From contig OZ023274.1 of NCBI GenBank assembly GCA_964007475.1, forward strand, positions 89,985,213 to 90,049,212: 64,000 nucleotides of DNA, read 5' to 3'. This stretch comes from Hybos culiciformis (lineage: Eukaryota; Arthropoda; Insecta; Diptera; Hybotidae). The number at the start of each line of letters is the position of its first letter. Position 1 is the stretch's first letter. Made by a program: the position numbers and the translations under genes. The notes below the pieces were generated by a model. The model was not told where the DNA came from and searched no databases. It was given only the letters and a program-made list of their open reading frames with translations. Positions 1-64,000 of this stretch are shown here, piece by piece.

Positions 1-1660
1 TTATATAAAAAAAAATATATTGTAATTTGATGAAAAAAAAAAATTAGCTGATTCTAATTAAAGCAATGCACATTTTAAAAAGATAAGAAATGCTCACCAA
101 TATACTACTTAATACTTCATAAGAAACATATTCTCTTGAAAGATACTAATTAATTATATTCTTTATGATCAGAGGTTTTCCTAAATATTTTTTAACTCGC
201 ATTATATTAATTTTATAAAACAAAGATAAGTAAAAGTCAGAAAACAAATAAATAACTATAAAGGTAACAATTTTCAATAAACAAAATTGAAAATAAAAAT
301 ATAATATCAACACTTTCAAACTCACAGCTTTATGCTGTATATATAATATATGTAATATAGTTTGTAATTTATAAATTTTCTAAATGGAAATGAAAAGAAA
401 ATGTATCCACAAACTATAATGAAATTCCATATATAATAAATTATTTTTACTTTGACAGAAATTTCTAGGAATATAAATATGTATTAACATTTTGTATATA
501 TAATTGTATAATAATAAATATACAAATATAATTCTTTTAAATAACGATAAATCCTTTTCGAAGAATGTGCTCCTTTAATAAATAAATATAAAAAATATAA
601 ATAAAAATTAAAGGAAAATATAAACAGTGTTTTCAACACTTTTTCTCCCTTTATCTTAAAAACATCAAGAACATAAAAACGTTTAAAACCCATTAGCAAA
701 TAAAAAAACTTTTTTTTTTTATATAGTAGGTACATTATATAAATATTTTTTTTTGTATAGGCAAATAAATAACGAAAATATTAAAAACCAATAAAAAAGT
801 AAATAAATTTTTTTTTTTTTTTTTACCCTACAAAGTTATATTGAATGGACCCAAACATATTTCAGCCATAAGATAATTCAATTAAATACAGAGTGAATAT
901 CGTTTTAAATTATATTCATTTTATCGCAATAATTCAATCAATCTTCATAATTTAGACATAATATATAAATACTTATGTACAGATGATGATGTCATCAACA
1001 TTTTTTTGTAGGGCGTTAGATTAGTATAGTGTTGATGTATCACATTATTTTATTTATTTTTCCACAAATGCTAAACGAAGAAGTTAGAAACTTTAATTTC
1101 TGTTAAACTTCTCTGGTATATTTAATAAGTTAAAATTTCTCGAATTTAATTAAAAGCTTCTTTTTTTGGTGTTGTTTTTGCTGCACCAAGTCCGAAACTA
1201 CATTTTACTGATCAAAGAGTATATGCTTCCAAGCACATAACACTGATCCAAAATGGCAATATTGAGATATAACTGAAACTTTATTTCATTTTAATCATAA
1301 TTAGTTTCGCGATTAAATTAATTCCAAATAATTTTTTTTTGTCGAAATTTCCTTAAATCAATACATTCGGAAGAACTTAATTAATAAAAACAAACACAAA
1401 AAATATTTATGTATTTCTACATATATAAAAAATGGCTGAAAATTAATAAATAAAATAAATAAGAAATTAATCAACAAGTTTTTAGAGGAAAAGGTTTCAG
1501 TATTTCGGTTTTTAATATTTTGACTGATTGAATCTAATGTTTTGGATCAATATTGGTACAATTTTCCATTATTCTGACCATATTTGTCCTTTTAAATAAT
1601 AATTCGGGAAATTTTTTGTTTTTCTCAAATATCTAAAAAAACGGTGCATTGTTAATTAAG
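1..1660. other. AT-rich non-coding stretch
   Basis: I see long A/T runs and no reading frame with coding character. A minus-strand open frame around 484-735 translates to a Tyr/Leu/Phe/Lys-rich string expected by chance in such AT-rich DNA. No RNA gene or clear repeat was recognised. Confidence 0.5.
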
Positions 1661-1832
1661 TATTCAAACCAAGCCCAAGAACTTGAAAAACTATCAGAGG
1701 GTTAGTTAGATAATGAAATCTAATAAAAAAAATACAACATAATAAAATGTTGTGAAGCATGATAATTTTTACTATTTTTTAAAACTCTATATCTCATTGA
1801 TGGTTTTTCAAGTTCTTGGGCATTCTTGAATA
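1661..1832. mobile_element. short foldback (MITE-like) element, ~172 bp
   Basis: The left arm, starting TATTCAA at 1661 and containing GCCCAAGAACTTGAAAAAC, is repeated as its reverse complement at about 1800-1832, which ends TTGAATA. The arms are about 35 bp with a few mismatches around a ~100-bp AT-rich centre. TA at both outer ends would fit a TA-targeting (Tc1/mariner-type) MITE, but a TA duplication means little in DNA this AT-rich. There is no coding capacity. Confidence 0.5.
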
Positions 1833-4320
1833 TGTCATGGTCACCTTACTTTTATACCAACTTGTTTATCTTGTTTATTCTTTTCAATTATTTTTCGATC
1901 ATTTGATGTATAAGTACATAGAATATTCCATTTTTATTTGTATATGCCAATATTTTTAAATAGATTAAATAGATTTTTCTAATAAGATTTTGTATTTTAA
2001 GTATTCCAAGAACATAATAATATAAGTAAATTTAAATTTTTCTCACCTTGATTAGAGATAAGTTAGTTTTTCCTTTGATTTAATAATTTCCAGCTCTAAG
2101 TTACTATTTGTCTTTGTAATTTGTCATTAATATATATATAAATGTATAGATATATGTTTTAAAATCCTTTTTGGCCCAATATGAAAATCAAAATAAAAAC
2201 TTTTTTTGAAAATTTTCAATGAAAACATTCATTATTTAAATTTTTTTTTTGCTTTTTCTTCCTCTGTTTTCTTAATTAATTATTGTTTCACACAAAAATT
2301 TCTCAATTTGCCACAAAATCATTAGTGGCAGTATTAAATATACATATATATATAATTATTTTTTCTCTATTTTTTCTATCATCGGAATGATGATAATAAT
2401 TTTTAACAGAAATTATTTTTTTAACAAGAAAAATAAATTTCTTTTCACTTTATATACTATGCCAATATTTCGAAAAAATTATTTTATTTATTTTTTTCCT
2501 AATACCAAGATATTTTAATTAAACATGATTAGATAATTAATTTTGATATCCCATTAAAAGCCTTGTGGTTTTTTTTCAAGACTTAACAATTTTGTATTTT
2601 AATTTTTTTTGATTATTATGTTAATTAATTTTTATGACTTTTGTAAGTCAATTAAATGATTAGACCCGATATTTTTTATAAAATTCTACTAATAAATTGA
2701 AAATTTATTTTTATTGTTATTAATTTTTCTTCTTTATTTTTTTTTTTTGCAATCATTAAAATATTTAATTATTTAATAGACATATATAATTATATATAAT
2801 GTTCTATATATATAATATTCCAATCAACATGGAATTAAACTAGAAATTTTGAAATTTCTTTCATTTTAAAAAAATTTAAAAATTATTGTATTTGATATAC
2901 ATGTATTTTGTTTTTTAGAAATTTAGGTTGTTTTCTATGAACCTCAGCTGACACTTTAATTTTGAATAAACTCATGAAAAATATATCAAACCATATTTAT
3001 TGGAAAATTGTTTTTGTTTTTTAATAGTAATATCGTTTAAATTCACTATTTTATTAAACCATTTATTTATTATTACACAACATTGACATATTAGTTGAAT
3101 TTTTTAGTTTATAACAAATTATTTATTCCACTTCATTCGCATTAAAAGATTAAAACCTTATTTACTTAATAAAATTGAACCCTTGAAAACAAAAATTGAG
3201 TTTAACTATAATTGCTATTAACTATTTCCCATACTTTTTCATTGAAAATTATTTTGTAATTAATTTAAGTACGTACTAAGTATAACACTTTTGTTTTTTT
3301 TTTTTTTTGTAAATTGTCTATTCATCAAAATATTATATAAATTTTAATTTATTCATTGGTATATTGTTTTCAAACCTTTTAAATTTTTAAAAATAATTAA
3401 CAAGGGACTGTTTTTTTTTGTTTGCGAAATAAATTACAATATTACCTAGAGTAATATTTTTCAAATAGTTATATATTTATTTTTTTCTCATTAGTTGTAA
3501 ACAAATGAAAATAATTTTATGAGTTTTAAGCATTAATTTTATTCTAATATTTGTATTTTGTGGTTTATTGGAAACATTAAAATTTACTTTAATCTTATAT
3601 TTTGTTTTTGAATATTTAAGTTAAATTTTGTGTGTAAGTTGATTTTTGTATTAAAGCCTACTTACAAAGATGTTAAACTGACTGATATGTACTAAATCTA
3701 ATAAATATATTGAATTAGGTTTTATTTTGAATTTTATTTTTATAAACATTATTTTTTTTCCAAACTAGTTATATTATGAAAAAAGGAGCTAAATTTAAGG
3801 CAATTTAAGAAACTCTATATATTAATTTAAATTCGTATTGAAGAACATAATTAATTTTTATTTTTAACTCACACTTTTTTTTTCACATTTATTTTTTATT
3901 TTATTATAATATTTATTTAGGAATTAATTTTATTGAATTGTTCAATATATTATTATTATTTATCTATTTAATTATTTTTGGCTAAATATTATTGTTAAAA
4001 AGCAAATATATAAATTTAATTTTATTTGTTTTCTATATTATATGTTTTATTTTTGTAAAATGTCCAGAACAATTAAAATTTCATATGTAAATGAAAATAA
4101 TTGAAAAAAATTAATCAGAATTAAAAAAAAAAACTTAATTAAAAAAATTATTCTAAACAGAGTTTGACCCTGAATACATACAATATAGTCAAAAAATATA
4201 AAGTTTCGTCGCTTGGGGAATTTTTTAAATATTTAATTAAGTTTTTAAGCTCAAAAAGTTCAATTTCATTATTTTGTTATAAAGAAAAATATTTGAAAAA
4301 TTAAATAAAACATAAAAATA
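1833..4320. other. AT-rich non-coding stretch
   Basis: Homopolymer-rich DNA with many poly-T tracts. No open frame of coding character and no RNA gene was seen on either strand. Confidence 0.45.
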
Positions 4321-4578
4321 TAAATTTCAATGCTCGAGTGCTTCTTCAATATTCTTAATAAATTGTTGTAAGAAACAATGTTGATAAAATTCATTCAATA
4401 TCTGTTTAAGTTTATCTTTATTAAATTTATCATTAAATTCTAATTAAAAAATTTTTAATTTTGAAATTGTATTCATATAAATTTCAATTCTTGAGTTCTA
4501 CTTGAATATTCTTACTAAATTGTTCTAAGAAACAATGTTCATAAAATTTATTCAATATTTCTGTTTAAGTTTACATAA
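4321..4578. repeat. diverged direct duplication, period ~157 bp
   Basis: A segment starting TAAATTTCAA at 4321 (through about 4415) recurs at 4478-4578 with substitutions. Both copies share the order AATATTCTTA, AAATTGTT, AAGAAACAATGTT, ATAAAATT, ATTCAATAT and CTGTTTAAGTTTA. It looks like an old local tandem duplication. No function is visible. Confidence 0.55.
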
Positions 4579-7500
4579 CAATAATCTCAATTAAAATTGA
4601 CATAAAATTCGAGTAATTTCTGAAGAATTAAGAATGCCAATAAAAAGTATTCGCTTTCAAAAAGATATTTAATTAAAGCATTACAAAAAAAAAAAACATA
4701 TACCTAATCAAACTCATATCATACTAATATAAATTAAAATTGTATAACAAAGATAATGAAAAATATTTTCCTAGAAATATCCATAGTTTTAATTATAATA
4801 GTCTCACAAAGGGCAAATAATTCATTTTAAAAATTTCTAAATAATTGTTTTGCAATTAAAAGTTATATTTGTTTATTGTAATTTCACATTACATATTTTT
4901 AATCAAAAAAATATTCTAAGAAATTCAAATTTTCATAATATTTTTTTTTTTTGTGGTTTCCATCCAGTGGCTTATGGATAAAATTCATTTATATAGGTAT
5001 ATTGTGGAAAAATGATTGCATATGAATTTTAAATCTAACTTGACAATAAAACACAATATTATTAAAATTGTTTGTTAAAAAACTATCCAATGTTTCAATC
5101 TAATTTTTTTTTTTATGAAATTAATGTTTATGAAAAAAATGTTTCAGATGAAAATAATAATTGTTGAAATTTTAATTAATTTTCTAATAATTATTATTTA
5201 ATAAAAATAAAGTATGTATTTAATATTCATTGAGGTTGTCATTGTTAGTATATTTAATTAAATCTAAATTAATTTTTATTCATTCAAATTATTTTTAATT
5301 CGAATTTAACAACAGAGATTTTCGTTATAATAGATAATACTATATGTACTAGTAAAAGCATATTGTATGTTTTGTTTATTTGAAATATTGTATAAAATTA
5401 GTTGGAAAAACCATGGACTGACTTTGAAGTCAAATTTAGCTTTTTTGATTTTGAAACCTTAATTTAATTTCCAAAAATTAGTTTCTAAATTTCCTACCTA
5501 TACGTATATATATGAGATATCCATTATAATTATGTGACATATATAACTTCAGATAGTCCATAAATATGTAATTGTTGAATTTAATTAATGAAAAGTTAAA
5601 CTGTCATGTACAAAAAACTCTCACTCTATGTTATACAGATTTTTTTTTTGTTTTTTTTTATCAATATCTTATTTTAGTTTTCATTTAATTTAATTTCAAT
5701 ATGAAGAAGCATGTTTTAAAACCAAAACATTTGTGTCAATAACATTTTTTAACTTGTTGACTTTTTTCAGGTGCGGTGTATTTCAAAATTAATTTATAAA
5801 ACAAATAAAAGCACACTTCCAAAATTAAAATAACGAAATAAACTTCAATTCTACAAATTCACAATAGAGAAAATAAATTTGAATATTCCAATCATTCAGA
5901 CTTCATATTTAGCAAAATAGTTTGCTTGTCTTGCAATGGAATTTTTAATAAACTGAAAAAAAAATGTTTTATTGTGATCAGGACAGCATACGTTAGAAAA
6001 TGTAAACATGAATAAAATAGAACTTTCATTTCATGTCATATGACAATAAAACGAAATTTCAGTAACATTATAATCAAAAGTTGTGAATTTAAATAATTGA
6101 ATGCGAGGAGGTTTAAAATTAAATTTATTTTTGGCCATTTGGGTTCCATTCAACTGAAAGATTGAGATAAATTATTTTTAAAATATGTGGAACATTCTAT
6201 ATATTATGTATCAAATGCATTGTATGTGTACAGTCAATTTCTATTGCATTTTACTGAATATTATTTGCATAATAAGATTCTCAAAAAAAAAAAAAAAATT
6301 ATATCATTTAATATTATAATTTTCCATCTGAGATATTTTTGATAACTTATTTGGTTTTTCATTTTGTTTATTTTCATTTTGTTATGGAAAATCTTACCAT
6401 GTATGAAGGATCATATTTTTTTTAGCTTGTTTTCGTTTTCCGCCTGTCCGCAATCTCATTTACTTTCATCCTGACTTTAAACGATGAGATTCAGCGATTT
6501 TGGGTTTGTGTATATTAAATTTGTGTATTTTAAATATTTTTAGAAGTTTTAATCGACACATAGGATAGATTTTATACGAATTGCAGGAACTTAAAAAATT
6601 GTTTAGTACACCCTGACTCCGGCTGTTTCCAAGGATTCAGGCTGTCGTGGTATGGATATCGATAAAAATTTTTAAATTTGCTCAAATGGTGTATGGCTAA
6701 AAACCAATATGGCTTGAAGGAAAAAATGTATGTATCTTAAAACTAAAGGATCTTAAATGGAAAAATTGAAAACTAGTCCGATGCAAGCATTTTTTAATTT
6801 TAAGAATTCACTTAAGTATGTATTCAATTTCTAATACCCTTTTTCAAAGAATCTTTTCTAATAACAACTAATTATTACCTAAATTTTTATTTTTTGTTTT
6901 TTAGTATTTTTAATTTTTATGTTAATTTTTAAATTTATTTTTTATTTTTTTTGTATGAACTTTATTAAAATTTTAGTTATCATTTATCTTTTTTTTTGGT
7001 TCTGAAATGACATTTCTCAAGCTCCCGCCAAAAAAATTTTTTTTTTTCGCCCCTCTCTAATTTTCACATACAAAATTTGTTTATCAAATAATTTTTAGTT
7101 TTTTTTATTTTAATTATTTCCAAATTTTTCGAAATTTATTCTTCATTTTTTAGCTATACTATATATAAATATATATTTATATTCCAAAAAAAACACACAA
7201 ATAAGATATTCCCGCCAAATTCATTATTTTTTTATTTTTTCTTACAAAAAATAATAAATAAAATTCGAAGTTATATTTTATTGTATATATATATGTACCT
7301 GCAATAAAATTATATTTTTTTGAAATTCGGAAATTAAAAATTTATTTTTAACTTCATACGTTTTTCTTTTAATTTTTTTGGAATTAAAAAAAAAATAAAA
7401 ATCTAATATTTTTGTTATTTGATATTTTTATTTAAATAAATTGTACACATATATTTCTAAATATATAATAACAATAAAAAAAATAAATAAATAGAAAACA

Positions 7501-7680
7501 GAAATAAAAATAAATTGCTTAAAATAAAAAATAAGTATTCAAATTTCCTTTTTAATTTTCTTTATTTATTTTTTTATATATATTTATTTTCCTTTTGATT
7601 TACTGATTTCTTATTTTTATTTTTTTTTTTGGGTTTTTATTATTTTTATTTATTATTATTATTTTTATTTTTTTTTTCCC
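4579..7680. other. AT-rich non-coding stretch with a less AT-rich patch
   Basis: Mostly featureless AT-rich DNA. Bases 6420-6730 are noticeably richer in G+C and contain a TATCGATA octamer (6657-6664), which matches the DRE core known from insect promoters, but no gene start can be tied to it. I could not identify the patch as coding or as a known repeat. Confidence 0.35.
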
Positions 7681-7945
7681 AAAAACTAAATCATCGGAAG
7701 AAATCACGCCGCGAATAAAAAATGAAAAAAAAAAAAATAAATAATAACGATACGAAATTATTTAGATTTATTATTTATCGTATTCATATCCTTTTTTTTT
7801 TCTTTTCTTATAACTTTTATATCGACCGTCGACGTCTGTATAGAAAAGAAAATAGAAACCAATTTGATATAATGTTAACGCACAACTGATTTGAAAATCT
7901 CGAAAAAAATATTAAATATTTTTTTTTATTTTATATTTTTTAGCA

Positions 7946-8119
7946 ATGTTGGAAAATTATGAAAACAAAAAACTAACCGATGTACATAAATATCAACGAG
8001 AATCAACCGTAGATGAAGAAACAGCAAAAAAAAATAAAATAAAATCATTGAGAAATTTGGTTTCATTAAACTTAGTTCGAGATGAAATGTTTTTTGTTTT
8101 TTTTTTTTTCTGTAGCTGA
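7946..8119 (+). CDS. possible short coding exon or small ORF (57 aa), unrecognised
   Basis: An ATG at 7946 follows a polypyrimidine/TAG acceptor-like site (AG at 7942-7943) and opens a 57-codon frame ending TGA at 8117-8119. The first ~48 residues have a mixed, charged composition (for example STVDEETAKKNKIKSLRNLV) unlike chance translation of poly-A/T DNA. The last ten residues are a Phe run from poly-T and are probably intronic. No strong GT donor is visible inside the frame (candidates TTG|GTTTCA and TTA|GTTCGA are weak). About 100-150 bp upstream lies a small CpG-bearing patch (7820-7840). It may be the first coding exon of a gene whose other exons lie outside or are hidden here. I do not recognise the family, and chance is a real alternative. 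Confidence 0.25.
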   Translation: MLENYENKKLTDVHKYQRESTVDEETAKKNKIKSLRNLVSLNLVRDEMFFVFFFFCS

Positions 8120-11100
8120 TAGAAAGAATTTGGAATCATAATTTTTTTTTTTTTTGCAATGTTACATATACAGGAATGAAAATTTCTCTTAAAAAAAATA
8201 ATGATAATAAAGGATGCTACTACAATGATTATGTTTTTTCTTTTATATTTTAAGAGTAATTTATTAATTTATTTAAATTGAAGTAAAGTTAATTCAAATT
8301 GAAGATTTTTAATGTGTTAAAATTTATTTCTTATCTTATTAGTGCAATTTTAAATCAAGACTTTATTCTATCGAATGAATTTTATGAATAATGTTTTCAT
8401 CGTTATGAATACCTGTAATGAGAAAATACAAATTTAACACAAAAATATGTAAAATAGCTCGACAAGATCACGATATCCAGCAAAATATTATGACTTGAAG
8501 GTAAAATTTCAATATTTAAAAAAACTAAGGTTATAATCTTAATAATAAAATAAATAAATTAATTAAAATGCATAATTAAAATCATTATTTACATCAGATT
8601 AAATATATAATCTCCAATTAGTCTAAATCTAAATCATTTAAAAATAAATTATGAACACTTAACATAAAAAAAATGCGAAATATATAAGAGATCCTACTTA
8701 CAACCTACATATACACCCTCTATTAAATTAAAAAGCTTTATATATACTTGACATATTCTGCGCATGTTATCCGTAAGATTGAAAAACTGAAGAGAATTTT
8801 ATTAAAACATGTGTTATTCAAAATATTATTAGAATACAATACTTTTTAATCAGTAATGAAAGTAATAATGAAAGTTATAACCAATAATATTTTTCACGGC
8901 AAAAAATAAATTTTACGAGAGATTTTTAATATAATAATAATATAATAAATTTTTTTTGTGTATTATTATATTATATATTAATTCTTGTTACATACAAGGA
9001 TACAAAACATATTTTTATTTCACCTAACACTAATTGATTCTGATTGCTCATTATATACATACGTGTATATTTTTGAATGGAAAATAAAGTGAAATGTGTT
9101 TCATGTGTTTACAACATGTATATATTATAGATCTGTAATATTATTATGTAATTTTATTTCAATTCATGTAAGGGATTAATATGTTTTCTGATAACAATAA
9201 ATACTTATATATTTATATAAGTATTATTATTGAAAAATAGATTCTTAACAAGTACCAATTCTTTTATTTTCATATATTGGTAATAGCTTAGTATAGGTTT
9301 TTTTAATATCAAGATATTTAAAAAATATTAAATTATTAAGGTTATGGAATGAAACTTAAGGCTATGGAAATAGTAGCAAATAAAGATATTCTGAAGTGGT
9401 TATAATTCGAATAATGACAATAAGTGAAAATCAAATACAATAAAATTGAACAAGGTATTTTAAAAATTATCATCTCACGGTCTGACGAATTTGATAAAAA
9501 TGAATGTTGTTCAGTTATAATTTTATTCATTTTTAATATGTATACTTATTATATATATTCATTTTGTCTTTTACAAGTTCTTGGAAATAAAAATAAATTC
9601 AAAAATATTTTCATAAAAGTGAAAGTAAATAAAAAAAAATGTATTTCCTTTAGCAATTTACCATTGAATAGTATATATAGTCTAACTTTGCTGACCTAAT
9701 TAAAACCTCACAACATTGAACTTGATATTTTTGACAGTGTGTTAATGGTGAAAATGAAAATAATTTTCTTGTATCACGTAAAGGAAGAGAAATTTCCAAT
9801 TTTTATAAACATTTTATAACATTGTTAACGTGCCTATATTAAACAAAAAAATTAATTAAAATAACATTAGGAAATAATTAACGTTTTAATATTTTATAAG
9901 CCTATAATTTTTTTTTTTATTTAAAAAACAAAAAAAATATTATTAACGTGATTTCTGTCAACATCAGCACAAAATTACGTTATTAAATTTGTGAATAAAA
10001 ATTTATGGAACCTTAACATAATATATAACTTAAATAACGTAAAAGAAAACTTTATGAAAATATACACAAAATTTATAAAATTTTAGAATTAAATATATTA
10101 AATTGTTAAATAACTACAGCATTGTTATATACATAAATTAAAAAACCATTTTTTCACAAATTTTGTGTTTAATTTTTCACTTATTTGTTGTTAGTTAAAA
10201 GTATAGTATATTATAGTGTAGGTATAGTTTTATTTTCAAATATAAAAAAATTTATAGTTTCCCTCTTTTTAATTTTGTGATTATATCTTTAACATAATTA
10301 AATCATTAAGTCTGTTCATATTTTATATTCAAACTCAAGATAAAATTATTTTGAATGTTTATATAGTACTAATAACTATTGTAGAATTCTAATGAATTAA
10401 ATCCTTACATTGCAAAATCTTACTTCGAAAACATAGCATCAATATTATTATAGTTAATTTTGGATCGTTATGTACTTATAACTTATAGTACCTATAAAAT
10501 TGTGATTTCAAGTGAGATTGAGCAGTATTTTTAATATTCATAAAATGCTTAAATAAACTTTACATTTTAACTTAGGTTATATAATATCACGTTTTATAAC
10601 AATTTCAGCTCGCGCTTGGAAGATATATTTAAAAAATTAATAAATAAATAGCAACAAGTATATATTAAATTATCAAAAACGAATAAGTATTACTTAATGT
10701 TAAAAAATATAAGTATAGATACACGTATATCTATACTGTTTTTCATTTATAAAATAAAGTTGGGCGAAAGCCAAAAATTTCGATATTAAATTCAATGAAT
10801 AAAAAATTATCACAGTTTTATTTCATTGAAATATATGTATGATTATGATAATGTTATTCACATTGCACTTTATAGTTAAATCTATATTTTAATAATCTAT
10901 GTATAATAGCACAAAACTATATTATAGTAGATATATCTATATTATATAGTATAGAAAAACTCATGTGTGTTTCACAACATTTACAGATTGTTGTTTTTTT
11001 TATGTTAACAGAGGTTAATATAATTAAGGCAAAGAATATTTTCAACGCATTTATCTCAAATTGAATGTGAAAAACTAAGAAGAAAATTATCTATTTAACA

Positions 11101-13252
11101 AGAATTTCATCAATAATTTTTTCATTTTCTACATTATTTTATTTATTTATAAATTTCCCATAATCATAATAATGTTTTATTAATATAGCCTTTATTATGA
11201 ATCAATAAACTTAAAATACTCCGTACGAATATTATATGTAATATTTGTTAGGTGTAATATACATAATACATATAAACCCTCTTATTTTTGAAATTATATA
11301 TAATTTTCAATAAAAATTTTCCATCCACATATGTTCCTTATTATTGATATTAGTTTGCAATGAGAACAAAGTTGTTATTATGAATATAGTTAATAAGACC
11401 TAAGCTCACCCAAAACATGAGCCCCGTAAAATATAAATCGAAATTTTTAAATATTTTTCCAAAATACAGCAACGTTAAGATCAACGTAATAATTTATTTA
11501 ATATAAATTAAATACAAAATTTATTGATTTGGAAGATCAGGCCAAATATGCTAAACACCAAATGTCAAAGAAAATCACAGAATTCTTCTTATTCCCACAA
11601 CAAAACTAAAAGTATATTTTTTTTATATTGTTCACTATTTAAAATTTCAATTTATCTATCTTTAAAGTTCCTTTTTCAACTGATGGGCGACATTGATAAA
11701 TCACCACAATAATATAATATAAACGAAAGATTATTATTAGAAAATCTTAAAATATTTTCATTTATATATCTTTAAGGAAACTTATGTATTATCCTCTTAT
11801 TTCTTCCAAGCCAAAAAATAAAAAATAACCAAAATATTCATTAACAGAAAAAAAAAAAAAAAAATCCTTTCATAGCATAAATGTTTAGGTTCATAAAAAA
11901 AAAATCATTGATTATGAAATTTTTGTGGCATAAAATATTTTCAATGAAAAATCAAAAATTCATAACCCTTTTTTTTTTTTTTTGCCTCAAAAAATTATTG
12001 TATGTATAAATTCTTCTATTCTCTTTAAAAATTTCTAATATACATTTTACTAAATAATATATGTTAGCATTGAGACCTACATCTTGTATATATATGTGAA
12101 TATATGTTTTATTATTTTTCAAATCCTTTATTAATTTTGAAGGAAACAAAGTTTTCAGATTTATAAAGTAGTTACGTATATATAGTTTCCTTAAATATAT
12201 TCTTCTTAACTATACAAAGATATTAATCATGAAAATAATATTATGTTATTAATATTATGTTGTTGAGATCTCATTCATCAATATTGTATTCCTTATTTTA
12301 CTTTAATCAATAATGTTAAACGTTTTAAAAATAATTGAATTCGACATTAATTAATTCTTGTTAGAAAATACTACTTTAACTTTAAATCACAAAACTATAT
12401 ACACAATATAGAAAAGTTTTAAAGTTTTTCCATAAATCTTTATCATCATCATTTTAAACAAAATTTTCCATAATTTTTTTTTTTTTTATGTATATAATAA
12501 ACCCTTTTAAATTTTAACAAGGATCTATTGTTAAAATTAAATTGAAAAATTTGTTATTAAATATTATATTGCTCTTGAGAATTTGTTAAAATATAAATGT
12601 CAATTAATTATACTTTGTTGGGAAATTTCTTATTATAAAATCAATCAATTTCCTATCTCATAATATTATATTTATATAAACAGATAATGATGAAGTTAAA
12701 TTTAATAATTTAGAAATTTGAAATATTTATTTTTTCCAACTTAGTGTGTCATTATTATTATCATTTTAGTTGCCCACACTTTTGTTTCTTATATAATTAT
12801 AAGGATGACTGCATTTTAATTTTAATCCTAAAAAATAAAACAGATAGATAGCAAGCATAAAAATAAAACGTAATGCACAACAAATGATTTAAATTTTCAG
12901 TATTTCATTTTCCGAAATTAAATTTTCCGATCCATTAGATTTAGACCATTGGGCGCCCTGCTACTTTATTTAGTGAATTTTTTTCAAATTTTATATGTTT
13001 TTTTAGTCAAAGTTATTTTATTTGAACATTTTCGGTTCGTTAATTAATTTGAAACTTCTTTTTTATTTCTTATAACAGAAGATAATAAAAGTAGGTACTA
13101 ATATTTTATATAAACTTTAATTAATATATTTTATTTTCAATACAAAATGTCTAAGATATTAGTTGAATATATATATATATAAAAATTATTTTTATTAAAA
13201 TAAATTATTAAAAAAAACCCCCCGAATATTTAAGAGCAATATATAAAAATTT
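8120..13252. other. AT-rich non-coding stretch
   Basis: Very AT-rich, with small palindromes such as AGTATAGATA (10712-10721) facing TATCTATACT (10728-10737). A short frame near 12,910-12,970 reads like protein (a Ser/Asp/Pro/Trp-containing stretch beside GGGCGCCC) but is too short to assign. No gene was recognised. Confidence 0.4.
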
Positions 13253-13406
13253 GAGCTGTTTTTTTTGAAAGTGTTATAAGTTCACTTTTTAAAAAAAATT
13301 AGTTAATGGTAATTTTAGTAAGATATAGCCACCTTCTCTTCATATTTACATGAAAAAATGATACATGAAAAAATTGACTTATACCACTTTCAAAATTAAC
13401 AGTTCA
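13253..13406. mobile_element. diverged foldback element, ~154 bp
   Basis: The left arm (GAGCTGTT, then TTGAAAGTG and TATAAG) at 13253-13285 is matched in reverse complement by 13373-13406, which reads CTTATACCACTTTCAA then AACAGTTC. Mismatches within the arms indicate age. No coding capacity and no clear target-site duplication. Confidence 0.4.
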
Positions 13407-15602
13407 TTTAAAACCCTACGTTAAAATAGCAAACAGTCTGTTAAATGTTCAAAAGTATAGTTAAAATAGACGGTTTTAAGTTAAGTTAAGTCTTTAATGT
13501 GTATTATTCCGGTATAGTTTATTTCACATAAAATTGATTAATATAAAAAGATTTTAAAGATCTTCAAAATTTAATAATTTTAAAGTTTTTCAATGTATGA
13601 AAAACAACTTAATTATTTCATATGCAAAGACAATCTTAATAACTAAAAACCATAGTAAATTTTTTATGACATCATCAAGTCACTATGAAATATTTTTTTA
13701 TTATTATTTATGCAAATCATGTTTACTGTGTATACATTTTCAAACATAAATGTATACATATCTAGTGTAACAAACATCTCTTCCATCAACATGAATATCA
13801 TAATAATATGCAATTCGTTGACTCAATAAAGTATAATAAACTTTTTTTATATTTACACACATTCCTCATAACTAGTTTGTCATTTGAAAATAAACAAAAA
13901 TAGGTATTAAACAAATTTTATATTTTAATAAAAAAAAAAATTTTAATACAATGAAAAATTTCGTAAAAGAAAAATTACCATTTTCTCTCTCTAAATATTT
14001 TAATTAAGTTCATAATATTTTTTTAATTAAAATTAATCTTCGTTATGGTAGAAAGCTTTTAAATTATTTTGTTTTTTTTTTTTTCAACAATCTTTAAATA
14101 TGAAAAAAAAAATCTTTTGATTAAAAAGAAGAAAAATAAATTATTAATATCTTTAATAAAATTCCATATACCTTATGTAAAATTTTTTCTATAATATCTA
14201 TGTATATAATATGTATGTACTACATAATAAAAATTTTATATTATAGGTATTTATTTATTTTCTTTTCAACATAATTCACATTTTCTTTTGAATTAAGATA
14301 TCTAAAATTTGTTTGGAGATTTTATTATTATCTTTTGAAATAAAATGTTCCTTCGAAAAAATTGAAAGAAAAACATAAACAAAAAAGCAAAAAAAAACAT
14401 AGAATTATATGCTACCCTAAGGTTATTTTGTACCCCTGAATAATGATATACTTCGGACAACCTGTAATCATTGAATAAAATGAAAATATATCTATAAATT
14501 CAACAAACATTATATCTACATATATTTTGTATCAGTAAAGTTTGGGTCTAGTTAATATATATAATGTACAATAAAAATTTATTATGTATAAAAATTTTGT
14601 ATTTATATACCTTTGTTATTAACATAAAATTAATTAAAAAAATTCTTAACATTCCTGATGGTAAATTGATTAGTAGATTTTTATGCGCTTGGCATTATTT
14701 ATTGATAAATTCATTTTAAGTGACCATCTGATACAAAAAAAAAAAAAAACAAATAAAAAAACATTTTCTTTTTGTAAGCAGGTAGGTATATTATTACTTT
14801 ATTTTTGCTAGGCTGATCAAAATTGACTTTACTTAATTGAAAAGTGGGAAAGTTTTATTAAATAAAATTTTTGAAAAAACAATTATCAGAAAATAATTAT
14901 CGTTCATTTAGTAGTATAAATATTTCTTTTTTTGTTTACAGCAATTTTATTCTGAATTATTTTTAATTAATTTACAAGATACTAACTAGCTATCATTAGG
15001 TTTGCTTAGTCTACCAAGAATTTGTCAAGTAAACCATTAAAAATAAATAAATATGTTAATTTCCCTTCCATTTCTTGGTCTCTTTTATTTCAGCTTATGC
15101 TGTCTACCATTCTAAGTCTTATTGCTAAACCATCCAATCACATCCCATATATTTTCTTCAATTTTTTACTTTTCCCTGTTTTTGAACCTTGGTTTTTATT
15201 TCTTTTTCCTTCCTTTCGTTCTCAACTTTAATTTTACTTTCCTCCTTAAACCTCTTTTGCTCTTTCCATTCTATTACTTTATTTCCTGTCAATTTCCCCA
15301 TTTCTTCTTTTTTTTTTTTGTAGCGATCCATTCACTACGCTTTCCGTATTATAAAGTAATTATTTACAGACTGTGCGTATAATAAATTTCAAATTATTTT
15401 ATTGACAGTAGAAAATTTAAAATAATTAATAAATAATATTTTCATTTCATTTCATTTTTTTCTTTCGCATTCACGTTATATAGTCTCAATTTCAATCATT
15501 TACTAAAAAATTTTAATGCGTTGGGGATCGTTATGTTGTATTTAGTGCTATAGAATTTAGATCACTAAATGGAGTATTATATGCGTCAATACACATGCAA
15601 TC
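13407..15602. other. AT-rich non-coding stretch with a 260-bp pyrimidine-rich tract
   Basis: Mostly featureless. Bases 15,060-15,325 are strongly pyrimidine-rich on the + strand. The reverse complement reads for about 47 codons as a Lys/Glu-rich string before a stop, which may be a remnant of a charged-protein exon or simple purine bias. No gene is assigned. Confidence 0.35.
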
Positions 15603-15717
15603 ATTTAGATGCATCTGCGTAAATAATGAAAAAATTTAGATGCATCAGCGTATATAATGAAAAAATTTAGATGCATCAGCGTAAATAATGAAATCATTTA
15701 GATGTTTCGTATTTAAT
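15603..15717. repeat. 31-bp minisatellite, just over three copies
   Basis: ATTTAGATGCATC... starts at 15603, 15634, 15665 and 15696, an exact 31-bp period. The copies share GATGCATC(A/T)GCGTA and ATAATGAAA. The fourth copy decays after about 12 bp. Confidence 0.8.
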
Positions 15718-15729
15718 ATTACGTAATAC

Positions 15730-15793
15730 GTAAACAAACATATTACGTAAACAATATTGTTTACATATTACGTAAACAATATTACGTAAACAA
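15730..15793. repeat. cluster of five GTAAACAA (forkhead-like) motifs
   Basis: The octamer GTAAACAA occurs at 15730-15737, 15747-15754, 15772-15779 and 15786-15793, and as its reverse complement at 15757-15764. Several copies are embedded in TTACGTAAACAA. GTAAACA is the known forkhead/FOXO core, so the cluster could bind such factors, but it may equally be a small tandem repeat arising from one palindromic unit. No adjacent gene start supports a regulatory role. Confidence 0.45.
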
Positions 15794-15915
15794 ACATAAT
15801 ATCTCTCACAATATTTCAATACAGCCAAGTACAAAAAAAAAAAGAGAAAAAATGAGAAGAAAAAATATTCTCTCTTTGCAACTACCTCTCCCCTACGCAT
15901 TAAAACAGTATATTG

Positions 15916-16069
15916 GATATGTAAACAAAATTTGTTATTCAACTCGTTCTGTATTTACACAAAAATACATTGACACTCGTCAATTTATATCACTCGACCT
16001 TCGGTCTCGTGTCAATGTATTTTTGTGTATATAGAACTCTTAATTAATAACAAATTTAGTTTACATATC
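15916..16069. mobile_element. foldback MITE-like element, ~154 bp
   Basis: The arms run from GATATGTAAAC (15916) to GTTTACATATC (ending 16069). The innermost 21 bp (15956-15976 against 16009-16029) are a perfect inverted repeat, TACACAAAAATACATTGACAC. The central loop has its own mini-hairpin, GACC-TTC-GGTC. The outer parts of the arms have mismatches. It is non-coding; an apparent plus-strand frame across it is an artefact. Confidence 0.65.
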
Positions 16070-19000
16070 AATAATCTAGTATTATTCATATTTTATCCAA
16101 TAAATTATCATGATTTTTATTTGATAAAATAAACATTTCATTTTAAATATACAACTCACATAGAATTTTTTTTTTATTTTTGAATGATGGCTTAAGGTAT
16201 CCATCATTATCACGTTGTTACATCATTCACGACCTATTGTTGTACATTTAACTTTAACAAAATATCTATTTCCGAAGATTAAATCATCATCCAATATATT
16301 TTATTATTATTATTTTTCTTTTTTTTTTTCATTTTTGTTTATTTATTTTTCTTTTTGATATTTTTTTTAAAGAAATTTTATCCATCATGTATTATAGAAT
16401 AAGCTAGAAATATCCCCAATAGATTATTTTTTCATGTTATGTTGATCTTTGGGATACTTTCATGAACATTTTGAAAACACTAAAAAACAATAAAAAGCAT
16501 ATATTTAGTGTAGAAAAAAAAAAAAAAAACAAAATCAAAAAAAACTTTTTTACCCAAAAATGAAATGAAAAAAAAAGTGCGAAAATGTGTATAACATTAT
16601 TATTTGGAAATTTTTTGTTTTTTTAAACATATAAAACATGGTACTAAATGAATGTATAGGAAACACGTACAACCCAAAAAACAAGCTTATACAAAACATA
16701 CATACATAATTATATTAACTATTCAAGAACTATATTTTGTGTTTACAAATTAGGGCCTTTTTTAAAGAAAATTTAACTACCAATTTAATGAAATTTTCAC
16801 TTTTAAGTTTTAAGTTATATAGCAAAAAACAATAATTTAAATTCCTTTAAGAAATTTTAATAATATACATGTGTTTGTAAGTTATTTATCCTATATATAA
16901 TTTATGAATAAAAATTATTTATTTTTGTTAGAATTAAGAATCAAAACCGGAAATTGTCTATGGCCTTTAGTTAAACTAATTTCGGAAAAAATTATTTATT
17001 CTTATAAATAATAATAATATAATAATTTATAATAATTTATATAATAGTATAATAATTTTATATATGTATATTACAATAACATACTATACTTATTATTATA
17101 AGTAAAATAGATACTTGGAATTAAAAAGAAATAATGCTCTCATACAATTGTTCCTCGTTATGAGAAAATGGATAAACGAAATTAGTCTACGTATATCGTA
17201 TATATTATATTTTTATCTTATTCGCGAAATATTTCAAATTCTTATTCTGAATTTTTTAATTGCAAAAGTTTTTAATTTCTCTTTACTTTATTTTAAAGAT
17301 TCTATCTGAAGCAGGGTAAAAAACTATATAGAAGAAAAACTATATAGAAGAACTATAATATCAAGTATAGTTTCCTAGATAAGTCAATCTCATCATTGAT
17401 GTGTTTTTTAAAAGATTTAATATTAATATAATATAAACATTTTTCACATTTTGAATCACAAAACTTACTATAACGCTTAAAAATATTTATGCATGAAATT
17501 TTCTTCGGTGTACGAATTATAATTTGATTAATTGTATTAATTTTTACTGCTCAATATAATCGCGAAATGTTTTTGAATTGATTTGAAAATAATAAGGTAA
17601 ATAAAAAGAAAACAAATTTCCATTTTGGCGATGATTGAATGAGAAATTGATACTATCAAATTCAAATGATAAAGAAACAAAATTTTTCATAATTTATATA
17701 TGTATATAATATATATACGATTAACGTATTTATGATTTATATATTGTAGATTTTTTGGCAATAATTGATATTTGACAATTAAGAACATTGTCTCACCTTT
17801 AGATTTAGATTAAGATTTCAACAAAAAACATGATGTATTTCAATAAAATTCTCTTTTTATATAAAAATATATTTAAATTTACATTTTTCAAACAACTGAA
17901 AATTTAGTTAAATTTGCTTGCATATCCTAAATTGAATTTTAAAGTTTTCAGTAAATTGAATCAAATAATATTTGCATTAATAATGAGTAAAACCAAAATA
18001 TTTGAAAATTAAAATAAAATGGAATAAAAAAGATCTAGATACATAAATATTCTAAAAACCTATAAATTTTTACGAATTATTTTTAGAAAAGAACAATTTC
18101 CCTGCAGGGCAAATTGAAATATTTCCAAGAGTCCTTTTAAATAAGAGTCCTGTTTAAGATCTTTTGTTTAAAGAAGAGCATTAGAGAAAATAAATAAAAT
18201 AAAAATTATTTTCAATTTAAATCCTTTTTTATATACTATCTTTATTATATAATATAAATTTCAAGAAAAAAATATACAAGAATATTATTTATTTTCTAAT
18301 GTTAATTCCCTTTATCAAAGTATGTTTTTTTTTCTGTTTGCACAAGTGATTTTAATTTATCATTATTATAACAAAATCAAATGCTTGAGTTTCAATTTTT
18401 TTTTTACAAATAAAAGAAAAATTAAGCATGTTTTCAAACAATTTTCTTTTTTAATAAAATAATGTTCAGTTAATATAGAAGAATTATTATTTTTATAATT
18501 CATTAAAAATTTAAAGATCTGTACGTCATGTCGTCAACTTCAAAAATCAAATTCGCATTATTGAAAATTGAAACATAAAATCATATTGTTTGCGTTATAC
18601 CACAGAACTTGCTGACTGATTTCTTTTCAACTAATATATTTTATCTTTGGTATAAAAGTGTCAAGCATTTACCGCAGTACAACGTGAATAAGCGGAACTA
18701 ACCTGTAGTACTCATGCCTTTAATTCTATATCAATCCAAACGTTTTTTTATTATTTGTTCTAACTAAACTCGTTGAAATTTATATCTTTTAAAAATTCAA
18801 AAATATGAAGACTTATATTTCCTGCAAACTATAATTATTTACATCAAATTGAATTAATAGTCCATCATTTACAATTTTGGTTTTTTATTTGAATATAAAA
18901 TAATAATAGGTACCTAATTTTTTTGGTTTTAATTTTATTATTTTTTAAAGAGATAATATTTTTTATACTCAGTAGATCTTTTCTCTGTACATTTTTTTTT

Positions 19001-19593
19001 ATTTAATTCATAAGACAAAACAAAAATAAAATAAAAATAAATAAATACTAAAACAATAAACATATTTAGAGAAAATTTAATATTAGGATATATCTAATGC
19101 TTATCTTTATTTAAATATCAGACCCTTTTTAATAAATACTGTGTGCTTATAATGGCAACAAAGTTGCTTAAATTTACATATTTCCTTTATATATAATCCA
19201 TAATAAATTTACGTACTAACATATAACTTATATATACACTTATATATATGTTTTTATTATAAGGATCAAATATCTTCGAATAGTTTCTCTTAAAAACATT
19301 TGTACTATTTTGTAGATAACGATAATAGGTTTTTCGACTCTTATCCCAGCCATAAAAGTTTTTTAAGCTTGTTCTTTTAAAAAGTTCGAAGTATAATGTT
19401 ATAATTTTAACTCACTTTAATATAGAACTAAATGTATGTTATGTACAAGAAATTTTTGAGAAATGCTAAAATGTATTTCAATATTTTCTTAAGTTCAATA
19501 ATTATGATTCTGTGTAACATTTATGTGCTTGAATAAACTAATTTGGTTTATAAAACAAAAAAATGATACAGTTTAGTACTACATATTATGTAG
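16070..19593. other. AT-rich non-coding stretch
   Basis: No reading frame with coding character, RNA gene or convincing transposon end was seen. A minor duplication of AACTATATAGAAGA lies near 17,325-17,355. Confidence 0.45.
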
Positions 19594-19924
19594 GTTATAT
19601 CATAAAGGAAGTATAAATAGAGAAACTAGTCCCATACAAAAAATGCAAATACAAATAGTGAAACAAAAATCCATATCACAACCCCATGAGCTTTTTTTTG
19701 CATTTTTTTAGAATTCCACTCTCACAAAAGCTTTTAAAACTTCAAAAATTGTATAGAACTGTTGTTATTTTGAAAGTTTTAAAAGCTTTTGTGGGAGTGG
19801 AATTCTCAAAAAATACAAAAAAAAAGCTCATGGGGTTGTGATATGGATTTTTTGTTTCACTATTTGTATTTGCATTTTTTGTATGGGACTAGTTTCTCTA
19901 TTTATACTTCCTTTATGGTTATAT
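19594..19924. mobile_element. near-perfect palindromic MITE (317 bp) with target-site duplication
   Basis: The element spans 19601-19917. The left arm 19601-19747 starts CATAAAGGAAGTATAAATAG, and the right arm 19768-19917 is its reverse complement with only a few differences, around a ~20-bp spacer. GTTATAT flanks both sides (19594-19600 and 19918-19924), a 7-bp target-site duplication (8 bp if one end base is counted). This length and the absence of a gene suggest a hAT-type MITE. The arms would form a ~147-bp hairpin if transcribed. The plus-strand open frame at 19789-19977 lies mostly inside the right arm and is not a gene. Confidence 0.85.
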
Positions 19925-22223
19925 ACTATGTAATGTATGCAAGAAAAAAAATTATATTAATATTGATAAAAAAATAATAAGATGATAAAAAAAAAAATAA
20001 TACCAGCTCCTCAAGAAATTTAGTTATAATATCATCAAACCACATGGTTTTCCGTGCAGAGCTCACTTAGAGTCCATTTTCAACAACATTATATTAAAAT
20101 CGAATGATTAATGATCAAAGATTTCATCATTTGATTGAACAACAAAATAAATTTCATTGTCAAATTTATGATTTTGTCCAAAATTTTCGCATATATTTTA
20201 ATATTCATTATAATTTCCACTAAAGGATATCGCTGTGTAAAATAATCACACATATTTATACTTCGTCATGCACATATAAATAATAAAAAGATTTCATATT
20301 TAAATTGAACAACAGTAAAAAGACAGTTAAAGTTGAAAGTCTAGTATATTTATCTATTAAATATTTTATTATTGAAAAAAAAATAAAAACAAATTTGGTT
20401 ATGTTAAAATTATATGTAAAAAATTATTATTATAATAATCAAATATTCAATTTTATAAAATTATGCGAAGAACAAACATCGCAAAATAAATATATATTTT
20501 ATATCCATTTCAATATTAAAAATTATTACGGATAAAAAAGAGTAGTAAAATTATTGTGCAAAATGTTGTTGTTAATTATTCCTTCATGTTCTAAAGCTAT
20601 ACTATACGCGTTTCATGTACGTAGAACCACTTTGTTTACACATTTTCTGTTCAACATTTTTAATTTTTTATTTTTTTGATAAATATGATTTCAAATATTT
20701 ATGACAATTTCCCTCACTATACCTACATTTAATTGCATATCAAATCACTCAATAATTTCTGATATACAACTCAACAAAAAATTTAAATCTGGACTTTTTT
20801 TTTCTCATTATTTAACTTGAAAAAAATAATATTTGCATTATAAGTCTTTGAAATTGAGAATAATATAAAACTTATGAAAAATATGACGAACGGTTCTATA
20901 TATATGAAACGGACTATATGATTACCAAATACATATATAATTTCGAAAAAATAATTTGACAATTTTTTGTATCGGAGTTGATATATTATATATAAGTTAT
21001 ATACGTTTTATTATAAGTACATATGCATGGTATCGTAAAAAGTATCATATATTACTGTACAGTGTAACAAATTATGAATTTAAGTTTAATATACTTTATA
21101 CTATACAGTACATATAAAAAATAAATTATGTGTACAAAAAAGGATGCCAAATTAATGTTTCTTTTTTCCCCCACCATCAAAATTGTAAATTCTACTTTCT
21201 ATACACAATATTATGTATTTTAGATTTTTAGAACAAAAGACATAGAATAATTAGTTATCAAAATCAGAGAATTCATAGAGTAATTATTTGTGGAATATTT
21301 TTTTTTTAACAATATGTAATAATAATTTATTATATTCACAAAATATGATTCAAATTTTAAGGGATTTATATAAAATTTAACAAAAGTAAGTTAAGCTGAA
21401 TAGTGATTTTTAAATAATTTATTACGGAACTATAATGTAGCAAATTATGTTGATATTTAATATTTTTGAAAATATTTTAAATAATTTCCAAAAATTAGGA
21501 TTAAAATATTTTATTTGTAATATAAAAGTCACACGGTGGATTCAAAGTGGTTTTAATCCATGTATTTTCTTTTGCTTCGGATTTGCATTTCCAATATGAA
21601 ACAAAATTATAAAAATCAAATAGGTTCGCGATAATCCAGTTTATAATGAAGGTTTTTTTTATTTTATTTTCAAATTTTTTACTTATACGTACATGATCTT
21701 CAAAATTTATGACACTTCCTGTTATTTTTTTTAGCAAAAAGAAGGCCTGTCAAAGAATTTGTAAAGTAACTTGTGTTAACGCGAATCATGTAACTATATT
21801 ATATATTTTTTGTTTCAGTGAACTTTTGGCATCAAATCTGTTATAAATTGGTTTGTAGATAAATATGACAAATATTAATTTTCCTACTTTTAAAAACTTA
21901 AAATTATCAACCTTTATTATTATTGGATATTATCTTTCTATATTCAAATTAATTAAATATAAAAAGGATTCTATCATTAGGTTACATGAAAATTAATAAC
22001 AAAAAATTGGACACCATAAATTATTATGACTTCAGGAGTACGCAAATAGATTAAATTATATAGGGTGACCAAAATGAAAAACTAAAAAAGTTGAGTGATA
22101 TTATATTTAATAGACTCATAGTAAGTATTCATAAGGTAAGAACATGATATGACCATATTTGAAAACTAAATTTCTGACCATCATATAGTAATTATTATTG
22201 AAATACAAAAAAAGAATTTTGGC
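19925..22223. other. AT-rich non-coding stretch
   Basis: No gene was recognised. A minus-strand open frame at 21501-21737 has a somewhat protein-like C-terminal half (Trp, Lys, Cys, Pro present), but it has no splice or domain support and I do not call it. Confidence 0.4.
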
Positions 22224-24007
22224 AATATAAATAGCAACCTGACAAAAACGCGTTTTTTGCATAAATTGGATTTTTATTCTTGAAAGTGGTAGAAAGTGGT
22301 ATTAGAAATTATGTTTGTTCAACAAGTTTGCCGCCATTTTGGTTTTTTTAGGTTTTACCGTTACTTTTTGGTTACTTTGAAATTAAGCATTTTTGAGTAT
22401 GAAAACTTCGAAATAGCCTTTCATGATGTTCTAGACTTTGATTCGGGAGGAGTTTACTTTATTTTTTCTAGAAAGTTTTAGTTCCTGAAAATATTGTATA
22501 GATGGCGTTTTAACCAATTTTGTGTATTAAACTAAAATTACTCCACCTTTTGGGCAACATTTGTACTACAGAAATGAAACCAAAAAAAGACCGTTTCAAG
22601 ACCTTTCCAACAAAAAAAAATTTTAAGAATCGAATAATAAATAAAATAGGTATGCCAAATTAAAAAAAAATACGAAAAAAAAAATTTCCGTTATTATTCA
22701 AAAACTCAATTTTAAAGAACGAATCCATAACAAAAATGACTGAAAAACCAAAATTTATGACGACATGTTTTTAGCAAATGCATGTTGGAACGTGAATGAA
22801 CGGATAAAACATTCGAATATTTTAAAACAATTATCTACTACTAAAAAACGTAAAAGCGACTCAAAACAACTCGTGAGTGAGATTTTGAATGATTCGTAGA
22901 CAGAGCTGGACTGGCCTAACAAGCTAGAAGGAGTTTCCTGGTGGGCGGTACTAAAATCTGTTGTCTAAAATTATTATGTTTTCTTTTAATTTTTTTTTTA
23001 AGCGTGAGAAAATTTTTTTACAAAGAAAATTTGAATTTCCCGGTCTTAAATTCATTCCCAGTCCAGCCCTGTTCGGAGATACTCGATTTTGTAGAACTTG
23101 ATATATGCTTTTCAGAAATGATTGTAAAATCAGATGGGATTAAATACTGAAAAAACAAATTACAATAGTAAAAAGTTTAGGTTATAAGTTTGGAAAGAAA
23201 ATTGGAAAGAAAATGAAATTGATGTGGAAGAAACATTAAAAAAAATAATTTCAAAGCTTGTATGACAATGTCTATGAAAGTGAAATGGAAGAGCAGTCTG
23301 TTTAAAACAGTTTTCGAAAATATATACAGTAAAAACAACACTATAATTTAGCAAAAATCGAACCAAAAAACTTCAAAACTGGTTTTATATAAAATGCCGC
23401 CAATCCGAAAGTACTGGACCGATTTCACCTGCGAAAGCGGCTTTGGAGAGGTATAGAGATGTACATGGAGTACAACTTTTTTGAAAATGGCTAAAAATGG
23501 TAATTTTTTTGTATGGGGAAATTCTAAGAAGTGAATTATCTGCTAAAACATTAAAAAATTTCAACCTGCGAAAGCGGCTTTTTAAAGTGGTCTGGAAGAC
23601 CTTTCCAAAATGGTATAGAGTGACCAAATCGGTTGAAAATTGAGAGAGTACATTCAAATGAAAAAACCCATTTTTTGTTTTTTCAGTGTTTTTAGGGTTT
23701 CTCTATGGGTTAAACTGGCAACACCGAGTTGCCAGCACCTGCAAAGAAAGCCCGCACGAATACCTACTTAAAATGATATCTGAAATTATTCTTGTAAATT
23801 TAACAACAGAGAGATGATAGTTTGAAGTTTCAAAATTTTCCAAGCCTCCTGCCACAAGAATCGTCATATCTCCCAAAAAAAAAATTTTTTTTTTAAATCT
23901 GAAATGCAAAAACTTAGGTCAAATATCGGCCTATAAAATAAATGTAAAATGAAAGTCTAACGATTAACTTGAAAAAATGAAAAAAATGTCAGGTTGCTAA
24001 ATATAAA
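22224..24007. mobile_element. hAT-like non-autonomous DNA transposon, 1768 bp
   Basis: The element runs from 22232 to 23999. Its ends are the 13-bp terminal inverted repeat TAGCAACCTGACA (left) and TGTCAGGTTGCTA (right), flanked by a perfect 8-bp duplication AATATAAA (22224-22231 and 24000-24007). An 8-bp TSD and a TIR starting TAG fit the hAT superfamily. The interior is less AT-rich than its surroundings and repeats a motif with CCTGCGAAAGCGGCTTT at about 23428 and 23568. It also has a small palindrome CTGGCAAC-ACCGA-GTTGCCAG near 23,714. No transposase-like protein is visible, only short open frames on both strands, so it is a deletion derivative needing a transposase from elsewhere. A second element is nested at 22901-23071. 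Confidence 0.75.
22893..23079. mobile_element. nested hAT-like MITE, 171 bp
   Basis: The inverted ends CAGAGCTGGACTGG (22901) and CCAGTCCAGCCCTG (ending 23071) match at 13 of 14 positions. The 8-bp flanks TTCGTAGA (22893-22900) and TTCGGAGA (23072-23079) match at 7 of 8. TIRs beginning CAG with an 8-bp TSD are the hAT signature. It interrupts the larger hAT-like element, so it inserted later. Confidence 0.7.
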
Positions 24008-27000
24008 TCGTTTACGTTCCTTTCCATTTTCTAGAATATTGTTCGGATTTGAAAACTGCTCAAAATCTTACTATATAAACAATTCTGACATTATATTAGA
24101 ACAAAAATAATTTTCACCACATAAAATAAGGAATAAAGCAAAAGAGTTTCTACAATTTCTACAAGTTCCATGAAACTATATATTTTAACCATTCTTTGAA
24201 AAATTATTTATAATAAAATTTTATAGTGATATGAACAATATTATCTTATTAATTTTCTTGTAAAATGTATCTTAAATCCACTTAAGTTTATATGAATTGT
24301 CATAATTGAAAACATTTTTCTTATAGAATTTCTTCCATATAACAAAAGATTTTTCCAGTAGCAGGTATTATTTATATATCTGAAAGATTAAAAAAACTAA
24401 AAAAAAAAATATTCTCGATTTTATAATTTTTCTTCCAGGTAAAATTTATTGTTTTAATAACATGAAAGAAATAAAATTATTTATATTGTTAATAAAATCT
24501 TTGTAACTCTTATTAATATTCGAAAGAATAAACATATTATATACATATAATGGAAACCTCTACCAACATAATATTACTTGGTTAATATATCTTCTATATT
24601 ATATAATAATATGTAAAATATGTGTATATACATTATATATAAAAAAAAACAATCTGAATATGGATGTAATAAAACTTTGTATCATTCGTATAAAGAACAT
24701 TTCGTATGGTAGTAAAATATTATGATGAACCATAAACTTTTAGGGTTTGCAATAGTTAAAACTATAAATATATTTACACAAATATAAAAAAAAAAATTTT
24801 TTTTATGATTTTCTTGATTATAAAAATTCTATATTTATAACATACATATGTGTAACATAAAAAATATAAATCTAGTTTTATTAAAATTTAATCATTAAAA
24901 ATTAAAATTCTGAAATTATATATCTTATTATATATAATATAATTAATTTTTTATTATCATAAGCCATTATATAATTTGTTTTTGATGTATATAACAATTA
25001 TGTATAAAACATAAATATTTAAAAAATTGGTTTTTTTAAGTACAGTAAATATACTTATTATTGATTGCAACTATAAATTTATCGAAATGAACCATATCTG
25101 TCGTTTTGTGGTCAAATTTATGGTCGTTTTGTGGTCGTGGGGACATTATCAGGCTCAAATATGTGTGAGTAAGACAATATTTGCACAATATTATTAAAAA
25201 TGTAAACTTAAAAGCAGATTTAGTTTCTATTGGTTATTTTGTTCAAGTTTGGATTCAGTTTAAAACTTGTTATCGCCTGTACTCAACAACAGATCAGATA
25301 AATCTCGCGGCAGAATAATTTTTTAAGGGACAAAATAACAAAAAAAACAAAAATATATAATATGAATAATCATAGTTATTTTCAATATGTATGTAATATG
25401 TAGGTACATACTTTTTTTTAACCCTCAAAGCATTTTTCCGTACTTACTATTGAAGAAAATAATGTCAAAAAATCTCAAAAGCACAAAAATGTATAATATA
25501 TAATATAATATAAAAAAAAAATCTTTTTTTTTGGAAAAAAATAAAATGAAATTAAGAAATATTTGAATCATTGTAAAAGAGGCAACAACCCAGTCATTAC
25601 CTAAAAACAATCCTCTTAAACTCAATTCTACAAATAAATTTAATATCAAACTTATAAAATACAAGAAATCCATCTTCTTGATGTACTATTTTTCATTTAC
25701 ATAATAACAGAACATGACTATAGATAGCAATGGACAAAACAATATTCATATCCATGTGTGTTTGTAAATAAAGTCATTTAACTCATTTTAATTTAGGAAA
25801 AATTCTTTGTTTCCCTCATTATAAATGGATTATTTACGCAAAGACAAAATTTTTTGTTTTTTGTACTGGTGAAGGAAATATTATTTCATTTCCATCAATT
25901 TCTTTTATAATTTATAATATCATTATGTATACATATATATTTTTTGACCGCTACCAATAAATTTAGCCTTCCTAACAACTTGAATACATAAAGTGTTAAT
26001 TTGAAAAAAAAAAAAAAAATCTTGGTAAATTAATTACCCAATGTCTAGTTGTTTTAATTAAGTTATATAATAAATTACATACAAAAACAAAAAAAAAATA
26101 ATGAACAAGAAATTACGTAAAGTGTATACGAGTAAGAATTATGTACTTTTTGTATAAAAGTTTTCATGAATTTAAGATATTTTCGCCTGAAAATATTTCC
26201 AAAGAGTTTGGCAATTCTGTTTTATTAATTCGTTTAAGAACTTTTCAAAAATTATCTTTAAAAGTAAGATACAACATGGCGTAGGGCTTCTTTGCAGAAG
26301 TGAAAAATTCTTAGAACGGCAACACCACGTTCTAAGCCAATTATTACATCTGAAGTTAATTCTTGTTCTATTTAATTTTTCAAGATAATTTACATTTTCA
26401 TAGAAAAAAAGTGCTTGTAAATCTGCATTATACATTATTTTCAATTAATAACAAGCATAATTTCCAAAATAAGCATATTTATATTTTAAAATACATCATT
26501 GTATTAATTTTAAAACCAAACAAATCTATTATTGTGGGTCAACGGAGCAAACCAGATCCAAATTTATTAATCGTATTATTATTGTATTATATTTATAGTA
26601 CAATTTCTGTTTCATATCACCATTTAAAAAATTATGAACTCTTTAAATATATACATATATAGTATTATATATATATAGTCAAACCTTTATAAACATTCAC
26701 ATAGCTTTTTAACTCTATATTATAGTAATTTATTTTCCAGTTCTATTTGTGTGAAATGCATAAAATAATATTCAAAAAAACAATAAATGTCAAAATTTGG
26801 TTAAAATTTGTGTACATAATTGATGGTCAAATGATTTTCAAAAGTTAACCAATCTGATAAAATGCACACTTCATTCAATAAATTTATTTTATTTGATAAA
26901 ATAATATTAATTTTTGATTGTTTTATTTTAAGGATTAAGTTTTTATCATGTATTAAATACTTAGAGCAATTTCAGGATATGTTTAATCATAAAAAGAGAA

Positions 27001-30000
27001 AAAATATAAAACAATAAAGATGGAAAAAGTTTAAAGATCATATAAGTAACATTATATAATTTTTTATCTGAAATTTTTTTGAGTTTTTGAGCCCAGCGCA
27101 AAAGGAATTACAAAAAAAAATGCTGTTCTGGGTTGGGAACGATTTTTTATCAGTAATTTTCTGGCGTTATCTTCTGTCTTTATTTGTTGCATTAAGTACA
27201 GTTTAGTTAGAAGTCTAACTCTAAAGTTATATACTTACATAAAACCAATTTATCAATGTGCCCTCTTTAGAATTTCATAATTTCAGTTTTTGGTGGAAAA
27301 ATTATTTTAAATATAATTTTGTAAAATTCTACTAGTGGTCCACTAGCATTTCTCACAACCGTTATATAAAACGTAAATATGTTTAATTTTCGTTACCAAA
27401 GTTCTTAACTGATACAAATTTTTCTAAACCGCAGCCAAAACTCTGACTATATACACATAAGGAAAACTGACGGGATAACAAAGTGACTTTTTTTAAATAA
27501 ATCTTCAGCTCCAGATTATAATACTCCTAGGGAGAGGGATAATAAAATTTAAGAACAAGATTTCTTAAAATAAAAAAGATGAGGATATAAAATAAAGAAA
27601 ATCTAAATATTATTTAAGCATTATTGGGTCGCTTTTGTTTAATTGAATCCTTTTAATAATGAGTCAAATTAATTTTTACAAGTAATTTTTTCTAATTCAT
27701 TTTTATATAAATATGTATGAGGGATTTATAAAGAGAGTTTAAATTTAATCACATCACAAGCACAGCAGAATAGAAAAATATAGATCATTATAAAATATAC
27801 CTGGAGAACAAGAGGATAGAGGACCTAAGTTTGAATTTATTAAACTTGAATAAAAAAAAAAGGAAAACTAAGAAATAAATTATTAAATTAAAATTAATTG
27901 AGTTTTATTTAAAAATTAAAATACTTATTAATTTATATAAATTGCTTTATTACGGAAAGAAAACAAAATCATTCCTAATCGACCTAACAAAAAATCACAA
28001 CATGATATTATTATCTACATTATATACATGATTTTCCAAAATATTTATGTCCTTGAAAATTTGTACTTGAAAAGGATTTGCAAAATTAATATGAAAACGA
28101 CATAACATTAACAAGTATGTATATATATAATTAAATTAAATAATTTATTACTTAGAAAAGTATACAGAACTACATATACCATATATATACCGTATATATA
28201 ATTTTTTTTTTTTCAGAATTCTTTTTTAGCTTGTTTTACATTTATGACAAAAAAAGAAATTATTGTACATACATTATAATATTTTATCTAATTTATATTC
28301 TTTCTTTAACTAATAAGCTAAATATTATAACACACATATTATAAAAGAAGTTCAGTGATTCCATTTTTGTAGACAAACTGTCTGACATTTATTTATTCAA
28401 TTACAAACAAATATAAAATAAAAAATTATTTCCCAAGCAATAGTTATATTATATATATATTTTTTTTTCAAGACATTCAATAATTTTTTTTTTTTTGCCT
28501 TTATAGAACTTTAATTTTTGAAAGGGTAAGAGTATTGTCTGCTCTAAATATTATTATGGTCCCACAAAATATATACAATCTAAAAAACACATAGTTTCAA
28601 AAATTGTTCAAATGAAATGGCACTTTGGACCATGATAAGGCTTACCAGATTATCATAAGAACCTTGAAGAACTTCAAAATGCATATTCTCTATAATCTCC
28701 AAGTTACATAGTTTTTTTTATATTTATATAACATTGTCCCTTGGTACACTATACAAATAAAATTTTTATCCAAAAATTAATATTTAAAAAATAATTTAGA
28801 ATTTGTGTATATTATTTATCCGATAATGGTATATTAGGCTCGTTTCTTATATTTTATAAATTTCAGAAATTTATTTTATTTATGTAACTTAAATCAATGT
28901 TAGTTATTATGAAGTTTTATCAAATTTCCACATAATTATAAATAATAGAATATTAAAATTTGTTGAAAACAAAAGCAAATGAAAATTTTTTAATTTTTTA
29001 ATTGAAATTATATCCGTAAACAACAATTTCCTACACTAATGTGAAAACAAAGAGCTAAAAAGCATTACAATTATATTTCCGAAATTAAAATCTATATTTA
29101 AAAAAAAAACATTGAAAATTACAGAAATTTATATTTTGTTCGTTTTTCTTAATTATTGTTGTGTGTTTTCTGTTTTGTATATATTGTTCAATAATGTTCA
29201 TTTTTGTACAATAATTGCATCATTAAAATAGCTTTTTATTACTTTGTAATTATTCCAAACAAAATGGTCCAATTTAAATTAGATAAATGTGATTGAAAAA
29301 TAAGATTCAAATCTTAAGTTACCAAATAATAATGCTTCATTGAAAATTACCAGCTCTATTTTCATCAACAAAGATATACCTAATGTTGTTTTTAATTTTG
29401 TGATTTTATTGGTTTTTTGTTTTTTTCTTTCTTTTTTTCAAATTGTCAAGCTCAAAATGTCAAGAGAAACAACATTAAAGAAAAGGGTTCAATTTTAGTC
29501 AAAAATTTAAACGATATAAAATTATAAAACCTATATTTTCTGTTCCCACAATTTTTCAACTTTTTCGTATACATGTAAATTATTTACAATTTACCGAATA
29601 ATTTTAAGGCAACTGTTAAAAAAATGTTTGTCAACAAATTTTTCAATAGTGTCTAAAAGTTCTTCAAGTACTGTTTGTATTTGTAAAATGGGAGAAAAAG
29701 AAACTTTATATTGGAAAAAAAAAAAAAAATTAAAACCCAGGTGATTTTACAGAGTAAATGAATTTGAAAATAAAACATTATATGCATAATGCATTTTCAC
29801 AATATCACGCATCAACGAATGCAAATTTGGGAGCCAAATTATTTTCTATGATAAAACACAAAAAACAAGTTATTAAAGTGAGTGCGTACAGGTGGAAAAA
29901 TGTTACTTTGATATTTTCTACAAAATGTTTTATCATCAATTATGATGGTCATATATGGTATCCAATAACAATTTTTTGATTTTTGTTTTGCTATTTCTTT

Positions 30001-30140
30001 TAAATTCAATATTTGTTATTTTCACAACTATGAAAATTCACATATCATTAGGGATTGTGATTGTTGAATAATGTCACTAAATAACACCAACATAATATAC
30101 TTCATTTGATGCAAATATGTGTATTATGTCGTATCGCATC
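24008..30140. other. AT-rich non-coding stretch
   Basis: About 6 kb without a recognisable gene. Small perfect palindromes occur, for example CTTAGAACG (26310-26318) against CGTTCTAAG (26328-26336). Open frames on both strands here (such as 26172-26444 and 26363-26662) overlap each other and have chance-like composition. Confidence 0.4.
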
Positions 30141-30434
30141 AATTCTCCGAAAAGACAATTGTCCCAAAACACAATTCACCGAATACACAATTCAACGAAA
30201 ATATAATTCGCTGAAAGCACCACAATTAACCGAAAACATAATTCACTGAAAGCACCACATTCAACGAAAACATAATTCACCGAAAACACAGTTCACCGAA
30301 AAAATAATTCACCGAAAATGATAGATAGGTTGAATTCGGTTAAAAATTCGCCACGAATCAAGCTGTCATAATTTTTGGTGAATTGTGTATTCGATGAATT
30401 GTGTATTCGTTTAATTGTGTTTTCACTGAATTAA
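30141..30434. repeat. 16-bp motif array in two opposed orientations (foldback array)
   Basis: The left part (30141-30320) is about eleven degenerate copies of a 16-bp unit near AATTCACCGAAAACAC, starting at 30141, 30157, 30173, 30189, 30205, 30224, 30240 and so on. The right part (about 30378-30434) carries about four copies in reverse complement (GTGAATTGTGTATTCG-like). A ~58-bp non-repeated spacer separates them. The arrangement is that of a foldback transposon with tandem subterminal repeats. No coding capacity. Confidence 0.7.
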
Positions 30435-31727
30435 CGCTAAATTATATTGTGTAAAGGTACGGTATACATACAATTCAATATAATTTTGTTTTTTTTTTTA
30501 AATAAAATTGAATATGTATTTTCTAATGGAAATATTCATTCAAACAACTTTTTATCCTTTTAGTTAAAAAAAAATCTACTTAGTTTCATTATGACATTTT
30601 CGCTTGTTCATATATTTTACCAAACATAACATAAATGAAAATATCATACATTGTAAATCTGTATTACCTCTAATTAAATTTTCATATTTTTGAATATCAT
30701 TTTTAACATTGGTTATCAACTTATTTACAAATATTTTGTTAAAATTTTTTTTTGGCTCCAAAAATATTTGTTAGATTTCGAAAATCGATTTTAATAAATG
30801 TTGTTTTTAATTAATTTAAATGATATCATTAAATTTGCAAAATAGAAATAATATAGAAATAAGCAAAAAAATTATAATTACATTATTATGGTTTTCACTG
30901 TTTTTATTTCAGGTCATACTTACATGTACATTGTACATACTTGTAAAAATGTAATTACAGAATTTGCGTATTATCAATGTTTGTTCAAATTAGAAAAAAT
31001 TCAGAAGCCATTTGTTTTATAAATTGAAAAAAACTTTTTTTTACGCAATTAAAAAAACTTTTTTTGCTGGGAAATTCCTCTGGGATAAAAACTTTTTTTA
31101 AATTCTATACTTTATAAGTAGATACACTTCTACAAAAATAATAATCCACAAAAATCGAATTTGGTAAAAAAAGAAGAAAAGTTCTATACCAAATGAGATT
31201 AAAAAAGAAATTATTCGAATTAATAAAAATAAAAAAAAAAAGTTAATCATTATAATAATGATTTAAGTATACCAGTATAGTATTCTTAGTTTGCTAGCAA
31301 TAATTAATATTTTAAATTTTGATCGATATTATTTTTCTTGAGAATAAAATTTAAAATAAACACCATCAATTTAAATCTAAAAAAATAAAAATGGCATATA
31401 ATATTCCAAACTATAATAACAGTTTAATATCAAATCAATATTCTCCGTAAACTTCTTAGTCAACTTGTAATAATTTGCTATCAACCCTCGTCATTCTGCC
31501 CTATTTGTTCGCTGTGTGTTCACAAAGTACGAAACATTTTTCAAATCCGAATAATGTTTTTTAAAAATCTAAAACTAGATCCATTGCGTAAAAATTATTT
31601 ATCTAACAACATTATACCCACAATTTATCGTACCAAACAACTGAAGTGTTTGATTTAAACTCTATACATATAATATTAGAATTTGCAAATAAAAATTCCT
31701 ACACGGTTTATTTTGTTGAAACTATTA
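30435..31727. other. AT-rich non-coding stretch
   Basis: No gene, RNA or clear repeat was recognised. A 61-codon minus-strand open frame at 30576-30761 has no supporting evidence. Confidence 0.4.
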
Positions 31728-32153
31728 TGCCTTGAGCACAGCTAATACCGCAAAGCAATTTTGAGCTACCGTAAAAACCGATTTTCTGCGTTATTTCTTA
31801 TTTATTTTAAATAAAAATTATGAAAAACGAAAGATATTAATTTTATTGATTTTTTGTAAAAAGAATTTCTTAAAATTATTTCATAAATAATTAGAAAACT
31901 GAATTTATTTTTTTTTTGCTCAAGAAAGAATTGACTGCGTCATAAAATAATTTTTTTGTTTCTTTTTCGCAGCGTTTCTTTTGCATCGAAATTTGGTTTT
32001 GCTGCATTTTTCTGTCACAATCATATTATAAAAAAAACAAAAGCAGTTATTTGCAGTTGCTTTTTTTGCTTTCAGGTAAAATTAGCTGTGAACAGGTTTC
32101 CGGAACATTCCTTCAAAAATTGCTTTGCGGTATTAGCTGTGCTCAAGGCATTA
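31725..32153. mobile_element. MITE with ~36-bp TIRs, 423 bp
   Basis: TGCCTTGAGCACAGCTAATA at 31728, continuing through CCGCAAAGCAATTTT, is perfectly inverted at about 32115-32150 (ending GCTGTGCTCAAGGCA). TTA flanks both ends (31725-31727 and 32151-32153). A 3-bp TTA duplication would fit PIF/Harbinger-type MITEs, but three AT bases are weak evidence. The plus-strand open frame starting near 31956 runs through the element and out of it and is not a gene. Confidence 0.7.
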
Positions 32154-32558
32154 AAACTTAGCAAAAAAAATTGTGTTAAAAAATCAAATTATTCAAGTAC
32201 AGTGATTTTTAAAAATATGAAGTTTTATCGCTTTCAGGGGTTTTTATACATTGAATGTGAACAAAAAATTTTCAAAACTTTTGAATATGTAAGTACGCAA
32301 TATTAATTAAAGCATATGATTTCAATACGATTTTTAATTTTGTTTGAATTATTTTTGTTATTATTTATATTTTTTTTTCTATTTAGCCAAAATAATGATC
32401 CAAATAAAAAATGAAGTGTTGCTAATTGTGTTGTTGTTTTTTTTCAACATTATTTACATTCCATATGAGAAGATGTGTTTGAAATAATATAATGCAGCAC
32501 AACCTCGAAATTAAAATATATTTACTCAATAATAAAATTGAAATAATATTTTGTTTCT
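32154..32558. other. AT-rich non-coding stretch
   Basis: A short interval between two mobile elements. Nothing was recognised. Confidence 0.4.
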
Positions 32559-33037
32559 TTCCTGCACACAAAAAAAAAACTCAGTATTTCTAACAAAAAT
32601 ATTTCTGTTGCCATTTAACAAAATTCAATCTTTAATTTTAATAAAAAATTTGTAAGAGGAACACAATATTTGTTATTTTAAGTGGATAGAAATTGTTAAC
32701 GTTAAAGAAAGCTTCTTTGTATTAACAAAAATTAAAATTTCTAAAATTAACAAATATGATCGTTAATTCAATAAATAAGTTTTGACTTTTAACAAAAAAA
32801 ATTTCAATATTATGTGGATTAGATAAAAAATTTCATTGTTGTAACAAAACTAGAATTTGGTTTTTTTTAACAACATTTTTAATTATAACAACAAAAAGAT
32901 TTATTTGAAATCTCTTAAAGTAACAAATACTTGTATCATATTAACAGAATTTTTGTGGTTCAACAAAATATTTTTTTAACGTACAAAATATATTCTGTGC
33001 GAACTTACATTTTCCATTTTACACATTGCCGTAAATG

Positions 33038-33106
33038 TAGTTCATAGCTCAGTGGCAGAGTTCGTGGATTGCAATGTTTAGGACGTGGTTCGAAGCTACA
33101 AGCGGG
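33038..33106 (+). ncRNA. tRNA-Ala-like SINE head (pol III A and B boxes)
   Basis: An A box TAGCTCAGTGGC (33045-33056) and B box GGTTCGAAGCT (33087-33097) are spaced as in a tRNA. The D arm (GCTC/GAGT), a 7-base anticodon-like loop ATTGCAA with TGC (Ala) in the centre, and a T arm (GTGG/CTAC) can be drawn. The acceptor stem and anticodon stem are poorly paired, so it is not a functional tRNA. A ~300-bp A-rich tail follows directly, which is the layout of a tRNA-derived SINE. Possible short flanks GTAAAT at 33031-33036 and 33416-33421 could be its duplication, but this is weak. Confidence 0.6.
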
Positions 33107-33109
33107 CAA

Positions 33110-33410
33110 GAAAAAATTATTGAATAAAAAAAATTTAAAAAATAAATAAAAAAATAAGAAAAATAAATAAATAAAAAAAATTAAATAAAATAAAAAAAAA
33201 AATAATAAATAAATAAAAAATAAATTAAAATTGAAAAAAAAAATAATAATAAAAAATAATTAAAAAAAAATTAAAAAAAAAAAATAAAAAAAAAAATAAA
33301 AAAAAAAATGAAAAAAAAATGAAAAAAAAAAAAAAAAAAAATTAATAAAAAAAAAAATAAATAAATAAAAATAAATAAATAAAAAATTAAATAAATAAAA
33401 AAAAAATTTA
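33110..33410. repeat. A-rich simple-sequence tail, no C for ~300 bp
   Basis: An uninterrupted stretch of A runs with spaced T (AAATA, AAAT, AATA) and rare G. It continues from the tRNA-like head and is probably an expanded SINE tail. The long Phe/Ile-rich minus-strand frame across it is a composition artefact. Confidence 0.75.
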
Positions 33411-33740
33411 GTCTAGTAAATTTTTTTTTTGCATTTGCGGTGTTTTTGCTGAAGAATTTGAAAAGTTTTTGGTTTTGGGGTATAACAAACTTTGTTTTTG
33501 TAAAGATACAAATTATTCGTAAATTTAACACTATAATAATCGTTAATCTGACAAAAGTTTTTTTCTATCATAACGAAATATTTTATTACATTAACACAAT
33601 ATTTTGAAAGCGATTTTAACATAAATAATTTATCTTTAGAACAAATATTTCTGTTGGCGCTATACTAACAAAATATTTGTTGTTTTAATCTACATTTTTG
33701 GTTCGAAATACTGAGTTTTTTTTTTGTGTGTGGGTTCCTG

Positions 33741-35186
33741 TAAACTCAAGCTATGATCACTGTTAATACTATAAACAATATAAATATAAAAAAATATAAT
33801 ATTTCATTAAATTTCTTTTATTATAATTAATACGATATTTTCTACAGAAAAATCTAAAGTATACAATTTTTAAAATCTTTTGCTACAATTTTCAACTACG
33901 ATAGACAGACTCTTAAAGAAAATTCAACATTAAATTATTGAGAAACAAAAAAATCAGAAATAAAAGATTAAAACTATCTATACGTTTACAATATTATATG
34001 TTTACTTAAAAATCATTATTATATGAATTTTTTATAAAATTGACTACAAATTCATTAATACAAAAATTTACATTTATAATTATAATTATTATTATTATTG
34101 TATAATTTGTGATTAATTTTAAAAAATAAAAACAATTTATTTTATTGTTATTTTACAAAACAATACGTCTTTTATTTTAATAATAATTATTTGATAATTA
34201 ATTCTTTAAGTAAAAATGATTTATTTATTTGATCTCTAATTACCATTGTACATAAGAGTATTTTCTTTTTCATTTACTATGTTTTGTAAAAGTATGTTTG
34301 ACAAAAAAAAAATTTTTATTCAACATATATAATATAATTATGATAAGTAATATTTTCATTGATATATTTTCAGATTGTTTAAAGGCACAGTCTAACATTA
34401 ATTGAAACAACAACGCTTCACAAACTTTACATATAAAATTTTATTTATTAGTACCTATAGTTAAAAAAAAATTCCTAAATTTCGAGAAATACACGCGAAT
34501 TTGAATATATATTATATATTATGTTTAAATATAATAATAAATTAGTTACTGGGGTATTATATTATGATAAATATTTTAGTTCACATTTTGTTTTCTCTAT
34601 TCATTAAAAAAAACAGTATATAGATTTTATATTTAAGAATTATATAAAACCGAACCAATAATTTATTCTCGCCAAATTCAATCTAAAATAAAATTAATCT
34701 TCAATTACTCTACTTTTAAATATACCTAATATTTTAAGATATCGGGAATATAAAAACTTTTATTTTCCAACAATTTATTCATAAAAGTTTAAAGATTTAT
34801 TATTATTTGGAACGAGTAAAATAATATAAAGATTAATGGATCACTTTTCTCTAGGGTGAACAAAGTTTTCCAGTCTTCGAAATTTCTATAAATTGTTTTT
34901 CTTACTGTTAGCAAACTGTTGTACTTTAATATAAATATTTAGTTTTAAAATCTTAAATAATGTAAAATAAAGTTAATTGCATTCGATTTCAATTTTTTTA
35001 CATGTCGTTCGCAGAATTTTTTTTACCAAATTTGATACGATTATATTCTCAACATGACAAACTTTGATATGGAATGTTTGAAACTATATAAAAAACTATT
35101 ATATAAAGAAAATTTGTGATTTTTAGATTGATCCTTTTTTCTTGTAATAAATGCATTGATTTTAACTATTATTTCGTTGAGAAAAT
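33741..35186. other. AT-rich region downstream of Kank
   Basis: No gene was seen. The 3' UTR of the minus-strand Kank gene must begin here. The nearest AATAAA on its strand that I see is around 34,796-34,801, but it is not a confident call. Confidence 0.35.
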
Positions 35187-41077
<5,891 letters not shown>

Positions 41078-41084
41078 TACTGAC

Positions 41085-41975
41085 CTGTTAAAAAACAAAA
41101 AACAGTATTTACAATTTACAATTTACAAGAATGTTTATTTAACTATTATTTTTGGAATTTAGAGTTTTTGACAAAATTTAACATATAATATTGTCAATAT
41201 TAAGCCAACAATTTTTGTATGAAACTGTTATATTATTTTATATTGTAACTTAAGTGGATTTAATTTATTTTAAATAGAAACACATTTTTCTTTATATTAA
41301 GAAAGCGCATTTTTTTTAATTATTACCTTCATCTTTTTTATTCTATTTCATTGAGTATACGTTACTTAAATCTTTAAATTTTTTTTAAATTAGTTATTTT
41401 TTCGTTCCTTTTCTTCCCTATTTTTAAACAATATTTATAAAAAATGTTAAAACATGGGAATTTATTTTTCAATTAAATTGTATAAATTTCTAATCCAATT
41501 AATTTAAAATCTACACTACGCTCTCAATTTGCAGGAATTGGAAAATAATTGACATTTAATCAACAGACCATTATCATCCCATAATAACATTAAAAAGTCA
41601 TAGTACTATAATATTTTTTTAAATACCCACTTACACTAAGGCATAAAAATAGCATAAATATAAATAATTTTATAATATGTACAATGTTTATACAGTGATA
41701 ATATTACCAATTACAATCAATTAAAATTATCTTTAATTCAGTAATAAGAAATAACTTTAATTATGATGAACTGTATATAATTATTTCATTAAGGGAAAAA
41801 TTATACAACAACATAGTGATGATGAACGTGTAATGTAATCAGCAACATATTGAGTTAAACAATGAAATTATTGTAATTAAAACTTATCAATTTATTGATT
41901 TTTAAACACTTTTATTTAATTTTCTATATTATTCCTTTTTTCACAAAAGTTCATTTAAAAATTGTGCTAAAAAAC
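41085..41975. other. probable leader intron or upstream region of Kank
   Basis: AT-rich, non-coding. Because the first coding exon of Kank begins at a splice acceptor, this stretch is likely intronic, but the leader exon was not found. Confidence 0.45.
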
Positions 41976-41987
41976 ATAATATAATTT

Positions 41988-42155
41988 TTGATTTTTTAAT
42001 TAACGTCTGTGTTTTTTAATATCTTTTGAATATTTGTGATCGATTATACAGACATGATTTTTTTAAGTAGTTGGTGAAGTAAACTGAAAATTTTTATTTT
42101 TTAATATTTTATCTAGGAAACTTTAATTTTTTTTGAAAATTACTGAATTATTGAA
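41988..42155 (-). repeat. inverted 168-bp arm of the 675-bp unit
   Basis: This segment is the exact reverse complement of 42433-42600 in the first direct copy. It starts in the last bases of the ribozyme stem III and excludes the catalytic core. It makes a long inverted repeat with each of the direct copies, so transcripts crossing it could form perfect double strands of about 170 bp. Confidence 0.9.
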
Positions 42156-42363
42156 GATTAGAATAGGAGAAATAAAAATAAGAAATTTAACAAAAAAATA
42201 ATAATTGAATAGAGATTTCAGAAATTCATAAAGTTAATAATACAATTAATATATGAGGAATTTGATATTCAATTTATATCCATAAATAAAACCTCACAGA
42301 ACCAAAAAATAAAAAATCTTCATGCAATTTAAATAAAAATAAATTGTATAACATTCATCTCTA

Positions 42364-42435
42364 GAATTGTAAATGATAGGTATCAAGTAAATCATTCTGA
42401 TGAGTCCTAAGCTTGATACCAGGACGAAACAATTC
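42364..42435 (+). ncRNA. hammerhead ribozyme, type III, copy 1
   Basis: All conserved parts are present. Stem III GAATTGT (42364-42370) pairs with ACAATTC (42429-42435). The cleavage base A17 is at 42371. Stem I AATGAT (42372-42377) pairs with ATCATT (42391-42396). Core box CTGATGA is at 42397-42403. Stem II GTCC (42404-42407) pairs with GGAC (42422-42425), followed by GAA at 42426-42428 and then A15.1 at 42429. All stems are perfectly paired. Self-cleavage is predicted after 42371 (GTA). Stem III is the open helix, which defines type III. Loop I has GGTATCAAG (42379-42387), fully complementary to CTTGATACC in loop II (42412-42420), a likely tertiary kissing contact. Activity is inferred from the match to the universal hammerhead consensus; it has A rather than the usual C at the cleavage site, which is permitted (H). 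Confidence 0.9.
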
Positions 42436-43038
42436 AATAATTCAGTAATTTTCAAAAAAAATTAAAGTTTCCTAGATAAAATATTAAAAAATAAAAATTT
42501 TCAGTTTACTTCACCAACTACTTAAAAAAATCATGTCTGTATAATCGATCACAAATATTCAAAAGATATTAAAAAACACAGACGTTAATTAAAAAATCAA
42601 TAATTTGTGGACGTAGATCGGTAATTGTCCAAATTTGGTAATTTCTTAACTTCAATAAAAAGTTCATTTCTGGGTGGTAATGCGAAAAAGAAATTCCTGA
42701 CAATCTTCCAATTATTTGAACATAATAATATTTCATAACATAGACTCAAAACCTAGAGTCAACCTTTGAAATTTATAAAAAGTTCTCATATGGCATTTGT
42801 CGGAAAATGAAACGCAATAATACCACTCAAGATTAGAATAGGAGAAATAAAAATAAGAAATTTAACAAAAAAATAATAATTGAATAGAGATTTCAGAAAT
42901 TCATAAAGTTAATAATACAATTAATATATGAGGAATTTGATATTCAATTTATATCCATAAATAAAACCTCACAGAACCAAAAAATAAAAAATCTTCATGC
43001 AATTTAAATAAAAATAAATTGTATAACATTCATCTCTA

Positions 43039-43110
43039 GAATTGTAAATGATAGGTATCAAGTAAATCATTCTGATGAGTCCTAAGCTTGATACCAGGAC
43101 GAAACAATTC
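43039..43110 (+). ncRNA. hammerhead ribozyme, type III, copy 2
   Basis: Identical to copy 1, 675 bp downstream. Predicted cleavage is after 43046, so a transcript cut at copies 1 and 2 releases a 675-nt RNA (42372-43046) with 5'-OH and 2',3'-cyclic phosphate ends, the form that RtcB-type ligases can circularise. Confidence 0.9.
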
Positions 43111-43713
43111 AATAATTCAGTAATTTTCAAAAAAAATTAAAGTTTCCTAGATAAAATATTAAAAAATAAAAATTTTCAGTTTACTTCACCAACTACTTAA
43201 AAAAATCATGTCTGTATAATCGATCACAAATATTCAAAAGATATTAAAAAACACAGACGTTAATTAAAAAATCAATAATTTGTGGACGTAGATCGGTAAT
43301 TGTCCAAATTTGGTAATTTCTTAACTTCAATAAAAAGTTCATTTCTGGGTGGTAATGCGAAAAAGAAATTCCTGACAATCTTCCAATTATTTGAACATAA
43401 TAATATTTCATAACATAGACTCAAAACCTAGAGTCAACCTTTGAAATTTATAAAAAGTTCTCATATGGCATTTGTCGGAAAATGAAACGCAATAATACCA
43501 CTCAAGATTAGAATAGGAGAAATAAAAATAAGAAATTTAACAAAAAAATAATAATTGAATAGAGATTTCAGAAATTCATAAAGTTAATAATACAATTAAT
43601 ATATGAGGAATTTGATATTCAATTTATATCCATAAATAAAACCTCACAGAACCAAAAAATAAAAAATCTTCATGCAATTTAAATAAAAATAAATTGTATA
43701 ACATTCATCTCTA

Positions 43714-43785
43714 GAATTGTAAATGATAGGTATCAAGTAAATCATTCTGATGAGTCCTAAGCTTGATACCAGGACGAAACAATTC
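43714..43785 (+). ncRNA. hammerhead ribozyme, type III, copy 3
   Basis: Identical to copies 1 and 2, in the truncated third unit. Predicted cleavage is after 43721, releasing a second 675-nt monomer (43047-43721). The array ends 193 nt further on. Confidence 0.9.
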
Positions 43786-43928
43786 AATAATTCAGTAATT
43801 TTCAAAAAAAATTAAAGTTTCCTAGATAAAATATTAAAAAATAAAAATTTTCAGTTTACTTCACCAACTACTTAAAAAAATCATGTCTGTATAATCGATC
43901 ACAAATATTCAAAAAATAATATAATTTT

Positions 43929-46900
43929 GATAAACGAATCTAAGAATAGTATGTCGTTGGTAGCTCTCAAAATATAATTTCATTGGATTAGTTGATGAAA
44001 CAAAATTATGAATTTATGTATAGTTATTTATTATAAAACTAATTTATAAAAGTTAAAGTTTCTTTCTAACAAAGAATAAGAAGAGTCTTCTTGTTACAAT
44101 AATGTCAGTGTAAAAATAAATTTTTTCAGATTTTCGGTTTGAATTTCAGTTTTTCAAAAAGTCTTAGAACTGAAAATGATTATTATTTTGGTCTACTGAG
44201 ATAACATGTCAAACTCTTTTACACAATTTCAAATCTTAATATTTTTACCAGAATTAATTTTTATCTCAAGATTACAAAAAAAAATTTAATTTTAATAAGT
44301 TCTAAAAATATATAATAATCAATATTATGCATATTGTGTCAAAATTTATTAATATACTTTTTAGTATGTGTCGTGTTTGTTATTTATTTATTTTATTTTG
44401 AATTTGAATAACAAATTTATTTTTTGTTTATGTTTACATAGTGTACAAACACACAAAGTAAAATATTGTTTAAACAAAATTTGAACTATATAAAATAAAC
44501 TTTTATCAATTAATTAAGTATCAATTTCAATATGAGATATTTTAATTGTTACATTTTTCTGTTTATAAACAATATATATACCTGATATAAAATATTGTTA
44601 TTTGATAAATAAAATATACTTATTGTCGATTTAATTAATGTTATATTCATAAAACTTAAATGGAAACTTAAAAAAAAATAGGTACACTGTATAAGTTCTA
44701 ATGCTGAATATTTCTTGGCACAAAATATGCATTTTTAGCGTAGTTAGAATAATAATATAAAAATTTGCATACTTTAATTTTAAGTTTTCATTCCAAAAAA
44801 CAAACAAAAAAGTATCTGATGTTAGATTATTCAACTTTTATCTCTTAAGTTTTATGTTTTTAATAATTTTAAAAATAATTAAATTATTGCTAAAATGATA
44901 TCATGGGTTGGACGAAAAAAAAAACAAAACATTTTACAAATCAAATTCTTATGTGTTACAATTTTTTTTTTTGTTGAATGAAAATAGTTGAACGCCTCCT
45001 CAATAATTCCAGTCACGCATTTTCTTACAAATATTGTATCAATGTTATTAATACTTTATTTATCATAAATTTTTTTAAAATCAAATTGCCACTAAAATCG
45101 AAATTAGTTTTATATTTGTCACATTATAATTTAAAAAAACTTAAATACATATACATTAGATAAAACCAGAAATATTCAAGGTATCCCTCGCACATTATTC
45201 TTATTTATATTCAAAATACGTTAATTTAATACAAAACAAATATTTTCTTTTACAACAAAAAAAAGATCTTAATTTTAAAATTTTTTAAATAGTTTTATCA
45301 AAAATTTTTTTTTAAATATGTGATTCTAAGTTTCTAGCATACTCAATGCAGATATACGCTGCTTATTAAAAGTCATTAAACGTTTTAAGTTTTACCCTAA
45401 AAAGTAAAAAAGAAAATTTATGGTCAATTAAAGCATGGAAACTTCATTGCAAATCGAAATTTCTTTTTTTATGCATTTGAGAAAATGTCACGATTTTTTA
45501 TGAAAGATGACGTTGTTTTGCAACAAAATGGAATTGATTTCACTTTTAAGATAAAACTGTATAAATAATATTCTTTTAATCTTAGAAGAATGATGTAATT
45601 TTTAAGTAATTATTGTTTCACTTAGAGATTAAACTTATCTTAGAATTTCTTTAGTTGTTATATTATGAATAATACTTATACGTTTTTTAATAAATCTATC
45701 ATTTAATATTAAATAATTCACATCGTAATATTGGACTGTATATTTATCTTCTTTGTGAATAAACTATTTTTATAAATTCAAAAGTTTGGAACAATTTTTC
45801 AACTATTATTTGAGTTGTTTATCATTAAAAAAGTGGAATATACGTCGTAAATTTGATACTTAGCTCATTTTTAAGATTCCAATCAAGAATTGATCTCTAC
45901 CCAAATGAAAGTTTTAATCAAAAAACAGTTTTAGGCTTTAGTTCTATTATAAATTTGTTTAAAAGTTTGTTTTGTTTTAATATATTCTGAATTAATTTAA
46001 CTTTTAAAAAACTCGTAAAATATAAACATTGTGGATTTGTAAATGTTTGGCGTGCTTGACTAAAGTATTTTTTGGCTTAATTAAAGTTAAAAATCAAACA
46101 GAAAATTAAATTATTATAATAATCCTTTTTTTTCTTCAATTTTGATTGAAAATTACAAATAAAAATTTGAATTTCTCTTCGATAAGAGATATATAATTTA
46201 CTATTCGAAAGTTTTTAATGTTAAAGGGAAGAATTTATAAGTTTTCAAATATTTGAATTAGACATACATTTAGTACTGAAAGATTAAAGTACTAAATTTA
46301 AAATTGTATACATAAAAATGTGCATGCGAGAATTAAAATATATATAGCTGATGAAGATGATTGGATCGAAACATTAGTTTTAAAGGTTAAGGTTTCTTAA
46401 TTATTATTTCCTAAATTATAGTGAATATAAATAAATTTTCATAAATTTCATAAGATTTAAAAATCTTTTTCATCAATATAATATAAATAAAAATTCGTGA
46501 TCCTAAGAACAATTAATATTATTATTGAAAGTTCATTAAATGTTTTATTGTACTATACTTATAGTACACCTCTATAATTTCCCAGGTCATGGTTGGTTGA
46601 TTGCTTGGTTGTTCAATTCAATTATAGGAATAAGTATTTTAATTGCAATTAAAATTTATGTAAATTAATTGTGTAATTCAGAGACGTTCTCCAACAACTC
46701 GATATATTATTCAATTCATATTAATTTTTCATATTTCAAAAATAAAAAGTAAGTTACTCAAATCTCATCATATTTATTTTAAAATCATTAATGAACATAA
46801 TAAATTTAAATTTCTAATCAATATTTATATAATACGAAAATATAATTTTTTTATCTTAAATCTGTTGTTCTTATATAGTTATATAGCTTAAGTTACTTCA

Positions 46901-49900
46901 AGTTTTCAAATTTAAAGCGTAAATAATTTACAAATCATTTAAAAATCTTAAACTTATATTCTAATAAACATAATTAATTCAAAGAATTATAAATGTCTTT
47001 CAAAATAAACGACGACGCACCCCTAATAAACCTCTTTTTTGCTTGATTTTATTAAAAATAATAATAATTTTAAAATTTTTTAAATTTTAACGAAATCAAG
47101 AATTATATTTCAAAAATAAATTTCTTTAAAAAGTTATAAAATTAAAATTTATGTTATTCAATGTTTTAAAAATTAAAAATTTTCTGACTGAGAGCAGTCA
47201 CATCAACGGTATGTAAATATTTTTTTTTTTGTTTGAAAACTGTTGTTGATGTTTATTTTAGATATGATTTCATATGAAATTTTTTTAAGAAATCTTATAA
47301 ATGCCTCCAAGGTTTTTTTTTTTTCAATAAAAACAAATATTTAACATTCAATTTAAGATTCACCTGTTAAGTCTTCTTTTATTTTTATTTTGCGTTATTT
47401 TGAAAAGTAAACATAAAGTATTGGAGTTGGTAATACTTGGAACTTTGATGTGTGTTTTTAAAGAGAAAAAAAAAAATAAACCAAATTTTATGGTTATGGA
47501 CAACTATAAAATGTTAATTAGATATTAAATCCATATAGTAATAAAATATTTAAATTACTTATTTGGTTTTCTAATTCCAACAAAACTTTATGTTAAATAA
47601 TACCACAAGAATGTTTTTAGAAACATATTTTAAGTGACATAGGATAGACAAAAATGTTTCTTTTTTTTTAAATATAATGTATACCTATAACTTTACCATT
47701 ACAGTTTTGTTCCATGGTAAAAATACAAGAAATATGTTTGGTTGGGTTAATCTAAAATTCAAACTTAAATGATTTTGGTAAAAAAATATTATTCTGAAAA
47801 AAGATTCTGCGCGACAACGACAACTCTTTTGACAATACTGAATTATTATAATACTAAAAATAGATATACATTGTTTATTTAAGAAATTTGTTGGAAATCT
47901 GAATCACTTTTTTGAAACATTTTGAGTTAATTATGCATAAAGTGTTGATTTAAAAATTATTGATTATAGTATTTATGATAAGTCAAGTTGAGAACAATAA
48001 AGATCCGGAAATGGGCCAAATAACTTCTGGCATAATTATATTCATATATATTAGAGTTTAAATATTGACATAAATTTCCAGATTATATTCTTATATATTA
48101 GAAAAATTTAAGAAAAACCTTCATGTTAATTTACCTAAAATACCTTGATTAATGAAACATGACCGTAGAGAAGAAAAAAAAATTTTTCAAGCTTTTAATT
48201 TACACAATTTTTTTTTTTTTATATAAGTATTTTTATTTATTAATCATTCTTAAACTATTTAGTGTGAATATTAAGAAGAAAAAAAATAAAATTACGTGTA
48301 AAAAATTTTCAACTCCTACCAGTTTAGATCATTCAATTTTTAGTTGGCTTTTTATATTTTATATAATAAACAATTTTTTTTTTTGTCAGAAAACTTGATT
48401 TTTAACAAAAACAAAATAAAAATATCAAAAAAAACTAAAAAGAAAACTTTAAAATATGACTTACATTTTTTTTTCTCAATTAAAGTCAGCTTTTAGTTCA
48501 TTCGTGCGTGTAAATGTTGAAAACTATGAGATGTGCAACAAAATCAATTTCCAGGTGAATTTCGAAAAAAAAATATATACGTATATAATGCTCAGTTAAG
48601 ACTTAACGTATTCTTTAATAATTTCGAAAAAAAAAAAAAAATAACAAACCGATTCATACAAACATTACAAGTCCAAGGTTATAATTATTATATTTTTTTA
48701 TGTATATATTTTTAAAATATCTAATTTTTTTTATTACTATTATTTTTATTCATGTGGTTGTTTTAATTATTATTATTTTTTTTTTATTTTTTAAATCACA
48801 TCATAAATGTTAATATTTGTCCATGATGTGATTTATCGGAATTATTTTCTTATTATTTTGTTTCAATCAAAAAATATCTATCTGTGTTTTTTTGCAATTT
48901 GGGTATTTTAATTATATTTTTATTTAATTTTTTGTATAGGAATTATTTTTTCATATATATTCATTCATTTTTGTTTTTATCTAATCAGTATATTTAGTGA
49001 AAAATATTAATACGTTAAAAGTTTATCTAAAATATTTTTGTAAAGTGCGAACTGATAACACCTTCGCAAAATATTAAATACCTACATAATACGATTAACA
49101 AAAGTCGCTAATGAATTTAATGGGTTTATATTTAGATTACAGTGAAAATGATTTTTTTGTTTTCTGGAAGTTAATAAAATAAACATTATTATAGGTATTA
49201 TATACGAAACTTTATCTCTAAAGAATTTCCCTTTTTAGTGTCTTAACGATAATTATTATATTACGGTTTTATAATTTTCTAAAATTAATATATTCTCTTG
49301 CACATTTCTAATAAATTTTAAAGGTGTGTAAATTATTTTGGAATATATGAACCATTCGAATATCCGATTGAAATCTGTATTTTCGTTAATAAGATAAAAG
49401 AATGCGGCCAACACGGAATGAGGTATTATTTTGAAATATAATATTAAAATGAGAAAATAATGCATTTGGTACTTGTTGTCGTTGTAAAGGCAATTAATTT
49501 ATTATTAAACATAATATGTCTTACATGCTACACATATAAAATATAATGATGTTTTTATAAATCACTGATACTAAGATTCTACTGTGTAATAATTACATAA
49601 TAATATAAAATACTACAATTGAGTAGGTTTTATGTACAAAATTATGCTTAAAAGTAGAATTGTTCATATATGGATGGTTGATTCGTACATTGACATTATT
49701 TTTGCAAAATTATTATAATAATTGTGAATTATTTTCATGAAACTTATAATTATTATTTAAAAACGTAGGATTGCAATTTCATTCATAAAAATATTAATTT
49801 CTGTTAAGACAAAAATCTATAAATACTTATATAAATAATATTTTCTTTTCACTAGACTGCACTCTAATTAATTTTTATTTTTAATTTTTTTTTTTTGTTT

Positions 49901-52101
49901 TTATCGTATTTACACATATGTTTAAGACAGCTTTGCGTGCCAATTTTATGTAATAAAATTTCGCTAAGATTTATAATAATTTATTATATTGTAAAATATT
50001 TTCAATATTAAATTAGCAATCAGAAGGTTTTAAAAATGCCAGTAAGAATCATAATATTAAAACTTTGACTCAACTCTGTCTATAAGTTTGTCACAATTTT
50101 AATCTACTTTGATGTGCTTTCATTAGGAACAATATTTAAAATTCAAATTTAACATAAATTTTTTCAAACTAACTTAATGAACATACATGAATCTAAGATT
50201 TTATAGGATTTATAATGTTTTCTGTTAACATTCTAAATTACGAATAGTATATCAGTAAAATATTGTTTAAAATTTCATTTTCGAAGTAACATAAAATTGA
50301 ATCTAAAAATCGATCAATTTTTCTGTAAAGAGTTCTCTTAAAAAACATTCTAGTTAGAAGCAATATCTTGTAGATAGTCCGATATGGCCAGATCTTTGAC
50401 CGAAGTGTTTGACCGAATTCCCCATCAGATTTGTGAAGATTTGTATCACATTTTATACAAATATTCCAGTTTGAATATCTTTCAAGTGTTAAATGGTAAA
50501 ACATTATATCTAGATTCTTGATCAAGAAACTTGTCAATCAAGAATCAACTGATGCGTAGGCAAATATTTATAAATTTTCAATTTATAAATTAACTTTAAT
50601 TATATTCACTGGAAAAATTTCTTACAAATTTTCACTATAAAAAAATCTTTAAAAATTCACAAAAAAACAAAAGTATTTAATATTATTATTTTAATAAATT
50701 TATGATTTCTTTTCTGCACTTTTTTTTTTATATATATATACATATATTTTCTTAATAAATCCACCTACTGTACACCTTTTGCAGCAGCAGTTTAAATTAT
50801 GAACAAAAAATATAAATCTGGTTTTTATATTTTTCTTTTAAATACAAAAAAAAAACAAAGAAAAAAGTGCATTGACAATTTATTTTGAAAGAAGAAAAAA
50901 GAGAAGTCCAGAACCAAAACAAAATATTATTATACTTCTTTTTTTTTTAATATATGTATATAAATAACATATAAAATTCGAATATGTGTGTTTAACTGTT
51001 CACGCACTGTTTACTACTGAAATCGAAAAATCTTACTGAAATGGATTAGTTGTAGTTGTTTTACTGCATAAGAAAAAAAAATAAAAAATAAAAAAATTAG
51101 CACAACATAAGAAGATAAAATGCTATTTTTGGTAGGTGAGTGTGGGTATACAACATTATAAAATGCATTTTATTATAAATTTATCTTAAATAACATCTTA
51201 GTAGAACAAAGTAAATTTTAACTGTCATATTTTGTGAGTAAATAGTATGTTAGATGAAAATATTATATATCTTTAAGAAAACATAATTTTTTTTTTTCTA
51301 ATCTGTAATACGGCACAAAATTTAGTAATTACTTAACTTATATGTCAGAAACTATGCTTTTTAGTTTGTTAAAAATTTTGTGTAGGGTAGTGATCGTCAA
51401 TTATTTTCTAAAATATGGTAAAAATATGAACAGCATACTAATACTGCACACAATTTACATACTATACATATATACATAAAACTAAAAAAAAATCTTCTAA
51501 CGAATCAAAGTTTGTTCTCAACTCATTCATTAAAAAATTACAGAATAAATTTTCATTTAAATTTTATAATTTAAAAATTGTCATTTGTTACAGATACTCA
51601 ATGATGGCTACAACATTTTTAAAGAGAAGAAATTTTTTTTTCGAAACATTATTCCCAAAAATACAAAAAAAGAAAGAAACAAAAAAAAAAAATTAAAATA
51701 TCTTATTTTAAGATGCAAAATATTATAATCTTTAAGAGGTAAAAATATAATTTTTAGTAAGAAGTTAATTTAAAAAAAAAATCTATTTTTGTTGTTGAGA
51801 TTTCAAATGAATCCAATCCAGAAAAAAATTTCTGATGACAGAAGTTTTAGTTTTATTAAAAATAATTAAAAAGAAAAAATATATATATTTATATATTTAC
51901 TCTTGTTGCGGCTCTTGAACTGTATAATAATTTTTGAGTAGTTCACAACATTTTCAATGTACAAACATTATGAGAATTCTGATATCTTTCATATTTATAG
52001 CTACATAAATCATCAAATTTAATTAAAAATATTTAAACTTTAAAGATATATTCAAATTAATTAGATAAACCATTTCTTTAAGTAGAGTGAACTAAGTAAT
52101 A
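43929..52101. other. AT-rich non-coding stretch
   Basis: About 8 kb without a recognised gene. Small perfect hairpins include TAAATCACATCAT (48792-48804) against its complement (48823-48835) and GATTCTTGAT (50513-50522) against ATCAAGAATC (50537-50546). Open frames such as 50238-50537 (minus) have chance-like composition. If Kank has a distant leader exon it could lie here, but I could not find it. Confidence 0.4.
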
Positions 52102-52239
52102 ATGGGTAGAATTAGTCTTGGGGTTATTTTAGTCTGCAGGCATTACATTTATACCCTTGCTCATTGTACAGCTGTCCAGGACGATAGAGAAATTTTAGAA
52201 CGAAAGCCTACATTGCTTGCTTGGAGTTTTCAAAAATAA
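52102..52239 (+). CDS. possible small ORF (45 aa), unrecognised
   Basis: ATG at 52102 to TAA at 52237-52239. The segment is clearly less AT-rich than the DNA on either side, and the translation has balanced composition (Cys, His, Trp, Pro, acidic and basic residues; for example MGRISLGVILVCRHYIYTL) rather than Lys/Asn/Phe/Ile strings. No Kozak, splice or domain evidence supports it. It may be an exon fragment, a degraded transposon piece or chance. I do not recognise a family. Confidence 0.18.
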   Translation: MGRISLGVILVCRHYIYTLAHCTAVQDDREILERKPTLLAWSFQK

Positions 52240-53187
52240 ATTAATTTTCCATATTCGCTTTTATTTTATTATACATATTTTTGAGTTAAAAAATAATTTT
52301 TCTTTAGAGCTATAAATTGCCATATTTTTTTGTGAATTGTGCTCATAAAAATTAATTTTATAACATTATAAATAATTTTACATTTTTTTACACACCTTTG
52401 TACATTATTTTATCTCAAATGTTATATTAGATTTGTAATCCATAAATCCATAAAGGTGTTACGTTCTGATTTCAATAAAGATATTAAATAATATACATAT
52501 ATAAAAAATATTTATTTAAAAAAAAATGAGAGAAATTTTAACAATTTCGGAAATACTATAAATCTTGCTGGGAAAAATAAAATTACTTGTATTCTTATAT
52601 ATTACAAAATACTATGCTTAATGTTATAAAATATAGTTTTTCATAATGGCTATTACATAAATATGTTGAAAGATTTGTTTCACTTGATTGATTCGGTCAC
52701 ACTTGATTGAAATTTTTATAACACTTCAATATAAATTTCAATTGTGTGCATATATAATATAGTTATTTGAAAAAATATTTTTGGACAATTTATTAATATT
52801 TTTTTGAAATGTTTGGAAATTAGAATCCAACAATAGTTAAAATAAGAGAAATTTCTCAAAATTTGGCACAAAATTAAATCTTGTAGAGCCCATCAAATAA
52901 TATGCACAACAAGGATTAGGATGAAAAAAATTGTAATAAAACATACTTGATATCATATATAGGTAATTCATATTTATTTTATCTTTATCTCTTTTATAGT
53001 CACCGTATCCGTAGAGCGTATACAATACTATTAAGTAAAATAAAATCCAATTTTTAAAACATTAAGGAACTTTTTATTTTTCCCACATTTCCATGATGGA
53101 AAATAACAAGATAATAAATTTTTTTTTGCTATACACCATACACATACTAAACAAAGTTCTACATTTCAAATTTCTCTTATTAATATT
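52240..53187. other. AT-rich non-coding stretch
   Basis: Nothing was recognised on either strand. Confidence 0.4.
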
Positions 53188-53245
53188 TTGAATTAGTTTC
53201 AAATGTTCTTAGAATCTTGAATTAGTTTCAAATTTTCTTAGAATC
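53188..53245. repeat. 29-bp direct tandem duplication
   Basis: TTGAATTAGTTTCAAATGTT at 53188 repeats at 53217 with a single difference (ATGTT/ATTTT), and both copies end CTTAGAATC. This is a simple local duplication. Confidence 0.8.
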
Positions 53246-54909
53246 AGAATAATATTAATTATGATTTATTATATCTTATGTCTCCTTGAATATAGCTTCA
53301 ACGATCTCAAAACTTGTTAAATAATTTGTTTAATTTTTTTCACACTAATTAAGTTATTTTTCTACAACAAAATAACTATAATTATTATTAATATTATTAT
53401 TTATTATTATTATAAAAAAAAATAATAATAAAAGAAGTATTTATTTATTTTTTTATATTTTGTTTTTAATATCCTACTATCCATACTAATTTTGGAAAAT
53501 TTTAATACACAATGTTACATTAATTTTTTCGCAATAAAATAATCACGAATTCACGACTTAGTTCATTATTTAAACTTCATTTTTAGAAGTTAAATTTATT
53601 ATTTCTCAAAATCAAAATACATATATGTATATAAAATAAAACTTTTTTTTTAACTTCCAAATCAAAGAAACAAATAAAAATGAATAAAAAAAAAAAACAA
53701 AAAAAATTTTTAAATAAGAAAACAAACAAAAAAGAAAATATAAACAGAATAAGCTTCACGCTTAACTAAACTTAACAGTTCAACATCGAAAGTAAAACTA
53801 AAAAGGTGAAATAAAATCAACGATACAACCAAAAAACCACATACGACGATTTTTTTTTTCTAAGTATATAGATTTTTATAAATTTAATTTTTTCGAAATA
53901 AACTTTATCTCGTTTTTTTTCTTAGTTTTATTATTATTGTTTTTGTTTTTCTTCTTCTTAATGTAGCATGTCTGTGTTAGGTAAATATTATATGATGATG
54001 CGAAATAATTTATAGGAATACAAAAAAAAAAAACAATATTAAAATTATGAATGGAAAGCTTATCATGAATTGAATATTTATATTTTATGAAATAATTGAA
54101 ATTTAATATGAAAATAAATAAAATTTCTAATCATATTAAAATAATGATAATTAATACTGAAAACAAGATAAATAATTAAATTTTTAGACTAAACATAAAA
54201 TATGATAGAATAGATTAATATCTATCGATTTTGGAAAGAAAAATCGCGAACAATTTTAACGATAATTTTTATCTGTGGGTGAAGACTGACGGCCAACCAG
54301 CTAGATAAGCATAATTTAATCAATATACATATAAATATAGACACAATTTTTATTTTCTAATTTTGTTGAATTCAAATTAATATTAAATTTTTAATTATAA
54401 TTATCAGGATTATTTACTTAATTATTTACTACACATGTAAAATTCATAGATTTGTAAAATTGTAATATTTGTATTAGAAATATAAATATTAATAAATGTT
54501 GTTCGTAAGTTTGGTACGTTCTCATTTAAGTAAGAAAATTAATGATTAAAAAAGGTAAGAAACATTCACAAAATTAAGTTATGTCACTAGATAAATCAAA
54601 TTAAATAAATTAAAATTCAGAATGCAAAAAAAGATTTAAAATGTGCAAGTAGGAAATTAATATTGGAATATTTAATGATTTACAATGTTATTACTTTTCC
54701 TCGATGACAATCATAAAAACTTCATAATAACGTTCTGCGAGACAATTAAAACAAGACTTAATACATAAATGACTTAATGATTTGTTAAACTATCGAATAT
54801 AAATGTTTCGACAAAATGTATCGTCGTAGTTATGTTATACAAATATTTTAATTATAGTGCACTTTAATGGAAAGAAAAACAAAATTTTAATTTTCATTTA
54901 ATTTAATTT
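53246..54909. other. AT-rich region downstream of Ttc4
   Basis: No gene was recognised. The stretch ends at the probable polyadenylation signal of the minus-strand Ttc4 gene. Confidence 0.4.
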
Positions 54910-54915
54910 TTTATT
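54910..54915 (-). terminator. candidate polyadenylation signal of Ttc4
   Basis: TTTATT on the plus strand is AATAAA on the gene strand, 36 nt past the stop codon. In DNA this AT-rich the hexamer is common, so only its position supports it. Confidence 0.4.
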
Positions 54916-54950
54916 ATTAAATTTAAAAAGAAAATATTCTAATCTTATGA

Positions 54951-56656
54951 TCATGATGTATAAACCATTTGACGCCGTCTCGCATTGATAAACTCCTGTT
55001 CAACTGAACTGTTTGCCGGTACTACATAAAAGAGTAATGTGCCCCCACTGACGTAGAAACTGAAATGTCAAATAAAAAATTAATAAATTGATTCCATCCA
55101 AGTTTTTGAGTATTTTACTTTTTCTCCAACATAATGTCTTTAATCATTTTACTTAAGTCAACTTTGTGCACTGTTGCTGCTTTTCTGTTCTCATAATAAA
55201 CATTTAAAGTATTTGGTTTATATTTATGTTCCTTATCACATTCTAGTTTTTCGACAAACATTTCATTTAAACAATCTTGTAATCTAAAAAAATTATTAAT
55301 ATTAAATTAACGCAACTTTTACATATAGCAATGTACTACGTAGTAAAAATTTCTCTAAGCTTCGTCCTATTTTTATTAACTTAATAGAAATTTGCTTTGA
55401 ATATAATCATAAGTATGCTTAACTTACGTGACATTTTCACTTAATTGTTGTTGAAAATCGCTAAACAGAAATTCTGGATATGAAAAAGCAGCTGGCCAAT
55501 ATAAAATTCCATTTTCACCTAATTTGACGGGATGATCTTCAAGTGGTAAAATTTTTGGCCTTAATAGATCATCATCTACGTCCTTACCCACTCGTTGGTC
55601 ATCAAATTTTATATTTCTTTGTGTTATTGCCTGAATAAGTTTCTCGAATTCTTGATTTCGTTTTTTTTCAGCTAGTACAGCTTTCCTTTTATTACGTTCT
55701 ACCTCAGTCTAAAAATACAAAAGTATTACATGAAAAAATTTTGTGGTTTAAATTCAGATTCACCTTCTTATTTCTACATTTTGAAGATAATTCTCTTGCT
55801 TGATCATTGTTTGAATCATTTTCTAAAATTTCATCGCAATATTTCATACAAATATCAAATTTGTTTAATTGAAAGGCACATTGGGCGGCTCGCCATCTAG
55901 CTTTGTGATAATCAGGTTTTAATTTGAGCGCATTTTCGGCATCACTTAACGATGACCTAGATTAAATAAATCGATTAAATATTTCAATATTTGAAATAGC
56001 TTTTTAAAAATTTTTGATTATTTTCTAAAACTAATAGCCCAAAGGTTTTCTTGCAGTGATGATTCAACCAATTGCTGCACTAGCACATACTAACCTATAA
56101 TTTTTTATAAAAAATTGCGCCGCACTACGATTATTATACAAAATTGAGTTAGTTTCAGTATTCGTACTGTTAGCTTTAAGACCTTCTGTAAATCCAAGCA
56201 CAGCCATTCGAAATTTCTTGTGTTTCATATAGAAATTTCCATCTTCTTTATAATTTAAAGCTAATTCGTCGGCTGAATTCTCTTCAGGATCATATTTCAA
56301 TTGTTGGATACCTTCAAACAGCGGATGTACATCTTCTCCAGGTTCTGGCGGTTTCTTCATAAAAAATGGATGTTTGTCCATTTCTTCTTGCTGAAAAATT
56401 AAATTGAAATTATCATAAATGTAAATTTATAAATTATAAGTAGGTAGAGACAAAGAGATTTAAATTTTAAAAATTTGTCTTTTATGTTTTCATTTCATAT
56501 ATAACTTGCCCATCGATCTTCCGGCCATCCGTCCGCATAACGTTTTTTTTCTAATCCATTTATAAAATCATCTAATTCTCGGTCCAGTTTCGCAGCTAGC
56601 TCAAGCCGTTCGGCATCTGTCATTTTATTTTTGGATTGTATTTTATTTTCTTCCAT
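54951..56656 (-). CDS. Ttc4: Tetratricopeptide repeat protein 4 (Dpit47-like Hsp90/Hsp70 co-chaperone)
   Basis: Six coding exons, minus strand: 56510-56656, 56095-56390, 55764-55956, 55428-55708, 55119-55283, 54951-55059 (1191 nt, 396 aa; vertebrate TTC4 is similar in length). The first intron must use a GC donor (TGG|GCAAGT) to keep the frame; the others are GT-AG. Residues ~93-210 form three TPRs. Clamp-type residues are visible (K97, N101, N136, then K and R in HKARWR), as in co-chaperones that bind the EEVD tail of Hsp90/Hsp70. The C-terminal part ([12 protein letters not shown], then [17 protein letters not shown] and [14 protein letters not shown]) matches the TTC4/Cns1 wheel domain. 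Known role: chaperone adaptor, in flies also found with DNA polymerase alpha and nuclear-cytosolic Hsp90. The start ATG is the first in frame after upstream stops. No neighbour shares an obvious pathway. Confidence 0.93.
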
Positions 56657-58549
56657 TTTAATGTTTTTTTGTTAAAATTATTTTGTTAAAAAAAATATTA
56701 AAATTTTGTAAAACAGAAAAATACAAAACAAATTCACGTTTTTTAATTTTTAATGTGGTTCGTTTGTTTTCTTTTTATTCTTTACTTTATTTACATCTGT
56801 CAAAACTTTAAATCTAATAAGAATCAGCTGTTATTTTTCTTATTATGGATAAAACAACCTTACCAGATTGCTTATATTCATATCAAAATCAGATGGTATA
56901 TATTTTACATTTTTAAAATAAATATTTGTTTGATCACATTCACTTAATAAAACAAATGTATTGATTACATTCACAACAAATTTGTTTATCCAAAATTTGT
57001 AAAAAAAAAATTACTTAATAAATTCGATGAGAAATAAAACCGGATCTGTACTTCTTTATTTCCAAAATCTGGCAGTTCGTAAAAGTTGGCATGGAAGTTG
57101 AAATTGTGTGGGGAAATGAAAAAATATAAATTAGAAAGATAAGCCATTAGCGACATCTGATTTAGGAAAAAAAACCATTTCAGGTGTTTTCTTTTGTTTT
57201 TTATTAATAACAGTCACTTATTTTTTTTGAAATTAATTTAATTTATTTGTTGATGATAATAAAATTAAAAATTAAAGATTAAGAAAAAAATGTTACATTT
57301 AAAATCACAATTCTGTTAAGGAAAAACTGTGAATATAGCTTTAGCATTATAAAAATCGATAGCTTATCATCGTTCGTCGTAGTGCAATTAATTTATCATA
57401 ACCCAGCCAAATCTAGATTCATTTTTTCACAGTGTTTTTTTTTTCAAAATAGTTTCAAAATACTTTTTCATCGAACCAGGTACCACACTAACTCTTTTAA
57501 TTTTTGTGATAATTTCTTTGCGCTTTGCTGGGCTTAACATATTTAAGTAGCAAGTTCTTCAAATACCTAGTAGTATCATAGATTCTCGTCATACACAAAT
57601 TGTGAATTGCTTTCATTCGGGATTTCGATCATTTATCGTTGGAATAAGATAAATAACAAATAAAAATGGTCTACTCTCTACTCACTCAGCCTCGAATAGG
57701 ATTTCATAAATTGTAGCTAGATAAAAGTGTTTTTAAGACTAAACCTTGTTATGTATGTATACTATGTATATGTAACGATAAAGTCAAATCAAAAGGTCTA
57801 AATTTAAACTAGATTAAGAACAAAATAATGTACTTATGGAACTATCTAACTATGCATGTTTGAATCAACGTGTGTTTTTGAAATACAAAATTTAACCTTA
57901 TTATCCATTATGTTTAACACATTTTCAATTCTTATTCTATAAAATATGGAACACATAAAATATATAAATATTCTATTGGTGTAATTTTCAATATCGGTGA
58001 TATTAAATGTGTAAGTATTAATATTACCCCTAAAATATTTAAAAATCTATTTGAGCAATATATAATTTAATTAGATTATTTTGGATGGTATTGATTTTTA
58101 TGAGTAATAAATATAAAAATACAATAACCCCCAAATTATGTACACTGTGTATAATTTTTAATTTTTATTAACTATGGATAAACTTAAAAAACATATTTTT
58201 GTTATAATCAAATGAAAAATACCACACTACACTTTTGTACTTTGAAATTTTAGTACATATTTATAAAAAAATTAAATAAATTATTATAGTGAAGCATTAT
58301 ATGTGTCAATTACATGAACATGACAAATTATTGTATATTTATTTAAATAAGTTTTCCATAATTTTGAATGAAACTACTAGATTTTATTTTATGATCGTAA
58401 TCAACTCTTTAATGCTTACATAAAGTAGTATTGATATCAATTTCAGCAATTCGATTTATAATATAAATATCTTTATTATAATTGCAATTAATCCCAACTT
58501 GCTTTAAATATCCCAAAATAAAAAAAAAATTAACATAAAAAAAGTGTAG
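56657..58549. other. intergenic region between Ttc4 and a cuticle-type gene
   Basis: Divergent promoters must lie here. No sharp Ttc4 core promoter was recognised. ATCGATA at about 57,356-57,362 is close to the DRE core, but it sits 700 bp from the Ttc4 start. A 64-codon plus-strand frame at 56753-56947 is Phe/Ile/Tyr-rich and chance-like. Confidence 0.4.
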
Positions 58550-58577
58550 TATAAAACAAATAACCTTTTATTTCACT
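58550..58577 (+). promoter_or_regulatory. candidate TATA box and initiator
   Basis: TATAAAA at 58550-58556 is followed about 25 bp later by TCACT (58573-58577), near the arthropod initiator TCAGT. The first coding ATG of the downstream gene follows 36 bp later. The arrangement is typical of strongly regulated cuticle genes. An intervening ATG at 58579 would be at or before the cap site. Confidence 0.5.
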
Positions 58578-58610
58578 CATGAACTGTACAATCTTAAAGC
58601 CGGTATAATA

Positions 58611-60193
58611 ATGAAATTTTCAGTCACTGTATGAACTCACGAAAAAAGAGTTTTAAATTAAGAATGTATGTATTCATATTTTGAATTTCTATATTTTAAT
58701 ATATTGTATATACGTGATCCATGATACCGGCCAAAAAAAAAAACTAAAATAGGTTTATTTTTTCAATATTATTTTTTAATAATTATTTTTTTTCTTTTTT
58801 TTTAATATAATATAATGCATTTAGAATATTAATAAAATATTATCAGGGTTGATTTTGATACTTTTTTGTATAAAAAGTGATCAAAATAGAACGCATTGTT
58901 TAGTTATTTTCTAAATCTTAACGGAATAATTATATAATTGATTTTTAATTGAATTATGTTTATTAAGGTACGCTCGCTGGTGTAATGAATTTAAATTTAA
59001 AAAATGAAAAACGAAAGTTACATAACTTATATAATTATGTTTCTGTATTTAGTTCTACAAAATAGTTATGCAAAAATAATTAAGTTTTAACGATGCACAA
59101 TCGTAACTTGAGACATAATATGTTTTTAATAATAATATTTAAATATGTAATAAAAAATAACATAAATATTTTCTAAATATCGTAGAAAAGAAAAATTAAT
59201 TTAAAAAAATTATTAATTTTTTTTTTTTAAATTCAAAAAGTCCGAAAAATAGCTTGAAGCTTTGGATAAATGGCTTAGTTAGGAAAAACGTGTAACATCA
59301 CCACAGCTTCTGTTACTGAAATTTTTTTAATTAATCTAATAACTCAATTTAATTTTCAGCTAATCCATTTAGGCATCCTAATTGCTTATGTATATGCTGA
59401 CGTTCAATCAGGACCTTATCCGCCGTCAGGTTGGAGGCCTCAAGGTAAACCTTTCGCCTTACCAAAAGAGTACTTACCACCAGGTCGGCAAAATCAAAAT
59501 GTTCAAGTTGAAGTAAGTCAAGAAAAAGTTGAATATGCTGGGCGTTCGACCACAATTGTACCAAATCTACCAAAAAATAATTATTTACCACCAACTGATG
59601 CTCCTGAAGATGCGACCGATGAAATATCGACTGAAGATTATTTAAGAGTTCAAGGGCTTCCTAGAAAAGATCAAGCATCTTTTCGGCAAAATGGTCAATT
59701 AAATCAAGGAGAATTTGCAGCAAATCGTCAAAATAATTTCGCAAAGGATCAAAATAATCAAAGGCAATTAAATAGTAATCAACAACAGTTTGGTCAAGTT
59801 GTAACATCAAAAGAGCCAGTTGCTCCTTCTAGACCAAAAGATGCCGAAGAGAATCCTCGCAACATTAATAAGAATAAACAACAAATATCAACCAATGACT
59901 ATGATGATAATAATGATGATGATGATGATGATGATGATGATAATGGAAAAGAAAATAATAATAATCAAAATGCCAAAAATGTTGCAAATAATTATAACGG
60001 AAAAGGTCAATATTATATTCTAACTCCTGATAATACTCTACAGCGAGTTGTTTTTATGACTTCTCAGAATGAGGAAGAAGCAAAAATAAATGGATTTACA
60101 GCAGAGCTGCGTTATATGCCTGTCGAACCAATACGAGATCCAATTTATGCTTACAATGAACAAGGGCAACTTATTCGAATTTTCAAAAAATAG
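58611..60193 (+). CDS. secreted Pro/Gln/Asn-rich cuticle-type protein, unnamed
   Basis: Two exons: a short first exon with ATG at 58611 to 58628 (MKFSVT, donor ACT|GTATGA) and a main exon 59360-60193 (acceptor TTTTCAG), 283 aa. The first exon is inferred. It gives a textbook signal peptide MKFSVTLIHLGILIAYVYA before DVQSGPYPP. The mature part starts with PPSGWRPQGKPFALP and YLPP motifs typical of insect cuticle-associated proteins of unknown function (resembling the DUF4794 group, from memory). It continues with a Gln/Asn-rich middle, an Asp run coded by a GAT microsatellite (~59902-59941), and a conserved-looking C-terminus (GQYYILTPDNTLQRVVFMT... ending LIRIFKK). No chitin-binding RR domain is seen. 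It converges with the resilin-like gene at 61.8-63.3 kb. Probable role is extracellular matrix or cuticle; the exact function is unknown. Confidence 0.7.
59902..59941 (+). repeat. (GAT)n microsatellite inside coding exon
   Basis: A run of GAT codons with a few AAT interruptions encodes a poly-Asp tract. It stays in frame, so length changes in multiples of three would be tolerated. The Met-rich frame on the same strand (about 59820-60023) is a frame-shifted shadow of this run. Confidence 0.85.
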
Positions 60194-60382
60194 TTCTTCT
60201 TCTTCCATTACTTTTACAATATTTTATAATTTATATTTATACTTCAATTTCTTCGAAATATAGTAAAATGTATAATTCAGATGTGACGTTCTCCAATCAA
60301 AATACGTAAATTGTTCGAGGGAAGTAATTTCTTCATACTATCGCTCTTAAAATAATATTATATTATTTTTGTACTTTTTATC

Positions 60383-60388
60383 AATAAA
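60383..60388 (+). terminator. polyadenylation signal of the cuticle-type gene
   Basis: AATAAA 190 nt after the stop codon, followed about 25 nt later by a TTGTGTATGT GT-rich stretch, a normal cleavage and polyadenylation context. Confidence 0.65.
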
Positions 60389-61566
60389 GTCTTTCAGTTT
60401 CTATTAAAGATATTGTGTATGTATTTATTAAGTTATTATTTTTCATAATTTTTTAGTTGAGCTATATATATTGGCACCTGCAGGTAACATTGATTTGAGT
60501 AAGAAACGAATGGTAATTTAAACAAAAATTATCCATTAAAAATTTCACAACTTTATCCATTCCATTTAAATATTTTTGTTTTGTTAACAGACCCAACATG
60601 GATATGTTCATACATGTAAATTAGAACATTAAAATTTCAATTGAAAAAAGAAATAAAATTAAATAGAAGTAACTAGTAATCGTATGTGTGCAATATATAA
60701 TGAACAATTGATATATTTTGTAAATTTTATTTTCACATAGTTACACGCATAAACATTTCCGAGTTATTAATATAAAACTTTTTTTTAAGAAGCTAAGAAA
60801 GTGCAAAAGAAACTTTTTATTTTAATTTTTGTAATCTTAAGTATACTATCAAAAGCTAATGGAGCATACATACTTGTATAATTTTCTCAACTTTTCTTAT
60901 TTTTCAAGTACATATATAGACTCGCCAATTTTCATGCACAATCTGTTCTCTTATTTTACGTTGTTTAAATAAAAGACAATACATAATTCCATCATGATTT
61001 AATGTTGCATTTTACTATAAATATAATATTTTATAAATTATTTTCATTTCATACAAATATTACATAATATTTATATCAATATTCTACATTACATATTGTA
61101 TTATTACATTATAATTTATTACGAAAAATGGTAAAGGATTTTATGTTAAAAATTTTATTTTTATTTTTAAATACAATTTCTTTTTGTAAATGTTTATCAA
61201 AGGAAAAATAATTTTAAAAACAATAATATACACACAATAGATTTAAATACATAAGAGTGTTATGTAATTATGGCATTTTCGTCCCACACAAATTTCTTCA
61301 AACATAACTTAAAAGTTATGTTTTGTAAGCTGCTGATCTTGTAATATGAATTCGTCCTTTAATTCTTCAAGCACAATAAGTTATTATATAATATTATATA
61401 ATTTTAAAAATGATTAGTTGATATATTAATAAAATAATTTAATATTTATTTATGATTAAAACTATAATGACGATTAATGTTAGTTATTGTAAAAAATTAT
61501 AGAATTTTCATATGAATACCTCATAAAACTCTCAATGAGGTAAAAATATTTCCTATATAACATATT
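60389..61566. other. intergenic region between two convergent cuticle genes
   Basis: AT-rich with no recognised gene or repeat. Confidence 0.45.
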
Positions 61567-61572
61567 TTTATT
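61567..61572 (-). terminator. candidate polyadenylation signal of the resilin-like gene
   Basis: AATAAA on the minus strand about 200 nt past the stop codon. Other weak hexamers are nearby, so the call is tentative. Confidence 0.35.
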
Positions 61573-61769
61573 TTTCAATAATATTGTCAAATTTTCTAAA
61601 TATTTTGTACGACTGAACTTGAAATTTTAAAATAAAATTAGTATGTACAATATATCTAAAAGTTTGTTTACACCTTAATAAATAAATTTGACAACAAATT
61701 AAACATAAATTCTATAAAATCTACAAATTTACTTTAAATGATTTTCAAGTGCCATTCCGTATTAAAATC

Positions 61770-63341
61770 CTAATATCCATTGAATTTACTTTGAGCATTA
61801 TTGTCGTAACCGCCAAATCCGTTTCCACCATTACCATTACCATTATTAGTTTCCTCATAAGTTATTGTTGGTCTGTATCCGTTTTCATCAGCTTCGTAAT
61901 TAACAATTTGCTTCCTGCCATCTGGAAGTAAAACATAATAACGACCAGTTGTTCTATCACCATCACGAGCTTCCATATGTCCAAAATCTTGACCGCTTTG
62001 ATAATCTTGTACATCATATTGAAATTCGTATTTCGCTGGTCCATAATTTTCTTCGTCATTACCTTTTCCATAACCATTGCCATTACCATTTGGAGCTCCG
62101 TAAGTACTTTTAGGTGGTGCACCATACGAATTAGATGGTGGTTGTCTAGACTGTTGATTTGGTGGCAAATAACTACTTGATGGTGGTAAATATTGACTTT
62201 GTGGTACGGGTGGTTCAGCATTTATTAACCCAAATATCGATAATACAATTAACGATGTAATAATCTACGAAATTTAAGTCATTTAATAATTTTATTTTTT
62301 CTCAAAGGATAATAATTAATTTAATAGTAAGATGGAAATAGGAAAATTAAATGTTGAATATTAAAGAATGAATTACCACCAAAAATGTAATTAATTAATT
62401 TTGATTGAAAACATTATAACAACGAAGAATAAAATTTAAATATTATTCGAAAGTAATATAGGTATTTACTAATTTGTTTCCTTAAACATTTAAAAAACAA
62501 AAAAAGTTTTGAATTAATTCTTTTTAACATCTTTTTAAAAATCTTAAATAGGCATTATAGAAAAATACTTAATCAATTAAAAATTAAAAAAATGTTATAG
62601 AGGTCAACATATTACATAACTAGAACTATAATTGCAAACTAATTTTTAGAATTCCAAGTAGCTCTAATGAAGTTAAATTATTGCAAATAAACTATTATGA
62701 ATTTTTGTAGTTTTACCATACTACATATTTTAACCTATCGTTTTTCATTTTATTAACTTTGCACAAACTATCTGAATAATTAGAAACTTTTCTCTTTTCG
62801 GGATTTTGACACTATTTTATATACATACTTATTAGAAAATATCAAAAGGACTAATTGAAAAAATGTTGAAATAACAAATATATATATTACACGTAAATTT
62901 TTTTAGAAATAATGAAAACAACCAGGAAGTAGTTTAAAACTTTATAATTTTAATTCCGTATAACTTTGAATTTTCGGTAATTTGTTAAATAAAGATTCAT
63001 TAATTCAGTTGGTTTTATACAAAAATTCTTTAGGAATTTTTTCTGTTCACAGTAAGAATAGATTTTAGAAAATGTTAGATATCTCCATCCGCATTTTATA
63101 AGAATTTCTCCATAATTTTCAAAAATTAAAATTTTTTCAAAATTTTTAGAAATTAAACTATTTTCACAATTTTTCATAATTATTAATGAATTTTTTTTTC
63201 TTATCAATATTTTATGATATTATCACAACATTGGTTTTTTTTTTATATTATTTTTAATTTCCTTTTTTATGTCTTTAACTTTTTAATTTTAACTTTAACA
63301 ATTTTTAGTTTATATTCATTTTATTATACCTTCATTTTCAT
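61770..63341 (-). CDS. resilin-like cuticular protein, RR-2 type chitin-binding domain
   Basis: Two exons: 63330-63341 (MKMK, donor AAG|GTATAA) and 61770-62264 (acceptor CGTAG), 168 aa. The junction yields signal peptide MKMKIITSLIVLSIFGLINA, cleaved before EPPVPQ. Next come a Pro/Ser/Tyr segment with YLPP and SYGAP motifs, a Gly/Asn-rich linker, and a Rebers-Riddiford chitin-binding domain at residues ~81-142 (AKYEFQYDV; RDGDRTTGRYYVLLPDGRKQ; VNYEADENGYRP). This is close to the RR-2 domain of pro-resilin in insects. A Gly/Asn-rich tail follows. The SYGAP motif and RR-2 domain suggest a role in elastic chitinous cuticle, but the long elastomeric repeats of true pro-resilin are absent, so it is a short resilin-like or CPR protein. 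The first exon is inferred from frame, signal peptide and splice consensus. The promoter has a TATA box at 63456-63464. Confidence 0.85.
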
Positions 63342-63455
63342 ATTTCTCAAAATTCAATAAAATATAATTTCTTTTTTTGGTTCTAAGAGAACAAAAATTT
63401 ATTTATTAAAATTTTGGTTACAAATATTTTGTTTATCTAATCTCGTTTGAATTTT

Positions 63456-63464
63456 TTTTATATA
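63456..63464 (-). promoter_or_regulatory. candidate TATA box of the resilin-like gene
   Basis: TATATAAAA on the minus strand, about 115 bp upstream of the inferred start codon. Transcription would start near 63,430-63,440, giving a ~90-nt 5' UTR. Cuticle protein genes are commonly TATA-driven. Confidence 0.45.
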
Positions 63465-64000
63465 AATAGAGCTTCTTTTAAGCTTAAAATTGTTATGTTT
63501 TTCAATAAACGTTTCAATTAATTTTGATGTTGATCTAAATAATGTATCTTGTATTTATATTATTTTAAAAATTAATTTTTAAAAAGAAGTAAAAAAAAAA
63601 TATATTATTTTTATTAAATATAAAAATTTATTATGTGAATCTTCAAAAAACCAGAGATTTTTGTTATTATTTTTTTTTTTGTCTTCATTCATAGTAGTAG
63701 GTACTTTTAGTTCCATATCATAGTGGAAAAAAATCATAAATAAAAAGTTGTTTACAATCTAAAAAGGTATATCTAGCTATACGTATAACGATCTTGTGCT
63801 TCAATTTAAAATGAAAAAGTAACGCATATTACAAAAGTTACAGTGTTTTTTCAAAAGCAGGAAGTTCAAACAAACTAATGAATTTTGTTACATTTAAAAA
63901 ATATTTGTTTTATTTTATTAATTGGTTAAAATTTTGGTCTTGAATATTTTCAATATGATTAAAATTCCCTAATACTTCGAGTAGAGCAGGGATGGAAAAG
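63465..64000. other. AT-rich upstream region
   Basis: No gene was recognised up to the window edge. Enhancers of the resilin-like gene may lie here, but none can be named. Confidence 0.35.

Follow-up and report, generated by a model that had tools for sequence, protein, structure and literature searches.

The retrozymes described from metazoan genomes are non-LTR elements with type I hammerhead ribozymes and units of 150–450 bp (Cervera and de la Pena, 2020, PMC7229834), and those with type III hammerheads are described as plant-like, with units of about 700 bp (PMC7229834, PMC7761336, PMC4918200). The enzyme that moves animal retrozymes is an open question in the field. Penelope retrotransposons have been named as a strong candidate, in a proposal based on shared hammerheads, tandem copies and co-occurrence (PMC7229834). 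Penelope insertions consist of pseudo-LTRs in direct and inverted orientation, one inverted end of which may bear a 31-bp tail, and are flanked by duplications of 8–10 bp or, in some cases, by none (PMC3846280). The purified anole Penelope is reported to start reverse transcription at two adjacent internal RNA sites, most often in an AC-rich stem-loop, and the 30–40-bp tail is the stretch between these two sites (PMC11167929). Type III motifs have been reported from insects, with further work announced as “in preparation” (PMC7936874). Full-text term searches (subscription papers and preprints were outside their scope) returned no title or abstract opening that mentions an insect type III retrozyme or a retrozyme with ends shared with Penelope.

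We analyzed a window of 64,000 nucleotides from the genome of the fly Hybos culiciformis (assembly GCA_964007475.1, contig OZ023274.1) that contains a hammerhead in a tandem unit of 675 bp. The element is probably a non-autonomous retrozyme with a type III hammerhead, mobilized by Penelope and reverse-transcribed over several laps of a circular RNA. Like the metazoan non-LTR retrozymes, it is non-coding and AT-rich (24% GC, with a longest open frame of 58 codons in the circular unit), forms tandem multimers with a hammerhead, and is flanked by duplications longer than 4 bp (13 bp in this case). It differs from them, as they are described (PMC7229834), in ribozyme type and unit length and in having a visible candidate helper with which it shares its ends. 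The type III hammerhead and a unit of about 700 bp are features of plant LTR retrozymes (Cervera et al., 2016, PMC4918200). However, those elements are described with 4-bp duplications, a GC content above 55% and a polypurine tract, whereas the Hybos unit lacks any purine run of 12 or more and the ends are of Penelope type. Type III retrozymes have been described as plant elements, and the Hybos element does not conform to this. A preliminary description of this DNA had considered the combination of ribozyme type and unit length unusual. This holds for animals, judged against the published account of metazoan retrozymes (PMC7229834), but a type III ribozyme in an insect is not by itself a novelty, because type III hammerheads with loop pseudoknots are reported from termite and dipteran genomes (PMC7936874).

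The hammerhead of the 675-bp unit

Three identical type III hammerheads are present on the forward strand, at 42364–42435, 43039–43110 and 43714–43785, with predicted cuts after A42371, A43046 and A43721. The cleavage positions are those of the preliminary description, and the exact 675-bp period, inspection of the stems and a comparison of descriptor hits with shuffled sequence confirm that the three motifs are complete. Each has a 7-bp stem III, a 6-bp stem I and a stem II of 4 bp (or 5 bp with a closing T-A), all perfectly paired. The core comprises A17 (42371 in the first copy), CTGATGA (42397), GAA (42426) and A15.1, and stem III is open-ended, as is characteristic of type III. A strict descriptor for types I and III, applied to both strands of the whole window, recovered exactly these three motifs, all type III and all on the forward strand, and none in 150 dinucleotide shuffles of the window. 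A relaxed descriptor recovered the same three, and eight motifs across the 150 shuffles.

An Rfam scan of the window gave no hammerhead at the gathering threshold. Below threshold, the type I model Hammerhead_1 scored best, with 24 bits where 34 are required, in a table that kept the best match of the clan only, so that any score for the type III model lies outside it. With nothing at threshold, the covariance-model search that the preliminary description had proposed as a check gives only a weak positive answer. Across 36 loci compared with the window copy, the 72-nt hammerhead carries 1.2% substitutions and the remaining unit 4.7%. The hammerhead ranks ninth among 675 sliding windows for conservation, and all eight higher-ranking windows overlap it. 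Covariation was sought among the motif copies and none was seen; the motif is nearly invariant. The few changes resemble decay, and some copies (e.g., L165, L176 and L182) are altered in or beside the core.

The two terminal loops of the motif are complementary over 9 bp, a feature absent from the preliminary description. The loop 1 arm, GGTATCAAG (42379–42387, forward strand), can form nine Watson-Crick pairs with the loop 2 arm, CTTGATACC (42412–42420, forward strand). Nine or more loop-loop pairs arose in 57 of 300,000 loop shuffles. A pattern search for the same stem II (71 viral and 71 genome stretches) provided 26 distinct type III motifs from viral and prokaryotic contigs for comparison; with the Hybos motif counted as the 27th, the next highest number of pairs is four. 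This is a rough yardstick only, as the script extended stem I maximally and left many comparison motifs with very short loops. Exact searches for pieces of the motif in the viral and genome contig collections gave no match.

The minimum-energy fold without pseudoknots is a competing hairpin formed by the same two loop segments (−22.5 kcal/mol). The hammerhead fold is predicted at −10.1 to −11.7 kcal/mol, to which the kissing duplex would contribute about −11.3 kcal/mol. Loop pseudoknots are reported to accelerate other hammerheads (PMC3088659), and in plant retrozyme RNAs, too, the motif is reported to be blocked in the predicted fold (PMC4918200). Given the complementarity, the preferred hairpin and this plant precedent, the loops may have a dual role: in the form that cuts they would kiss, and in the circle they would act as a lock. 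The predicted circle of the unit has 48% of its bases paired (z = −3.5 relative to 60 shuffles), below the more than 70% given for highly self-paired retrozyme RNA (PMC4918200).

The closest described ribozymes are the type III pseudoknot hammerheads of Drosophila pseudoobscura, termites and flies, which have an open stem III and a Watson-Crick contact between loops 1 and 2 and occur in insect genomes (PMC7936874). The termite genomic motifs are described there as isolated, whereas the Hybos motif is part of a complete mobile element. In the delta-like type of the same account, helices I and II are longer and the loops make contact over 4 nt, in contrast to the 9-nt contact and simple terminal loops in Hybos.

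A dispersed family with recurrent ends

The array in the window is one complete retro-insertion of a multi-copy, dispersed family. The left copy of a 13-bp target-site duplication, ATAATATAATTTT, is at 41976–41988, and its last base is common to the inverted arm that follows. This arm (41988–42155, reverse strand) is the reverse complement of unit bases 42433–42600, with 168 of 168 positions identical. The direct body (42154–43914, forward strand) comprises 2.61 units of 675 bp without a mismatch and is followed by one extra A (43915) and the right copy of the duplication (43916–43928). The 13-bp word occurs twice in the window, both times flanking this insertion, and 4 of 20,000 random pairs of places had a shared stretch of 13 bp or more. 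The unit lacks the reverse transcriptase and GIY-YIG open reading frame of an autonomous Penelope. The tandem period, the topology and the long unit reported in the preliminary description stand, but the view of a plain tandem array does not; the inverted arm, the target-site duplication and the further copies were all missing from it.

The further copies that the preliminary description had suggested looking for exist. A search of the 342-Mb host genome, in which the best 40 of 271 candidates were scored, gave at least 118 matches, and those outside the window were grouped into at least 38 further stretches; two of these (L157 and L187) look like duplicates of others (L156 and L186). Numbering the unit from the first base past the predicted cleavage site (phase 1 = 42372), we tabulated arm ends by hand from the matches listed, leaving out the two apparent duplicates, the inverted arm of L151 (which extends to where its contig begins) and additional short matches in L167, L171, L173, L183 and L185. 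Nearly all ends (46 of 50) fall in two narrow zones, 29 in zone A (phases 188–206) and 17 in zone B (222–238), with four elsewhere. The 5′ truncation or junction phases are scattered, only 1 of 50 lying inside either zone. In the window, the right end of the direct body is of type A (phase 193 by exact period; 203 in the match table; entered as 197) and the outer end of the inverted arm is of type B (phase 229 by exact match; entered as 234), and all of these values lie within their zones.

Eleven of 12 two-armed insertions combine one A end and one B end, inverted and 25–38 nt apart; in the twelfth, both ends are of type A. Loci differ in their inner junctions and in the number of units, one inverted arm is longer than the unit (746 bp), and one-armed copies mostly have a constant 3′ end and a variable 5′ truncation. 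Inverted ends offset by roughly 30–40 nt, at two adjacent internal sites, are the published “tail” signature of Penelope (PMC3846280, PMC11167929), and this is the pattern of the 11 two-armed loci. GIY-YIG Penelope-like elements, as described in these papers, have the same direct tandem with an inverted arm and two adjacent internal start sites of reverse transcription, with a tail of 31 bp or 30–40 bp; the 675-bp unit differs from them in having no long open reading frame.

Target-site duplications are a further recurrent feature. An exact 13-bp duplication was identified at 6 of 10 two-armed loci tested, and 90 mismatched pairings of flanks gave no more than 9 bp. When the limits were relaxed, duplications of 13 bp or more also appeared in 2 of 444 mismatched pairings, and most one-armed spans (21 of 25) showed either none or one of at most 9 bp. 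Two loci with 13 and 14 bp under loose limits but 8 and 10 bp under strict ones (L177 and L163, respectively) were excluded from the count, and the duplications at L152 and L180 were left unsized because both copies sit in simple repeats. The 13-bp length exceeds the 8–10 bp given for rotifer Penelope (PMC3846280). Eight Penelope-type insertions of the host were also checked: one has a 13-bp duplication (by script) and one a 14-bp shared stretch (by inspection), one lies within a simple repeat and five have 11 bp or less. The simple repeats at L152 and L180 are (CTTAA)n/(TTAAG)n, on a 58-kb contig (C292) where a Penelope copy (L218/L219) is inserted in the same repeats; these are possibly telomere-like or a favored target.

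A resident Penelope element and the shared end module

A search of the host genome for GIY-YIG proteins gave 51 matches, including 849-codon frames in tandem arrays. In one of these, L209, the frame is repeated in tandem at 3587 bp with 1513 of 1514 positions identical. Arrays with the same frame and spacing are also found at C1:138.48M and on C328, and all are apparently recent. Pfam and PDB searches with the L209 frame itself returned nothing useful. Among its homologues (the best 120 of 751), PF00078 (RVT_1) is annotated in nearly all and PF01541 (GIY-YIG) in some.

Both end zones of the retrozyme family lie in a short module at unit phase 152–236 (42523–42607, forward strand, with a second copy at 43198–43282 and a third that ends at end A), and this module is homologous to L209:2295–2382. 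The corresponding 88-bp stretch of L209, which is 75% identical to the unit, lies between a minimal type-I-like hammerhead (recognized by eye) and the ATG (L209:2386). Both module and L209 end contain a TGTCTG...ACACAGACGTTAA stem-loop (TGTCTG...CAGACG). In a genome as AT-rich as this one, a comparison of the whole unit with Penelope loci was noisy: 1 of 500 shuffles matched its score, as did several stretches of host sequence. The end module was therefore tested alone. The local alignment score of 63, for module bounds fixed after the 75% identity had been seen, was unmatched in 3000 shuffles of the module and 3000 of the L209 region, and none of 388 comparisons with host sequence (194 pieces, both strands) reached it.

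The end points correspond as well. In the module alignment, unit phases 190–205 align with L209 2334–2350, and 229–236 with 2375–2382. With the best 40 of 106 candidates scored, at least 51 genomic matches to the L209 end were found, 43 of which stop inside the query. Of these 43 listed ends, 18 are at 2334–2350, homologous to A, and 23 at 2375–2383, homologous to B, with two elsewhere; about half of the rows are relatives only 82–86% identical or less. Two Penelope arrays read at their right ends stop at L209 2340 and 2347. Given these closely matching ends, the resident Penelope retrotransposon very probably copies the retrozyme. With a common priming module and homologous stops in the two elements, the helper question, for which Penelope has so far been named only as a strong candidate (PMC7229834), is directly testable in this genome.

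The two elements differ in their ribozymes, minimal and type-I-like in the resident Penelope and type III in the 675-bp unit. We also noted, by eye, CTGANGA...GAAA stretches at other GIY-YIG loci (L195, L204 and L206; L201 and L202; L203), which resemble minimal hammerheads from several distinct Penelope families. The strict descriptor with stems I and III identified no hammerhead at GIY-YIG loci among the matches listed.

Template, mechanism and alternative origins

The layout of the motifs is compatible with excision of 675-nt monomers able to circularize. The insertions end about 190–236 nt past the cleavage site and not at it. This excludes as template a cut linear monomer on which copying began at the 3′ end, and leaves a circle or an uncut multimer. 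Within six multi-unit loci, 35 of 36 unit pairs are without substitutions and the remaining pair differs by 0.15%, whereas units from different loci diverge by 3.86% on average and by at least 0.60% (264 pairs). Units within a locus vary in the length of A-runs in the three loci inspected for this (L151, L156 and L158); the changes include AA in place of a single A, and one long run contains a C. Such changes are as expected from a slipping polymerase that passes the same template again, and could partly be assembly or sequencing error. The inverted arm equals its own body without a mismatch in 5 of 7 insertions; in one of these five the match covers 717 of 746 bases and has a gap. The arm of L158 has one mismatch to its own body, and that of L163 matches the L158 body better than its own. 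The variants shared by arm and body, together with the near absence of substitutions within loci, are most simply explained by copying of one circle; this near absence would be the genomic trace of repeated copying from a single template.

The main alternative retains Penelope as the mobilizing element, but the template would be a multimeric transcript of an older array that stays linear and uncut, and copying would not require the ribozyme. Circles need not be the template, since hammerhead mutations are reported to leave anole Penelope insertion in vitro unaffected (PMC11167929), and homogeneous source arrays would also yield identical units. This reading fits less well with the position of the hammerhead in the most conserved stretch of the unit and with the joint inheritance of variants by arm and body, and we consider it unlikely.

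In the mechanism that we favor, reverse transcription of a circular RNA, a multimeric transcript would be cut by the type III hammerhead, with its two loops kissing over up to 9 bp, and the 675-nt monomers would be ligated into circles. The Penelope RT/GIY-YIG protein would recognize the stem-loop at unit phase 152–236 that is common to both elements. The target DNA would be cut with a 13-bp stagger, and each target strand would prime reverse transcription at one of the adjacent internal sites, A (about 190–205) or B (about 224–236). The enzyme may make up to several laps of the circle per side, and joining of the two cDNAs would produce a direct multimer and an inverted arm between 13-bp duplications. 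The motif, the two end zones and their pairing, the duplications, the module and end points common to both elements and the identity of units within loci can be read directly from the sequence; RNA cleavage, ligation and mobilization by this particular Penelope are the steps that we infer.

A broader proposition, that Penelope reverse transcriptase naturally copies RNA circles made by ribozymes, is more tentative, and we put it at slightly less than an even chance. If it is true, initiation inside the RNA, which is puzzling for a linear molecule, would be natural for a circular one. Repeated rounds of copying, begun at both staggered ends of the target, would then account for the inverted arms and tandem pseudo-LTRs of every element of this kind. 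The Hybos family would then be a stripped-down natural reporter, consisting of a ribozyme and a priming stem-loop, in which a type III hammerhead replaces the minimal ribozyme of the helper.

Three readings that do not involve Penelope were rejected. A MITE-type DNA transposon, bounded by terminal inverted repeats and with a tandem repeat amplified inside it, could account for the inverted ends and for a duplication of constant length at the six loci. It is very improbable: the ends are not flush copies of each other and stop at two different phases of the unit, they are homologous to a Penelope element, and neither the variable inner junctions and unit numbers nor one-armed copies that mostly have fixed 3′ and variable 5′ ends are consistent with it. 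Another candidate origin is an infectious circular RNA of the insect, viroid-like or delta-like, of which the units would be DNA copies. In its favor, type III hammerheads whose loops form pseudoknots are known from delta-like RNAs of toad and termite and from termite and dipteran genomes (PMC7936874). This origin is hardly credible for a unit with a ribozyme in one polarity rather than both, no frame beyond 58 codons, modest predicted pairing of the circle, and at least 38 further genomic stretches that mostly end in the manner of Penelope. Unequal crossing-over in an ordinary satellite, in which the hammerhead is only carried along, would explain identical tandem units and recalls the satellite source of early animal hammerheads (PMC6155905), but is highly unlikely given dispersed copies with target-site duplications, recurrent ends and an inverted arm.

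Several other repeats were observed in the window and at family loci. A larger repeat at L161, with open reading frames that recur 1881 bp apart, contains two truncated copies of the unit that share a GC-rich flank. At 19703–19813 of the window, a palindrome-like stretch of about 110 bp has sub-cut-off matches to several microRNA models on both strands, and is probably an inverted-repeat element. A 32-bp tandem array followed by a 16-bp array was noted by eye at 30140–30432; the 16-bp unit contains the reverse complement of the CACAATTCA word of the 32-bp array. A domain search also identified an insect-type cuticle protein domain (PF00379).
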